DNA of 57,177 bases from an uncultured Bacteroidales bacterium (GTDB taxonomy: Bacteria > Bacteroidota > Bacteroidia > Bacteroidales > CHK158-818). Each line of letters begins with the position of its first letter. Positions within the stretch are counted from its first letter, which is position 1. The translations under genes were made by a program, and so were the position numbers. This document shows, in pieces, positions 1 to 57,177 of the stretch. The DNA is taken from positions 1,460-58,636 of the forward strand of contig CASGEW010000009.1 of assembly GCA_949300615.1 (NCBI GenBank), read 5' to 3'. A model generated the notes under the pieces. That model searched no databases. It was not told the DNA's origin and saw only the letters and a list, made by a program, of their open reading frames with translations.

Positions 1-716
1 AGCAAGGCTACGTAAAGGTTTTAGAGATAGCCCAAGAACTCGATGTAACAACCGTTACCATACGCAAAGACCTGAAATACCTAGAAGAAAAGAAATTACT
101 TTTCCGCACGCACGGTAGCGCCAGCCCGGTCAATCCGCACGCTCCGGACATGAATATACACATCAAAGAGAAACAAAACAGCGACAAGAAACGAAAGATC
201 GCCATCGCTGCGACAGAACTAATCGAAAAAAACGACTCCATCATATTGGGATCCGGCAGCAGCGTTTACGCCTTGGCCGAACAAATAACCGGAGGAAAAA
301 ACCTGACAGTAGTAACATCCTCCATCCACATCTCCTACCTGTTAAACACGATCGATGACATCAGCGTGATCCAATTGGGAGGAGTACTCCGGAAAAGCTC
401 CTACTCGGCCGTAGGAGAAACCGCCATTAAAGCATTCGACGAAATAGCCTGTTCCAAATTTTTCATGGGAGTAGATGGAATAGATCTCGACTACGGACTA
501 ACCACCTCCAACATAGACGAAGCAAGGTTAAACCGAAAGATGATCCAATCATCGCTGAAAATGATCGTACTCGCCGACTCCTCGAAATTCGGACGGCGAG
601 GATTCGGAAAAATCTGCAACCTGGACGAAGTCGATGTTATCATTACCGACTCGGGGATATCCGAATCGACCGTCAAGACATTAGAAGAATCCGGAATAGA
701 ACTGATCATCGTATAG
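1..716 (+). CDS. DeoR-family transcriptional regulator, 5' end missing
   Basis: The reading frame is open from base 3 to the stop, so the start lies outside the window. The first visible residues are the end of a DeoR-type winged helix-turn-helix (a VTTVTIRKDLKYLE recognition helix followed by the LLFRTHGSA wing). The rest is the DeoR C-terminal effector domain, with the GSGSS phosphosugar-binding loop and the later DSSKFGRRGF segment. Family members sense phosphorylated sugars or glycerol phosphate and usually repress a neighbouring catabolic operon. The next three genes on the same strand handle glycerol phosphate, so a GlpR-like role is inferred. The ligand cannot be read from the sequence. 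Confidence 0.9.
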   Translation, partial: QGYVKVLEIAQELDVTTVTIRKDLKYLEEKKLLFRTHGSASPVNPHAPDMNIHIKEKQNSDKKRKIAIAATELIEKNDSIILGSGSSVYALAEQITGGKNLTVVTSSIHISYLLNTIDDISVIQLGGVLRKSSYSAVGETAIKAFDEIACSKFFMGVDGIDLDYGLTTSNIDEARLNRKMIQSSLKMIVLADSSKFGRRGFGKICNLDEVDVIITDSGISESTVKTLEESGIELIIV

Positions 717-923
717 CCTCCCCGATTACACCGGCCTTATCCACCCAAAAGCAGACCGATATCAGGCAATCCCCGGTTTCGATTTTATTCCATATCCCAT
801 TGTTTTGAAATAAAACAAAACAAAAAACTTTCTTTTTATTCTACTTTTTACTTTATTTGCAAATAAAAAACAAAACATTCAGCAAACATTCGCTTCAAAT
901 CTGCCTATAAAACCCAAAGCACA
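717..923 (+). promoter_or_regulatory. Intergenic control region with 16-bp perfect palindrome
   Basis: This gap separates the DeoR gene from the dehydrogenase. It contains a perfect 16-bp palindrome, TTTATTTGCAAATAAA, at 852-867. A second imperfect dyad, GTTTT-N5-AAAAC, lies near 802-816. The palindrome holds TATTTG, a weak match to the Bacteroidetes -7 box, and sits about 60 bases before the ATG. It is a reasonable operator for the adjacent DeoR protein, but binding is inferred. Confidence 0.45.
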
Positions 924-2264
924 ATGACCCGAGTAGAAAAAGCCTTGGCCGCAGCCCACGAAACAAAAGCATTGATCATCGGCGAGAACACCCTGGGACA
1001 AATTGCCACCCTTTTCAAGGAACAATTTCCAGGACAAACAGCCGTAATCATTGCCGATACCCACACGATAGAAGCCGCTGGCAAACAAGTACAAGCCAAC
1101 CTCTCACAAGCAGGGATCAAACAGCTCACCCCTTTTGTATTTACCGACCCGGCTTTATATGCAGAATTCCGATACATCGAACAATTAGAAACATTCATAA
1201 AACAGCATCCGTCCATTCCCATCGCCGTAGGTTCAGGCACCATCAACGACCTGACCAAACTCGCCTCGCACCGCTGCAACAGGCCATATATGTGCGTGGC
1301 CACAGCCGCCTCCATGGACGGGTACACCGCATATGGCGCATCCATCACCTTTGAAGGAGCCAAGCAAACGTTCAGTTGTCCCGCACCGCAAGCACTGCTT
1401 GCCGACATCGACATCATCAGTCAAGCCCCATCACCCATGACAGCCTCCGGATACGCCGACCTGTTGGCCAAAATAACTGCCGGAGCCGACTGGATTTTAG
1501 CAGACGTGTTAAACGTAGAAAAAATAGACCCACGCGCTTGGTCCATCGTACAAGAGGGATTAAAAGAGGCCCTTTCCGATCCCGAAGGAGCCAAAAGAGG
1601 CAACAAAACAGCCATCACCCACCTAACCGAAGGACTCATTCTGGGAGGTTTTGCCATGCAATGGGCCCAATCGAGCCGACCGGCATCCGGAGCAGAGCAC
1701 CAGTTCAGCCACCTGTGGAATATGCAGCACCACGTCATGGACAACGGGATCCCCCCCTCGCACGGATTCCAAGTCAGTATCGGCACCCTCCTCTCGCTGG
1801 CCCTCTACGAACAGCTCCTCCAAAGCGACATTCCCACGATCGACATCGACGCCTGCGTCAGAGCATGGCCGGATATATCCGACGCGCAAGCCCAAACCAC
1901 CAAGATGTTCAAGGACACAGACTTTCCTACGATAGGGCTCACCGAGATAACGGCCAAATACATACCACACAATCAATTACGCCAGCAACTATTACAACTC
2001 GTCCAAAAATGGAGAGACATCCAAACACGGCTTCAAGAACAACTTATCCCGGTAAGCGAAGCTGTCAAACGCCTGCAAGCCGTCGGAGCACCTACCCGGC
2101 CCGAGCAAATCGGCATATCCAGGAAACGCCTGCGAAACAGCATCCTTCAAGCCCAACACATCCGCCGAAGATTTACCATACTCGACATAGGGGTCAGAAC
2201 CGGACTGTTAGATACCTGGGCAGACAAAATCTTTGGAGAATACGGGCTATGGCCCATTTCATAA
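924..2264 (+). CDS. sn-glycerol-1-phosphate dehydrogenase (AraM/EgsA family)
   Basis: This is a cytosolic NAD(P)-dependent enzyme interconverting dihydroxyacetone phosphate and sn-glycerol 1-phosphate. The 446-residue protein has the iron-ADH/DHQ-synthase fold. The nucleotide-binding GSGTINDLTK is at residues 103-112, the TAASMDGYTAYGAS segment at 128-140, and the likely metal ligands are Asp179, His259 (GAEHQFSH) and His280 (PPSHGF). It is longer than Bacillus AraM, about 394 residues as I recall, by a C-terminal helical extension. Bacillus AraM is a nickel enzyme, but the metal here is unknown. It lies 28 bases before the transporter gene. Whether it makes or consumes glycerol 1-phosphate is not decided by sequence; the transporter and phosphatase neighbours favour scavenging. 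Confidence 0.88.
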   Translation: MTRVEKALAAAHETKALIIGENTLGQIATLFKEQFPGQTAVIIADTHTIEAAGKQVQANLSQAGIKQLTPFVFTDPALYAEFRYIEQLETFIKQHPSIPIAVGSGTINDLTKLASHRCNRPYMCVATAASMDGYTAYGASITFEGAKQTFSCPAPQALLADIDIISQAPSPMTASGYADLLAKITAGADWILADVLNVEKIDPRAWSIVQEGLKEALSDPEGAKRGNKTAITHLTEGLILGGFAMQWAQSSRPASGAEHQFSHLWNMQHHVMDNGIPPSHGFQVSIGTLLSLALYEQLLQSDIPTIDIDACVRAWPDISDAQAQTTKMFKDTDFPTIGLTEITAKYIPHNQLRQQLLQLVQKWRDIQTRLQEQLIPVSEAVKRLQAVGAPTRPEQIGISRKRLRNSILQAQHIRRRFTILDIGVRTGLLDTWADKIFGEYGLWPIS

Positions 2265-2292
2265 AAACCAGAAAAACCTAAAAACACACAAC

Positions 2293-3771
2293 ATGACAAC
2301 AACCCGAACGTTCAAATACTGGCAATGGCGTACCATCATCGCCACGATGATAGGTTACGCGCTATTTTATTTCGTACGCAAAAACTTTTCATTTGCCATA
2401 CCCGGACTAAGTGCCGAATACGGCATTACCAAAACCAGTTTTGGCATTATCATGACCTTGACAACCATTGTATATGGAGTATCCCGTTTTCTGAACGGCT
2501 TCGTAGCCGACCGATTAAACGCCCGCTACCACATGGCCGTCGGCCTTTTCCTGTGTGCTATCGCCAACTTCGCTTTCGGATACGGAGCCGACATCAGCAG
2601 CCTGATTACAGGAAACACAGACTCCCCCCAGTTTACCAATACCCTCGTCCTCTTTTTCGGGATAATCCTTATCTTGAACAATTTCCTGCAAGGAAGCGGA
2701 TTCCCACCCTGCGCACGATTACTGACACATTGGATCCCGCCACAAGAACTGGCTACCAAAATGTCAATTTGGAACACCTCCCACTCCATCGGCGCAAGCC
2801 TTGCCGCCATGTTGTGCGGATACATCATGGGGACACTCGGTACCAACATGAGCGCCGATCCTGAAATCGTAGCAGCCATCGCCCGACACCTGAACGTAGA
2901 GATGGCCGATGCCGAAAGGATGCAAAGCGTCATCGAGTCCGCATCACACATCGGGGCTTGGCGATGGTGTTTCTGGATTCCGGCGGCATTGGCATTAGTC
3001 GGATCCATCGGACTATTCTTCATGCTCCGCGACACCCCATCGTCGGTAGGGCTGCCGGAAATGCACAAAATAAATAAAAAAGGAAAAGAAAACTCAGCAG
3101 AATACAAAGCATTTGTACGCAAGAAAGTATTCCGCAACAAATGGATATGGATACTGGGTATCGCCAACTTTTTCGTATATGTCGTCCGATTTGCCGTTTT
3201 GGATTGGGGACCAACCTTCCTCAAAGAAGCCCGGGATATGTCGCTGACAAACGCCGGATGGACCGTAGCCCTTTTTGAAATATTCGGGATTGTCGGGATG
3301 TTGGCAAGTGGATGGGTTACCGATAAAATCCTCAAAGGAAAGGCCCACCGCACCTGTGTATTCTGCATGATTGGCGTAACCATTTGCATGACCACGTTCC
3401 TGCTCATTCCCCCAAGTACCCCCATGTGGCTGATGGTTCTGGTACTGGCCATAGCAGGGTTCTTCATTTACGGGCCGCAAGCCCTTATCGGCATTGCCGC
3501 AGCCAACCAGGCCACCAACCGCGCAGCAGCCACAGCCAACGGAGTAACCGGACTCTTCGGATATGCAAGCGGCATCGTATCGGGTATCGGCGTAGGATTC
3601 ATGGTCGATTTTTTCAACAAGAGCAACCCTGATAAAAGTTGGGACTATGTCTTTATCGGGATGATCGGAATTGCCATTATCGGCACCCTGGTATTCCTGT
3701 CGATGTGGAAAGCTCAAGCCGACGGATACGACGACGAACACTTAGAAAAACAAACCTCTACAAATGCATAA
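2293..3771 (+). CDS. MFS organophosphate:phosphate antiporter, GlpT/UhpT-like
   Basis: This is a 492-residue inner-membrane transporter of the major facilitator superfamily with about 12 hydrophobic segments. The opening basic-aromatic stretch (FKYWQWRTII) and the FFVRKNFSFA-type first helix are typical of the organophosphate:Pi antiporters. The start is the ATG just before TTTRTFKYW. An in-frame ATG 60 bases earlier would overlap the dehydrogenase and adds a low-complexity tail, so it was not used. Likely substrates are glycerol phosphates, inferred from the flanking dehydrogenase and phosphatase. A loop insertion of about 40 residues lies between helices 5 and 6. The next gene follows after only 3 bases. 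Confidence 0.85.
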   Translation: MTTTRTFKYWQWRTIIATMIGYALFYFVRKNFSFAIPGLSAEYGITKTSFGIIMTLTTIVYGVSRFLNGFVADRLNARYHMAVGLFLCAIANFAFGYGADISSLITGNTDSPQFTNTLVLFFGIILILNNFLQGSGFPPCARLLTHWIPPQELATKMSIWNTSHSIGASLAAMLCGYIMGTLGTNMSADPEIVAAIARHLNVEMADAERMQSVIESASHIGAWRWCFWIPAALALVGSIGLFFMLRDTPSSVGLPEMHKINKKGKENSAEYKAFVRKKVFRNKWIWILGIANFFVYVVRFAVLDWGPTFLKEARDMSLTNAGWTVALFEIFGIVGMLASGWVTDKILKGKAHRTCVFCMIGVTICMTTFLLIPPSTPMWLMVLVLAIAGFFIYGPQALIGIAAANQATNRAAATANGVTGLFGYASGIVSGIGVGFMVDFFNKSNPDKSWDYVFIGMIGIAIIGTLVFLSMWKAQADGYDDEHLEKQTSTNA

Positions 3772-3774
3772 ACA

Positions 3775-4605
3775 ATGGATACCGAAACAAAAAACAAGTT
3801 ATCCCGTATAAAACATATCGCCCTCGACATGGACGGAACCATTTACATGGGAGACTCGATTTTTCCATACACCATTCCATTCCTGAATAAACTAAAAAGA
3901 AAAGGTATCTCCTACTCTTTTTTAACTAACAATCCGTCTAAATCGTTGAACGATTACCTGGATAAGCTCAAAAAAATGGGAATTAACGCTACCCCCGAAG
4001 AGATGTACACCACCACCACGGCAACAATAGACTATATCAAAACCCACCATCCCAACGCACGGCGGCTTTTTCTATTAGGAACACCCAGCATGATTTCTCA
4101 ATTTAAAAACGCAGGATTCATCTCAACCGACGACAATCCCGACGACATCCCCGACATCATTGTCGCAGCATTCGACCTATCGCTAACCTATTCCCGCTTA
4201 TGCAGAGCAGCTTGGTGGATAGCCCAAGGAATTCTCTACATAGCCACCAACCCGGACAGAGTGTGCCCCACCAACCAACCGACCATCTTGGTCGATTGCG
4301 GATCCATCTGTAAATGCCTCGAACACGCTACCGGGCGAAGACCGGATATCACGCTGGGGAAACCCGATCCCAATATGCTAATAGGAATTCTTCAACAAAA
4401 AAATTTGCACCCCCAAGAAATCGCCATGGTAGGCGACCGCATCTATACAGACATCGCGATGGCCCAAAATGCCGGAGCAGTAGGCATATTGGTCCTATCC
4501 GGCGAAACAACCATAGAAATCGCTCAGGCAGCTGACAATCCGCCAGACTTGATCGTAAAAGACATTGAAGAATTGGGAATACTGCTCGATAAAGCAAGAC
4601 CATAA
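3775..4605 (+). CDS. HAD-IIA family phosphatase (NagD/glycerol-phosphatase-like)
   Basis: This 276-residue cytosolic hydrolase of the HAD superfamily, class IIA, has the nucleophile motif DMDGT (Asp18, Asp20), motif II FLTNNPS, a lysine in LGKPDP and the acidic motif GDRIYTD. The class includes NagD, p-nitrophenyl phosphatases and glycerol phosphatases. Its place as last gene of the DeoR/G1P-dehydrogenase/GlpT group, only 3 bases after the transporter stop, suggests removal of phosphate from glycerol phosphate or a related polyol phosphate. Substrate specificity in this family cannot be read from motifs alone. Confidence 0.85.
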   Translation: MDTETKNKLSRIKHIALDMDGTIYMGDSIFPYTIPFLNKLKRKGISYSFLTNNPSKSLNDYLDKLKKMGINATPEEMYTTTTATIDYIKTHHPNARRLFLLGTPSMISQFKNAGFISTDDNPDDIPDIIVAAFDLSLTYSRLCRAAWWIAQGILYIATNPDRVCPTNQPTILVDCGSICKCLEHATGRRPDITLGKPDPNMLIGILQQKNLHPQEIAMVGDRIYTDIAMAQNAGAVGILVLSGETTIEIAQAADNPPDLIVKDIEELGILLDKARP

Positions 4606-4613
4606 TTAAAAAG

Positions 4614-4676
4614 GTTCTTTCTTCTCCGCTTTTTGAAAAAAGCGGAACCAAAAACTTTTGGATTAGGCCCGATACA
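4614..4676 (+). repeat. Dispersed hairpin repeat, copy 1
   Basis: This is one of three near-identical copies of a roughly 60-bp element in the window (others at 25450-25508 and 30349-30407). It opens with a strong stem, TCCGCTTTTT / AAAAAGCGGA (4625-4634 with 4637-4646), followed by the smaller dyad CCAAAA-AC-TTTTGG. It lies between the HAD phosphatase and the dedA-like gene. The stem could act as a terminator, but the uracil run is missing, and all three copies keep the same orientation whatever the flanking gene direction. Confidence 0.7.
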
Positions 4677-4827
4677 TGAATACAAAAAAGAAAATCTCTG
4701 TTGTAAAGAATTATATAACCGGCTCAACCACAAGCAAAATAAAGATTTGTAACAGAAATGAAATATGCTTTTCATTTTTTATCTCTATATTCGCGGCAAA
4801 ATTTGTATAAAACCGATATACTGATTT

Positions 4828-5457
4828 ATGGAATCTCTCGCATTTATTCAATGGTGCCTCGACCATCTGAACTATTGGACAATCACGCTTTTAATGACCA
4901 TAGAAAGTTCTTTTATACCTTTTCCCTCTGAAATCGTCGTACCTCCGGCAGCATACAAAGCCGCATCCGGCGAACTGAACATCATCCTGGTGGTTGTCTT
5001 CGCCACCATAGGTGCCAATATAGGAGCCCTCATCAATTACGGTATCGCCTACTTCGTAGGGAGACCCATCATCTATAAATTCGCCAACAGCCGTATAGGA
5101 CATATGTGCCTGATAGATGAAGCCGCAGTGATGAAAGCTGAAAAATATTTCGACGCACACGGTAAAATCTCCACCTTCATCGGACGGCTCGTCCCCGCCG
5201 TACGCCAACTCATATCCATCCCCGCCGGATTAGCCCGCATGAAACTCTCTCCCTTCCTGTTATACACAACCCTGGGAGCCGGATTATGGAACATCATCCT
5301 GGCAATCATCGGATACTCGCTGGCATCTGTCGTACCCCAAGACCAACTGATGGAGAAAGTGGCCCAATACAGCTCCGAACTCTCCTACCTGTTCATTGCC
5401 ATCGCCGTATTCATTGTAGGATTTCTGGTTTATAAAGGGGTAAAAAAAGGGAAATAA
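4828..5457 (+). CDS. DedA-family membrane protein
   Basis: This 209-residue inner-membrane protein of the DedA (SNARE-associated/VTT) family has the family marks ESSFIPFPSE near residues 26-35 and GRLVPAVRQ around 122-130, plus a run of re-entrant and transmembrane segments ending in a basic tail. DedA proteins act as lipid scramblases or undecaprenyl-phosphate/phospholipid translocases and support membrane homeostasis. It appears monocistronic, preceded by 222 bases containing a hairpin repeat. It converges on the hydrolase gene with only 18 bases between their stops. Confidence 0.9.
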   Translation: MESLAFIQWCLDHLNYWTITLLMTIESSFIPFPSEIVVPPAAYKAASGELNIILVVVFATIGANIGALINYGIAYFVGRPIIYKFANSRIGHMCLIDEAAVMKAEKYFDAHGKISTFIGRLVPAVRQLISIPAGLARMKLSPFLLYTTLGAGLWNIILAIIGYSLASVVPQDQLMEKVAQYSSELSYLFIAIAVFIVGFLVYKGVKKGK

Positions 5458-5475
5458 TCCACCCTCACCCCTCTG

Positions 5476-6492
5476 TCAATCCAGATCATGGGTGTGCAGC
5501 CAAGAAAAAATCGTCCGATAGACAAACTCCCTGACATCTTTACGCGACAAAACCAGATCGTGTAATCCGTCTTTTACCTGCACCTCAGTAACGTCGGTAC
5601 CCAGCCCCTTCCCATACATTTCAATATCGTTCACATCCAACACGGCATCCGCCTGCTGATGGTTGGGGTTCCATACCGCGCCATATTCACTCTTATCCGA
5701 AAACATCACCAAGACCGGACACGGAATCTGCAAACCCTCCTGCACCTCCACCTGCGCCCGGTGAATAGCCCGAATCCACCCCGACGTCACCGCAGGCGAC
5801 CGCACCATCTTCTTCGCCGTATGGTACACCCACTCCCCGTGTTTATCCTTCAACAAACTCTCGGCATAAGCCGTGGACTCCGACTGGCTTATCGGAATAT
5901 CCTTAAACAACAACGCCACAGCCGAAACAACCGGCACCAATACAGCCTCCTGGAACCACGAAAGATTCATATCCAAAAACGGACTGTTCAGAATCAACCC
6001 CTGAACCGGAAGATTCTCCCTCCGATGCTGGCAATACAGCGAGGTGATCAAACCTCCCGTAGAATGACCCATCAACACAATCTCACCATTACCCTCCTCC
6101 TTTATTATTTGCAGGGCCGTATCAATATCGGCAAAATATTCGTCAAGAGAGTGTACCTCGAACGGAGTCTGCCCCTCCAAAATAGAGCGGCCGTATTTCC
6201 GCAAATCCACCGCATAGAAGTTAAACAGCGAATCGCGAAAGAGGTGGGCCATCTGCGACTGAAAAAAATAGTCGTTATAACCGTGCACATACAATACCGC
6301 CCGACCGATAGAATCCGACGGAGCAAAACGTACCAGCGTAGTAACCACCCGCCCCGCATAATCATCGGGCATCTCTATGGTACGCTGCTCAAATCCTTCG
6401 CCCAGAATATCCGGACGGTACTGCGCCGAAAGCCCCCAGAAAGCGCATCCCAGCAACACCGACAAAAAAACAGACTTATACCGACATCCCAT
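5476..6492 (-). CDS. Secreted alpha/beta-hydrolase, lysophospholipase/monoglyceride-lipase type
   Basis: The 338-residue protein starts with a cleavable signal peptide ending near LSAQ (residue 24). The alpha/beta-hydrolase core shows an oxyanion region YVHGYND (69-74), the nucleophile elbow GHSTGG with Ser144, and a late His in DGLHDL that completes a Ser-Asp-His triad; the Asp is probably in VMFSDKS. It belongs with the Hydrolase_4 (serine aminopeptidase S33-like, MGL-type) group. Ester or lipid hydrolysis in the periplasm is inferred. It begins 18 bases after the marR stop, so the two are probably cotranscribed and the MarR protein may control it. Confidence 0.82.
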   Translation of the reverse strand: MGCRYKSVFLSVLLGCAFWGLSAQYRPDILGEGFEQRTIEMPDDYAGRVVTTLVRFAPSDSIGRAVLYVHGYNDYFFQSQMAHLFRDSLFNFYAVDLRKYGRSILEGQTPFEVHSLDEYFADIDTALQIIKEEGNGEIVLMGHSTGGLITSLYCQHRRENLPVQGLILNSPFLDMNLSWFQEAVLVPVVSAVALLFKDIPISQSESTAYAESLLKDKHGEWVYHTAKKMVRSPAVTSGWIRAIHRAQVEVQEGLQIPCPVLVMFSDKSEYGAVWNPNHQQADAVLDVNDIEMYGKGLGTDVTEVQVKDGLHDLVLSRKDVREFVYRTIFSWLHTHDLD

Positions 6493-6510
6493 GACAACAA
6501 ACTCCGCGAC

Positions 6511-6855
6511 CTAATCGGCCAACGAATTTTTTATATTGTAAAAAACCTTATCTGTCAACCGGATGATATTGATACGACGATCTTTCGCATCGGACGAGCG
6601 CGTAACCAACCCCTGCTTTTCCAGGTTATCAATCAAACGGGTCATACTGGGCTTATCCTTAAAGGTAGTATTGCACAACTCCTGCTGGGTAACCCCGTCC
6701 TTCGACCACAAATAATACAGCACCGTCCACTGTTCAGGCGTAATATCGATATTCATTTTACGGAAGTTGCGGTACAACTTGCGGTTGATGGCCGTAGAAA
6801 TCTTTCCGCTCAGCAAGGCAAACAAAGCCTGCGTATCAATAGCAAAAACGTTCAT
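6511..6855 (-). CDS. Small MarR-family transcriptional regulator
   Basis: This 114-residue winged-helix protein has the MarR core: WTVLYYLW, then the recognition-helix region KDKPSMTRLIDNLEKQGLV and the wing SSDAKDRRINIIRLTDKV. Family members are normally 135-150 residues. This one stops soon after the wing and lacks most of the C-terminal dimerisation helix, which is common for short Bacteroidetes members but worth noting. It is first in a two-gene unit with the secreted hydrolase. Two similar 14-base sites upstream (6870-6883 and 6921-6934) suggest autoregulation. Confidence 0.85.
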   Translation of the reverse strand: MNVFAIDTQALFALLSGKISTAINRKLYRNFRKMNIDITPEQWTVLYYLWSKDGVTQQELCNTTFKDKPSMTRLIDNLEKQGLVTRSSDAKDRRINIIRLTDKVFYNIKNSLAD

Positions 6856-6869
6856 AAGGAATAAAAATA

Positions 6870-6934
6870 ATTGTCAAACCAATCATTGCAAAAGCAACCA
6901 TACAAATGTAAAACAATATAATTGATCAACCAAT
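6870..6934 (-). promoter_or_regulatory. marR promoter with paired operator-like repeats
   Basis: Read on the minus strand, TTG (6933-6931), a 20-base spacer and TACATTTG (6910-6903) form a good Bacteroidetes promoter. Two near-identical 14-base sequences bracket the -7 box: ATTGTCAAACCAAT (6870-6883) and ATTGATCAACCAAT (6921-6934). Each is semi-palindromic (ATTG...CCAAT), and the second contains the palindrome TTGATCAA. They are candidate MarR binding sites. Binding is inferred from position and symmetry. Confidence 0.5.
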
Positions 6935-7022
6935 AAACAACCGCACAAAAAAAAAGTTTATCCCCACCCAAGCAAGAAAGCAGCACATATCAACAAAAAT
7001 CTGCAAAAAAAACAGAGAGGCA

Positions 7023-7052
7023 TTGTCAATTCAATAATAATGTGTAACTTTG
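7023..7052 (+). promoter_or_regulatory. Promoter of the rpsF-rpsR-rplI operon
   Basis: TTG at 7023-7025 is followed after 19 bases by TAACTTTG at 7045-7052, a full match to the Bacteroidetes housekeeping consensus. Transcription should start near 7059, giving a leader of roughly 35 bases before rpsF. Confidence 0.75.
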
Positions 7053-7093
7053 CGCCTCGAAGATTTTACTAACCAAAGTTAAACCAAACAAGT

Positions 7094-7441
7094 ATGAATT
7101 ACTACGAAACCGTTTTCATTTTAACTCCCGTTTTATCTGACGCTCAGATGAAGGAAGCGGTAGAAAAATTCAAGACCTTTTTGCAACAAGAAGGGGCGGA
7201 GATTATAAATGAAGAGAACTGGGGTTTACGTAAATTAGCCTACCCCATCGACAAAAAATCAACAGGCTTCTACAATTTGCTTGAATTCAAAGCAGAACCG
7301 AGTGTAATTGCGAAACTGGAAGTAAACTTCCGCCGCGACGAACGCGTAATCCGTTTCTTGACATTCAGAATGGACAAATACGCCATCGAATACGCCGCAA
7401 AAAGAAGAAGTATGAAATCTAAAGAAGGAAAGGAGAACTAA
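7094..7441 (+). CDS. rpsF: 30S ribosomal protein bS6
   Basis: This 115-residue small-subunit protein pairs with bS18 on the platform of the 30S subunit. It starts [15 protein letters not shown] and has the conserved [11 protein letters not shown] segment (around residue 42) and the [12 protein letters not shown] strand. Length and motifs match the family. It is first of three genes in the order S6-S18-L9. The ATG is preceded by an A-rich stretch (AACCAAACAAGT) without a Shine-Dalgarno site, unlike the next two genes. No bS6:bS18 autoregulatory leader hairpin is evident in the short 5' region. Confidence 0.97.
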
Positions 7442-7444
7442 GCA

Positions 7445-7717
7445 ATGGCACAACAAAATCAATCAGAAATCAGATATTTAACTCCTCCCTCAGTGGACGT
7501 TAAAAAGAAAAAATACTGCCGTTTCAAGAAAAACGGAATCAAATACATCGACTACAAAGATCCCGAATTCCTGAAAAAATTCTTGAACGAACAAGGAAAA
7601 ATCCTTCCCCGCCGCATCACGGGCACCTCGTTGAAATTCCAACGCAGAGTAGCTCAGGCTGTAAAAAGAGCCCGCCATTTGGCTTTGCTCCCCTATGTAA
7701 CGGACATGATGAAATAA
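7445..7717 (+). CDS. rpsR: 30S ribosomal protein bS18
   Basis: This 90-residue small-subunit platform protein is the partner of bS6. The core [20 protein letters not shown] is followed by [19 protein letters not shown] and the basic C-terminal [11 protein letters not shown], all diagnostic of bS18. The start lies 3 bases after the rpsF stop. An AGGAG at 7431-7435, inside the end of rpsF, is 9 bases before the ATG. This is a proper Shine-Dalgarno site and unusual for this phylum. Confidence 0.97.
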
Positions 7718-7726
7718 TTTAACGAA

Positions 7727-7739
7727 GGAGGAAATAAGC
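7727..7739 (+). promoter_or_regulatory. Strong Shine-Dalgarno site before rplI
   Basis: GGAGG at 7727-7731 (within AACGAAGGAGGAAATAAGC) lies 8 bases before the rplI ATG, the ideal spacing. Most genes in this window have only A-rich sequence at this place, so the site stands out and fixes the rplI start. Confidence 0.8.
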
Positions 7740-8183
7740 ATGCAAGTAATATTAAAAGAAGACGTCATCAATCTGGGATACAAAGACGATGTAGTAACCG
7801 TAAAAAGCGGATATGGCCGCAACTACCTCATCCCCCAAGGCAAAGCCGTTATCGCTACTCCTTCGGCTCTGAAAGTGTTGGCCGAAAACATGAAACAACG
7901 CGCCCACAAGCTGGCAAAAATCAAAGCCGACGCCGTTGAACTGGCTGCAAAATTAGAAGGTGTATCATTGACCATCGGAGCAAAAGCCAGTACTACCGGA
8001 AAGATTTTCGGTTCTGTAAACAACATACAGATTGCCGAATCGTTGGCCAATGCCGGGTTTGAAATCGACCGCAAGATCATCTACATCAAAGAAGCCATCA
8101 AAGAGGTAGGTTCTTACAAGGCTGTATTAAAACTTCACAAAGAAGTAAATGTAGAGATTCCCTTTGAAGTTGTAGCAGAATAA
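7740..8183 (+). CDS. rplI: 50S ribosomal protein bL9
   Basis: This 147-residue large-subunit protein binds 23S rRNA at the L1-stalk base. The N-terminal domain [36 protein letters not shown] carries the GYGRNYLIP signature. A long charged connecting helix (about residues 40-75) leads to the C-terminal domain. It closes the S6-S18-L9 operon. The start is set by the GGAGG site 8 bases upstream. Confidence 0.97.
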
Positions 8184-8230
8184 TTGCAAAATTTATCTTC
8201 TCTACAACCTACTTTACAAGTTTATTTTGG

Positions 8231-8238
8231 TAACTTTG
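8231..8238 (+). promoter_or_regulatory. Promoter -7 box of the ferritin gene
   Basis: TAACTTTG matches the Bacteroidetes TAnnTTTG element exactly and ends 13 bases before the ATG. This implies a very short leader. No clear -33 TTTG is present at the expected distance, so the promoter may be weak or activator-assisted. Confidence 0.5.
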
Positions 8239-8251
8239 AAAACAAAAAGCT

Positions 8252-8770
8252 ATGTTAAGTAAGAAAATCGAAGAAGCATTAAATGCCCAAATCAATGCAG
8301 AATTCTGGTCTGCATACCTTTATCTTTCCATGTCTGCCAACTTTGCGTCAATGGGTTATACCGGTTTCGCCAACTGGTTTGAAGTTCAATTCAAAGAAGA
8401 GCAAGACCACGCGATGATATTCATCAAATACATCCAATCGCGCGGAGGCAAAGTAACGCTCTCCCCCATTACGGAAGTCAAAAGCGCTTGGGAAACCCCG
8501 CTGGCGGCTTTCAACGACACATTGGAACATGAAAGAAAAGTTACCGCAATGATCAACAACCTCTATTCGTTGGCTACCGAAGAAAAAGATTATGCCACAC
8601 AAAGTATGTTGAAATGGTTCATCGACGAACAGGTAGAAGAAGAAGAAACTGCACAAGAAATCATCGACAATCTGAACATGATCAAAGACAACGGGTTCGG
8701 CCTTTACACGCTCAACAAAGAATTGGGCGCTCGTACCTATACACAGGCCTCACCCTTGGCTGCCGAATAA
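8252..8770 (+). CDS. ftnA: Bacterial non-heme ferritin
   Basis: This 172-residue four-helix-bundle ferritin is the subunit of the 24-mer cytosolic iron-storage shell that oxidises Fe(II). Ferroxidase ligands are visible: Glu17 in NAEFWSAY, Glu50 and His53 in EEQDHAM, Glu94 in HERKV, and the Glu-rich helix DEQVEEEETAQE with Gln/Glu ligands. Length and motifs match FtnA rather than heme-binding bacterioferritin, because the heme methionine is absent. It is a single-gene unit with its own -7 element and a strong terminator. Confidence 0.95.
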   Translation: MLSKKIEEALNAQINAEFWSAYLYLSMSANFASMGYTGFANWFEVQFKEEQDHAMIFIKYIQSRGGKVTLSPITEVKSAWETPLAAFNDTLEHERKVTAMINNLYSLATEEKDYATQSMLKWFIDEQVEEEETAQEIIDNLNMIKDNGFGLYTLNKELGARTYTQASPLAAE

Positions 8771-8790
8771 ACAAAATTCAGATAATCGCA

Positions 8791-8830
8791 AAAACCTGCA
8801 TGACCCGCTCATGCAGGTTTTTTTTATTTT
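8791..8830 (+). terminator. Rho-independent terminator of ftnA
   Basis: A 13-bp stem, AAAACCTGCATGA (8791-8803) paired with TCATGCAGGTTTT (8809-8821) around a 5-base loop, is followed by a run of T residues. It sits 20 bases after the ferritin stop. Confidence 0.9.
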
Positions 8831-8929
8831 CCCCTCTCCCCCGCAAGCCAAGCGAATTATTGCACAAACCGCCGCACATATAAAATATTTTTAATATATT
8901 AGCATCATGGTTGTAAACAAAGAACCTTC

Positions 8930-10372
8930 GTGGAAGAGAACGGCGTTAATTTAGCGAACAACTGGTTATATTATAGTTTCTACATCATCTATATCATAAC
9001 CATTCTGAGTACGGTGGTAGTTGTCATCTCCGAAAACCGGAATCCGGTAAAGACCATCGCATGGGTAGTCGTTTTGCTCTTTTTGCCGGTTATCGGCATC
9101 ATCTTTTATTTCTTCTTCGGGCAGGATTTCACCAAATACCGCATGATATCCCGCAAAAGTTTAAAAAAGCTCATCCAGCAATCAGAATATGCCGACCCCA
9201 CGGAACAGGAGAAAGAGCTACCAACCAGGGCCCTGCAACTGATACGCCTCAACTACACGACAAACAGTGCACCGTTCTATGCCAACAATGCCATCACGAT
9301 ATTCACCAACGGAAAAGAAAAATTCGACCGGTTAAAAAGCGAACTGTCGGCAGCCCAGAAATACATACACATACAATACTACATTTTTGAAAACGACAAG
9401 TTGGGCAACGAAATCTCCGACATCTTGATCGAGAAGGCACAAGCGGGTGTCGAGGTACGGCTCATCTACGACGACGTAGGATGCTGGCGGGTTGACAACG
9501 CCTTCTTTGAACGGCTTTCCCAGGCAGGCGTCATCGTCAGGCCCTTCATGAAGGTAACCTTTCCCCGGCTGGCCAACAAGATCAACTACCGCAACCACCG
9601 CAAGATTGTGGTGATAGACGGAAAAACCGGCTTTATGGGAGGCATGAACATCGCCGACCGTTACGTAGAAGGGCTTCCCTGGGGGAGTTGGAGAGACACC
9701 CATATCATGATAAAAGGGCCTGGCGTACACGGGTTACAATCCTCCTTTTCCGTAGATTGGTACTTTACAGAAAGGCAGCTCCTGTACCAAGAACAATACT
9801 ACCCGACGGTCGATCCCTGCGGCAAGGTAGGATTACAGATTGTAACGGCCGGGCCCATAGGTACTTGGAAAGAGATTGCTCTGGGCATCTTCCGGGCCAT
9901 TGCCAACGCACAAAAATACATCTATATACAAACACCCTATTTCTTGCCGACAGAAGGGCTCACAACAGCCCTGCAAATGGCGGCCTTGTCGAAAGTAGAC
10001 GTACGCATCATGCTGCCGGCACAGTCTGACTCGACCATACTCTACCGGGGAACCTGTTCCTACATCACCCCCATGCTCAAAGCCGGCGTAAAAGTATATT
10101 TTTACGAACCGGGATTCTTGCACGCAAAAGCCGTCGTCATAGACGATTACTTCTCAACCATCGGTTCCACGAACTTGGATTTCAGGAGTTTTGAACACAA
10201 CTTTGAAGTCAATGCCTTCATGTATAACGAAGAGTTGGCCATCGAGATAAAAAACATATTCCTCTCCGACCAGAAACAATGCCGCAGAATTACCTTGCGC
10301 ATCTGGAAACGTCGCCCTTGGCGACAAAAAGTAGCCGAATCCGTGGTCCGGCTGTTAAGCCCGTTGCTCTAA
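8930..10372 (+). CDS. cls: Cardiolipin synthase (two-PLD-domain type)
   Basis: This 480-residue inner-membrane enzyme condenses two phosphatidylglycerols (or PG plus another donor) to cardiolipin. Two N-terminal transmembrane helices (about residues 13-33 and 43-63) precede two phospholipase-D domains. Both HKD motifs are intact: H223-K225-D230 (HRKIVVID) and H398-K400-D405 (HAKAVVID). The start is a GTG; the nearer ATG at 8907 is in another frame and hits a stop quickly. It converges on the helicase gene, with 7 bases between the two stops and no visible terminator there. Confidence 0.93.
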   Translation: MEENGVNLANNWLYYSFYIIYIITILSTVVVVISENRNPVKTIAWVVVLLFLPVIGIIFYFFFGQDFTKYRMISRKSLKKLIQQSEYADPTEQEKELPTRALQLIRLNYTTNSAPFYANNAITIFTNGKEKFDRLKSELSAAQKYIHIQYYIFENDKLGNEISDILIEKAQAGVEVRLIYDDVGCWRVDNAFFERLSQAGVIVRPFMKVTFPRLANKINYRNHRKIVVIDGKTGFMGGMNIADRYVEGLPWGSWRDTHIMIKGPGVHGLQSSFSVDWYFTERQLLYQEQYYPTVDPCGKVGLQIVTAGPIGTWKEIALGIFRAIANAQKYIYIQTPYFLPTEGLTTALQMAALSKVDVRIMLPAQSDSTILYRGTCSYITPMLKAGVKVYFYEPGFLHAKAVVIDDYFSTIGSTNLDFRSFEHNFEVNAFMYNEELAIEIKNIFLSDQKQCRRITLRIWKRRPWRQKVAESVVRLLSPLL

Positions 10373-10379
10373 TTCCCCT

Positions 10380-11813
10380 TTACCATTCCTCTCTTTCGTC
10401 GTCGGGACGGAAATCATTCCCCACATTCATCAGGTACAGCCGACCGGTAGCCCGCGTCATGGCCGTATAAAGCCACCGATAAAAATCTTTGCCGACAGCC
10501 TCGGGGCTCAGCACCCCCATATCCACAAAAACATTCTTCCACTGCCCCCCCTGCGCCTTGTGGCAAGTAACCGCATAACCGTATTTTACTTGGAGCGCAT
10601 TAAAATAGGGATCTTTCTTGATCGCCCTCATCTTTTGTTGCTTGGTATGCAAATCGGCATAATCCTCATACACCGACAAGAACAGGCGTTGGTTCTGTTC
10701 CGTGCTAAGCGCCGGCGTATCGGCCGTCAACGTATCCAACAACACCTTCACGTCCATCTCCACCTCATAATCAGGGAAAAAGAGAGAGACATCCGCAAAG
10801 CGGAAACCATACATCTCAACTGTATTCGACACCCGGACCACCCGGGCAATATCGCCATTGGCCACAAAATCAATCTCTTTATATTGTTCGCTCCAAAAAT
10901 AGTTGTTCTTGGCTACCAACAACAAATCGCCCGCCGAAAGCTCCTCTTCCCGATAAAGGATACGGGAACGAATTCCCTGGTTGAACAGATTGGCCCTCTT
11001 GTTGGAACGGGTAATGACCACGGCCTCGTCCATCCCGTCGCGATCATACACCGAGGAGAGCAACTCGACCATATCCACTCCGCTGACATATTGAATGTCC
11101 TCATATCCCCGGGTACGGATTTTAGGTACCGGTATCGGCACCTGTTCCATATCGCGACGCAAACGAGTGGCATTATCCAGAATCCCCGAATCATTCTTTT
11201 GGCGGACCACCTGTTTCAACTCAAAAGAGAATACCGTCAACGCATACGTGGCCAGTTCTTCTTCCGACATGGCCCGGCTATCGGCCTGTCCGATCGGAGG
11301 CAACTGGGCCGTATCGCCGCAAAGGATCAATCGGCAATGCTCCCCCGAATAGACATACTCAATCAAATCGCTCAACAAGTTTCCAGAGCCGACGGTAACG
11401 GAATCTCCCGACAAGGTAGAGATCATCGAGGCTTCGTCCACAATGAACAACGTATTCTTGTGCAGGTTCGGAGCCACTTGAAACCCTTCGTAATCGGCCG
11501 TAAACATCTTCTGCCGGTATATAACCTTATGTACCGTAAAGGCCGCATGTGCGGCATACAGCCCAAACACCTTGGCCGCCCTCCCGGTAGGAGCCAACAA
11601 AATCGTTTTATAACCCAATTCCTCCAAGGCCTTAACCAGACATCCTATCACAGAAGTTTTTCCCGTACCTGCATAGCCTTTCAGCAAGAACAACGAGTCG
11701 TCCCCCCCCTCCAAGACAAAAGAGGAGAGTTGCTCCATCAAAGAGCGCTGCTCCTGAGTAGGTTCGTAATCAAGAAATTTTTTTATTCTATCAGACAATA
11801 AATGCGTCACCAT
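10380..11813 (-). CDS. RecD-like ATP-dependent helicase (SF1B)
   Basis: This 477-residue cytosolic helicase has Walker A GYAGTGKT at 46-53, Walker B IVDEAS, motif III GDTAQLPPIG, a VVRQ motif IV region, and the C-terminal VTCHKAQGGQW / YTAMTRA motifs V-VI of UvrD_C_2. It has the RecD2/Pif1-like core but no long N-terminal RecD2 extension, matching the short AAA_30 helicases common in Bacteroidetes. It probably unwinds 5'-3' in repair or recombination; no RecB or RecC partner lies nearby. It is transcribed away from the 12003 gene and towards cls. Confidence 0.88.
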   Translation of the reverse strand: MVTHLLSDRIKKFLDYEPTQEQRSLMEQLSSFVLEGGDDSLFLLKGYAGTGKTSVIGCLVKALEELGYKTILLAPTGRAAKVFGLYAAHAAFTVHKVIYRQKMFTADYEGFQVAPNLHKNTLFIVDEASMISTLSGDSVTVGSGNLLSDLIEYVYSGEHCRLILCGDTAQLPPIGQADSRAMSEEELATYALTVFSFELKQVVRQKNDSGILDNATRLRRDMEQVPIPVPKIRTRGYEDIQYVSGVDMVELLSSVYDRDGMDEAVVITRSNKRANLFNQGIRSRILYREEELSAGDLLLVAKNNYFWSEQYKEIDFVANGDIARVVRVSNTVEMYGFRFADVSLFFPDYEVEMDVKVLLDTLTADTPALSTEQNQRLFLSVYEDYADLHTKQQKMRAIKKDPYFNALQVKYGYAVTCHKAQGGQWKNVFVDMGVLSPEAVGKDFYRWLYTAMTRATGRLYLMNVGNDFRPDDEREEW

Positions 11814-11920
11814 ATACCATAAAATTATAGCAATTTGCCGACACGAGCGAGAAACCCTGCCTCATGTCTAAAAATACAAGCTATCAGTTGACATAACCAT
11901 GTTGAAAAAGGCTGTTTCTA

Positions 11921-11952
11921 TTTGCCTCTGCACATCCCTTTTCTTATCTTTG
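11921..11952 (+). promoter_or_regulatory. Promoter of the 12003 gene
   Basis: TTTG at 11921-11924, a 20-base spacer and TATCTTTG at 11945-11952 fit the Bacteroidetes consensus perfectly. The sequence from GTTGAAAA through ATTTGCCTCT to TTTGTA closely resembles the rsmD promoter 1.7 kb downstream. Confidence 0.75.
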
Positions 11953-12002
11953 TAAGATAAAAACAAAGACGAAATATATAAAATTTCCGGTATATTCCCG
12001 TT

Positions 12003-12671
12003 ATGAGAGCTCTATTTAATTTACTATTGTTAATTGCCATCGGTACACTTGCCTATTTATGTGTCACCAGCATTATCAGTCCCATCCATTTCAATAAAGG
12101 GAAAGAGATGCGGGAAGCTATGGTAATCAAACAATTAGAGAATATCCGAAAAGCTGAGATCGTCTTTCGCAACCGTTTCGGCCACTACACGGCCAACGCA
12201 GACTCGCTGATCCAGTTCATTAAATACGGCAAATTGCCGGTTATCGAGAAACAAGGTTTTTTAAACGAAGAGCAATTAAGAAGCGGATTGACCGAAAAAA
12301 AGGCGATGAAAATCATCAACAGCGGCAACCTGTCTGAAATAAAAAAGTACAACCTGGAACATTTTAGGCGCGACACAGCCTATGTAAACATCACCGACAG
12401 CCTCTTCGACAAGGGCTTCTCGGCCGATTCCCTGTTAATCGTCCCGGGGACTGACAAAATGTTCGAACTGGAAACCGGAGAGATCATTACCGCTTCGGGA
12501 TACCCCGTAAAGCTGTTTGAAGCCCGGACGCCCTATGAGGTTTATCTGGACGGGCTGGACAAACAGAGCATCGTCAACCTGCGTGACATTGCCGAAAAAA
12601 GAGGGAAATATCCGGGTCTGAAAGTAGGATCCGTAGTAGAGATAAACAACAACGCCGGAAACTGGGAATAA
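12003..12671 (+). CDS. Membrane-anchored protein of unknown function
   Basis: The 222-residue protein opens with one hydrophobic helix (MRALFNLLLLIAIGTLAYL) that probably anchors it in the inner membrane with the bulk outside. The next region, with KQLENIRKAEIVFRNRFGHYTAN, resembles the start of pilin-like or substrate-carrier helices. The rest is soluble alpha/beta. I recognise no catalytic motif. It is first in a run 12003-17292 whose next gene starts 8 bases later (DUF3822), so it is likely cotranscribed with that gene. It looks like a conserved Bacteroidetes protein without assigned role. Confidence 0.7.
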   Translation: MRALFNLLLLIAIGTLAYLCVTSIISPIHFNKGKEMREAMVIKQLENIRKAEIVFRNRFGHYTANADSLIQFIKYGKLPVIEKQGFLNEEQLRSGLTEKKAMKIINSGNLSEIKKYNLEHFRRDTAYVNITDSLFDKGFSADSLLIVPGTDKMFELETGEIITASGYPVKLFEARTPYEVYLDGLDKQSIVNLRDIAEKRGKYPGLKVGSVVEINNNAGNWE

Positions 12672-12679
12672 CTTATCGC

Positions 12680-13507
12680 ATGAACCTTTCACAACACCAC
12701 ACCATCAACCTGGACAAGACCGAAAAATACATCCTGTCCTTACGTCTTTCGCCCGCAAGTCTTGAATTTTCCCTACATGACCCGCTGGCCGACGGTTCGT
12801 TCTATTTCCAACACGAATCGTTTTCCGGAAACGAAAGCTACTTACAACAATTAGAAAAAAGTATCTACGAAAACGATTTCCTACTAAAAGAGTACCGAAA
12901 AACCTACATCATCTTTTCGACCGACCGCTTTACACTAATTCCTGCCACATTTGCCGAGGGAGAAAGGACTCGGGCTTATTACGATTTCTGTTTAGAAAAG
13001 AGAGACGAAACGTTGCAATCGAACAAACTCATCCGCAACAGTTGTTACAACCTTTTCGGTACAGACCCGGATGTTTCGGCCTTCTTCCAACGTACGTTTT
13101 ACGCTCCGGTATTCATCCACCACATCAGTCCATTGTGCGAATATTTCCATAACAAAAGCCGGTTCGGAAATTTCTCCAAGATGTACGTACAGATACAACC
13201 TGAGTTTATCGACATCCTTGCCTTCAACCAGCAAGGGCTCATTTTTGTACAGACATATCCCTACCACCACGCCAACGATGCCGTCTATTTTATTCTGAAT
13301 GCCTGGAAACAATTAGACCTCGACCAACAAAAAGACGAGCTGCAAATAACGGGAACCGCCCATACACGAAAAGAGATTGTCGATATACTCAAAAAATACG
13401 TCATAAACGTTGTCCCGGTCATTTTTCCCCCTCGCGTTTACGAGCTGGGCAAAGATACCATACAGGCTCCCTTTGACCTGATTGCCTTGACCTTATGCGA
13501 ACTATAA
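12680..13507 (+). CDS. DUF3822 family protein
   Basis: This 275-residue cytosolic protein resembles DUF3822, a Bacteroidetes family with an ASKHA (actin/hexokinase-like) type fold that is usually encoded immediately before rsmD, as here. It opens with LSLRLSPASLEFSLHD and contains the typical YVQIQPEFIDILAFNQQGLIFVQTY core. No ATP-binding or catalytic signature is obvious. The genomic link with an rRNA methyltransferase is the main clue to role and remains inference. Confidence 0.75.
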   Translation: MNLSQHHTINLDKTEKYILSLRLSPASLEFSLHDPLADGSFYFQHESFSGNESYLQQLEKSIYENDFLLKEYRKTYIIFSTDRFTLIPATFAEGERTRAYYDFCLEKRDETLQSNKLIRNSCYNLFGTDPDVSAFFQRTFYAPVFIHHISPLCEYFHNKSRFGNFSKMYVQIQPEFIDILAFNQQGLIFVQTYPYHHANDAVYFILNAWKQLDLDQQKDELQITGTAHTRKEIVDILKKYVINVVPVIFPPRVYELGKDTIQAPFDLIALTLCEL

Positions 13508-13634
13508 GGTCCAAAAGAGAAATCCAGGCAAAAGAGAAAAAAGCACGAGGCATTTAAAAAGAAAACTATATTCCTTATATTTGTAGCATATAGGACGCGG
13601 CTCGGTATAGCCAAATTTGAAAACGTTGTTTTCA

Positions 13635-13666
13635 TTTGCCTCTACTCTCGCCTTTCACTATATTTG
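13635..13666 (+). promoter_or_regulatory. Promoter of rsmD-thyA-folA
   Basis: TTTG at 13635-13638, a 20-base spacer and TATATTTG at 13659-13666 form a full consensus promoter, with transcription expected near 13673. It lies inside a longer upstream reading frame, which supports the later ATG of rsmD. A second TATATTTG at 13576-13583 lacks a clear -33 partner. Confidence 0.7.
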
Positions 13667-13694
13667 TACACCAAACAACAGCGTACGAACTATC

Positions 13695-14282
13695 ATGCGA
13701 ATCATCAGCGGGAAATACGGCCGACGGCGTTTTGAAGTGCCTCGCAACATAAAAGCGCGGCCAACAACCGATTTTGCCCGAGAAAACTTGTTCAACGTCC
13801 TTTCCAACCGGCTTGATTTTGAAGGGATGGAAGCACTCGACCTTTTCTCCGGAACAGGAGCCGTCAGTTTCGAGCTGGCTTCGCGCGGATGCAGCAAGGT
13901 AGTATCGGTAGAAATCTATTCCTTTCAATACACTTTTATCAAAAAAGTCATCCACGAACTGAAAGCAGACGAAATCATCGCCATCAAAGGCGACGTATTC
14001 AAATACATCGCCGCCAGCCGGGAACAATTCGATTTTATTTTTGCCGATCCGCCCTATGCCCTGCCCGAGATGGAAAAACTTCCGCGCCTGATTTTGACCT
14101 CAACGTTGTTGCGCCCCGGCGGGACATTCGTCTTGGAACACTCCAAAGAGAACGATTTCTCGACCGATCCGCATTTCGAGCAAATGCGAAATTACGGAAG
14201 CGTCCATTTCAGTATCTTCCGACAAGGAGAAGAAAAGCCCCTCTCCAACGAAGGACCCAAACCAAAAACAACCTCTCTATGA
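13695..14282 (+). CDS. rsmD: 16S rRNA (guanine966-N2)-methyltransferase
   Basis: This 195-residue SAM-dependent enzyme methylates G966 of 16S rRNA during 30S assembly. The SAM-binding DLFSGTG motif is at residues 49-55 and the catalytic DPPY motif at 118-121. It begins [16 protein letters not shown], the conserved family start. An in-frame ATG 78 bases upstream would place the promoter inside the coding region and was rejected. The stop overlaps the thyA start by ATGA, indicating translational coupling. Confidence 0.93.
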
Positions 14283-15073
14283 AACAATATTTAGACCTGT
14301 TACAACGTGTCTTAACCGAAGGCACTCAGAAAGAAGACCGTACCGGTACCGGCACCATCAGTATTTTCGGACACCAAATGCGATTCAACCTTGATGACGG
14401 ATTTCCGGTATTGACAACCAAAAAACTACACCTGAAATCCATCATCTACGAACTATTGTGGTTTCTCAAAGGCGATACCAACGTCCACTACCTGCAAGAA
14501 AACGGCGTCAGGATATGGAACGAATGGGCCGATGCCGACGGCAACTTAGGACACATTTACGGTTACCAATGGCGTTCGTGGCCCGATTACAACGGCGGGC
14601 ACATCGATCAGATCAAAGAAGCCGTAGAAACCATCCGCAACCATCCCGAGTCCCGCCGCATCATCGTCAGCTCCTGGAACGTAGCCGACCTGCCCAACAT
14701 GAGCCTGCCACCGTGCCACACCTTCTTCCAGTTTTACGTGGCCGACGGGCGGTTAAGTCTGCAACTCTACCAACGAAGCGCCGACATTTTCTTAGGCGTT
14801 CCGTTCAACATCGCCTCCTACGCCCTGCTGCTGCAAATGATGGCACAAGTTACCGGGTTAAAAGCCGGCGACTTTATCCACACCTTAGGCGACGCACACA
14901 TTTACCTGAACCACCTGGAACAGGTAAAATTACAACTCACCCGGGAGCCCCGACCATTGCCCCGTATGGAAATCAATCCAGCGGTTCACAACATTTTCGA
15001 CTTTACATTCGACGATTTCAACCTGACCGGATACGACCCTCATCCCCATATAAAAGGAGTCGTTTCCGTATAA
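14279..15073 (+). CDS. thyA: Thymidylate synthase
   Basis: This 264-residue cytosolic enzyme makes dTMP from dUMP using methylenetetrahydrofolate, releasing dihydrofolate. Catalytic Cys146 is in [10 protein letters not shown]. The N-terminal DRTGTGT loop, the [10 protein letters not shown] dUMP-binding arginines and the [10 protein letters not shown] region are all present. Length is the E. coli type. It overlaps rsmD by 4 bases, and folA follows 14 bases later, so the product dihydrofolate is reduced by the next gene's enzyme. Confidence 0.97.
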
Positions 15074-15087
15074 TAAAACAAGAAAAA

Positions 15088-15582
15088 ATGCCAACCATAT
15101 CCATCATCGCGGCCGTAGCCGAGAACCAGGCCATCGGGAAAGAGAACAAGTTGCTGTGCCACCTGCCCGCAGACCTGAAAAGATTCAAAGCCTTAACTAC
15201 CGGACACACCGTCGTTATGGGTCGGCGCACCTTTGAATCATTACCCAACGGAGCCCTTCCCAACCGCGACAACATTGTCATCACCACCACCGGGAAAGAA
15301 CAAGAGGGTATCAAAATATGCCGTTCGATACCAGAGGCATTAGAAAGTGTAAAAAAAGAAGAGTCCGAAATTTTCATCATCGGAGGAGCATCGGTTTACC
15401 AAGCATTCCTCCCGTTGGCCGACAAGTTGTACCTGACACATATACACCACACGTTTGCCGATGCCGACACCTTCTTCCCGGAGATTCATCCGGAAAAGTG
15501 GGAAATTACACAAACGGAACACCATCACCCGGACGAACGACACCCATACGCATACTCCTTTACCGATTATATCCGTAAATAA
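15088..15582 (+). CDS. folA: Dihydrofolate reductase
   Basis: This 164-residue NADPH-dependent enzyme regenerates tetrahydrofolate from the dihydrofolate released by ThyA. Markers are ISIIAAVAENQAIGKENKLLCHLPADLKRFK (active-site loop with the substrate-binding acidic/Leu region), VVMGRRTFESLP and IIGGASVYQAFL. The start ATG lies 14 bases after thyA. The pairing is a classic thyA-folA unit and a predicted trimethoprim target. Confidence 0.95.
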   Translation: MPTISIIAAVAENQAIGKENKLLCHLPADLKRFKALTTGHTVVMGRRTFESLPNGALPNRDNIVITTTGKEQEGIKICRSIPEALESVKKEESEIFIIGGASVYQAFLPLADKLYLTHIHHTFADADTFFPEIHPEKWEITQTEHHHPDERHPYAYSFTDYIRK

Positions 15583-15603
15583 AACAAACATTCAGATAAA
15601 TAT

Positions 15604-17292
15604 ATGAACCATTCAAAGAAAAATATTTTTTTGCTATTTCTTGCTGCAATCTCCCTATCAGCCTGTAACAATAATAAAATTACCTTACCGGGTCTGTTGG
15701 ACGAAATGGTTTCGTACGACGAATCGGCCCGTTATCCTGCCCAACCCTACGCTGTCGGGATGGAGAGCAGCCACAAAAAAGCCGATACATCGATAATGTC
15801 TGGCGGAGACTATGAATTTACCCCTAACGACAAAGCATATTACCTCCGGCTGGATACCATAGCCGGTCGTATCGAAAAGGTGTTGTTTGATCAATCCGGC
15901 CCCGGCGTCATTACCCGTTTTTCGGCATCCACCCCTCAAAAAAGCGGCATCCTGCGGTTTTATTTCGACAACCAAACGGAGCCTACCTGGGAAATACCAT
16001 CTTTCGATTTCAGCCAGATGGGTATTTCTGACACCGGAATCCTATACCGAACACATCCCGAGACATCGAAAAACGGAGGATACGGCAGTACCCTATTATT
16101 GCCTATACCCTACCAGGAAAGATGCCTGATTACCTACGAAGAAGAAAACGATACGGCTGATATCCCAAGGTTCTACCAAATCAATTTTCGGGAATATCCG
16201 GAAAATACCCGGATAGAAAGTCTCTCAGCCAACTCTCTTCAAAAATACTCCGAAAAAATAAAACAAACAGAAACCATGCTGTCCAATCCACCCGTATGTA
16301 ACGGAGCATCTCACATTGTAGAGGATGAAATCATCCCACATCAATGGAAAGACTCTATCGCCCAACATCCGGAAGCCGAAGGGAAATATTTCTCTTTCCG
16401 ATACGGCATCCAGGCCGACAAAGGAGGAGGATGCATCCGCCAACTACGAATCAAAGTCTCTACTTCTAATCCGAACGATTATGCCCAAACCATGCGGGGA
16501 TTAATTCTAAAAATACACTTCGACGAGAAAAAAACGGTCCATGTACCGCTAAGCGATTTCTCCGGAGGGGGAGCATTATCTGCCCCCGTCAACAATTGGT
16601 ACCTGCAATCCGACGGAAAAGGAGAGGTTACAAGCCGCTGGGTCATGCCTTTTCAGAGGAACTGCGAATTCGAGATTGTCAACGAGAGCCACGCTCCTGC
16701 CAACGTAAAACTTGAAATCATATCCGACAACTGGAAATGGGACGAACGTTCTCTCTATTTCCACACATCTTGGAAACAATCCCGAAATTTTCCGCTGGTT
16801 TCAGACTGCAACGACAATGAAGCCGATGTCTGGACTGTCGGATTTATCTGGGGAAACGGCATTTACAAAGGAGATCAGATATCGGTGTACAACCATACCC
16901 GGCAATGGTATGGCGACGGAAATGAGATTACAGTCATTAACTTTGTACAAGAACCGCCTGAACAAGGGGTAGGTATCGAAGACTATTACAATACCTCCTC
17001 CGGTCCGGTGGCCCCTTTCCAGACACCATTCGGTGGAGCCATCTCTTCGGATGCTGGAAATCCGCACGGGTACAGTACCTTCCTACGAACCCGTAACCTG
17101 GACAATACACCCTTCTCCAACCGCTTCCTTTTATTGTTTGAAATGCTGGGGAAAGAAAAAGGCACGATTGATTGTGCATCGACCATCTACTGGTATGGAG
17201 ACAGCAAAGCCGATATCGTCGGCAGCAACACCATAGAAGAAGAGGCCAACACTTTACTAATACCAGACTCCAAACAAACTCCCGCTCCTTAA
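15604..17292 (+). CDS. DUF2961 (glycoside hydrolase family 172-like) lipoprotein
   Basis: The 562-residue protein has a lipoprotein signal (LAAISLSAC, Cys21) and is therefore envelope-anchored. The body is of DUF2961 type. The C-terminal part has the family motifs WYGDGNE (435-441) and GVGIEDYYNTSSGP (about 455-468), with the GIED glutamate a likely catalytic residue. GH172 members act on fructofuranosides or D-arabinofuranosides, with a double jelly-roll fold and trimer assembly. The start is 21 bases after folA, so transcription from the folate operon is possible. A fructokinase-like gene faces it. The acidic motif is less canonical than in characterised enzymes, so substrate is open. Confidence 0.78.
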   Translation: MNHSKKNIFLLFLAAISLSACNNNKITLPGLLDEMVSYDESARYPAQPYAVGMESSHKKADTSIMSGGDYEFTPNDKAYYLRLDTIAGRIEKVLFDQSGPGVITRFSASTPQKSGILRFYFDNQTEPTWEIPSFDFSQMGISDTGILYRTHPETSKNGGYGSTLLLPIPYQERCLITYEEENDTADIPRFYQINFREYPENTRIESLSANSLQKYSEKIKQTETMLSNPPVCNGASHIVEDEIIPHQWKDSIAQHPEAEGKYFSFRYGIQADKGGGCIRQLRIKVSTSNPNDYAQTMRGLILKIHFDEKKTVHVPLSDFSGGGALSAPVNNWYLQSDGKGEVTSRWVMPFQRNCEFEIVNESHAPANVKLEIISDNWKWDERSLYFHTSWKQSRNFPLVSDCNDNEADVWTVGFIWGNGIYKGDQISVYNHTRQWYGDGNEITVINFVQEPPEQGVGIEDYYNTSSGPVAPFQTPFGGAISSDAGNPHGYSTFLRTRNLDNTPFSNRFLLLFEMLGKEKGTIDCASTIYWYGDSKADIVGSNTIEEEANTLLIPDSKQTPAP

Positions 17293-17302
17293 ATACAACA
17301 AT

Positions 17303-17352
17303 AAAAAAGGAGGACGCTATCTCAATATTAGAAATAACGTCCTCTTTTTTTA
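17303..17352 (+). terminator. Terminator between the GH172 and sugar-kinase genes
   Basis: The stem GAGGACG (17310-17316) / CGTCCTC (17338-17344) is extended by flanking A and T runs. Because A-rich and T-rich runs flank both sides, it can serve both converging genes. Confidence 0.8.
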
Positions 17353-17369
17353 TTTGTCTCCTTTAACTT

Positions 17370-18227
17370 TTACTCATACGAAGGCCATGCTCCGGTTTTG
17401 GTACAGACATAAGCCGCCGTTACAACAGCAAACCGATGCGCCTCTTCAATGCTTTTACCCGATAATATTCCCGAAATAAAAGCCCCTGAAAAAGCGTCCC
17501 CAGCCCCGACCGTATCCATCACATTTACTTCCGGCGTCTCAATCACCGATGCCTGATCGTAAGAGAACACCTTGCTGTATGCTGCACCTGCTGTCAATAT
17601 CACATAACGGAACTTATATTCGGACAACAACCTCCGGCAAATCTGTTCGTCAGAGCCGCTCCAACCCAACATAACACAAACCTGCTGCATCTCCTCCCGA
17701 TTCATCTTTAATACATTGGCCGCCCCGAAAGAACGCAAAATCAACTCTTTCGAATAATACGGCGCACGCAGGTTAATATCAAAATAACGAATGGCCGTCT
17801 GCGGAGCAGCCGCCAACAAGGCATAGATCGTCTGGGAAGATACCGGCGAGCGTTGGGCCAACGAACCGAAACAAATAGCATCGGCCCTCCTGACTACCTC
17901 GATTGCTTGGGGAGTGAGCGGGATATTGTCCCACGCCACATTTTCGGGAATGAAATAAGAGGGGTCTCCGTTATTCAAGGTTACCTGCACGGTACCGGTG
18001 GGAAAATCGACCCGCTCGATAATGTATTTTAATCCGTACTTTTCTAATTCTTTTACGATTTTATCCCCCAAATCGTCTTTGCCCACAGCACTGATGGCAT
18101 AACTCTCTACCCCCAACTGCGAAGCATGATAAACAAAATTAATCGGAGCGCCTCCCGTTTTCCGTCCTGTCGGTAGTTCATCCCACAACAATTCACCTAT
18201 TCCCACAATAACAGGAATCTTTTCCAT
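17370..18227 (-). CDS. PfkB-family sugar kinase, fructokinase-like
   Basis: This 285-residue cytosolic ribokinase-fold kinase has the N-terminal GGAPINF substrate loop, followed by the C-terminal DTVGAGDAFSGAF motif with the catalytic Asp and anion hole. The GIGELLWDELPTGRKTGGAP opening is typical of bacterial fructokinases. It phosphorylates a ketose or related sugar, probably fructose to fructose 6-phosphate. It is transcribed alone and converges on the GH172 gene, whose family can release fructose, so a functional link is possible but unproven. Confidence 0.85.
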   Translation of the reverse strand: MEKIPVIVGIGELLWDELPTGRKTGGAPINFVYHASQLGVESYAISAVGKDDLGDKIVKELEKYGLKYIIERVDFPTGTVQVTLNNGDPSYFIPENVAWDNIPLTPQAIEVVRRADAICFGSLAQRSPVSSQTIYALLAAAPQTAIRYFDINLRAPYYSKELILRSFGAANVLKMNREEMQQVCVMLGWSGSDEQICRRLLSEYKFRYVILTAGAAYSKVFSYDQASVIETPEVNVMDTVGAGDAFSGAFISGILSGKSIEEAHRFAVVTAAYVCTKTGAWPSYE

Positions 18228-18314
18228 ACTCCTCCTTCTTATACTGCCAGATTCAACTTAAAAATTCATCAACAAACCTAATCTTGTATCAGGCAAATAA
18301 AACTATATGCACTA

Positions 18315-18347
18315 CAAAGATAGTTAAAAGCACCGGCTTCATCCAAA
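18315..18347 (-). promoter_or_regulatory. Promoter of the sugar-kinase gene
   Basis: On the minus strand, TTTG (18347-18344), 21 bases and TATCTTTG (18322-18315) match the Bacteroidetes promoter. The leader would be about 80 bases. Confidence 0.6.
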
Positions 18348-18370
18348 TATTTACGGAATCAAAATAAGAC

Positions 18371-18404
18371 AAAAAAATACCGATACGTTATGTACCGGTA
18401 TTTT
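18371..18404 (-). terminator. Terminator of the methylmalonyl-CoA decarboxylase operon
   Basis: The stem AAAATACCG (18374-18382) / CGGTATTTT (18396-18404) has a 13-base loop. Read on the minus strand it is followed by a T run. It lies 27 bases after the stop of the beta-subunit gene. Confidence 0.8.
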
Positions 18405-18430
18405 ATATCCATATTGATCGTAAATCTCGT

Positions 18431-19600
18431 TTAAGCCAAGAATCCCAGCAGTACACCGGCTGCAACGGCAGATCCAATTACACCAGCTACGTTGGGGCCC
18501 ATGGCGTGCATCAACAAGTAGTTGGTAGGATCGTATTCCAAACCGACATTCTGGGAGATACGAGCCGACATCGGCACAGCCGATACGCCCGCATTACCAA
18601 TTAACGGGTTGATTTTTTGCCCTTTGGGGAGAATCAGATTAAACACCTTCACAAAGAGAACTCCCGAAGCCGTAGCAATAATGAATGCCACAAATCCCAA
18701 CAGGAAAATCCAGATAGAGTTAGCCGTCAGGAACTCAGAAGCCTGCGTAGAAGCACCTACCGTCAATCCCAGCAAGATAGTGATTGAATCCATCAGCGGA
18801 CCGCTGGCCGTTTTAGCCAACCGGGTAGTTACACCACTCTCTTTAAGCAAGTTACCAAAAAACAACATTCCCAACAGAGGCAATCCGGAAGGAACCAGGA
18901 AACAGGTTAACAACAGCCCGATAATGGGGAACATCACCTTTTCGGTATGCGATACGGCCCGGGCCGGTTTCATCCGAATCAGGCGTTCTTTCTTGGTCGT
19001 CAACAGACGCATGATAGGCGGCTGGATAATCGGAACCAATGCCATATACGAATAAGCAGAAACAGCTATGGCACCCATCAAATTCGGAGCCAATTTAGAA
19101 GCGAGGAAGATGGCCGTCGGACCGTCTGCTCCCCCGATAATCCCGATAGCCCCTGCCTGATTGGGCTCGAACCCGAGCGAAAGAGCAATCATATAGGCAC
19201 CGAAAATACCGAACTGAGCAGCAGCCCCCACCAACATCAATTTAGGATTGGAGATCAACGACGAAAAATCCGTCATTGCACCGATACCCAAAAAGACAAT
19301 CGGAGGATACCATCCACAGCTTACACCCTGATACAGGATATTCAATACAGAACCCTCCTCGTAAATCCCGATTTCCAGTCCGGCATCGATTTTAAAGGGA
19401 ATGTTCCCGATCAAGATACCGAACCCGATAGGGATAAGCAACATGGGTTCAAAGTTTTTCTTGACTGCCAGATAGATAAAGAACAATCCGGCAATTATCA
19501 TCGCGAAGTGTTCCGGCGTTGCATTAGCAAAGGCCGTAAACTCCAAGAAATCGATTAGATTGTCGTATAAAAACGTCAGGAACTCCATGGTATCATTCAA
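18431..19600 (-). CDS. mmdB: Sodium-translocating decarboxylase beta subunit (MmdB/OadB/GcdB)
   Basis: This 389-residue inner-membrane protein, with about ten hydrophobic segments, decarboxylates carboxybiotin and exports Na+. The hallmark GGADGPTAIF, with the essential Asp159, is present, as are the conserved GIGAMTDF and the C-terminal NPLIGNAGVSAVPMSARI. It is the last gene of the mce-mmdA-gamma-biotin carrier-beta order. Its start overlaps the biotin-carrier stop by 8 bases. Methylmalonyl-CoA specificity is inferred from mce and mmdA in the same operon; the beta subunit itself does not discriminate between oxaloacetate, glutaconyl and methylmalonyl systems. Confidence 0.92.
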   Translation of the reverse strand: MNDTMEFLTFLYDNLIDFLEFTAFANATPEHFAMIIAGLFFIYLAVKKNFEPMLLIPIGFGILIGNIPFKIDAGLEIGIYEEGSVLNILYQGVSCGWYPPIVFLGIGAMTDFSSLISNPKLMLVGAAAQFGIFGAYMIALSLGFEPNQAGAIGIIGGADGPTAIFLASKLAPNLMGAIAVSAYSYMALVPIIQPPIMRLLTTKKERLIRMKPARAVSHTEKVMFPIIGLLLTCFLVPSGLPLLGMLFFGNLLKESGVTTRLAKTASGPLMDSITILLGLTVGASTQASEFLTANSIWIFLLGFVAFIIATASGVLFVKVFNLILPKGQKINPLIGNAGVSAVPMSARISQNVGLEYDPTNYLLMHAMGPNVAGVIGSAVAAGVLLGFLA

Positions 19601-20021
19601 TTATAATAAGATCTGTACCTTCGAGCACAGCATCTCCCTTGTTTACATTAATTGCTACTACTTTACCGTCTTTCTCGGCATTGATGTTATTCTCCATCTT
19701 CATAGCTTCCAGGATAACAACCGTTTGGCCTCGTTTTACGACATCACCTTCTTTTACCTTAATATCCAGGATAACGCCGGGCAACGGAGACTTGGTAGCA
19801 CTCTTGCTTTGTGCTTTCACCGGACGGCTTACTACCGGTTCGCCACTTGATGTTCTGGGAGCGGCAGCCGGGCGGGTCGATGGTTTGGGAGCTTTTACAG
19901 GCTTGTCCATTTCCACGCTGTAAGGCGTACCGTTTACTTCTACATGGGCGATGTTGTCTTCCACATCGTTTACCGTAACATTGTAAAGATTTCCGTTTAT
20001 TTTATATTTATACTGTTTCAT
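19593..20021 (-). CDS. mmdC: Biotin carrier subunit of the Na+-pumping decarboxylase
   Basis: This 142-residue protein has a small N-terminal beta domain, a flexible Pro/Ala/Ser-rich linker (about residues 40-78) and a biotinyl domain with the EAMKMEN site, Lys108 being the biotinylated residue. It carries CO2 from the carboxyltransferase MmdA to the membrane beta subunit. It ends 8 bases inside the mmdB start. Length and linker are typical of Bacteroidetes versions. Confidence 0.93.
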   Translation of the reverse strand: MKQYKYKINGNLYNVTVNDVEDNIAHVEVNGTPYSVEMDKPVKAPKPSTRPAAAPRTSSGEPVVSRPVKAQSKSATKSPLPGVILDIKVKEGDVVKRGQTVVILEAMKMENNINAEKDGKVVAINVNKGDAVLEGTDLIIIE

Positions 20022-20046
20022 TTTTACGAGAGGTTTATGATTTTCG

Positions 20047-20955
20047 TTAATGAGGCAGATGACGCAACGTATAGATCTTGGAACTCCACGGAGAATAATT
20101 GCGTTTTACCTTGTTTATAGTCAAAATGGTATCTTCTATATCATGCGCATCTTCCTGATATTCGTGCAAAGCCATGGCAATAGCCGCAAATACTTCTCCG
20201 GAATCTTTACGCAATTTTTCTTTGGCTTCATCGTGATCGGTAATACCCGAAGCCCTCATCATATTCCGTTTGCTCATTTTCTTGGAAACAGAACCGATAA
20301 TCCAGAAAGCGACAAACAACAACAACAACGCAATGAACACCACACCCATGGCAATAATAGACATCCCTACACCGTGCCGGTCATTTTTTCGGAACCCATC
20401 AATTTTGGTATTCTTGTCTATGGTCTGGTTGTTCGTACTGGGGGTTACATAATTTTGACTATCACCACCTTTAATCACCCATTTAGAACTTCCGTCTTCC
20501 TCGCGTGCATACGAGTGGTCGGCGGGAATACCGGCCGGCACCGTAACCGAGTCGATCAACGTACGTCCGTTGGCATCATACAAACCGATCCAGTTTTCCT
20601 TATTCGGATCGAGTGTAAAATTCAGGTGGAAGGTACCCCGATTAGGCATACCGTCAGCCCAGAAAAGAGCATGCTGACGGGGAGCTATACGGGTAAGGAC
20701 ATCTCTTTTGGGAATGGGATATTTGGTCGGGTTATTTTTATCGTTGGTCAAATAACAGCTTCTCAAATCCACTGATCCGAAAGAGGTATTGAACAACTCT
20801 ATCCAAGCGCTTTGCACTCCGTAGTCGTCCTGATAATTCGTCTGATTGGTAACCAAAACTTCGTTGATGCGCACGCTTTTGGCCCCTTGTGCAAAAGTGC
20901 CCATGCAGCAAGTCATCAACAACACGATCGTTACCCCTATATTCTTTCTATTCAT
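20047..20955 (-). CDS. Lamin-tail domain fused to OadG-type gamma subunit
   Basis: This 302-residue protein has a signal peptide ending near GTFAQG (about residue 23) and an extracytoplasmic lamin-tail (LTD) domain at about 25-170, with the SVRINEVLVTNQ start and AWIELFNT core. A single transmembrane helix (about 195-221) of OadG type and a cytosolic C-terminal tail follow. OadG/MmdD gamma subunits normally have 60-100 residues and hold the decarboxylase complex together; here the pump gains a large periplasmic domain. The ATG at 20955 was chosen; the frame also extends to a TTG 9 bases upstream. It lies between mmdA and the biotin carrier. Confidence 0.85.
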   Translation of the reverse strand: MNRKNIGVTIVLLMTCCMGTFAQGAKSVRINEVLVTNQTNYQDDYGVQSAWIELFNTSFGSVDLRSCYLTNDKNNPTKYPIPKRDVLTRIAPRQHALFWADGMPNRGTFHLNFTLDPNKENWIGLYDANGRTLIDSVTVPAGIPADHSYAREEDGSSKWVIKGGDSQNYVTPSTNNQTIDKNTKIDGFRKNDRHGVGMSIIAMGVVFIALLLLFVAFWIIGSVSKKMSKRNMMRASGITDHDEAKEKLRKDSGEVFAAIAMALHEYQEDAHDIEDTILTINKVKRNYSPWSSKIYTLRHLPH

Positions 20956-20965
20956 AGCTTTCAAA

Positions 20966-22519
20966 TTACAGAGGTATATTTCCGTGCTTTTTGGCAGGAT
21001 TGGTTAATTTTTTCGTTTGTAACTGTTGCAGGGCACGAATAATGCGGAAACGGGTATTACGCGGTTCGATCACATCGTCGATATATCCATATTTGGCTGC
21101 ATTATACGGGTTAGCAAACAGTTTCGTATATTCGGCTTCTTTTTCTGCCATGAACTGAGCAGGATCCGGAGCATCTTTGGCCTCTTTGGCATACAGCACC
21201 TCTACGGCCCCGGCTCCACCCATCACAGCAATTTCTGCGGTAGGCCATGCATAGTTCATATCGCCCCTGAGCTGCTTGCAACTCATCACGATATGCGATC
21301 CGCCATACGATTTACGCAACGTAACGGTTACTTTGGGAACGGTAGCTTCGCCATAAGCATACAACAATTTGGCGCCGTGCAGAATCACACCGTTGTACTC
21401 TTGTCCGGTACCCGGCAAGAATCCCGGTACATCGACCAACGTTACCAACGGAATATTGAATGCATCGCAGAAACGGACAAAACGGGCTGCCTTGCGCGAA
21501 GCGTTACTGTCCAATACGCCGGCCAAATATTTGGGTTGGTTGGCAACCACCCCTACCGACTGACCATTGAAACGAGCAAATCCGATGATGATGTTCTTCG
21601 CATAATCGCGTTGCAATTCCAGGAACTCTCCGTTATCTATGATAGCACCTATCACCTCATACATATCGTACGGTTTGTTGGGACTGTCGGGAATAATTTC
21701 GTTCAAAGAATCTTCCAGACGGTCTATCGGGTCATTGCACTCTACCAACGGAACCTCTTCCAAGTTATTTTGAGGAATAAAGCTGATCAACTTACGAATA
21801 ATGGCCAATCCCTCCTCACCATTTTCGGCAGCAAAATGAGCCACACCCGATTTGGTAGAATGAACCGAAGCGCCTCCCAGATCCTCCTGTGTAACATCTT
21901 CACCGGTTACGGTTTTTACAACTTTCGGACCGGTCAAGAACATATAGGAAGGGCCCTGTGTCATAACAATAAAATCGGTCAAAGCAGGCGAATAAACAGC
22001 CCCGCCGGCACACGGACCGAAAATACCCGAGATTTGAGGGATAACACCCGAAGCCATGATGTTCCGTTGGAAAATTTCAGCATATCCGGCCAACGCGTTG
22101 ATACCTTCCTGAATACGTGCACCTCCCGAGTCGTTGATACCGATAATGGGGGCACCCATTTTCATGGCCATATCCATCACCTTACAAATTTTCAAAGCCA
22201 TCGTTTCAGACAACGATCCTCCGAAAACGGTAAAATCTTGGGCAAACACATACACCAAACGGCCTTCAATCGTTCCGTATCCGGTAACGACGCCATCGCC
22301 CAAGAAGGATTTCTTTTCTTGTCCGAAATTGGTACATCTGTGTTTTACAAACATATCCAACTCTTCAAAACTTCCGTCATCCAACAGTTGGGCAATACGT
22401 TCGCGAGCCGTATATTTCCCCTTATCGTGTTGTTTCTGAATAGCTTTTTCTCCACCGCCCAAACGTGCTTCTGCTCGAAGGGCTATCAGTTCTTTTACTT
22501 TTTCAAGTTGATCACTCAT
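20966..22519 (-). CDS. mmdA: Methylmalonyl-CoA decarboxylase alpha (carboxyltransferase) subunit
   Basis: This 517-residue cytosolic carboxyltransferase of the crotonase fold moves the carboxyl group of (S)-methylmalonyl-CoA to biotin, giving propionyl-CoA. Motifs include the N-terminal [10 protein letters not shown] acyl-CoA site, the [16 protein letters not shown] loop and the C-terminal [11 protein letters not shown] and [10 protein letters not shown] segments. It is closest to propionyl-CoA carboxylase beta / MmdA. It lies between the epimerase (27 bases upstream) and the gamma fusion. The operon lacks a biotin carboxylase, which argues for decarboxylation rather than carboxylation. Confidence 0.94.
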
Positions 22520-22545
22520 TGCTTTATCGTATAACGTTTCTACTT

Positions 22546-22959
22546 TTATTCTTGGGGATGTTCACAAAGTTCTGTCAATACACTGCACGTAGTTTTCGGA
22601 TGCAAGAAAGCGATATTCAGGCCTTCGGCTCCTTTACGGGGAGCTTTATCGATTAATTGAACACCCTTAGCTTCTACTTCGGCCAAAGCATTAGCCACGC
22701 CATCGCCCACGGCAAAAGCCAGGTGATGGATTCCTTCGCCCTTTTTCTCGATAAATTTGGCCACGGCACTTTCAGGAGAGGTGGGTTCAAGCAACTCAAT
22801 CTTGGTCTGACCGATTTTAAAAAAAGCCGTTTTTACTTTCTGATCGGCAACTTCTTCAATGGCATAGCATTTAAGGCCCAACACATTTTCATAATAGGGA
22901 ATAGCCGTATCCAGGCTTTTGACAGCAATCCCCAAGTGTTCAATATGAGTAAGATTCAT
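22546..22959 (-). CDS. mce: Methylmalonyl-CoA epimerase
   Basis: This 137-residue vicinal-oxygen-chelate (glyoxalase-fold) metalloenzyme converts (R)- to (S)-methylmalonyl-CoA, feeding the next gene's decarboxylase in succinate-to-propionate fermentation. Markers are [14 protein letters not shown] with the metal-binding His, [16 protein letters not shown] and the late Glu in SVLTELCEH. It is first in the five-gene operon, behind a TACATTTG -7 element. Confidence 0.95.
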
Positions 22960-23458
22960 AATACAGAGATTTAGTTAATATTTTACTGATAATCTATGGC
23001 TGTTTTTTATAAAACAAATCGCAACAAATGTACTCTTTTTCGGTAGAATACAGAAATTTTTCGATAATTAATTCGTATGGAAACGATTTCTCCCGGACCG
23101 ATCTCCACGACCGGGCTCCCCTCCCTACGAAATCGATCCAGCATTTTCCCCAATCATCCCACAAAAACAATATTTTACGTCCTCAAACAAACCAACCGTC
23201 CAGAATAGCTGCTCTTCTTTCGGGCAGCAGGCGATGAACGGCTAAAAAACTGCCAAATAGACAGCAAATATGACACGGATGATTCGTTCCGGTGAAATAA
23301 CGCCTGACAAAAGATTACTTTTTCCCCGATTTTCATTTTGGCACACCTTTTGCGTAAAAACAAGTGAAACCTTGCAAAAAGGAGGGAGTAAAAGCTCCGG
23401 AACAAATCGAGGTTTGAGAGACAAACAGAAAAATATAATTAATAAAAATACTACTACA
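22960..23458. promoter_or_regulatory. Divergent control region between mce and dnaK
   Basis: This is 499 bases without a convincing gene. On the minus strand TACATTTG (23032-23025), with a weak upstream CAG/CAA element, should drive the propionate operon. A 7-bp hairpin, GCTGCTC/GGGCAGC (23208-23214 with 23222-23228), lies in the middle. The sigma-54-type element for dnaK is at 23339-23353. No CIRCE element is present. A 5-bp dyad, GTTTG-AGAGA-CAAAC (23412-23426), lies in the dnaK leader. Confidence 0.5.
23339..23353 (+). promoter_or_regulatory. Sigma-54-type -24/-12 promoter before dnaK
   Basis: TGGCAC-N5-TTGC (GG at 23340-23341 and GC at 23352-23353, exactly 10 bases between) matches the RpoN consensus in both boxes and spacing. 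The predicted start near 23365 gives a leader of about 95 bases. No housekeeping TAnnTTTG box is seen closer to dnaK. RpoN dependence is inferred. Confidence 0.55.
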
Positions 23459-25372
23459 ATGGGAAAAATTATTGGAATTGACTTAGGAACCACAAACTCT
23501 TGTGTTGCTGTCATGGAAGGCAACGAACCTGTGGTAATTGCAAACAGCGAAGGTCGTAGAACCACGCCTTCTATTGTTGCATTTGTGGACGGTGGCGAAC
23601 GCAAAGTCGGCGATCCGGCAAAACGTCAAGCCATCACGAACCCCAAAAGGACGATTTTCTCCATAAAACGTTTTATGGGCGAAACATACGACCAAGTAAC
23701 CAAAGAGTTGTCGCGCGTACCGTACAGCGTTGTTCGCAGCGACAACAACACGCCCCGTATCGACATCGACGGACGGTTATATACGCCGCAAGAAATTTCG
23801 GCCATGATCCTTCAAAAAATGAAGAAAACCGCCGAAGACTATCTGGGACAAGAAGTAACCGAAGCCGTTATCACCGTGCCCGCCTACTTCAACGATTCGC
23901 AACGTCAAGCCACCAAAGAAGCCGGTGAAATCGCCGGATTGAAAGTAAGACGTATCGTAAACGAACCTACCGCTGCGGCATTGGCTTACGGATTGGACAA
24001 AACCAACAAAGACATGAAGATCGCCGTATTCGACTTAGGCGGTGGTACATTCGATATCTCCATCCTCGAATTGGGCGACGGCGTATTTGAAGTAAAATCC
24101 ACCAACGGGGATACCCACCTGGGAGGGGATGATTTCGACCACGTTATCATCGACTGGCTGGCCGACGAGTTCAAAGCCGAAGAAGGAGTAGATCTCCGTC
24201 AAGACCCGATGGCTCTGCAACGGTTGAAAGAAGCTGCTGAAAAAGCGAAGATAGAATTGTCAAGCGCCACATCAACAGAAATCAACCTGCCGTACATCAT
24301 GCCGGTAAACGGAGTACCCAAACACTTGGTAAAAACATTGACGCGTGCCAAATTTGAACAACTTTGCGACAGATTGATCCAAGCAACCATCGAACCGTGC
24401 CGTAAAGCGTTGGCCGACGCCGGATTAAAAGCATCCGACATTGACGAAGTCATCCTGGTTGGGGGTTCTACCCGTATCCCCGCCATACAGGCCATCGTCG
24501 AAAAATTCTTCGGTAAGACACCGTCCAAAGGTGTTAATCCCGACGAAGTAGTAGCCGTAGGTGCTGCCATACAAGGTGCCGTATTAAGCGGTGATGTAAA
24601 AGACGTTTTGTTACTTGATGTTACTCCGTTGTCTCTGGGTATCGAAACATTGGGCGGTGTCATGACAAAATTGATCGATGCCAACACCACCATCCCGACG
24701 CGTAAATCCGAAACCTTCTCTACGGCCGTAGATAACCAACCTTCGGTAGAAATACACGTATTGCAAGGAGAACGTCCGATGGCAAAAGACAACAAGACAA
24801 TCGGAAGATTCCACCTCGATGGAATTCCCGCCGCACAACGTGGTGTCCCCCAAATCGAAGTTACCTTCGACATCGACGCCAACGGTATCTTGAACGTCTC
24901 TGCCAAAGACAAAGGCACAGGTAAAGAACAGAGCATCCGTATCGAAGCATCCAGCGGGCTTAGCGACGAAGAAATCAAACGAATGAAGGAAGAAGCAGCT
25001 GCCAACGCCGAAGCCGATGCCAAAGAAAAGGAACGTATCGAAAAATTGAACCAAGCCGATTCTCTCATCTTCCAAACTGAAAAACAGATGAAAGAAATGG
25101 GCGATAAGATTCCGGCAGACAAGAAAGCTACGATCGAATCTGCTCTGAGCAAACTGAAAGACGCCCACAAAGCACAAGACAAAGCTGGCATCGACGCTGC
25201 CACAACTGAATTGAACAATGCTTTGCAGGCTGCCGCACAAGACATTTACAATGCCCAAAATGCCGGTGCACAACAGCAAGCAGGAACAAATACTCAACAA
25301 CAGCAACAACAAACCTCCAATAACAACAACGGAGATAATGTTACGGACGTTGACTTTGAGGAAGTGAAATAA
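23459..25372 (+). CDS. dnaK: Molecular chaperone DnaK (Hsp70)
   Basis: This 637-residue cytosolic ATP-dependent chaperone works with DnaJ and GrpE in folding and stress response. The ATPase domain starts [18 protein letters not shown] and contains the [11 protein letters not shown] and [10 protein letters not shown] signatures. The substrate domain contains [14 protein letters not shown]. The C-terminal tail is Gln/Asn-rich with repeated Q and N, and ends DVDFEEVK, the usual EEVK-type end. The frame is open far upstream, but the family start and promoter position fix the ATG used here. dnaJ and grpE are not adjacent, and no CIRCE site is present. Confidence 0.98.
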
Positions 25373-25399
25373 ATAAACAGACAGTTATTACTTAACCCT

Positions 25400-25440
25400 A
25401 AAAAACGCATAACTCGTTGAGTTATGCGTTTTTTTATGAC
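25400..25440 (+). terminator. dnaK terminator
   Basis: A 15-16 bp perfect stem, AAAAACGCATAACTC / GAGTTATGCGTTTTT (25401-25415 with 25419-25433), has a GTT loop and a T run, 28 bases after the dnaK stop. Its A and T flanks let it work in both directions between converging genes. Confidence 0.92.
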
Positions 25441-25449
25441 CGATTTAAT

Positions 25450-25508
25450 CTTTTCTCCGCTTTTTGTAAAAAGCCGAACCAAAAGCTTTTTGGTTCGGCG
25501 CAGTATGT
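25450..25508 (+). repeat. Dispersed hairpin repeat, copy 2
   Basis: This is the same element as at 4614 and 30349. Here the first stem has one mismatch (TCCGCTTTTT versus AAAAAGCCGA). The second dyad is instead extended to a 12-bp perfect stem, GCCGAACCAAAA / TTTTGGTTCGGC, around GCT. The copy sits between dnaK and the converging lipoprotein gene. Confidence 0.7.
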
Positions 25509-25536
25509 AGATAAATGGGGGAAAACAATAACGCAA

Positions 25537-26700
25537 CTATTTCACCAGTTCAAAAGGTTGGTCTTTATCTCCTGTCCATCGATACAGATAAACGGTACTG
25601 TTCTGTTTCTTGTCATCAGAAACACCGTTGTGCGAGATATAAAAATATCCGTTGCCCAATGGACACAAACCGGTAGATCCCCACTCAAAATTCCATCCCC
25701 ACGTATCGCTCGAAACATCATACAACCCTTGCGGCAATAACGACAGCACCTCGCCTTCCTGTGTTAAATCAAACCCCTGTAACGTCTCTTTACGAGCCTT
25801 CTTCGAACCATCTATCACAAAAAGGGTATAATTGGGGTAGGCCGATTTCTTTCCGGCATAAACCGCAGCAAAACAATTTCCCGAAGCAGGATCATAAGCT
25901 AAATTTTGTATTCCATACGTCGTATTTCCCGTGCGCACGAAATATTTATGTAGCGGTTTTGCCGGACCGCTGGTATGCAAATCATCCTGTAACAACATAC
26001 GCTCATACTTTTTCCACCCTCTCGTATCATACCCCAATATCACCTGATAATCGTTATCGGTTCTCGTCTTATCGCTGTAAATTCCATAAGCGACATACAG
26101 CAAATATCGTCCATCTCTCCCCTTCCCGAACTCCGGAGCAAACGTTGTCCCGTCTATTCCCGAACAACCGAAACGGTGTTCAACCCGTTTCCCTCCATTC
26201 TCTACCCACGCATAATAGTCCTCCGTAGGCTCTTTCAGAAAAACGGTTATCATCACCCGGTCCTTTTCCGCATCCATCCCGGGACGAGTAATGGCATCTA
26301 CATCAAAAATAGCCACATAAAAAGCACTCCGACGTCCTGCTTCCTGCCGATCGTCTATCCCCTTACCGATAACATCATTCTTATATTCCAACGAACCGTA
26401 CAACCGCCCATCTTCCGGATGGAGAGAAAGACATCCCAAATGGCCGGTCAACCCCGTTACGCTCCCGATCAAGTTCCCTTGCAAATCCATCTTCAACAGT
26501 TCCGTCGTAAATGAGAAATAGATATAGCCCCTTTTCAGATCCACCGCAATACCCTGCACGTGGAAACGATCTCGGTTGCCCGAAAAAATCTTTTTCGGAA
26601 TTTTCGTTACATCGACAACCGGCTCATCCATCCCCACAGACAACACCGACCGACATCCAACCAGCAATACCGACAACAAGAACAAAAACACCTTATTCAT
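25537..26700 (-). CDS. Lipoprotein of unknown function, beta-propeller-like
   Basis: This 387-residue protein starts at MNKVFLFLLSVLLVGC, with a lipobox Cys at about residue 16. An upstream in-frame ATG would bury the signal peptide behind 43 residues and was not used. The body shows repeated strand-turn patterns such as GIAVDLKRGYIYFSFTTELLK, CLSLHPEDGRLYGSLEYK and NLAYDPASGNCFAAVY, spaced like blades of an NHL/SMP-30 type propeller. No catalytic residues are recognised. It ends 165 bases from the dnaK stop, facing it. The role is unknown; secreted scavenging or binding is possible. Confidence 0.7.
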   Translation of the reverse strand: MNKVFLFLLSVLLVGCRSVLSVGMDEPVVDVTKIPKKIFSGNRDRFHVQGIAVDLKRGYIYFSFTTELLKMDLQGNLIGSVTGLTGHLGCLSLHPEDGRLYGSLEYKNDVIGKGIDDRQEAGRRSAFYVAIFDVDAITRPGMDAEKDRVMITVFLKEPTEDYYAWVENGGKRVEHRFGCSGIDGTTFAPEFGKGRDGRYLLYVAYGIYSDKTRTDNDYQVILGYDTRGWKKYERMLLQDDLHTSGPAKPLHKYFVRTGNTTYGIQNLAYDPASGNCFAAVYAGKKSAYPNYTLFVIDGSKKARKETLQGFDLTQEGEVLSLLPQGLYDVSSDTWGWNFEWGSTGLCPLGNGYFYISHNGVSDDKKQNSTVYLYRWTGDKDQPFELVK

Positions 26701-26865
26701 ACCACGATGTATTTCAATTTCAGCAAATATAACCATTTTATTCCGCAAATACCACATCCGGGATAAACCCCTTCCTGACGCCCTCTTCAAAGAAAAAGGC
26801 CTGTTGTACATCAACAGACCTTTTAACATCCGGCAAATTCACCGGACAACGGTAACCTTATTTAT

Positions 26866-28758
26866 TTAGAATTTTATATCCACGCCACCCATAACAATAG
26901 CGCCTGGCATCGGATAACCTTCGTTAATCGTATAATGAGTATCGGTCAAGTTTTCCCCCTTTACAAATACGGTATAATGGGTCTTATCATTCCCCAGCCG
27001 GTACGAGACACGGGCATTAAGCAGGGCATAATTTTCCGTTTTTGCATTTTCATTTGTATTCAGATACAACCCCGAAATCGACTGCATATTCAGATTCAGA
27101 CTAAACCGTCCCGGCGAATAAACCCCCTCTACAAAAACCTTGTGTTTAGGAGCAGCTATCAGCTTCTTATTGGTATGCAGGTAACTGTAATTGGTAGAAA
27201 ATTGCAAATCGCGCATAACCCGGTAAGTAGCATCAAATTCCACGCCCTTATTGTAGAATTTACCGATATTCATCAGTTGACGTCCCCCCTCGGGAACAGA
27301 CTGCAACTGAATCATATCCTTTCCGTCGATATAAAAAGCGGTCAACTCGGCATGAAGTTGCCCATCCAGGAAGTCCTGACCTATCGACACTTCATAATTC
27401 ATCATATTTTCTGGTTTCAAATCCGGGTTCGCTTTGGAATAAGGCAAATATGAGATATACAGTTCCCGGATCGAAGGGCTTCTGAACCCCTTTGATACCG
27501 AAGCCTTAATCGTATTATCGGTAAACGGGTGAATCGTAAAGCCCGCCTGCGGCACCCATTCACTACCATAGCTGCTGCTATGTTCATAACGAAGGCCAGC
27601 ATTAAGAACCAGCATATCCCAGAATTTCTGTTGCATAATGGCATATCCGGCAATCTCGTGTACCGACTTGTCCACCTCATCTTCCACCTCGCCGGAGAAA
27701 TAGTCGTACCAGCTTTCGCCGCCCCAGTTCTTATAATCCACGCCGGCAGTAAATTCGTTACCCTCTATCAAACGGAACGACTGATACAGCAAGGCTCCGT
27801 AATTATGATCTTTCGACCGGAAGAAATATTCCCGTGGAGGTTCTCCCGCTTCATATCCATCGTTTATCTTATGATTTCCCCAGTTATAGAACAACCGCAG
27901 ACCACCGTTACTTCGCTCAAACTTGTTTTCCAACGCAGCCGATGCCGTCCCGCGCCATATCCGCATCCAGTTGTCGAACAAAGGTTCCGTAACCGGACCC
28001 GGATTATGCGTATCATAATAGGCCACGCTGGCATCAGCCGTGGCACTCAAACGTTCAGAAAACTCATAGCCCACCTTGGCAAAACCATTCGTTATATTAA
28101 ATTCCGAATTTTCGCGATGACCGTCCGTCCTGTCGTGGTTCAACGAAAAAAAGCTATTGAATTTACCCCGTTTTATCCCGTTATTAAACATATACTTTTG
28201 CGTATTGTACGAACCATACATGGCCCTCACGTGCGAGGTAACCCCCTCTTGATGCTGACTGCGGGTTATCAAGTTCACCACACCGCCCATCGCATTGGAA
28301 CCATACAACAATGAACCGGGACCTCGGATTACCTCCACCCGCTCTATATCCGACGCCACATACGTATCCGGCAAGCTATGGCCGAAAACCCCGGCCCATT
28401 GCGGTTGCCCGTCAAACAGCATCAAAACCTTGTTACTCTGGCCCACGCCTCGGATATTGACCGTCCCGGCAGATCCCGACGAAACGCCGAAACCCGTTAC
28501 ACCCTTTTGCGTCAGGAACAAACCCGGAACGCGCTGCGACAATACCGGCAGCAGGGCCGACTCACTACTCTCCTCTATCTGTTTCCGGGTAATGACCGAT
28601 ATCGTAAGCGGTACATCATTTTTATTCACTTGCGTCCTGTTTGCCGTTACCACCACCTCTTTCAGCAGAGGAGCGACACTATCGACGGGAAATTTCTCCG
28701 CCACAATCGGCAACGATACAAACAAAAACAACAGAACTACAAAATAAAATTTTTTCAT
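26866..28758 (-). CDS. TonB-dependent outer-membrane receptor
   Basis: This 630-residue receptor has a signal peptide ending near LPIVAE and a plug domain from about residue 30 to 150, starting with the TonB-box-like LLKEVVVTANR and containing NIRGVGQSNKVLMLFDG and IERVEVIRGPGSLLYGSNAMGG. The 22-strand barrel ends in the usual aromatic VDIKF. It lacks the SusC N-terminal extension and a SusD partner, so it resembles siderophore, cobalamin or metal-chelate receptors of BtuB/Cir type. The start was set at MKKFYFVV; a longer frame from 28827 runs through the promoter. The NikR-like gene upstream and palindrome in the gap suggest metal-controlled uptake. Confidence 0.9.
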   Translation of the reverse strand: MKKFYFVVLLFLFVSLPIVAEKFPVDSVAPLLKEVVVTANRTQVNKNDVPLTISVITRKQIEESSESALLPVLSQRVPGLFLTQKGVTGFGVSSGSAGTVNIRGVGQSNKVLMLFDGQPQWAGVFGHSLPDTYVASDIERVEVIRGPGSLLYGSNAMGGVVNLITRSQHQEGVTSHVRAMYGSYNTQKYMFNNGIKRGKFNSFFSLNHDRTDGHRENSEFNITNGFAKVGYEFSERLSATADASVAYYDTHNPGPVTEPLFDNWMRIWRGTASAALENKFERSNGGLRLFYNWGNHKINDGYEAGEPPREYFFRSKDHNYGALLYQSFRLIEGNEFTAGVDYKNWGGESWYDYFSGEVEDEVDKSVHEIAGYAIMQQKFWDMLVLNAGLRYEHSSSYGSEWVPQAGFTIHPFTDNTIKASVSKGFRSPSIRELYISYLPYSKANPDLKPENMMNYEVSIGQDFLDGQLHAELTAFYIDGKDMIQLQSVPEGGRQLMNIGKFYNKGVEFDATYRVMRDLQFSTNYSYLHTNKKLIAAPKHKVFVEGVYSPGRFSLNLNMQSISGLYLNTNENAKTENYALLNARVSYRLGNDKTHYTVFVKGENLTDTHYTINEGYPMPGAIVMGGVDIKF

Positions 28759-28788
28759 ATATCTATCTATTTTCACCATAATTCGCCG

Positions 28789-28821
28789 CAAAAGTAACAC
28801 ATTTTTTAAAAATCGTGTTAC
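28789..28821 (-). promoter_or_regulatory. TonB-receptor promoter with 28-bp palindromic operator
   Basis: GTAACAC (28794-28800) and GTGTTAC (28815-28821) form a perfect 7-bp inverted repeat around a 14-base spacer whose centre is TTTTTAAAAA. Read on the minus strand, the distal half-site merges into TACTTTTG (28796-28789), a perfect -7 element, so a bound protein would block the promoter. The NikR-like gene ends 29 bases from this site. Confidence 0.65.
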
Positions 28822-28849
28822 CTGCAAAACAAAAAAATATGGAAATAAA

Positions 28850-29251
28850 TCAATCGGCCCGGCTCATCACCAGTTTTCCATGTTTGATACCCCGTATGGC
28901 AATCAATTTGTCAGACAGTTCGGTCAACCGGTGAGCTTCACCCGTAACCGTTGCAATGTGCAAACAAAAATTATCATTCAGATAATATTGCGAAGACGAA
29001 AGGATAACATCCTGATAACACTGTTGAATATCTACTATTTTAGCCGCAATATCCTTTTTATTCTGGTCATACATGATAATAATCGTACCGGCCACGATAT
29101 GATTACACTGCCACTTGGTTTCGGCCAGGTTCTTTTCAATCAGAAACCGGATAGCCTGCGAGCGGTTAGAAAATCCGTTCGTCTCCACAAATCGGTCCAA
29201 AGCCTCCAACAAATTATCTTCCAGCGAAACACCGAAACGTTTTAAAGCCAT
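28850..29251 (-). CDS. NikR-like ribbon-helix-helix regulator with altered metal site
   Basis: This 133-residue protein has an N-terminal ribbon-helix-helix (KRFGVSLEDNLLEALDRF, then NRSQAIRFLIEKNL) and a C-terminal ACT-like ligand domain. It aligns without gaps to E. coli NikR across the metal region (DIQQCYQD and SQYYLNDNFCLHIA versus TQHHHHD and LHVHINHDDCLEIA). Three of four nickel ligands differ: His76 is Gln77, His87 is Gln88 and His89 is Tyr90; only Cys95 is kept (Cys96). It probably regulates the TonB receptor directly downstream, but its effector is unlikely to be classic square-planar Ni(II). Confidence 0.85.
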   Translation of the reverse strand: MALKRFGVSLEDNLLEALDRFVETNGFSNRSQAIRFLIEKNLAETKWQCNHIVAGTIIIMYDQNKKDIAAKIVDIQQCYQDVILSSSQYYLNDNFCLHIATVTGEAHRLTELSDKLIAIRGIKHGKLVMSRAD

Positions 29252-29350
29252 ACCGTTCTCTTTTTAATATCCTATAAAACAAAAATAGCTAATTTTAGTT
29301 TAGTAAAAAATTCACCCGTCTTTTTATATTACATTATATTAACAGCCCCA

Positions 29351-30253
29351 TCACTCTTTCAACAAATACGGTTCCGTATGTACACTCACTTGTGTAGTCT
29401 CTCCAAAGCGTTGTCGCAAGGCTTTTTCCACCTCGGTGGCAATATCGTGCGACTTGACGAACGAAACCTCCGGATCAATCTTCACGTGTACATCTATCAC
29501 ATACGACATCCCATTTTTACGCGTTTTGAGCCGATGAAACGTCTTTACCCCCTCAACTGCCGTTATACACGCTGTAATCTCTTGTTCCACCTCTTCCGGA
29601 AGAGCCTTCTCCAACAGTTCATCCACGCTGGGACGTCCCAGATCGAACGCAACCTTTATGATAAGAATACTGACAACAATCGACGCCATCGGGTCCAGTA
29701 CACGCCATTCCTCACCCAGATAGATGGCCCCGGCAATACCCAACATCGTCCCCACGGAGGAAAATACATCCGAGCGATGATGCCATCCGTTTGCCACTAC
29801 CGCCTGGCTATTAATTGCTTTACCTTCCCGTACGGTATATTGAAACAATACCTCTTTGGTCACAATCGATACAACTGCCGCTACCAAAGCTATCATGCCC
29901 GGTTTATCTATGACAACCCCCGTTATAGAAAGATATATCTTGTGGAATCCGGAATACAGAATCCCGCCACCTACCACCAACAACGCCAAGCTGATTAACA
30001 TCGTGGCAAAGGTCTCAAACTTGCCGTGCCCGTATTGGTGAGTGTCATCACTTGCCTTTCCTGACACTCCGATAAAAACCAATACAATCATATCGGTAAT
30101 AAAATCAGACAACGAGTGGATGCCATCTGCCAACATCGCCCCACTTCGACCGACAATCCCTGCAACTATTTTTCCGGCAGACAGTATCAGATTTACGAAA
30201 AAGCCTACCCATGTTACCTTTTTTGCCCTTCGGGCTCGTTCTTTTGCGTCCAT
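29351..30253 (-). CDS. Cation diffusion facilitator (CDF) metal transporter
   Basis: This 300-residue inner-membrane protein with six predicted helices and a C-terminal cytosolic metal-sensing domain exports divalent metal (Zn, Fe, Mn, Co or Ni) using the proton gradient. The helix-2 site DGIHSLSDFITD and the helix-5 site NGWHHRSDVFSS carry the His/Asp pairs of the transport site. It lies 99 bases before the NikR-like regulator on the same strand, which ties it to a metal homeostasis group. Metal specificity is not decided by sequence alone. Confidence 0.9.
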   Translation of the reverse strand: MDAKERARRAKKVTWVGFFVNLILSAGKIVAGIVGRSGAMLADGIHSLSDFITDMIVLVFIGVSGKASDDTHQYGHGKFETFATMLISLALLVVGGGILYSGFHKIYLSITGVVIDKPGMIALVAAVVSIVTKEVLFQYTVREGKAINSQAVVANGWHHRSDVFSSVGTMLGIAGAIYLGEEWRVLDPMASIVVSILIIKVAFDLGRPSVDELLEKALPEEVEQEITACITAVEGVKTFHRLKTRKNGMSYVIDVHVKIDPEVSFVKSHDIATEVEKALRQRFGETTQVSVHTEPYLLKE

Positions 30254-30348
30254 ATTATGGCTGTTTAGAAAGGCGACTAAATTACTTAGAATTTTTTATT
30301 CTTACCTATTTTTAAAGAAGAAAAACACCGATGGTTTGCTATTCTGAT

Positions 30349-30407
30349 TCTTTTCTCCGCTTTTTGAAAAAAAGCGGAACCAAAAACTTTTGGATTCAGC
30401 GTAGTAT
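30349..30407 (+). repeat. Dispersed hairpin repeat, copy 3
   Basis: This copy is nearly identical to copy 1, with stem TCCGCTTTTT / AAAAAGCGGA and then CCAAAA-AC-TTTTGG. Here it lies between two minus-strand genes, so its orientation relative to transcription is opposite to copy 1. This argues against a simple terminator role. Confidence 0.7.
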
Positions 30408-30453
30408 CAAAATATGGGAAAAGGAAAATTCTACTTTCCAGGAAGACTCATTT

Positions 30454-31533
30454 TTAAAACATATACTCCGTGATACCAATATTATGTTCTGACAAATTGG
30501 CTCGGGTATCGCGCAAATACCGATACATATACGCGGGCAATCCCGACAACGTATCTATTTGTGCCGCCGATCGCATAATAAAGGGTTGTCGCGAACCTTT
30601 TTCCGGCCGTTGTACCCCTACCAGCGAATAGGCCACAGAGTCTATTTTCACCCGCATTCCGTCGCGCCCCAAAACTACTTTTAGCATCGCACCTCCGGTG
30701 GTATGGTCAATCTGCATATTTGAAATAAAGTTGCCCAACGAATAGGCTACAACCGACTTCACCGTTCCCTCCGGGTTATAACGTACCTCCATGGGTTGTA
30801 CCACATGCGGATGCGACCCTATCACCAAATCGACACCTGCCTCTACCAGCTTGTCGGCCAGCTCCTGCTGTTGCCGGTTTTCTACCACTTCATACTCTTG
30901 CCCCCAATGCAGACATACCACCACGACTTCGGCCCAACACTCGCGCGCCAACTCCACATCGGCAAGAATCTGTTCTGCATCAAGCATATTCATGTACAAC
31001 GGCGAAGGGACGGCATGGCCGTTAGTTCCATACGTATAATTGAGAAATGCCACACGGAAACCATTGACCGATACCAAACGGGGATAACGTTGCGATCGCT
31101 CCTCCCGGTTACGATACCCTCCCACATAAAGGATATTCATGCTGTCCAACCGGTTCAACGTCCGCAAGAAACCCTTTGCTCCCCGGTCCATGGTATGGTT
31201 ATTGGCCAACAAGAACAGGTCGAAACCAGCCCTCTTCAAAGCCTGGGCAAACTCATCAGGGGCACTGAACGACGGATACCCCGTATAGGGCTTCCCTCCT
31301 AACGAAACCTCAAAATTCACCACCGCATAATCAGCAGCATCAATCTCGTTTTTAATATGATAAAAACACGAATCGTAACAAAACGAGCCATCCGTTTCCC
31401 GGGCACTCTCTATTTGAGTAAGATGCTGCATGGCATCGCCGGCAAACAAAAGAGTAGCCGTAGCCGTCTGTTGTGCCAACAGACGGCCTACGGCTACAAA
31501 CATAATCCATATGATAAATCCCTTTTTGTACAT
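30454..31533 (-). CDS. CapA/PgsA-family metallophosphoesterase-like protein
   Basis: The 359-residue protein has a signal peptide or anchor ending near GRLLAQQ. The PGA_cap domain has metal-site motifs LLFAGDAMQH, VVNFEVSLGG, LFLLANNHTMDRG, VVVCLHWGQEY and IGSHPHVVQP. The family is named for poly-gamma-glutamate capsule synthesis, but most Bacteroidetes members lack the partner genes (none here) and probably act as envelope phosphoesterases. It follows folD in the same direction, 34 bases after the folD stop, so the two may share a transcript. Confidence 0.87.
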   Translation of the reverse strand: MYKKGFIIWIMFVAVGRLLAQQTATATLLFAGDAMQHLTQIESARETDGSFCYDSCFYHIKNEIDAADYAVVNFEVSLGGKPYTGYPSFSAPDEFAQALKRAGFDLFLLANNHTMDRGAKGFLRTLNRLDSMNILYVGGYRNREERSQRYPRLVSVNGFRVAFLNYTYGTNGHAVPSPLYMNMLDAEQILADVELARECWAEVVVVCLHWGQEYEVVENRQQQELADKLVEAGVDLVIGSHPHVVQPMEVRYNPEGTVKSVVAYSLGNFISNMQIDHTTGGAMLKVVLGRDGMRVKIDSVAYSLVGVQRPEKGSRQPFIMRSAAQIDTLSGLPAYMYRYLRDTRANLSEHNIGITEYMF

Positions 31534-31567
31534 CTACCGCCAGACAGCAATCAGTCTAATCTCCCCG

Positions 31568-32449
31568 TTACCGATAAATCGCCTTTTTACCGGCCAACAG
31601 CGTATTTTTCATCAACGACACAATCGTCATGGGGCCCACCCCTCCGGGAACCGGAGTAATGTAAGAGCATTTGGGAGCCACCTCATCAAATTTCACATCA
31701 CCCGTCAGTTTAAAGCCCGATTTACGAGAAGCATCCGGTACACGGGTAGTTCCCACATCGATGACAACAGCTCCCTCTTTTACCATATCGGCCTTGACAA
31801 AATTAGGCTGTCCCAATGCTGCGATAATAATATCGGCCTCCCGACACTCCATCTCCAAATGCTGGCTCCGGCTGTGGCACACGGTAACGGTAGCATCGCC
31901 CGGATAGGCCTTCTGCATCATCAGCATGGCCATCGGCTTACCTACGATATTGCTGCGCCCCAATACCACGCACTTCTTTCCACGGGTTTCGATACGGTAA
32001 CGTTTCAGCAACTCCAATATTCCGTTGGGAGTAGCCGAGACATAACAAGGCAATCCGATAGACATACGGCCCACATTTATCGGATGGAAACCATCCACAT
32101 CCTTCCGGTAATCGATTGTCTCTATCACCTTTTGTTCCGATATATGCGAAGGAAGTGGAAGCTGGACGATAAACCCGTCCACATCGTCATCGTTGTTCAA
32201 CTCGCGGACCTTATCCAACAACTCCTCTTCGGTTACGTCCGCCTCATATCGGATCAACGTCGATTTGAATCCGCACACTTCACAGGCTTTCACCTTATTG
32301 GCCACATAGGTTTCGCTACCTCCATCGTGTCCTACCAGAATAGCGGCCAGATGAGGACGTTTTTCTCCTTTCGCTACCATCTCTGCCACTTCGGCGGCGA
32401 TCTCCTGCTTTACCTGTTCCGAAATAGCCTTTCCGTCTATCAGTTGCAT
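31568..32449 (-). CDS. folD: Methylenetetrahydrofolate dehydrogenase / cyclohydrolase
   Basis: This 293-residue bifunctional cytosolic enzyme interconverts 5,10-methylene- and 10-formyl-tetrahydrofolate. Conserved elements are [10 protein letters not shown] with the catalytic Lys, [20 protein letters not shown], the Rossmann [14 protein letters not shown] and the [10 protein letters not shown] ending. It lies 24 bases after ffh on the same strand. A long open frame on the opposite strand across folD and ffh is a codon-bias shadow. Confidence 0.96.
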
Positions 32450-32473
32450 ATCTCCTTATTTTTAAATAAGCTA

Positions 32474-33805
32474 CTATCTTCTTCTCCGCAGATTATTCAT
32501 CAAACGTGCGGGATTTTTGGCCTGCGTAACCATCCGCATCATCTTACGGGTATCTTCAAACTGTTTCAGCAGCCGGTTTACCTCCTGAATCGTCGTACCG
32601 CTACCTTTGGCAATACGTTGCTTGCGACTGCCGTTCAAGATTTCAGGATGCGAACGTTCCTTGGGCGTCATGGAGTAGATAATCGCCTCGATACTTTTAA
32701 AAGCGTTATCATCCAAATCTATATCCTTGATGGCCTTCCCTACGCCGGGTATCATCGATGCCAGATCTTTCAGATTGCCCATTTTCTTGATTTGCTGTAT
32801 CTGGCTGATAAAGTCGTTGAAATCGAACTGATTCTTGGCAATCCGTTTTTGCAGGCGTTTGGCCTCCTCCTCGTCGTATTGTTCCTGGGCGCGTTCCACC
32901 AACGAAACAATATCGCCCATACCCAAGATACGGTCAGCCATACGCGCAGGATGAAAGACATCGAGCGCTTCCATCTTTTCGCCCGTACCCACAAATTTGA
33001 TTGGCTTGTCCACTACCGAACGGATAGAGAGTGCTGCCCCCCCCCGCGTATCACCGTCGAGTTTGGTCAACACCACGCCATCAAAATCGAGGCGATCGTT
33101 GAACTCTTTGGCCGTATTCACGGCATCCTGTCCCGTCATGGCATCGACTACGAACAAGATTTCGGAAGGCTGGATGGCATCTTTAATTGCCTTGATTTCT
33201 GTCATCATCTGTTCATCGACAGCCAATCGTCCCGCCGTATCGACAATAACCAAATCATTCCCGTTTTGCTTGGCAAATTTCACGGCATTGCGGGCTATCT
33301 CCACCGGGTCTTTGCTATCCGGTTCCGAATAAACCGGCACCTCTATTTGCTGGCCCAGCACCTTCAACTGCTCGATAGCCGCCGGACGATAGACGTCGCA
33401 AGCCACCAGCAAAGGACGTTTGGAGCGTTTGGTCTTCAACATATTGGCCAGTTTTCCCGAGAAAGTGGTCTTACCCGAGCCTTGCAAACCCGACATCAGA
33501 ATAATGGCAGGAGAACCCGTCAGACGGATATCCACCGCTTCGCCCCCCATCAACAAGGCCAGCTCGTCGTGTACTACCTTCACCATCAACTGGCCTGGCT
33601 TTACAGCTGTCAGCACATTCATACCCAGCGCCTTGGCCTTGACAGTATCGGTAAACTGTTTCGCCACTTTATAGTTGACATCGGCATCCAGCAACGCGCG
33701 GCGTACATCTTTCAACGTTTCGGCCACGTTAATATCCGTAATCTTGCCCTCTCCTTTCAAAATCTTAAAGGAGCGTTCCAATCTTTCGCTTAGGTTCTCA
33801 AACAT
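32474..33805 (-). CDS. ffh: Signal recognition particle protein Ffh
   Basis: This 443-residue GTPase binds 4.5S RNA and targets nascent membrane proteins with FtsY. It has an N-terminal helical N domain, a G domain with GLQGSGKTTFSGKLA, DTAGRLAVDE and TKLDGDTRGGAAL, and a C-terminal M domain from about residue 300. The M domain has GDIVSLVERAQEQ and the GSGTTIQEVNRLLKQF RNA-binding motif. The usual long methionine-rich tail is short here (MMRMVTQAKNPARLM). It is probably cotranscribed with folD. Confidence 0.97.
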   Translation of the reverse strand: MFENLSERLERSFKILKGEGKITDINVAETLKDVRRALLDADVNYKVAKQFTDTVKAKALGMNVLTAVKPGQLMVKVVHDELALLMGGEAVDIRLTGSPAIILMSGLQGSGKTTFSGKLANMLKTKRSKRPLLVACDVYRPAAIEQLKVLGQQIEVPVYSEPDSKDPVEIARNAVKFAKQNGNDLVIVDTAGRLAVDEQMMTEIKAIKDAIQPSEILFVVDAMTGQDAVNTAKEFNDRLDFDGVVLTKLDGDTRGGAALSIRSVVDKPIKFVGTGEKMEALDVFHPARMADRILGMGDIVSLVERAQEQYDEEEAKRLQKRIAKNQFDFNDFISQIQQIKKMGNLKDLASMIPGVGKAIKDIDLDDNAFKSIEAIIYSMTPKERSHPEILNGSRKQRIAKGSGTTIQEVNRLLKQFEDTRKMMRMVTQAKNPARLMNNLRRRR

Positions 33806-34120
33806 ATCTTTTTTATTTTATTTTCTTATTCACTATTTGTACAGCAGGCAAAAATACAAAAAAAGTTAGACACTCATATATCTTTTCCCATCCCGTTGGC
33901 TTTTTTCCGTTATCCGGTAAAGACAAAGGCAACACCTCACTAAACAGGAAAAACGCATCCGGCCCAGCACGACATGGACCTTACCGAAGGGCTCCGGCAA
34001 CGAGAACAGGTTCAAACAACAGACAACAAAAAAAAGCGAAACCCATCAAGATGAAAGGTTTCGCTATATCTTAAAGCGGAATTCTCCCTCACACAAGAGG
34101 TACCGCACCATTCAAAGCAA
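33806..34120. other. Intergenic region between ffh and panD
   Basis: These 315 bases have no convincing gene. On the minus strand TATTTTTG (33856-33849) could be the ffh -7 box. The panD terminator is at its right end. I see nothing else of note in the remaining sequence. Confidence 0.4.
34027..34065 (-). terminator. Terminator of panC-panD
   Basis: The stem AGCGAAACC (34035-34043) / GGTTTCGCT (34057-34065), read on the minus strand, is followed by eight or more T residues. It lies about 55 bases after the panD stop. Confidence 0.88.
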
Positions 34121-34471
34121 TCAAATCAGTTTATTGGTCCGGGTATCGGGGAAAACAACACTGGGGTGAAATTTCTTGGCCTCTTCAAAGTCCATTTGTG
34201 CATACGACATGATAATAATCACATCGCCCGGCTGCACTTTCCGGGCCGCAGCGCCATTCAAACAGACAACACCGGAACCTCTTTCTCCCTTAATAACATA
34301 CGTTTCAAACCGTTCTCCGTTATTGTTATCCACAATATGCACCTTTTCGTTTTCTATCAAATTAGCAGCATCCATCAAATCCTCGTCGAGCGTAATACTG
34401 CCCACATAATTCAAATCCGCCTGCGTTACGGTAACTCGGTGGATTTTAGATTTTACTACTTCGATTAGCAT
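34121..34471 (-). CDS. panD: Aspartate 1-decarboxylase precursor
   Basis: The 116-residue pyruvoyl-dependent enzyme makes beta-alanine from aspartate for pantothenate. Self-cleavage occurs between Gly24 and Ser25 (YVGSITLD). [14 protein letters not shown] at the start and the [20 protein letters not shown] strand are conserved. It follows panC after 19 bases, supplying that enzyme's beta-alanine. Confidence 0.96.
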
Positions 34472-34490
34472 TTGTCAGCCTTTTAATGAA

Positions 34491-35330
34491 TTAATATTTG
34501 ATGTTGTCGATCAATCTCACCTCTCCACAATATACGGTGATACAACCCACCGGATAGGTCGTATCGTCCCAAGAACGTATCGACTGCAAAGTATTCCCAT
34601 CCACAATCTCGAAATACTCTACCCGTAATTCCGGAACGTTGTTCAACGTATCCGTTACAAAAGAGATCGTATCGGCCACACTGTTTTGGCTGGCAAAGGT
34701 ACGACTTTTAAACAATGTCTCCGAAATTTTTACTGCTAAATTTCGTTGATTTTCAGATAAACGTGTATTCCGGCTACTCAACGCCAACCCATCGGCTTCC
34801 CGCACAATAGGACACGCCACAATCTCGATGTCATACCCCAATTGGGCAACCATCGCCCGGATAACGGCAATCTGTTGAAAATCCTTCTCTCCGAAATAGG
34901 CTCGATCGGGGGCGACGATGTCAAACAACCGGCTGACTACCTGAGCCACCCCGTTGAAATGCCCCGGGCGGTATTTCCCCTCCATCACCTTGTCCACCGT
35001 TCCGAAATCGAATATCCGGGTATCCTCCTGAGGATAAATCTCCGATACCTCAGGGATAAACGCATAGGCACAGCCGGCCGACTCCAACAGCTTCACATCA
35101 GCATCCACCGTACGGGGATATTTCAGCAAATCATTCTTATCGTTAAATTGCGTAGGATTAACAAATACGCTCACCACGCAAACATCATTTTCACTCACGC
35201 ATCGTTTTACCAACGACAAATGTCCGTTATGCAAAGCACCCATAGTAGGCACGAAACCCACTTTCTGACCTTTTTCCCGAACGGCAGATAATTTTGCCTG
35301 CAATTCGGCCACTGTTTTTACTATTTCCAT
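34491..35330 (-). CDS. panC: Pantothenate synthetase
   Basis: The 279-residue cytosolic ligase condenses pantoate and beta-alanine with ATP. Conserved parts are [36 protein letters not shown] and the SSRNTRLSE motif. The start is [10 protein letters not shown]; an earlier in-frame ATG adds 28 residues not seen in the family. It is first gene of the panC-panD pair and divergent from the GT5-like gene. TATGTTTG (35379-35372 on the minus strand) is a likely -7 box. Confidence 0.95.
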
Positions 35331-35496
35331 AACTTTTACAAAAAATCGCTGCAAAAGAACTAAATTAAACCCAAACATAGAAGCATTTAAATAATTAAAT
35401 TTCTTCATTAACACATATTGGATTCAATCATAATTTTTGTAACAACAACTCTATCAAGACATTTACCATGCATTTAGATGTTAATCACCCTCATAT

Positions 35497-35530
35497 TTTG
35501 AGGATTACGAATTTTTTTTTATTATCTTTG
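35497..35530 (+). promoter_or_regulatory. Promoter of the GT5-like gene
   Basis: TTTG (35497-35500) and TATCTTTG (35523-35530) are separated by 22 bases, slightly longer than ideal. Transcription would start near 35537, favouring the ATG at 35563. Confidence 0.5.
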
Positions 35531-35562
35531 CAGCATAATTCTTTTTGATACATCGATTTATC

Positions 35563-36390
35563 ATGACCAAAGCCACCAAAGTGCTCTTTATTGCACAAGA
35601 AATTACTCCTTATCTGCCTGATTCCGAAATAGCGACCCTTTGTCGCAACCTACCACAAGGCATCCAAGAAAGAGGACATGAAATCCGCACCTTCATGCCC
35701 AAATACGGGAACATCAACGAAAGGCGAAATCAACTGCACGAAGTCATTCGCTTATCGGGCATGAACCTGATTATCAACGATACCGATCACCCCCTGATCA
35801 TAAAAGTAGCCTCCATACAGTCGGCCCGTATGCAGGTCTATTTCATCGACAACGACGACTATTTTCAGCGCAAGCAAGTTCTTACCGACGACAACGGAAA
35901 TGAATTTGAAGACAACGACGAACGCAGTATCTTCTTTGTCAGAGGCGTCATGGAAACCGTCAAAAAATTACGCTGGGCTCCGGACATCATCCATTGTCAC
36001 GGATGGTTAACCGCATTGGCACCGCTCTACATCAAAAAAGCATACGCCGAGGATCCCTCCTTCCGGAATTCCAAAATCATCTACTCCACGTACGACAACG
36101 GATTCCAGAAACCCTATGGCGACGACTTCGCCGAAAAGATTCAACTCGAAGGCATCACCCCCGAAGACGTAGCCTCCATCGCAGGAAAATCCGTTGATTT
36201 TGAAACTTTAACAAAACTGGCTATCGACTTCTCCGACGGAGTCATTCAGGGAAGCCAAAACATTAATAATGAGACATTATCATATATCCAAAACAAAAAT
36301 ATTCCATTCCTTCCGTACCAATCGGCCGACACATACATCGCCGCTTACGACCATTTTTACGACGAAGTCTGGGAAAAAAATAATCAATAG
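35563..36390 (+). CDS. Short glycogen/starch-synthase-like protein (GT5 N-terminal domain only)
   Basis: This 275-residue cytosolic protein matches the N-terminal Rossmann half of GT5 glycogen synthases (KVLFIAQEITPYLPDSEIA, IRTFMPKYGNINERRNQLHEVIRLSGM, PDIIHCHGWLTALAPLYIKK). Full enzymes have about 480 residues. The whole C-terminal nucleotide-sugar half is absent, and the KxGGL motif position reads PDSEIA. Such stand-alone proteins are a conserved Bacteroidetes family beside panC, so this is not a fresh truncation. Transferase activity on its own is doubtful. It precedes the DUF4270 lipoprotein by about 100 bases. Confidence 0.82.
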   Translation: MTKATKVLFIAQEITPYLPDSEIATLCRNLPQGIQERGHEIRTFMPKYGNINERRNQLHEVIRLSGMNLIINDTDHPLIIKVASIQSARMQVYFIDNDDYFQRKQVLTDDNGNEFEDNDERSIFFVRGVMETVKKLRWAPDIIHCHGWLTALAPLYIKKAYAEDPSFRNSKIIYSTYDNGFQKPYGDDFAEKIQLEGITPEDVASIAGKSVDFETLTKLAIDFSDGVIQGSQNINNETLSYIQNKNIPFLPYQSADTYIAAYDHFYDEVWEKNNQ

Positions 36391-36492
36391 CTGAAATTTG
36401 CAACTTTATTATAACTTTGCGGGGACATTTATTCCGAGACAATTTATTCGGAATTGTCCCCAAAAACATTTGATTTGAGAAGAAAAGAAAAT

Positions 36493-37824
36493 ATGAAATT
36501 ACTCCATTTTTTCGCCTTTGCCGTTTGCCTGTCATGGATGTTCGCCTGTACCGATGATTTCTCAGAGATCGGCACATCCATCTTACCGGAAGGCGATCAA
36601 CTATACCTGTCGCGCGACACATTCGATGTAACCTCTACCACCATCCCGGTAGATAAAGTATATTGTTTCACCATTTCCGAATGGTTAGGCGGTTTTACCG
36701 ATCCGAATTTCGGCTCCATCAAATGCGATTTCCTGGCACAGCTCTATCCCGCTTCGGAGATGGAATTCGGAGGCGATGAAAACATCGGCGATAAACTGGA
36801 CTCTACCGTATTGCGGATGCGGTTCGCTACCTTCATGGGCGACTCCCTCACCCCCATGCAGCTTAGCGTTTACGCCCTGAACAAACAATTACCCGAAATC
36901 CCTTACACCGACATCAATCCCGAAGAATATTACGATCCGGCCGATCTATTGGGACGTAAATTCTATACTGCATCGGACATCAGCGTCGAAGACTCCATAA
37001 AAACTGAAGACACCTATGCCCGCACCATTACCTTGACCATGCCACAGGAATTCACCGACATGATCTACCAAAAATTCAAAGAAGATCCCGACCTGTTCAA
37101 ATCAAAAGAAAAATTCACTCAATTCTTCCCCGGCATTTACGTCAAGAACAGTTACGGAAACGGCGTAGTTATCGACATTCGCGAAACATCCATCCGTTTC
37201 TATTACAAAATATTGCAGGGAGACACTTTGGTCGTCAAACAATACAAAGATTACTTAGCCGTAACCCCGGAGGTTGTAAATGCCAACCACATCGAGGTAA
37301 CCAATCCTCCCTATATGTCGGCACCATCTGCGGATACCACTTATGTAAAGACACCAGCCGCATTCAATACGGAAATAACCTTCCCGACACAAGAGATCAT
37401 CAACAAGCTAAAAGAAGACGGGTTAGACAACGTAACGTTAAACGCCTTGCGCTTCGTCGTACCGGTATATACCCCCGAGGCCAACAATTTCAGCATCGCC
37501 CCGCCCCAATACTTGTTGTTCATACGCACCAAGGACGTACCGGCATTTTTTGCCAAACGCAATATGTGCGACAATGTCAACACCTACTATGCAACCTACA
37601 ATGCTACCAATAAGGAGTACGATTTCGGGAACTTGAACAAATTCATCACCAACATCATCAACCTTAATCCCGACACCACGGTGGTAGATGAAAAGATAAG
37701 TTTGATTCCCATCAGTTTCAACTACATTACCGAATCATACCAAACAGTCAGTACAAACCTCTACCCCGCATTGGGGAAATTAAAAACAAACTTAAAAACT
37801 TCCATCATCACAGTAAAAAAATAA
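36493..37824 (+). CDS. DUF4270 lipoprotein
   Basis: The 443-residue lipoprotein begins MKLLHFFAFAVCLSWMFAC, with modified Cys19 followed by TDDFSE, an acidic patch resembling the Bacteroidetes surface-export signal. The body is of DUF4270 type: SILPEGDQLYLSRDTFDVTS near the start, GGFTDPNFGSIKCDFLAQL, and beta-rich sequence throughout. Function is unknown. A TAACTTTG box at 36412-36419 may give it its own promoter. An upstream in-frame ATG at 36454 was rejected because it buries the signal peptide. Confidence 0.82.
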   Translation: MKLLHFFAFAVCLSWMFACTDDFSEIGTSILPEGDQLYLSRDTFDVTSTTIPVDKVYCFTISEWLGGFTDPNFGSIKCDFLAQLYPASEMEFGGDENIGDKLDSTVLRMRFATFMGDSLTPMQLSVYALNKQLPEIPYTDINPEEYYDPADLLGRKFYTASDISVEDSIKTEDTYARTITLTMPQEFTDMIYQKFKEDPDLFKSKEKFTQFFPGIYVKNSYGNGVVIDIRETSIRFYYKILQGDTLVVKQYKDYLAVTPEVVNANHIEVTNPPYMSAPSADTTYVKTPAAFNTEITFPTQEIINKLKEDGLDNVTLNALRFVVPVYTPEANNFSIAPPQYLLFIRTKDVPAFFAKRNMCDNVNTYYATYNATNKEYDFGNLNKFITNIINLNPDTTVVDEKISLIPISFNYITESYQTVSTNLYPALGKLKTNLKTSIITVKK

Positions 37825-37863
37825 ATGCCAGGGAAGAGGCTACAAACCCGAAACATAAGGCCA

Positions 37864-37912
37864 AACACCCCCACAAAAACCTGAAACTTTTGTGGGGGTG
37901 TTCTTTTTCTCC
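37864..37912 (+). terminator. Terminator of the DUF4270 gene
   Basis: A 15-bp stem, AACACCCCCACAAAA (37864-37878) / TTTTGTGGGGGTGTT (37888-37902), is followed by TCTTTTTCT. It is one of the strongest hairpins in the window. Confidence 0.92.
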
Positions 37913-37943
37913 GAACAGACAAAAAAAGGAAGAAAGACATAGC

Positions 37944-37977
37944 CCATAAAAAAGGCAACACCCAGAGGATGCTGCCT
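37944..37977 (-). terminator. Terminator of the RNase G gene
   Basis: AAAGGCA (37951-37957) pairs with TGCCTTT (near 37971-37979) around an imperfect inner stem. Read on the minus strand it continues into a T run. It is about 30 bases beyond the rng stop. Confidence 0.7.
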
Positions 37978-38006
37978 TTCCTATCTTTTTATCAGCTCAA
38001 AAGAAA

Positions 38007-39578
38007 CTATTTAATCTCAATCTCCTCTTTTAAATCGATCTCGGTACCCTCCCGGTCATAAAAACGATATTCCAGGAAAGCCAACGACTGATTCGGTATC
38101 AACTTAAAACGAAAAGCGTATTTAAAACGCCATTGCCATTTCAAAGAGAAGAAACCCTTGTTGATATAAGCGGCAATAAACGGATGTACGTGGAGCGAAA
38201 ATCGGGTTACCCGCAATTTATGAACCAAATACGCTATCTTATCTTCCAACCGGTCGGTAAACAGGATAGAGGGTTTGATCTCTCCTTTACCATAACACGT
38301 CGGACAGGTCTCGGCCGTTGCTATATCCAACGCCGGACGCACTCGTTGCCGGGTAATCTGCATAAGGCCGAACTTGCTCAGCGGTAAAATATTGTGTTTG
38401 GCTCTATCTTGCTGCATCAACTCACGCATTCGGTCATACAGTTTTTGCCGGTTATCGGCCAGTTGCATATCAATGTAATCGATTACGATAATACCACCCA
38501 TATCCCGAAGCCTCAACTGACGGGCAATCTCCTCGGCCGCATACATATTCACATCAAGAGCATTACTCTCCTGCCCATCGGCCGATTTATAACGGTTACC
38601 ACTGTTTACATCTATCACGTGAAGCGCCTCGGTGTGTTCTATAATCAAATAAGCCCCGCTCTTAAACGAGACCGTTTTACCAAACGACCCCTTGATCTGC
38701 TTGGTGATGGCAAAATTATCGAAAATAGGCAGCTCCCCTTTATACAACTTCACAATATCCTTACATTCGGGAGCTATCAAACTCACATAATTGTATATCT
38801 GTTGATATACCTCCTCGTCATTCACATGTATATGTGCGAAAGAGGGGTTAAAAATATCCCGAAGGAGGCCGACCGTACGGGCTGTTTCTTCAAAGATCAG
38901 CGCGGGAAGTTGTGATTTTTGGAGTTTCAGCAAAGCATCTTCCCAACATTTCACCAATGTCTTCAACTCATTATCGAGCTCCGCCACACGTTTCCCTTCC
39001 GCCACGGTACGGACAATCACCCCGAAATTTTTGGGTTTTATGCTTTGTATAAGTTGTCGCAGGCGGGCCTTCTCTTCACTCGATTTTATTTTCTGCGAAA
39101 CAGAAACCTTATCGGCAAAGGGAATTAAAACCAAATACCGACCGGCAAAGGATATCTCGGCCGTCAGGCGAGGCCCTTTTGAGGATATGGGCTCTTTGGC
39201 GATCTGTACCAACACCTCTTGACCCACTTTCAGCACATCGCCGATGGTTCCGTCCTTGTCTATTTCGGGCAATATTTTCGCTTTGGAGATAGGCAGCACG
39301 TGTTTTTTGTCTGATAATGTTTGCTTGACAAATTTACTGCACGAGCTGAATTGTGCCCCTAAATCGAGGTAGTGTAAAAAGGCATCCTTTTCATAACCTA
39401 CATCCACAAACGCAGCGTTCAATCCAGGCAACAACTTTTTTACCCTTCCCAAATAGATATCGCCTACCGAAAAAGAGATATTACGGGCCTCTTTTTGCAA
39501 TTCCATCAATCTTTTATCTTCCAGAACTGCAATAGAAACCTCTTTGGGTTGGACATCAACAACTAATTCACTGGTCAC
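38007..39578 (-). CDS. rng: Ribonuclease E/G family endoribonuclease
   Basis: The 523-residue protein has an S1-like N-terminal domain (VGDIYLGRVKKLLPGLNAAFVDVGYEKDAFLHYLDL), the 5' sensor, and the DNase-I-like catalytic domain with metal-binding aspartates in HVIDVNSGN and VIDYIDM. The CPTCYG zinc-link motif is in the C-terminal third. It lacks the long RNase E scaffold tail, as in RNase G. It processes rRNA and mRNA. The start is a GTG (VTSELVVDVQP); an in-frame stop lies just upstream, so no longer start exists. It lies downstream of HU and the small basic-protein gene, with a long hairpin between. Confidence 0.94.
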   Translation of the reverse strand: MTSELVVDVQPKEVSIAVLEDKRLMELQKEARNISFSVGDIYLGRVKKLLPGLNAAFVDVGYEKDAFLHYLDLGAQFSSCSKFVKQTLSDKKHVLPISKAKILPEIDKDGTIGDVLKVGQEVLVQIAKEPISSKGPRLTAEISFAGRYLVLIPFADKVSVSQKIKSSEEKARLRQLIQSIKPKNFGVIVRTVAEGKRVAELDNELKTLVKCWEDALLKLQKSQLPALIFEETARTVGLLRDIFNPSFAHIHVNDEEVYQQIYNYVSLIAPECKDIVKLYKGELPIFDNFAITKQIKGSFGKTVSFKSGAYLIIEHTEALHVIDVNSGNRYKSADGQESNALDVNMYAAEEIARQLRLRDMGGIIVIDYIDMQLADNRQKLYDRMRELMQQDRAKHNILPLSKFGLMQITRQRVRPALDIATAETCPTCYGKGEIKPSILFTDRLEDKIAYLVHKLRVTRFSLHVHPFIAAYINKGFFSLKWQWRFKYAFRFKLIPNQSLAFLEYRFYDREGTEIDLKEEIEIK

Positions 39579-39652
39579 GTAATTCTACTTTTTGTTTATG
39601 GGTTATTATTTCAAATGGCCCTCTCCATTTTTCTTTGTTTTTACAAAAGAAC

Positions 39653-39697
39653 AAAGAACAAACTTATGGAATATAGCTTCGGTTAAGTTTGTTCTTT
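39653..39697 (-). terminator. 14-bp hairpin between the small basic gene and rng
   Basis: AAAGAACAAACTTA (39653-39666) and TAAGTTTGTTCTTT (39684-39697) form a perfect 14-bp stem with a 17-base loop. Read on the minus strand the stem ends in TTTGTTCTTTGTTCTTTTG, so it can terminate the HU transcript. It also forms the leader of rng if transcription reads through. No promoter box is visible between it and rng. Confidence 0.65.
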
Positions 39698-39728
39698 ATT
39701 AGGTTGTTCTTTTTAAAAGAAGCAGACT

Positions 39729-39821
39729 TTACTTCTTCTTCTTATGTCTGTTCTTCTTCAATCTTTTTTTACGCTTGTGCGTTGACATCTTATGTCTTTT
39801 TCTTTTTTTTCCGCTGGGCAT
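39729..39821 (-). CDS. 30-residue basic protein, AURKAIP1/COX24-like
   Basis: The frame encodes MPSGKKRKRHKMSTHKRKKR followed by ten more residues, most of them Lys, Arg, His or Asn. It matches the short AURKAIP1/COX24 (mS38-like) proteins annotated in Bacteroidetes, thought to be ribosome-associated. The gene lies between HU and rng. The upstream HU frame runs through its first two thirds in another frame, an unusual arrangement. It has no Shine-Dalgarno site. Too short for statistical gene finding; recognition rests on the conserved-looking sequence. Confidence 0.72.
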   Translation of the reverse strand: MPSGKKRKRHKMSTHKRKKRLKKNRHKKKK

Positions 39822-40027
39822 AGCTGTATATTTTTAGAGATATTCCGGGCTGTTTTTTGAGCTCTTTTCTTTACAATAAAGCTACCGAATCCTCTTAAAT
39901 ATACGTTTTCGCCCTTTGCCAACGAGCCTTTTACTGTATCCATAAACTGTTCTACGGTTGCCAAAACCAGAGATTTTTCGATACCCGTATTTTTTGAGAT
40001 TTCGTTTACAATATCCGCTTTCGTCAT
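39758..40027 (-). CDS. HU-type DNA-binding protein with missing C-terminal half-arm
   Basis: The first 67 residues are a good HU: MTKADIVNEISKNTGIEKSL, dimer core, then NVYLRGFGSFIVKKRAQKTARNISKN. HU proteins then continue with the arm tip, the IPAxxxPAFKPAK return strand and a last helix. Here these about 25 residues are absent. The frame instead reads IQLCPAEKKEKD..., which is the out-of-frame start of the adjacent small basic gene. Only 8 bases separate the last HU-like codon from that gene's ATG, so the missing part is a deletion, not a frameshift. DNA binding should be impaired unless the protein is specialised or the sequence has an assembly fault. Confidence 0.8.
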   Translation of the reverse strand: MTKADIVNEISKNTGIEKSLVLATVEQFMDTVKGSLAKGENVYLRGFGSFIVKKRAQKTARNISKNIQLCPAEKKEKDIRCQRTSVKKD

Positions 40028-40359
40028 TACTTTAAAATTTTATATGAATTATTTGTTATAAGTTTATTTTTCGGCTCGCAAATATATCGCTTTTTATCGC
40101 GAAAAAAAACGTTTTCACGTCTTTTTGAAAAAATTTTTGACCCCGACTGATAAAAGTACCGCAAATATCGCTATATTTTTTGGGTTAGCAATAGTTTCGT
40201 CTCTTATTTTTTGTTTTTATAACTACTTTAACGACTTTATTTTCTCCAATATTAACCATAAATAGGCAAATTGGCAGAGCTCCCTGCATAAAAAACAGCT
40301 TTCATCTATTACCCGAATAGAATGGAAGCTGCTTTTTATTTTTTCAGATGCGGATTATT
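40028..40359. other. AT-rich intergenic region upstream of HU
   Basis: These 332 bases have no gene. TATATTTG on the minus strand (40086-40079) is a probable HU -7 box, about 50 bases before the ATG. The right end holds the DJ-1 terminator. The middle is very AT-rich without recognisable structure. Confidence 0.45.
40291..40337 (-). terminator. Terminator downstream of the DJ-1 gene
   Basis: AGCTTTCAT-CTATT (40297-40310) pairs with AATAG (40316-40320) and, after a single-base bulge, ATGGAAGCT (40322-40330). Read on the minus strand the stem is followed by a T run. It sits about 25-65 bases after the DJ-1 stop. Confidence 0.75.
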
Positions 40360-40899
40360 CTACATTGCCGCGGCTATTTCCCGGGCTGTGCAATCGCCTT
40401 TCAGTTCGGCAACAAGGGCCAAGGCAAAGCGCAGGGCTGCGGCCGGTCCATTTGCCGTGATGATATTTCCATCTACCTCTACGGGAGCGGCGGTAAAATC
40501 GGCACCTTGCAACATCGATTCAAAACCGGGATAGCAGGTGGCCTTTTTCCCGTTCAACAATCCCAGCCGTCCCAAAACGGAGGGTGCTGCACAGATAGCG
40601 GCTACGTGCCCACCTTTTTCGGCATGGGCAAGCAACCAGTCATTCAATTTCTTATTTTCGCCCAAATGTTTAGTACCCGGCATTCCTCCCGGCAGGATCA
40701 AGAAATCGAAATCATCCATGGCAACCGTATCAAAGGTTGTATCGGCCTCCACGACAATGCCATGGGCTCCTTTTACTTGCAAACGAGATGTTATGGAGAG
40801 AGTTTTGATTGGAACTCCCGCCCTACGCAATACATCTATGACCGTGATGGCTTCTATCTCTTCAAAACCTTCGGCCAGAAACAATGCTGATTCTTTCAT
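40360..40899 (-). CDS. DJ-1/PfpI family protein
   Basis: The 179-residue cytosolic protein of the DJ-1/ThiJ/PfpI fold has the acidic residue in FLAEGFEEIEA and the nucleophile-elbow Cys in AAICAAPSVLG. Members include YajL-type protein/nucleotide deglycases and redox-sensing chaperones; the exact activity is debated for the whole family. The start is MKESALFLAEGFEE, as in relatives; an ATG 30 bases earlier is possible. It follows the OmpA-like gene closely (37 bases, or 7 with the alternative start). Confidence 0.88.
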   Translation of the reverse strand: MKESALFLAEGFEEIEAITVIDVLRRAGVPIKTLSITSRLQVKGAHGIVVEADTTFDTVAMDDFDFLILPGGMPGTKHLGENKKLNDWLLAHAEKGGHVAAICAAPSVLGRLGLLNGKKATCYPGFESMLQGADFTAAPVEVDGNIITANGPAAALRFALALVAELKGDCTAREIAAAM

Positions 40900-40935
40900 A
40901 TTTTCAAAGGGTTTTTCGGGATTAAACATCGGTTA

Positions 40936-41631
40936 TTATTTCAACGTCCCCTGTTCGGCTTGTTGTATCATGTTTTCGTTAGCCGTGATATAGACCTCTA
41001 CGCGGCGGTTCAATGCCCGGCCTTCGGCGGTACTGTTATCTGCCACCGGAACATCGTAGGCGAGGCCTTCGGTAGTCATTCTGTCGCGGCTGATGGAGTT
41101 ACCTACCAAGAAGTTGGCAACCGACATGGCCCGCTCTTTCGACAGTTTTTCATTTACGGCCCGCGAACCGGTATTGTCGGTATGTCCGTAAATGGTTATG
41201 TCGGTATCGGGGTTATCACGCAACGATACGGCAAATTGCGCCAACGACTCGCGTGCAGAGGCACTGAGTTCCGAACTGTTCGTGGCAAACAGGATTCCGC
41301 TGGGAAGGGTTACCTTCAACGCTTGAAGATCGTTGGCATCGGTTACGGTTTCCACTTCGACATTTTCTATTTTTTCGAGTTCGGCCTTTTGTTTATCCAT
41401 CTTCTTACCGATCAATGCTCCGGCACTGGCACCGACGGTAGCACCCACTGCGGCACCGATAGCGGCACCCTTACCACCTCCGGCCAACGCTCCGATACCG
41501 GCTCCCAAGGCAGCTCCGCCTCCACCACCGATAGCGGCACCTTTGCCCATATTTGTCCATGAACTACAACCGGTAGAAAATAAAACCGCTAATGATAGGA
41601 ATACAATTCCTGCTAATTTTGTTGTTTTCAT
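40936..41631 (-). CDS. OmpA-family lipoprotein with glycine-zipper domain
   Basis: The 231-residue protein has a lipobox LAVLFSTGC and then a glycine/alanine-rich zipper segment (about residues 28-75) typical of YMGG/Gly-zipper outer-membrane proteins. A C-terminal OmpA domain follows, with the peptidoglycan-binding ITIYGHTDNTGSRAVNEKLSKERA and a later RALNRRVEV. It tethers the outer membrane to peptidoglycan. The start is MKTTKLAGIV; an upstream ATG adds 11 charged residues that would weaken the signal peptide. Confidence 0.9.
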   Translation of the reverse strand: MKTTKLAGIVFLSLAVLFSTGCSSWTNMGKGAAIGGGGGAALGAGIGALAGGGKGAAIGAAVGATVGASAGALIGKKMDKQKAELEKIENVEVETVTDANDLQALKVTLPSGILFATNSSELSASARESLAQFAVSLRDNPDTDITIYGHTDNTGSRAVNEKLSKERAMSVANFLVGNSISRDRMTTEGLAYDVPVADNSTAEGRALNRRVEVYITANENMIQQAEQGTLK

Positions 41632-41874
41632 CGTTTTGTCTTTTTGATTCATAACAAACATCATTCCCTATTTCCGAAAAGAATGGGAATAACTATCCGG
41701 ATGTAAATATAACTGATTTTTTTCTCAATCAAAAATTTTGTTTCGTTTATTCTTTTCCAGAGAGAGGGGCGTCGGTAGCTTTTAAACAATTCCCTCAAAG
41801 CGCGGCCTCTGGCAGGGGAGATTGCCCCCATCAAGATACCTGAAAGGCAGCCATCTAAATGGTCATTGCGGCAA

Positions 41875-43476
41875 TTAGTAGTCGAATTCCAATTCAAAAT
41901 CATCTACCAGCAACGTGGCGCCCGTACCGCCGGTAAAGAAGTCGCCGTACTTGCTTGCCGAGGCTACTACGACGATATAGGTCGGTTTCCGATTCGTAGC
42001 CCGGTAATCGAGCAGCAACTCCAACTCCTGATAGCCGGAGGTACTTTCGCCCGAATAGAACTCGGCATAGGCGATAATATGCGAATCGTTCTTGTCAAAG
42101 AGTTTTCGGTTCGAGGGTCTGGTTCGTATCTCTACCGGCTCGTCCCAATCGCCCAAAGCAATGTATATAGAACAAGTATCGGGTTGTCCTTTCAAATGAA
42201 CATACTCAGAGGAGGTATTGTCGATGGGTGCCGTAGTATATTTATAATGGCATTTTAACTTGGTTGGATACGAACTGTACGGTTTCCCGAAATTCAAAAT
42301 GCCGTTGGTTCCATCCACCTCTACAAAATCGCCCACAAACAGGTTCCCAGCTGCAAATTTCCCGATACCGGCGATGCCGACAAATCTGGATTCCAACCGT
42401 CCGGCTTGTCCGGCTTGTCCGTTCCAGGTCTCATCCGTAGGCAACGTATTGCTTTCGCCCAACGTAGTAGAACCGTCATTGCCGGAATCCCAGAAAGGGG
42501 TTCCGTCTTCGGCCCACGGATTCCACACTTTCCCAACTTTATGCCAACTGTCCAGGTTTCCGTTTTCCAACGGGACGGCTTTTTGTGTCGTGAACGAAAC
42601 TTCCTGCCCATACACTCCGTCAGAATAGGCCCGGAACAGGTACTCGGTTTCTTCTTCCAGTCCGGTCAGCCGGGCAGAGAAGCTACCTCCATTATGCTGT
42701 ACCTCAGAGGGATCTACCTGTGTCCACGCCTGCGCATCGGCTTTCCGGTATTCAAACCCGTTTTCCGCCCCGTCTTTGCCCGTGCCATTGAGCCAGGCCA
42801 CATTCACCCAAGCATCTACCGCACCGGTAGAGACGTCACTTTCGGTATTGAAGACGTAGAGTTCCCACTCTTCCATCACATCCCGGTAGGTTACGATAAC
42901 CGTTTTATGGAGGGTAAAATCCTGTAACAGCGAAATATCGGGCGAAACGATCGACCCGGTTGGTCCCAACACAAGTTCTTGGACGGTTATATGTTCCAAA
43001 TCGGTATCCTTGCTTACGTAAGCCACTACGCGCCGGTTCTTTTCATCGATGATGGATTCGCCCACCTGGTTCGACACGACAAACTTCCGTACGATGTTTT
43101 GCTGCGGGACCAACAGCCATACATAATCCTGATAGAGCGAAAGGGTTACGCTGCGGTTGTACGAAAAGTCGATCGGCTGGGAGAAATCGAGCGACGCCGA
43201 GGCATTCTCGGTCAGTTCTATATTTTTTATTTTAACCGATTTCAAATCGACCGTATCGGCCAACTCGAAGGTCACCGTTCGTTCCTCGTTGTTAATGGTT
43301 GCACTACCCACCTGCCCCTCGGCTTCAAAGGCCAGAATCTGCAATTTCACAATGGGATAGGGAATATCATTACTCAGGCAAGAATAGAGCAACCCCGAAA
43401 GCAACAATACCCACATGGACATGGCTGCTTGGCATATCTTCCCGTTCCGACTTTTCATTCTCCGCATTTTAGACAT
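41875..43476 (-). CDS. PCMD-domain lipoprotein (L4, last gene of surface operon)
   Basis: The 533-residue lipoprotein has a lipobox LLLSGLLYSC (Cys33). Beta-rich N-terminal domains occupy about 35-220, with the repeated pattern VKxKNIELTENASASLDFS / ITVQELVLGPTGSI. An FN3-like domain is at about 225-318 (FEYRKADAQAWTQV, LTGLEEETEYLFRAYS). The PCMD (putative carbohydrate metabolism) jelly-roll-like domain at 320-533 has GIGKFAAGNLFVGDFVEVDG and SNRKLFDKNDSHIIAYAEF. That last domain is clearly paralogous to L3's. The start overlaps the preceding barrel gene by 8 bases. No enzymatic residues are evident. Confidence 0.85.
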   Translation of the reverse strand: MSKMRRMKSRNGKICQAAMSMWVLLLSGLLYSCLSNDIPYPIVKLQILAFEAEGQVGSATINNEERTVTFELADTVDLKSVKIKNIELTENASASLDFSQPIDFSYNRSVTLSLYQDYVWLLVPQQNIVRKFVVSNQVGESIIDEKNRRVVAYVSKDTDLEHITVQELVLGPTGSIVSPDISLLQDFTLHKTVIVTYRDVMEEWELYVFNTESDVSTGAVDAWVNVAWLNGTGKDGAENGFEYRKADAQAWTQVDPSEVQHNGGSFSARLTGLEEETEYLFRAYSDGVYGQEVSFTTQKAVPLENGNLDSWHKVGKVWNPWAEDGTPFWDSGNDGSTTLGESNTLPTDETWNGQAGQAGRLESRFVGIAGIGKFAAGNLFVGDFVEVDGTNGILNFGKPYSSYPTKLKCHYKYTTAPIDNTSSEYVHLKGQPDTCSIYIALGDWDEPVEIRTRPSNRKLFDKNDSHIIAYAEFYSGESTSGYQELELLLDYRATNRKPTYIVVVASASKYGDFFTGGTGATLLVDDFELEFDY

Positions 43477-44314
43477 GGATGGTTATTCCCAGATTAATAT
43501 TCAACAGATTGATCTTAAAATTGGCTCCACTCTTACGCCACGACCCGGTCTCCTCTCCGTTGGTCTTCTGCGACTCTTTCCGGAATTTTACCCCAAGCAC
43601 ACCGAATGAGACCTCGGTGCTGACATTGTTCATGATAAACACCGCCATTCCGGGGCTGAACCCGAGTTGTACCTCGCTGATGTGAGTACGCGTATCGCGC
43701 AGCTCCTGGTTGAGAACCCGCGAAAAACGGGAGTTCCCCATTTTGACCGACAACGATGCTTCACTGAAAAATCCCAACCGCTTCCCAGCATCCAACCCCA
43801 CATACGAGCGGTGAAAGAAGGTACCGACCAACAAGTCGCTGTTCAAGCCAATATCTTTCAACGACAAATCTATATCGTCAATATCTATGCTCACATTGCT
43901 CAAATCGACCTGAGTACGTTCATAACCGAATTTAACGCCGATGGCGATGTTGTCGCGGATAAAATAGCCCCAAAAAGGATTGATCTTAACCGTATGGCCC
44001 GCACAATCGAAATCTTTCAGGAGCAACAGCAGGCTGCTCTCCTTGCTATCGAAATCGAGATACGAAAAGGTTACTCCGAACAACATCTGTCCTTTGGGGG
44101 CGAAACGGTAATTGGTAATCCCGCGGTCAAACCGCCCGACGGCCGGAGTACGGATCAACGAATCTTTTTCAAACTCAAAACTCGACACCTTGACCGAATC
44201 GGGTTGAACGAATATCTGTTTCAACCGTTTCTGGGAAGAGACCGACAAAAACGGTATCCACACCAAAACGAGCAAAATCCATATATATTTTCTGTGTACT
44301 GCCAATCCGATCAT
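43469..44314 (-). CDS. Outer-membrane beta-barrel-like protein (B2)
   Basis: The 281-residue protein has a signal peptide ending near LSVSSQ. Alternating hydrophobic strands occupy most of the body (FAPKGQMLFGVTFSYLDF, NIAIGVKFGYERT, VQLGFSPGMAVFIMNN, VSFGVLGVKF, NFKINLLNINLGITIHV), as in small outer-membrane barrels. It is a paralog of the next upstream gene B1, sharing FxPKGQ, G(F/V)SPGxVAFIxNN, GVLG and NFKIN. It lies 3 bases after B1 and overlaps L4 by 8. Role unknown; perhaps a porin or anchor for the lipoproteins. Confidence 0.75.
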   Translation of the reverse strand: MIGLAVHRKYIWILLVLVWIPFLSVSSQKRLKQIFVQPDSVKVSSFEFEKDSLIRTPAVGRFDRGITNYRFAPKGQMLFGVTFSYLDFDSKESSLLLLLKDFDCAGHTVKINPFWGYFIRDNIAIGVKFGYERTQVDLSNVSIDIDDIDLSLKDIGLNSDLLVGTFFHRSYVGLDAGKRLGFFSEASLSVKMGNSRFSRVLNQELRDTRTHISEVQLGFSPGMAVFIMNNVSTEVSFGVLGVKFRKESQKTNGEETGSWRKSGANFKINLLNINLGITIHV

Positions 44315-44317
44315 GTT

Positions 44318-45055
44318 TTAAATATAAAATGCAAGTCCCAGTCCGATGGAAAAGATGTTGATTTTAAAATTCGCCCGGCTCGACGATCTTTCTCCCACCT
44401 GAACCTGGTCGGTAATCTGATGGACCTTTGAATAGCTGAACCCCAAGACACCGATACTCAGCTCTACGGCCGTGTAGTTGTTGATAAATGCCACAAAACC
44501 GGGCGAAACCCCGATTTTCAGTTCTGTTGTTTTCTCAAACGTCCCGGTCAGGCTCTCTCCCGTACCGCTCACCAGTTTCGACTGGCTACCGCCGACAATC
44601 AACTGGGTCTCGTTAAACAACCCGAAACGGCGACTGTTTCCCAGGTTGATATAGTTACGCAAAACGGCCATTCCCGAATAGGAGTGGGTTAATTGATAGA
44701 AATCTGTCACGGAAAAATCGGTATCGTCGTTGATGATCACATCCACATTGTTCAAGCGATTCAGCGAACGTTGGTACTCAAAACGCCCCCCTGCCGCCAT
44801 ATTATCCTTAAAGGCATAACACAATACCGGGCTGACCTTAAAGGAATATCCTTTCCCCGAGAAGTTTTCTACAACCAGGAACTGGTAATTTTTCCCACTG
44901 TATTCCGAATAGGATATAGTATTACCCAGAATCCACTGACCTTTGGGTACGAACGTACGCTGTTCTATTTTTCGCACAAATTGCGCTTGTGCACACAGGG
45001 TGCACAGCGCAATCGTCGTTATCGTCGTTAAGATATTCCGTGTCAGTTTATTCAT
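44318..45055 (-). CDS. Outer-membrane beta-barrel-like protein (B1)
   Basis: The 245-residue protein has a signal peptide ending LCAQAQ and a predicted barrel: FVPKGQWILGNTISYSEY, KVSPVLCYAFKDNMAAGGRFEYQ, IGVSPGFVAFINNYTAVELSIGVLGFSY and the terminal NIFSIGLGLAFYI. It is a paralog of B2 directly downstream. The ATG lies inside the end of L3 (overlap ATGAATAA), so translation of lipoprotein and barrel is coupled, which suggests they act in one complex. Confidence 0.75.
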   Translation of the reverse strand: MNKLTRNILTTITTIALCTLCAQAQFVRKIEQRTFVPKGQWILGNTISYSEYSGKNYQFLVVENFSGKGYSFKVSPVLCYAFKDNMAAGGRFEYQRSLNRLNNVDVIINDDTDFSVTDFYQLTHSYSGMAVLRNYINLGNSRRFGLFNETQLIVGGSQSKLVSGTGESLTGTFEKTTELKIGVSPGFVAFINNYTAVELSIGVLGFSYSKVHQITDQVQVGERSSSRANFKINIFSIGLGLAFYI

Positions 45056-47180
45056 AAATCAACTCCATATCATCGAGATACAACACGCTCGAAGTACTTC
45101 CGACAAAATAATCTCCGTAAATACTTGCCGATGCTGTTATCACCAGATAGGTCGGGATTCTGTCGTACGAACGGTAATCGAGTTCTATGGTATATTGGGT
45201 CCATTCGCCAACGGTTTGCCCTTGCTTCAACTCGCCGAAAGCAATGATATTCGGGTCGTTCTTGTCAAAGAGTTTCCGATCCGACGATTTGGTCCGGATC
45301 CTTACCGGTTCCGACCAATCCCCCAAGGCCACGTATATATTGGCTATATCGGATTTGCCTATATCCGTCTCCCGCTCGTTTTCCGGGATATCGAAAGAGT
45401 TACCCTCTTTATCCACTATTCCGGAGTTGTATTTATACCAGAAGCGCAATTTGGCAGGACGGCTGGTAAACGGCCTTCCGAAATCCAATACGCCATCGGT
45501 TACATCTGTCTCTACATAACGTCCGGCAAAAAGGTTTCCGGCCGCAAATTTACCTATTCCGAAAAAAGAGACAAACTGCGACTGCAACTTGGCAGAATAT
45601 CCTTCTCCGCTATGCGTATCGGACGATTTTGTGGTTACATTTACATTCATAGTGATAGAGCCATGGTTACCGCTGTCCCAGAACATCTCCTCGCCGGATC
45701 CGTAAATTACGTCGGCACCATCACTGGAATCGGTTGACCAGCGATCGAAGCTGGCATTTTCCAGCTGACGGGCCTCTTCTGTGGTAAATGTCTTCACCAC
45801 GGACGAGGTAAATGTACCGGCTACTGCCCGGTATTGATAGGTTGTATTGGGCTTCAAGCCGGTAATATCGGCCGTCATTACGTTCTCACTTTGAGTAGCA
45901 TTGGCTACCATCCAGTCGGAAGCTCCCGATTCGCGGTATTGGAACGACAACTCATCGGAAGTAGGTTGCAGGATGGAGGCTTTCAACCTCGCCTTACTGG
46001 TCCAAATGGTGGCCCGATCGACATCGACCGTCATCACGATAGCATTTGAGGAAATAATAGAAAAGCGCTGCGTAAAGCTCTTTCCTTGCTTATCTTGTGC
46101 CGTAATATCTATGTGATACTCTCCCTCGGTAAGATTGGCAAAGAAAGTTTCCGAAAACTCGATCTTCATCGCCGACTGATCGGCCAGGGCATCGTACGTA
46201 ACACTGGTTGTGATACCGGCTGCGGCCAACGACTCTTGCTGGGGATCGGACAACTTCATCAAATCAAGGCCTTCTGCCGGAATGGCAGACACATTGATAG
46301 CCGAAACCGGAACGTTCATCAACTGGGAAGAGGTATTTACCCAAACTACCTGCCGGTCTCCCTCTCCCACTTCCACATAAAGCGGTTTGGTGATGTCAAA
46401 GTCTTGCCCGGTGATGCTCGGACGCAGATATACTACGATGTTATCTTCTTTCACCAATGCCGTCTCGTCCACTTTCAGGTCCAAAACACCTCCCCCGTTG
46501 TTGAGGTATTCTCCCTCCTCAAAGCCGAACGTCAACACATATTTCATACCGCCGGTGGCATCGTTTATCATTCCCGTTTTGGTAAAAGGGGCTCCGGTTT
46601 TGGTTTGGGCCGTAAACGACCACCCCAATGCCGACTCACCTTCGGGCAACATAAAGTAGGCTACATCGTCGAGATTTTCTGCCGTAAACGTCAGCCGGCC
46701 TTTGGTGGTAAACACTTCGGCTGCATAATCCGTAAAGTTGGAGACTACCGCCGGATCAAACACAACAGACACCAATGTATTGGCAATATGGCAATTAACC
46801 GTTACATTTATAGTTCCACCGCTGGGCACGTCAAAACTTTCTTCTCCTTTGAAATAGGGCGTTGCATTAAATGCGGCATCTTGTGCCGTACCTACCTCTA
46901 CGGTTACCCGGTAGCTACCCGATTGGAGCCAAAGCGATCCGGGCATTTCATTGACATATTTCCGGATCAGTCCGTCTCCGCTGTAAATCCGTATGGTATA
47001 ATCGGGTGTCTGGTCGTCGGCCTTGGTTTGTGCCAATCCGCTGATCGAAACCAGATCATCGGTCTTAAACGACAACCGCACCTCTCCTTCTCCACTCATC
47101 TCGTCCTGTGTACAGGCTCCCAGCAGGGCCCCCAAGCAGAACAATACAATCGATATATAGAATATACTGCTTTTCTTCAT
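45048..47180 (-). CDS. DUF4493-FN3-PCMD lipoprotein (L3)
   Basis: The 710-residue lipoprotein has the lipobox LGALLGAC (Cys23) followed by TQDEMSGEGE. Domains in order are: DUF4493 (about 30-265), with IRIYSGDGLIRKYVNEMPGSLWL and NCHIANTLVSVVFD; a middle beta domain (about 270-380); an FN3-like domain (about 388-475, FQYRESGASDWMVA, LKPNTTYQYRAVAG); and PCMD (about 476-710), with MFWDSGNHGSITMN, GIGKFAAGNLFAGRY and SSDRKLFDKNDPNII. It is the longest full-module partner of L4 and probably lies on the outer-membrane surface. Confidence 0.87.
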   Translation of the reverse strand: MKKSSIFYISIVLFCLGALLGACTQDEMSGEGEVRLSFKTDDLVSISGLAQTKADDQTPDYTIRIYSGDGLIRKYVNEMPGSLWLQSGSYRVTVEVGTAQDAAFNATPYFKGEESFDVPSGGTINVTVNCHIANTLVSVVFDPAVVSNFTDYAAEVFTTKGRLTFTAENLDDVAYFMLPEGESALGWSFTAQTKTGAPFTKTGMINDATGGMKYVLTFGFEEGEYLNNGGGVLDLKVDETALVKEDNIVVYLRPSITGQDFDITKPLYVEVGEGDRQVVWVNTSSQLMNVPVSAINVSAIPAEGLDLMKLSDPQQESLAAAGITTSVTYDALADQSAMKIEFSETFFANLTEGEYHIDITAQDKQGKSFTQRFSIISSNAIVMTVDVDRATIWTSKARLKASILQPTSDELSFQYRESGASDWMVANATQSENVMTADITGLKPNTTYQYRAVAGTFTSSVVKTFTTEEARQLENASFDRWSTDSSDGADVIYGSGEEMFWDSGNHGSITMNVNVTTKSSDTHSGEGYSAKLQSQFVSFFGIGKFAAGNLFAGRYVETDVTDGVLDFGRPFTSRPAKLRFWYKYNSGIVDKEGNSFDIPENERETDIGKSDIANIYVALGDWSEPVRIRTKSSDRKLFDKNDPNIIAFGELKQGQTVGEWTQYTIELDYRSYDRIPTYLVITASASIYGDYFVGSTSSVLYLDDMELIYE

Positions 47181-47187
47181 GGCCCTA

Positions 47188-48453
47188 CTATATTGTTATG
47201 ATCACTAAATTCTCTACTGTCTCTTGTCCCTCATTATCGACCACCGTCAAGACAAAGGTATGGGTACCGGGGCCCAATATGGCCAACAGCGGGCCGAATT
47301 GGGTAATATCGAACGAAACGGAGGTTTGATTCTGTACGCCATCTTTTACCGGGAATCCCATGTTTCTCAACGATTCTTCATATTGGCCCGGATTCACCAA
47401 GTCCAAATGGTCTGTCAAGCCGACTCCTTCCAACTCCTCGGGAGTCAAGGTATTCGATTGGATATCCACCATCATCGACCGAATCCCTTTGGGGGCCGAC
47501 ACGGCAATGGCAATGGGCACGGATTGACCGCCTTTTGAAATGGTCAGGGGCGTTCCGATACCGTCACCGGTAATAATCGGAGCATCGCCCGAAGGATCGG
47601 GTTCTTCCGGGTCCGGATTTTCATCGGGGATAACCGGTTCAGGATCGACCGTTACGTTCTGATTCTTTTCTACCACGGTGCACGTTCCGTTCAACGAAAT
47701 GGTAGGTGTAATCGTCCCGTTTTCCAAATTTCCATCCAGATCGGTACCTTTGAGCGAATAGGTTATCTTGCGGTGCTGACCGGCCTCGACATCGGTAAAG
47801 GATTGACGCAGTACAATAGACTCTCCTGCCACCGTCCCTACAAATTCAGAGACCAGTACCGAGGGGAAATCGGTTGTATAAAAATAGACCGCACGGGATT
47901 CATCTTTGGTGAAGTCGGCCGAGCCGCTTCCCACCTTTACATTGACGGTAACATCGTCTCCCATATATTTTTGCAGTTCCGCATCATACTCTACCGTCAC
48001 CTTGACACTGTGCAGGGTACAAATCAACTCTCCCAGATCGGTAACGGTATTCTCCTGAATATCGAATTCTGCATCTACGTAATAATAGGGATGTTCCCAC
48101 TCCATCGGCAGCGGATCGTGCGAATGGGCTTCGAGCCGATAACGACCGGTACTCAACGTAACTACATCGGGCATATCCTTATAAGCCCACTCGTTTACCT
48201 GGGTATCCTCACCATTGGAGGCTATTTTAAAAATCCGGATAATAAAGTCATCGGTACTGACAGCCCGGGTAACACTCTTTACTTCGGTGGCCTCTTCTGC
48301 CAGGGTAACCGAGAGCGAGGACAAATTCAATTGGCCGGAAACGCCTCCGTCCACACCGCCTCTATCGCCGTAATCCAATTTCTCGCGTTCGCACGAGGAG
48401 AGGGTTACCAACGATACCATCAACAGACTTACTATATAGTGTATCTTTTTCAT
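47188..48453 (-). CDS. DUF4493 lipoprotein without PCMD (L2)
   Basis: The 421-residue lipoprotein has the lipobox LVTLSSC (Cys21) followed by EREKLDYG. DUF4493 spans about 40-265 (IRIFKIASNGEDTQVNEWAY, LICTLHSVKVTVEYD). A Pro/Asp/Glu-rich linker near 270-290 (PDENPDPEEPDPSGD) follows, then one copy of the middle domain (SNTLTPEELEGVGLTDHLDL), which is also present in L1 and L3. The FN3 and PCMD domains are absent, so it is a short version of its neighbours. It lies 18 bases after L1 and 7 bases before L3. Confidence 0.85.
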   Translation of the reverse strand: MKKIHYIVSLLMVSLVTLSSCEREKLDYGDRGGVDGGVSGQLNLSSLSVTLAEEATEVKSVTRAVSTDDFIIRIFKIASNGEDTQVNEWAYKDMPDVVTLSTGRYRLEAHSHDPLPMEWEHPYYYVDAEFDIQENTVTDLGELICTLHSVKVTVEYDAELQKYMGDDVTVNVKVGSGSADFTKDESRAVYFYTTDFPSVLVSEFVGTVAGESIVLRQSFTDVEAGQHRKITYSLKGTDLDGNLENGTITPTISLNGTCTVVEKNQNVTVDPEPVIPDENPDPEEPDPSGDAPIITGDGIGTPLTISKGGQSVPIAIAVSAPKGIRSMMVDIQSNTLTPEELEGVGLTDHLDLVNPGQYEESLRNMGFPVKDGVQNQTSVSFDITQFGPLLAILGPGTHTFVLTVVDNEGQETVENLVIITI

Positions 48454-48471
48454 TGCTTCGTGTTTAAGGAG

Positions 48472-51066
48472 TTAGTAAGAGAATGTCAAGTTATCGACCG
48501 TCAGCATCGCCCCGCGGGAGCAGCACTCATCTTTCGAGTTGTAGTTGGTGGTCTTGATACTTGCCTCATCTGCATGGTTGGATGAGGAGAACATGATTCT
48601 CAAATGCGTTGCATTCAGTTCCGGACGGCTGTATTGAATCGGGAGTGTAAACTGGGTATAATTTCCCGTGGCATCCAACTCGGCCGATGCTGTTCCGATT
48701 TCGGTATCCCCGTTCATAATCTGCACGGTTACCACTCCTTTTTCTGCTGCATCCTGCGAATCATTTTCATATTTATAATATCCCTGCATCTGAACAGGCC
48801 TGGAGGTAAACGCTACGCCTTCGGTATATATCTCTTGTCCGTTTGCATAACTATAAGTTCCCAAGAACAGTTTCCCGGCAGAGCGGTTACCGATAGAGGG
48901 GACGCGTTCGCAATAGTAGTTGCTGTAACTGGTATTTCCGGTCTTCTGATCTCTTCCGACATCTGCACCGGCAGCATCCCAGGCCACGTTTCTAACCACC
49001 ATGGCATTGGAGCCACTCTGGGCAGAAAGCGAGGTATAGATATCGGCTGTCGAGTCGTATGCGCTTTGTCCTATACCCCACACTTTTGCTTCCGGCTGAT
49101 GGGAAATCCAACTCAACGAGGTATTGAACGTAGAGGGGATACAATACCAAGAGTTCTTATTGGATGCACCGAGGTTACAAGTTTTGGCATTTACACTCGC
49201 CCAACCTTCCGGTTCGGAGACGACCATCGACAATGTGGTTTGATACCCCGTTGAAATGCTTGTGGCTGTGGTTGTCCAGGTTCCTCCCTGGTTGATGGTC
49301 GTATTAATGGTTTGATTCAACTGCTCAAAATCCCCATTGGGAACGCCCAATTCCGCTTCGGTCGTAAAAGAAAGGATATTGGAAAATTCGGTATTATCGG
49401 GAGAATCGGTACAGGTGGTTTTAAAACGATATTCGGTCCCGCCAGTCAAGCCGGAAACCTCGATCTTATCGGCTCCCTGTTGCGTAAAGGCCATCTTGGT
49501 ATCGTCGTTGTAGAGCGTCAGATACTCCATCACCACGGCCTGTTCTTCGGGGTCTTCTGCCGTAACGGTCAGGATAGCCTTTCGGGCCCAGACATCTCCT
49601 ACACTATTCGATAACGTATAACGGGGGGTTACCATTTCCAAGGTTACGGGATCGGAAATTTTTGTTCCGAAATATGACGCCGATATCTCCATAGGATGGT
49701 TTTCAACCGGAAGTTCTATCGTTAAATTGTACAACTGGTCTCCTGCCGATTCGACGTTGGTTACCGAACACGTATGCACCTGCCCGCTTTCGTCTTCATA
49801 GCTGACCGATACCAACGACGGATCTCCGTCCAATTGAACGGGAATAACCGCCTCCGTACTGCCTATTTGAACCGGATCGGGTGTTTGCAGGGCAAACGTC
49901 CGCGGCTGGCTGGTAATAGACAACGTTACTTCGTCGGTTGCCCGACCTTGCGAATCGATTGCTTTCAAAGAGAAGGTATGATTGGCATCGCCTTCTACAT
50001 ATTCAAGTTTCGATACCAGGGTCGAGAAATCTACATAGGCCATCTTGTCTTTGTTCTCAAATCCTTTCAACCGCAATCCCATATCGGAGAAAAGCGTCTG
50101 TTGTTCAGGGGTCAAGGCTGTCAAGTCCACCTGGGCAGGCCAACCCTTTTCTTGAAGATAGGCCGATGCCGTTGTCATGGTACAAGAGGCAAAACCCGAC
50201 GGGGCGGTTATCAACACATTGAGATCGCCCAACGAAGCGTCGAGCTCCTTAACCTCTTTCGAGACGCCCGAATCAAATCCCATCAACGTAATAAACGGCG
50301 GTTGCATACTGAACGAGCCATCGGCCAAATTAATCGTTATCGGGGTCTCTTGGGTCGTCTCATCAAAAGTGATGCTTAACTCGGCATCTCCTACTTGACC
50401 GTCATTGACATCGAATTTTATTTTATAATGCGTACAAGCCTGCGCGATAAAAATCTCCGGAGAAAACGACATGGACGAACCGTCGGGTTTTACCAACGAC
50501 ATTTGCAGGGTCATTTGTCCCGGTTTTACATAGGCCTCGCGCGTCTCCTCTTTTGAAAAGATAATCGAGTTGTTATTGCTCGTTTTAAGCGTGGTGGCAA
50601 AATCAGAAAAATAGTTCTGGAACGCTTCGGTATATTCCAACGATACCTTTGCGTTGGCCAGCGTACAGGTTACGGCAATATCGGTATTCTGCCCGTTAAA
50701 TACTTGGAAAGGTTCCGATCCCTCGAAATAGGGTTCGTCAAAACCCTCCTTATCCATATCTCCATACGTCGCCTTAAAAACAAAAGAGCCCAACGGGAAA
50801 TCCATATTTGCCGGAAAATCGCTAAACGAATCCCATGACCGGAACAGGCTACCATCTTCATTCAGGATGGTAACGGCAAAATCTTTCGTATCAGGTTGAG
50901 ACAGGGTTGTTGTCAAAACGGCAGGATCAGTCGCTAACGGCACAGAATAGTCTGCCGTCAATACCGGAGTTACTTGACCCGTTCCCGCAGCATCCCGCTC
51001 TTCGTCAGAACAAGCAGCCAACAGCACTCCACAGATTCCTACTAAAAATAACAGCTTACAATTCAT
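48472..51066 (-). CDS. DUF4493-PCMD lipoprotein (L1, first gene of surface operon)
   Basis: The 864-residue lipoprotein has the lipobox CGVLLAAC (Cys19), followed at once by SDEERD, which fits the S-(D/E)3 surface-export signal of Bacteroidetes. Domains in order are: DUF4493 (about 55-240), the middle domain (about 280-385), a strand-rich domain (390-480), an FN3-like domain (490-570, DVWARKAILTVTAED, LTGGTEYRFKTTC) and a PCMD-like C-terminus (575-864, AGKLFLGTYSYANG, MLTVDNLTFSY). A Cys pair, ECCS, lies near the end. It is the first gene after the promoter, so probably the most abundant product. Confidence 0.87.
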   Translation of the reverse strand: MNCKLLFLVGICGVLLAACSDEERDAAGTGQVTPVLTADYSVPLATDPAVLTTTLSQPDTKDFAVTILNEDGSLFRSWDSFSDFPANMDFPLGSFVFKATYGDMDKEGFDEPYFEGSEPFQVFNGQNTDIAVTCTLANAKVSLEYTEAFQNYFSDFATTLKTSNNNSIIFSKEETREAYVKPGQMTLQMSLVKPDGSSMSFSPEIFIAQACTHYKIKFDVNDGQVGDAELSITFDETTQETPITINLADGSFSMQPPFITLMGFDSGVSKEVKELDASLGDLNVLITAPSGFASCTMTTASAYLQEKGWPAQVDLTALTPEQQTLFSDMGLRLKGFENKDKMAYVDFSTLVSKLEYVEGDANHTFSLKAIDSQGRATDEVTLSITSQPRTFALQTPDPVQIGSTEAVIPVQLDGDPSLVSVSYEDESGQVHTCSVTNVESAGDQLYNLTIELPVENHPMEISASYFGTKISDPVTLEMVTPRYTLSNSVGDVWARKAILTVTAEDPEEQAVVMEYLTLYNDDTKMAFTQQGADKIEVSGLTGGTEYRFKTTCTDSPDNTEFSNILSFTTEAELGVPNGDFEQLNQTINTTINQGGTWTTTATSISTGYQTTLSMVVSEPEGWASVNAKTCNLGASNKNSWYCIPSTFNTSLSWISHQPEAKVWGIGQSAYDSTADIYTSLSAQSGSNAMVVRNVAWDAAGADVGRDQKTGNTSYSNYYCERVPSIGNRSAGKLFLGTYSYANGQEIYTEGVAFTSRPVQMQGYYKYENDSQDAAEKGVVTVQIMNGDTEIGTASAELDATGNYTQFTLPIQYSRPELNATHLRIMFSSSNHADEASIKTTNYNSKDECCSRGAMLTVDNLTFSY

Positions 51067-51469
51067 TAAATATCCACGTTTAATTTAGAAAAAATACTAA
51101 CACGTCGTTTCACTCTCCCTAAAAGTGAATTATAAAAAAATTAGAAATCAATGTGCTAAGAAAGAATTGTACAATATGACCTATTCAATTGAATTTTATG
51201 GGACAAACATACTCAATAATCTCGAATATACAAGTTTTATTTAACGTTTTAAGATTTGTAGTAATTTTGTCTTTATTATTAACATTTATTTTCAACCTGC
51301 ACATTCGACACTATTAACCTATTATAAAACAGCAAGATAGATTCTATTCCCAAAAATTTAAAAACCGGATACCAGCCAATACAAACTACCTAAATAAATC
51401 AAAAGAAAACCAACGGCTCCTTTCGATTTAGAAAAATAGCGTATCTTTACTTGATAAATAAAAACGACA
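51067..51469. promoter_or_regulatory. Divergent control region between surface operon and aroC
   Basis: These 403 bases have no gene. On the minus strand TTG (51233-51231), 19 bases and TATGTTTG (51211-51204) form a good promoter. The leader to L1 is then about 130 bases, long for this window, and contains the small hairpin TTCACT/AGTGAA (51109-51114 with 51124-51129). On the plus strand TATCTTTA (51442-51449) may be the aroC -7 box. Confidence 0.55.
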
Positions 51470-52543
51470 ATGAATACATTCGGAACCATATTCAGACTCA
51501 CCTCTTTCGGAGAGTCGCACGGAACGGGCGTCGGTGGAGTAATCGACGGAATACCTGCGGGTATCGCGGTGGACATGGAGTTTATCCAGCACGAGCTGAA
51601 CCGCCGCCGGCCGGGACAATCGGCTATTGTTACCCCGCGGAAAGAGAGCGATACGGTAGAAATTCTTTCGGGAGTCTTCGAGGGAAAGACCACCGGAACA
51701 CCTATCGGATTTGTCGTATATAACCAAAACCAACACTCTGCCGACTACGATACCCTGCGCCAGGTATATCGACCCTCGCACGCCGACTACACCTACCAGC
51801 AAAAATACGGATGGCGCGACCACCGGGGCGGTGGACGCTCGTCGGCGCGGGAGACCATCTCCCGCTGCGTGGCAGGCGCTTTTGCCAAACTGGCCCTGAA
51901 CACCTTGGGCGTCGATATAAAGGCTTTCACCTCGCAAGTGGGCCCCATCGCGCTGAAAGGGTCGTACCAGGATTACAACTTAGACGATATAGAGAAGAAC
52001 ATCGTCCGGTGTCCGGATGCCGATACGGCCGAAAAGATGATCGAACTGATTGCCGAAGTACGCGAAGAGGGCGACACCATCGGAGGGGTCATCACCTGCG
52101 TAGCCCGCCACGTACCGCCCTGCCTGGGCGAACCCGTATTCAACAAGCTGCACGCCGACTTAGGCAGCGCGATGCTCAGCATCAACGCCGCCAAAGGATT
52201 TGAATACGGCATGGGGTTCAACGGAGTACAGTACCGGGGATCGGAAATGAACGACGTCTTTACGCGTCGGGAGAACCGTATCACCACCCTGACCAACCAT
52301 TCGGGAGGCATCCAGGGAGGCATCTCCAACGGCGAGGACATCTATTTCCGGGTAGCATTCAAGCCCATTGCCACCATCCTGCGCGACATCCGCACGCTCG
52401 ATTACGCCGGCAACCCCATCAACCTGAAAGCCAAAGGGCGACACGACCCCTGCGTCCTGCCGCGGGCCGTCCCCATCGTAGAGGCCATGACCGCCATGGT
52501 GCTGTTAGACCACTACCTAATGAATAAAACCCGACACCTCTAA
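51470..52543 (+). CDS. aroC: Chorismate synthase
   Basis: The 357-residue FMN-dependent enzyme carries out the last shikimate-pathway step, EPSP to chorismate. The signatures [47 protein letters not shown] and [17 protein letters not shown] are complete. Other aro genes are not nearby. It begins a stretch of visibly higher G+C that runs to the end of the window. Confidence 0.97.
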
Positions 52544-52600
52544 TCCCGATAACCGAAAAAGCCCAAGAACCCGATTTATCCATACAAACGACTTGACATC

Positions 52601-53971
52601 ATGGAAATAAAAGCATATTTGTCGGCCAACCGCGAACAGATCATCGCCGACCTCGCCTCGTTAATCCGAATCCCCTCGGTCAGTGCCCAACCCGAGCACC
52701 GACCCGACATGCTCCGTTGCGCCGAACGGTGGAGAGAGCTCCTGGCAGCAGCCGGCGCCGACACGGCAACGGTGATGGAGACGGAGGGAAATCCGGTAGT
52801 GTTTGCCTCCAAAACGCTCTCGCCCGACTACCCCACCGTATTGATATATGCCCATTACGACGTCATGCCGGCAGAACCGGTCGAACAATGGAAGACTCCC
52901 CCTTTTGAACTGACCCGGGAGGGGGGATATTTCCGCGGACGAGGTACGGACGACGACAAGGGACAATCCTTCATCCAGGTCAAGGGCTTTGAATATGCCT
53001 TGCGAAACGGCGACCTGCGCTGCAACGTCAAGTTCCTCTTTGAAGGCGAGGAGGAGATCGGCTCTCCCTCGCTGGAACAATTCTGTCGAAAAAACAAAGA
53101 ACTGCTCAAAGCCGACGTCATCCTCGTATCGGACACCAGCATGGTGAGTGCGCAAACGCCCTCCATTACTACCGGCCTTCGGGGATTGGCCTATTGGCAG
53201 ATAGCCGTTACCGGGCCCAACCGCGACCTGCACTCGGGCATCTTCGGCGGAGCGGTAGCCAACCCCATCAACGAACTTTGCAAGCTCATCGCCCACATAA
53301 CCGACGACCGGGGACGAATCGCCATCCCCGGCTTTTACGACGACGTAGAGGAGCTCTCTCCCGAAGAACGGGCGATGATGGCCGCCATCCCCCACGACGA
53401 GGCGGCCTACCGGAAAGCCGTGGGAGTAAACGCCTTGCAGGGAGAAAGCGGATACAACACGCTCGAACGGGCCTCCATCCGCCCCACTTTCGACGTTTGC
53501 GGCATCTGGGGCGGATACACCGGCGAAGGGGCCAAAACGGTACTCCCTTCGCAAGCCTTTGCCAAGGTATCCTGCCGACTGGTTCCCCACCAGGATTACC
53601 GGAAAATCTCCGAACTCTTCATCCGCTACATCGAACAGGCAGCCCCGCCCTGCATACAGGTATCCGTTACTCCCCTGCACGGCGGGCAAGGATATGTCTG
53701 CCCCATCACGTTGCCGGCCTACCAGGCTGCCGAAGAGGCCTACCAAGCCGTATTCGGACAAAAACCGCTGGCCGTACGGCGGGGAGGCAGCATCCCCATC
53801 ATCGCCGTATTTGAAGAGGTTTTGGACATCAAGAGCGTCCTGATGGGACTGGGACTCGAATCGGACGCCACCCATTCGCCCAACGAAAACTTTCCGGAAA
53901 AGCTCTTCTTCCAGGGCATCGAGATAGTGGCCGAATTTTACAAGAGATTCGGGCACGGCACCCTCCGGTAA
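52601..53971 (+). CDS. M20-family metallopeptidase (dipeptidase)
   Basis: The 456-residue cytosolic di-zinc peptidase has metal and catalytic motifs AHYDVMPAEP, GRGTDDDKGQ, FEGEEEIGSPSL (general base Glu) and a late SDATHSPNENF His ligand. The central dimerisation domain, with DLHSGIFGGAVANP, is present. It most resembles CNDP/PepV-like dipeptidases rather than DapE. It probably hydrolyses dipeptides. It lies 57 bases after aroC and 16 before the radical SAM gene. Confidence 0.92.
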   Translation: MEIKAYLSANREQIIADLASLIRIPSVSAQPEHRPDMLRCAERWRELLAAAGADTATVMETEGNPVVFASKTLSPDYPTVLIYAHYDVMPAEPVEQWKTPPFELTREGGYFRGRGTDDDKGQSFIQVKGFEYALRNGDLRCNVKFLFEGEEEIGSPSLEQFCRKNKELLKADVILVSDTSMVSAQTPSITTGLRGLAYWQIAVTGPNRDLHSGIFGGAVANPINELCKLIAHITDDRGRIAIPGFYDDVEELSPEERAMMAAIPHDEAAYRKAVGVNALQGESGYNTLERASIRPTFDVCGIWGGYTGEGAKTVLPSQAFAKVSCRLVPHQDYRKISELFIRYIEQAAPPCIQVSVTPLHGGQGYVCPITLPAYQAAEEAYQAVFGQKPLAVRRGGSIPIIAVFEEVLDIKSVLMGLGLESDATHSPNENFPEKLFFQGIEIVAEFYKRFGHGTLR

Positions 53972-53987
53972 CCAACGAGAAAAAAGC

Positions 53988-54914
53988 ATGACACGATACA
54001 ACGACTTCGGCAATTTTCTGAAAAAGCACTTCGAGGGGAAGGTCCAAAAAATCTCGGTCCACGCCGGCTTCACCTGTCCCAACCGCGACGGCAGCAAAGG
54101 GTATGGCGGTTGCACCTACTGCAACAACCAGACGTTCAGCCCCGACTACTGCCAAAGCGACAAGAGCATCTCCCAACAGGTTACCGAAGGTATCCGGTTT
54201 TTCAGCCGCAAATACCCGCAGATGCAGTACCTGGCCTATTTCCAGTCGTACACGAACACCTACGGAGAGACGGCCGGGCTGATTCAGAAATACGAAGAGG
54301 CCCTCTCCATCCCCGGCGTAAAGGGTATTATCATCGGCACACGTCCCGACTGTATGCCCGAGGAGCTGCTCGACTACCTGGCCTCGCTCTCGAAAACGAC
54401 CTTCGTCCTGGTTGAATACGGCATCGAATCGACCGACAACCAGACCCTGCAACAGATCAACCGGGGACATACGTACGAAGATACCGTATCGGCCGTAACC
54501 CGTACCGCCCGGCGCGGAATCCTGACCGGAGGGCACCTGATACTGGGATTGCCGGGAGAGAGCCGCGCGGCCTTGTTGGAACACGCCCGGCGGTTGTCGC
54601 AGCTGCCCCTTACCACGCTGAAACTGCACCAGCTCCAACTGATCCGTGGTACGCGGATGGCGACCCAATATGCCCAACACCCGGAACAGTTCCAACTCTA
54701 CACCGCCGACCAGTACATCGAGCTCTGCATCGATTTCATCGAACGGCTGCGGCCGGAGATCGTCGTAGAGCGATTCATCTCGCAATCGCCCCCCCAGCTA
54801 CTGATTGCCCCCGACTGGGGCCTCAAAAACCACGTATTTACCGCCCGGTTGGCCAAACGGCTCGAAGAGCGCGACACCTGGCAAGGGAGACGATACTCCC
54901 CCGTATCCGAATAA
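53988..54914 (+). CDS. Radical SAM protein, TIGR01212/YhcC-type
   Basis: This 308-residue cytosolic iron-sulfur enzyme has the cluster-binding cysteines in the CPNRDGSKGYGGCTYC spacing (C-x10-C-x2-C), which differs from classic CxxxCxxC and is typical of the YhcC family. The YFQSYTNTYG, GTRPDCMPEE, LGLPGES and C-terminal AxLIAPDWGLKNH elements fit. Substrate is unknown. It is the third of four close plus-strand genes after aroC. Confidence 0.9.
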   Translation: MTRYNDFGNFLKKHFEGKVQKISVHAGFTCPNRDGSKGYGGCTYCNNQTFSPDYCQSDKSISQQVTEGIRFFSRKYPQMQYLAYFQSYTNTYGETAGLIQKYEEALSIPGVKGIIIGTRPDCMPEELLDYLASLSKTTFVLVEYGIESTDNQTLQQINRGHTYEDTVSAVTRTARRGILTGGHLILGLPGESRAALLEHARRLSQLPLTTLKLHQLQLIRGTRMATQYAQHPEQFQLYTADQYIELCIDFIERLRPEIVVERFISQSPPQLLIAPDWGLKNHVFTARLAKRLEERDTWQGRRYSPVSE

Positions 54915-54942
54915 AATACAACCCACCACAAACCGACCCGAC

Positions 54943-56769
54943 ATGAAACAAAGAATCTACCTCTTTTTCAAAACATACTGCCTGTTCGTGCTGCTGGCCG
55001 CAGTGCTCAAAGTGGTATTCATGCTCTGCTACCCCTCCATCTACGAGGCTTTCCCCCTCTCCCAATGGTTGCGCGTGGTAGGGCACGGCCTGATACTGGA
55101 CCTCTCCATCGCCGGTTACCTGACCGCCCTGCCCGGACTGCTGCTGCTCGCCTCCGTCTGGCTGGGAGCACGCATCACCCGAAAGGTGGCCTCGGCATAC
55201 TTCATCCTCATCTCCGTCGTATTGGCCTTGATCTGGATCAGCGACATCGTCCTGTACGGGTATTGGGGATTTCGGTTAGACACCACTCCCCTGTTCTACC
55301 TCAACTCTCCCAAAAGCGCCTTGGCAAGCGCCCAGACGGGGCAACTGATAGGTGGCACCATCGCCATCCTGGCCACGATAGCCGGGCTCATCGCGCTGTT
55401 CCGGTACCTGATTCTGAAAGGGTGGAAGCGGCTCGAACCCACCCGCCGGAAACCTCTTCCGGCCATCGTCCTGTTACTGCTTACCGCCTTGCTGTTTATC
55501 CCCATCCGGGGCGGATTCACCGTATCGACCATGAACGTAGGGAAAGTATATTTCAGTGAAAAGATGGAGTTGAACCACGCCGCAATAAACCCCTGTTTCA
55601 GCTTTCTGGATGCCCTGACCCGCGACAAGGCCTTCGACCAGCAGTATCGTTTCTTCGACGAACCCCGGGCGGCCGCCCTTTTCCAGGAGTTGCAGGAGAC
55701 GACGCCGGCAGACAGCATCACCCCGCTCTTTACCGTCGAACGGCCCAACATCATCTTCATCGTACTGGAAAGTTTCATGTCGAAAGTGGTAGAACCGTTG
55801 GGCGGAATCCCGAACGTGGCCACCACCCTGAACCGGCTGTGCGGCGAAGGGGTACTCTTCGACCACCTCTATGCAAACTCGTTCCGGACAGACCGCGGCC
55901 TGGTATCCATTTTCAGCGGCTATCCGGCACAACCCACCACCTCCATCATGAAATACCCCGCCAAGAGCCAGCACCTGCCCTCCATACCCAAATCGCTGAA
56001 AGAGAACGGGTACGACCTCTCTTTCTTTTACGGAGGTGATGCCGACTTTACCAATATGCGCTCCTACTTCGTCTCGATGGGCATCGACCGAATCCTCTCC
56101 GACAAGGACTTCCCGCTCAAAGACCGGATGATGAAGTGGGGCGCGCACGACGAGTTTGTTTTCAGGAAACTCTCCGACGACCTGAAAACCGAACAAAAAG
56201 AGCCCTTCTGCAAAATCTTGCTTACGCTCAGCAGCCACGAACCGTTCGAGGTCCCCTTCCACCGCCTCGACCAGGAGTACCTGAACTCGGTAGCCTATAC
56301 CGACAGCTGCCTGGGAGTATTCATCGACGAGTTCAAACAATCCAAATACTGGGACAACACCGTCGTCGTCTTAGTCCCCGACCACGCCATGCGCTATCCG
56401 TACGACATCTCCAACGCCTCGCCCGAGCGGTACCAGATACCGATGCTGTTCGTAGGGGGTGCCATCCAGGAGCCCCGGACGGTAGAGACCATCGGGTCGC
56501 AGATAGACCTGGCCGCCACCCTGCTGACCCAGCTGGGGATAGAACGTTCGGAATACATTTTCAGCAAAGACCTGCTGAATCCCCGCTCTCCCCACTTTGC
56601 CTTCTACACCTTCAAGGATGGCTTCGGATTCATCACGCCCCAGGGAAAAGCCATTTTCGACTGCGAAGCCGGCCAACCCTTCGACGAATACGGAGCGACA
56701 GACAACGCCCATCTCGACCAGGGGAAAGCCCTGTTGCAATCGCTCTACAACGACTTGGAAAAGAGATAA
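54943..56769 (+). CDS. LTA-synthase-type membrane sulfatase-fold protein
   Basis: The 608-residue protein has five N-terminal transmembrane helices (to about residue 195) and an extracytoplasmic alkaline-phosphatase/sulfatase domain. The domain starts NIIFIVLESFMSK (metal-binding Glu), with NSFRTDRGLVSIFSGYP (probable Thr nucleophile), FYGGDADFTNM and VVVLVPDHAMRYP. In Gram-negative bacteria such proteins move phosphoglycerol or phosphoethanolamine to lipids or periplasmic glycans rather than making lipoteichoic acid. The start at MKQRIYLFF was chosen; the frame extends 138 bases upstream into the radical SAM gene without family similarity. Confidence 0.9.
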   Translation: MKQRIYLFFKTYCLFVLLAAVLKVVFMLCYPSIYEAFPLSQWLRVVGHGLILDLSIAGYLTALPGLLLLASVWLGARITRKVASAYFILISVVLALIWISDIVLYGYWGFRLDTTPLFYLNSPKSALASAQTGQLIGGTIAILATIAGLIALFRYLILKGWKRLEPTRRKPLPAIVLLLLTALLFIPIRGGFTVSTMNVGKVYFSEKMELNHAAINPCFSFLDALTRDKAFDQQYRFFDEPRAAALFQELQETTPADSITPLFTVERPNIIFIVLESFMSKVVEPLGGIPNVATTLNRLCGEGVLFDHLYANSFRTDRGLVSIFSGYPAQPTTSIMKYPAKSQHLPSIPKSLKENGYDLSFFYGGDADFTNMRSYFVSMGIDRILSDKDFPLKDRMMKWGAHDEFVFRKLSDDLKTEQKEPFCKILLTLSSHEPFEVPFHRLDQEYLNSVAYTDSCLGVFIDEFKQSKYWDNTVVVLVPDHAMRYPYDISNASPERYQIPMLFVGGAIQEPRTVETIGSQIDLAATLLTQLGIERSEYIFSKDLLNPRSPHFAFYTFKDGFGFITPQGKAIFDCEAGQPFDEYGATDNAHLDQGKALLQSLYNDLEKR

Positions 56770-56836
56770 CGGCAAGGAGGGGATAATAAAATAGTAGAAG
56801 AATAGATAAAATTGCCCTTCCTGACAAACCAACCGG

Positions 56837-57177
56837 CTACGGAAAACGTTGCCGGTAAGCGAGCAGGTACCCGATTACTTCGGAATAGTTTTGCGTACCG
56901 GAGGTTACGCGGTTGTTTTTCAAAAACCAGTCATACAACCGCTCCTGCACATCGCCCAACGTCGAGGAATAGAGATTGTGCCAGTGTTCGTACTCCTTTT
57001 CGTACAGCGACCGGGCCTGCGGAGAGACCATCTCCAACAGTTCCTGATACTGCTCCGGCGACAAGATACGGCGGGCGTTGCCCATGACATAGCCGAACAG
57101 GGCGGAATAGGCGCTGGCCCGCACCGCGGCATCACCCGACTCCGACCCAATCAGAAACGCATACAGATTGGCCTCCG
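56837..57177 (-). CDS. Unrecognised protein, N-terminus outside the window
   Basis: The frame is open from the window edge to the stop, giving 113 visible residues. It is mostly helical with aromatic and charged residues (LLEMVSPQARSLYEKEYEHWHNLYSS, LYDWFLKNNRVTSGTQNYSEVIGYL). I see no signal peptide, membrane segment or known motif in this part. It converges on the sulfatase-type gene with 67 bases between the stops. Confidence 0.65.
   Translation of the reverse strand, partial: EANLYAFLIGSESGDAAVRASAYSALFGYVMGNARRILSPEQYQELLEMVSPQARSLYEKEYEHWHNLYSSTLGDVQERLYDWFLKNNRVTSGTQNYSEVIGYLLAYRQRFP

Follow-up and report, generated by a model that had tools for sequence, protein, structure and literature searches.

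What a run of six adjacent genes for modular lipoproteins and small barrels builds is the question raised by positions 41875-51066 of the window (the whole stretch of 57,177 nucleotides that was analysed, from an uncultured Bacteroidales bacterium). The reading preferred here, for and against which we are evenly balanced, is that the operon makes one outer-membrane surface assembly, probably adhesive or glycan/ligand-capturing, with tip-pilin-like L1-L3 on a barrel-L4 base. The genes lie in the order L1-L2-L3-B1-B2-L4, all on the minus strand, with intergenic gaps of 18, 7 and 3 bases and two overlaps of 8 bases each, and this layout, as given in an earlier note made from the sequence alone, was matched exactly on recheck. 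The genes and the features within them are as follows.

48472..51066, minus strand: L1, 864 aa, lipoprotein with CSDEE after the lipobox, DUF4493, an Ig-like middle and a long C-terminal part with a partial PCMD.
50326..50979, minus strand: L1 DUF4493, residues 30-247, presumed fimbrillin-type fold by extension from L2.
47188..48453, minus strand: L2, 421 aa, lipoprotein with DUF4493 and then a C-terminal Ig-like domain.
47653..48336, minus strand: L2 DUF4493, residues 40-267, predicted double-sandwich, fimbrillin-type fold.
48262..48270, minus strand: L2 T62-R63-A64, candidate protease-processing site past the first strand.
47191..47589, minus strand: L2 Ig-like C-terminal domain, residues 289-421.
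45048..47180, minus strand: L3, 710 aa, lipoprotein with DUF4493, middle, FN3-like and PCMD domains.
46431..47093, minus strand: L3 DUF4493, residues 30-250.
47019..47027, minus strand: L3 T52-K53-A54, candidate protease-processing site.
45771..46046, minus strand: L3 FN3-like domain, residues 379-470.
45057..45752, minus strand: L3 PCMD jelly-roll, residues 477-708, a relative of BT2081 (3hbz).
44318..45055, minus strand: B1, 245 aa, 8-stranded OmpA-type outer-membrane barrel with a conserved mature N-terminus, R28...F35-x-P37-K38.
43469..44314, minus strand: B2, 281 aa, barrel paralogous to B1.
41875..43476, minus strand: L4, 533 aa, lipoprotein with two N-terminal sandwich repeats, FN3-like and PCMD domains, and without DUF4493.
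43354..43380, minus strand: L4 lipidated N-terminus, C33-L-S-N-D-I-P-Y-P41, near-invariant CxxND-x-PYP, proposed barrel-docking peptide.
41890..42552, minus strand: L4 PCMD jelly-roll, residues 309-529.

Lipoboxes are present in L1, L2, L3 and L4. Pfam places DUF4493 in L1 (7.5e-49), L2 (1e-40) and L3 (1.2e-42), and PCMD in L3 (3.3e-44) and L4 (3.7e-42), with a weaker, partial PCMD match in L1 (2.7e-9) that lies above the curated cut-off. The middle domain common to the lipoproteins was modelled in L2 as an Ig-like sandwich, and L3 and L4 carry an FN3-like signal (Pur_ac_phosph_N/fn3, Pfam). These assignments agree with those of the earlier note, except that the FN3 domain it had also given to L1 was not detected by Pfam in the L1 of the window; L1 orthologues give weak FN3 matches (1e-4 for L014, 5e-4 for L059). 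The two barrels that it had set between L3 and L4 are paralogues with 32% identity, and with the repeated domains of a conserved unit they bear out its description of the operon as built from duplicated parts. It had also proposed an undescribed system, and no description of the operon was found in the literature searched.

DUF4493 has a fimbrillin-type (type V pilus) fold by prediction, a new reading of a family that the earlier note had called, together with PCMD, without assigned function; name searches of the literature for both families found nothing. DUF4493 is thereby given a first structural reading and a link to type V pilus biology. Foldseek returned 39 matches to the model of the L2 domain at E<=1e-3, among them the Bacteroidales fimbrial/cell-adhesion family with a probability of 1.00, and VIA gave Z-scores of 8.3-9.0 over 186-204 residues to 3r4r, 4gpv, 4jg5, Mfa2 (5nfi), Mfa3 (5nf4) and FimA (4q98), matches that cover the entire DUF4493 (38-260) and both domains of the fimbrial fold; PDB matches to single Ig/FN3 domains were left out of the functional evidence. 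Profile comparison of DUF4493 (hhalign) reached 12.6% and 1.2% against the fimbrillin and anchor profiles (Mfa_like_1, Mfa2), compared with 99.7% for the positive control, and sequence homology to the Mfa families was not found. Since a sequence match to fimbrillins was not found, the link between them rests on one AlphaFold model, that of L2, of modest quality (mean pLDDT 77.5) and with Z-scores near 9.

The predicted fold match speaks for the preferred reading and also for a genuine type V pilus locus whose subunits have diverged, in which the DUF4493 proteins would be stalk, adaptor and tip pilins polymerising by strand exchange and the barrels would be accessory, and so does the description of tip pilins with C-terminal ligand domains (PMC12632263). 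We consider such a locus unlikely, as Pfam finds no fimbrillin, Mfa2 or FimA domain in the six proteins, profile similarity is absent, and each DUF4493 protein of the window ends in other domains. The architectures in the window are tip-like only. Against the preferred reading, too, neither a stalk nor an anchor pilin is recognisable in the operon, no free C-terminal strand is visible as a donor in L1-L3, and type V pili are not known to need barrels.

The candidate processing site is a further point in favour of the preferred reading and of a pilus. At a single column beyond the first strand, the place where fimbrillins are cleaved, 82/89 DUF4493 proteins have R or K, preceded by T or S in 69. 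The motif [ST][RK][AST] occurs at +11 to +50 past the lipid Cys in 58/94 DUF4493 proteins and 9/16 known fimbrillins, compared with 7/48 other lipoproteins and 2/20 L4 proteins as controls (Fisher p 5e-8 for the basic site in DUF4493 over other lipoproteins, a value that ignores relatedness); the candidate site in the L1 of the window reads TKD and is less clear. Clostripain is encoded in 24/24 operon-bearing genomes and 41/271 others, a co-occurrence confounded by ancestry because clostripain is partly a family-level trait. In the preferred reading, surface clostripain would likely cut L1-L3 after the conserved T[RK] site, and cleavage may free the fimbrillin groove, into which a strand of a neighbour would insert. 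At least two acidic residues at +2 to +6, resembling the LES signal (acidic residues after the lipid Cys; PMC5080379), are found in 71% of DUF4493 proteins compared with 33% of other lipoproteins, a point for the preferred reading; L4 bears its own N-terminal motif in place of them.

Conservation of the gene order in relatives, on which the earlier note had staked its proposal, was found: 26 loci, spread over at least 12 families of Bacteroidales and with flanks that differ between them, share the order of at least two DUF4493 lipoproteins, then L3, a single barrel or a pair, and L4, and one gene order in 26 loci makes the arrangement more than chance. Cultured species with the six-gene unit include Phocaeicola plebeius and Bacteroides acidifaciens. 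Genome G139 keeps both halves of a unit split between two contigs, L1-L2-L3 and B1-B2-L4, which favours the preferred reading, and genome G173 retains B1-B2-L4 without any DUF4493, which counts against it. Two variants again favour a pilus, namely an extra gene at the operon head in three lineages, with a profile match to Mfa_like_1 (93%, 2.7e-7), which supports the preferred reading as well, and the short stand-alone DUF4493 genes of single-barrel loci, which could be stalk units. Chimeric assembly at the upstream edge of the operon, where GC content jumps, was ruled out, as only one aroC is present in the genus, and it adjoins L1 in genome G190. A phase-variable promoter was rejected as well: the upstream region has no strong inverted repeat, and no exact Bacteroides consensus match was found for an L1 promoter. 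An anti-phage defence system was rejected on the PADLOC result, one marginal match of L3 to a helicase model (0.0053).

The B1 model matches OmpA (1qjp) with a Z-score of 14.7 over 136 residues (rmsd 2.3) as an 8-stranded transmembrane barrel, and the C-terminal peptidoglycan-binding OmpA domain (PF00691) was not found by Pfam in B1 or B2. Since such a barrel crosses the outer membrane alone and no periplasmic component was found among the operon genes, the earlier term 'envelope-spanning' is too strong. No homology was found between B1/B2 and the barrels of 261 aa that neighbour other PCMD genes (0.5%). The CxxND-x-PYP motif is present in 19/20 L4 proteins and 0/162 other lipoproteins, and L4 may dock this lipidated N-terminus on B1 or B2, by analogy with BamH on BamG, the precedent for docking of a lipoprotein N-terminus on a barrel (PMC12578637). 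With L4 so docked, barrel and L4 would form the base for L1-L3 assembly, and the small barrels would probably hold the fimbrillin-fold lipoproteins in place. The motif and the conserved barrel N-terminus offer point-mutation targets for how Bacteroidota lipoproteins attach to barrels.

For PCMD, 'without assigned function' likewise needs amending, as a crystal structure has been published for its relative BT2081 and shows a jelly-roll whose aromatic pocket is conserved (PMC2954218). Comparison of the pocket residues Phe202, Phe206, Tyr261 and Phe340 in 52 L3/L4 PCMD domains showed aromatics at 202 and 206 in 52/52, at 340 in 50/52 and at 261 in 48/52, whereas the proposed catalytic Asp259 is Asp in 0/52 and Glu replaces its partner Arg290 in 41/52. 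The BT2081 authors suggested a glycoside hydrolase, and 3hbz, 3s30, 4jrl and 4het are annotated 'putative glycoside hydrolase'; with Asp259 lost throughout, this activity was rejected for L3/L4, and a degradation locus is very improbable. The retained pocket would also suit a surface complex that captures glycans and has no pilus-like assembly, in which DUF4493 only positions the PCMD, Ig and FN3 heads, with the barrels serving as their anchors or as small pores that feed captured sugars. No SusC, SusD or enzyme gene lies within any of the 26 operons, and Pfam found neither SusC nor SusD in the six proteins, by which a PUL/Sus-like system was ruled out. Such a capture complex, unlikely on the same ground, also leaves the conserved T[RK] site unexplained, and an 8-stranded barrel, having no transport-size pore, is too narrow for the second role.

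The surface assembly preferred here would consist of surface lipoproteins L1-L3, each with an N-terminal fimbrillin-type double sandwich trailed, as in type V tip pilins, by domains of ligand-binding type (Ig, FN3, PCMD jelly-roll). The unit is, by prediction, probably surface-facing and ligand-binding, and as a conserved unit it offers gut Bacteroidales research a surface machine that can be put to the test. More tentatively, it may represent a distinct, undescribed class of surface organelle in Bacteroidales, a stalk-less bundle of fimbrillin-fold lipoproteins nucleated on OmpA-type barrels via a lipidated docking peptide and presenting several jelly-roll heads at once.

Among known systems, type V pili (FimA, Mfa1-5) share with the operon the predicted double sandwich, lipoprotein precursors, a basic candidate site past the first strand, extra C-terminal domains like those of tip pilins, clostripain in all operon-bearing genomes and, in three lineages, the fimbrillin-like head gene. 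Unlike them, the operon has obligatory OmpA-type barrel neighbours and a PCMD lipoprotein that lacks the fimbrillin fold, and since fimbrillin profiles fail to match and neither a stalk nor an anchor pilin was recognised, membership in type V pili is not claimed. DUF3575 barrels are alike in gene position, a small outer-membrane barrel gene adjoining fimbrillin lipoprotein genes, and unlike in profile (at most 20%), so that homology to B1/B2 was not found. A DUF3575 gene adjoins a DUF4493 gene in one family. BamG-BamH of the Bacteroidota BAM complex likewise combines a barrel that has a conserved extended N-terminus and a surface lipoprotein whose lipidated N-terminus is highly conserved (PMC12578637), a comparison that covers the working principle only, as BamG is an essential, 14-stranded FadL homologue, whereas B1 is 8-stranded, OmpA-type and patchily distributed. 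With BT2081 and the PCMD family (PF13201), L3 and L4 share the jelly-roll, the aromatic pocket and the structural calcium Asp351; the operon PCMD domains differ in lacking Asp259 and Arg290 and in being joined to DUF4493 in L3 or accompanied by a dedicated barrel in L4.

The operon L1-L2-L3-B1-B2-L4 on the minus strand (41875-51066), which encodes four lipoproteins (L1-L4) and two outer-membrane barrels (B1, B2), is a real and widely conserved unit. The six open reading frames reproduced exactly the gaps and overlaps described in the earlier note, and Pfam returned DUF4493 in L1, L2 and L3 as claimed; PCMD and an FN3-like domain, claimed for L1, L3 and L4, were both found in L3 and L4, with a partial PCMD in L1. 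B2 weakly matched a generic outer-membrane barrel family (Pfam), and an NCBIfam search of the operon proteins gave no specific match. Within the genome assembly (2.41 Mb, 130 contigs), DUF4493 occurs in L1, L2 and L3 only, and PCMD has one extra copy outside the operon, on a different contig. The nearest named relative found was Candidatus Gallibacteroides avistercoris, with operon proteins 94-98% identical. Around the operon and elsewhere in the genome, the following were observed:

40936-41664, minus strand, glycine-zipper OmpA-domain lipoprotein immediately downstream of L4
51470-56000, GC rise from ~0.46 to 0.58 from aroC onward
C2:60618-61358 (L006:1294-2250), contig C2 of the same genome, 318-aa protein, the fourth with PCMD, whose signal peptide is of the ordinary rather than the lipoprotein type

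The glycine-zipper lipoprotein adjoins L4 also in Gallibacteroides contig L008, and in no other locus. An assembly chimera was ruled out as the source of the GC jump, since the genus has only one copy of aroC and genome G190 likewise has this gene next to L1. The 318-aa protein neighbors a sulfotransferase-like and an outer-membrane assembly-like gene (families assigned by eye).

Relatives were gathered by an L3 search and a B1 profile over 295 Bacteroidales genomes (24 matching at E<1e-50), and annotated using HMMs made from the operon. Conservation of gene order in other Bacteroidales, proposed as a check in the earlier note, was found: two to four DUF4493 genes, L3, B1, optionally B2, and L4 occur in this order at 26 loci, window counted, from at least 12 families, some loci being closely related to each other. 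Carriers include Bacteroides acidifaciens, Bacteroides sp. GM023 and Phocaeicola plebeius. Two barrels are present in 17 of 26 loci and one in 9, the latter usually with additional short DUF4493 genes (about 225-285 aa). Flanks are not common to the loci, the commonest neighbor families occurring in six loci each; one is an AraC-type regulator, the same gene flanking L012, L013, L014, L048, L059 and L060 (5/6 single-barrel), mostly upstream and divergent, and possibly a dedicated operon regulator.

Genome G139 has the unit divided between two contigs, one carrying L1-L2-L3 and the other B1-B2-L4, and neither half is lost; genome G173 carries B1-B2-L4 alone, with no DUF4493 in the genome; and two distant genomes (loci L067, L068) retain a barrel and PCMD pair, the barrel matching by profile at above 99%. 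This pattern makes the barrel and the PCMD lipoprotein the core pair, and the DUF4493 lipoproteins an addition to it. Upstream of the minimal pair, L067:6005-10531 encodes a 1508-aa protein with no Pfam match. More PCMD lipoproteins lie near the operon in other genomes:

L011:743-4846, PCMD gene adjoining a 261-aa barrel gene (OMP_b-brl_2)
L014:16513-20162, PCMD gene adjoining a 261-aa barrel gene
L016:13050-14540, PCMD lipoprotein with Calycin-like and DUF5018 domains

PCMD-barrel pairing thus seems a wider theme, though these barrels are unrelated by profile.

L2 was modeled using AlphaFold2 (alignment of 19 sequences; mean pLDDT 77.5, DUF4493 domain mostly 83-92). A Foldseek search of the PDB matched the model, at probability 1.00, to fimbrial and cell-adhesion proteins of Bacteroidales, and VIA-align gave Z 8.3-9.0 over 186-204 residues, covering the entire DUF4493 domain, for 3r4r, 4h40, 3sy6, 3liu, 5nf4 (Mfa3), 3up6, 4gpv, 4jg5, 4k4k, 4q98 (FimA), 3ufi and 5nfi (Mfa2); unrelated PepT ectodomains reach similar Z but align only ~90 residues. 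Sequence profiles gave no link between DUF4493 and fimbrillin families (12.6% and 1.2%, versus 99.7% for the positive control). The predicted fold appears to be of fimbrillin type, on coherent but not overwhelming evidence.

Independent support comes from one alignment column between the first (GxLxL) and second strands, which holds Arg/Lys in 82/89 DUF4493 sequences, with Thr/Ser just before it in 69/89, since fimbrillins are cleaved at the corresponding place (Mfa1 Arg49; PMC5954841). Of 94 DUF4493 proteins, 58 contain the pattern [ST][RK][AST], as do 9/16 fimbrillins, versus 7/48 other lipoproteins and 2/20 L4 (Fisher p 5e-8, uncorrected for kinship of the sequences). Clostripain, which cleaves fimbrillins in gut species (PMC12632263), is encoded in 24/24 operon genomes versus 41/271 of the other genomes, which is consistent evidence and no stronger, since clostripain is largely a family-level trait. 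An additional operon-head gene in three genomes of different families resembles the fimbrillin family Mfa_like_1 (profile match 93%, E 2.7e-7), and is not recognized by Pfam:

L064:4313-6148, head gene resembling Mfa_like_1
L065:5430-7262, head gene resembling Mfa_like_1
L070:13517-15454, head gene resembling Mfa_like_1

In three genomes of one family (L095, L097, L100), a DUF3575 barrel adjoins a DUF4493 lipoprotein on the same strand, and comparison of gene positions placed fimbrillin genes beside DUF3575 genes in several of the examined genomes. Another DUF4493 context (L096, L098, L099) comprises a ~490-aa DUF4493 lipoprotein and, beside it, a ~890-aa TonB-plug/CarboxypepD_reg barrel and two more lipoproteins.

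The B1 model (alignment of 14 sequences, pLDDT 73.3) is an 8-stranded barrel, best matching OmpA (1qjp, Z 14.7, 136 residues, rmsd 2.3), followed by OprF, NspA and OmpW; B1 and B2 are paralogous, and Pfam found no OmpA peptidoglycan-binding domain in either. Across 49 barrels, the mature N-terminus shows conserved residues (R28 0.98, F35 0.88, P37 0.90, K38 0.94). L4 carries a motif starting at the lipid cysteine, CxxND-x-PYP (n=30; C 100%, N 97%, D 100%, P 87%, Y 97%, P 97%), sampled in 19/20 L4 versus 0/162 other lipoproteins, and differing from the typical lipoprotein export signal (PMC5080379). In the BAM complex of Bacteroidota, lipoprotein BamH wedges its conserved N-terminus into the barrel BamG, where it contacts the conserved N-terminus of BamG (PMC12578637), and we propose that the L4 N-terminus may dock on B1/B2 on this principle. 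The likeness lies in the two conserved N-termini and is one of analogy rather than homology, BamG being related to FadL and 14-stranded, unlike 8-stranded B1.

The crystallized PCMD relative BT2081 has a jelly-roll fold and a deep pocket of aromatic residues; Asp259 and Asp338 were proposed by its authors as possible catalysts (PMC2954218). Mapped by alignment onto 52 L3/L4 PCMD domains, the pocket is retained, as are Asp338 (50/52) and the calcium Asp351 (52/52); the Asp259 position is never Asp (0/52), and Arg290 is replaced by Glu in 41/52. Judged from these residues, binding is likelier than hydrolysis. At least two acidic residues at +2 to +6 are found in 71% of DUF4493 lipoproteins versus 33% of other lipoproteins, which suggests surface exposure.

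The favored model is a surface assembly anchored by barrels, likely adhesive or glycan-binding, in which fimbrillin-fold lipoproteins with jelly-roll heads would come together. DUF4493 is not mentioned in the open literature searched, and the system therefore appears undescribed there. The operon is not classed as a type V pilus, since the sequence-family test fails and no stalk or anchor pilins were recognized in it; in its working, the proposed assembly resembles parts of type V pili and the docking of BamH on BamG.
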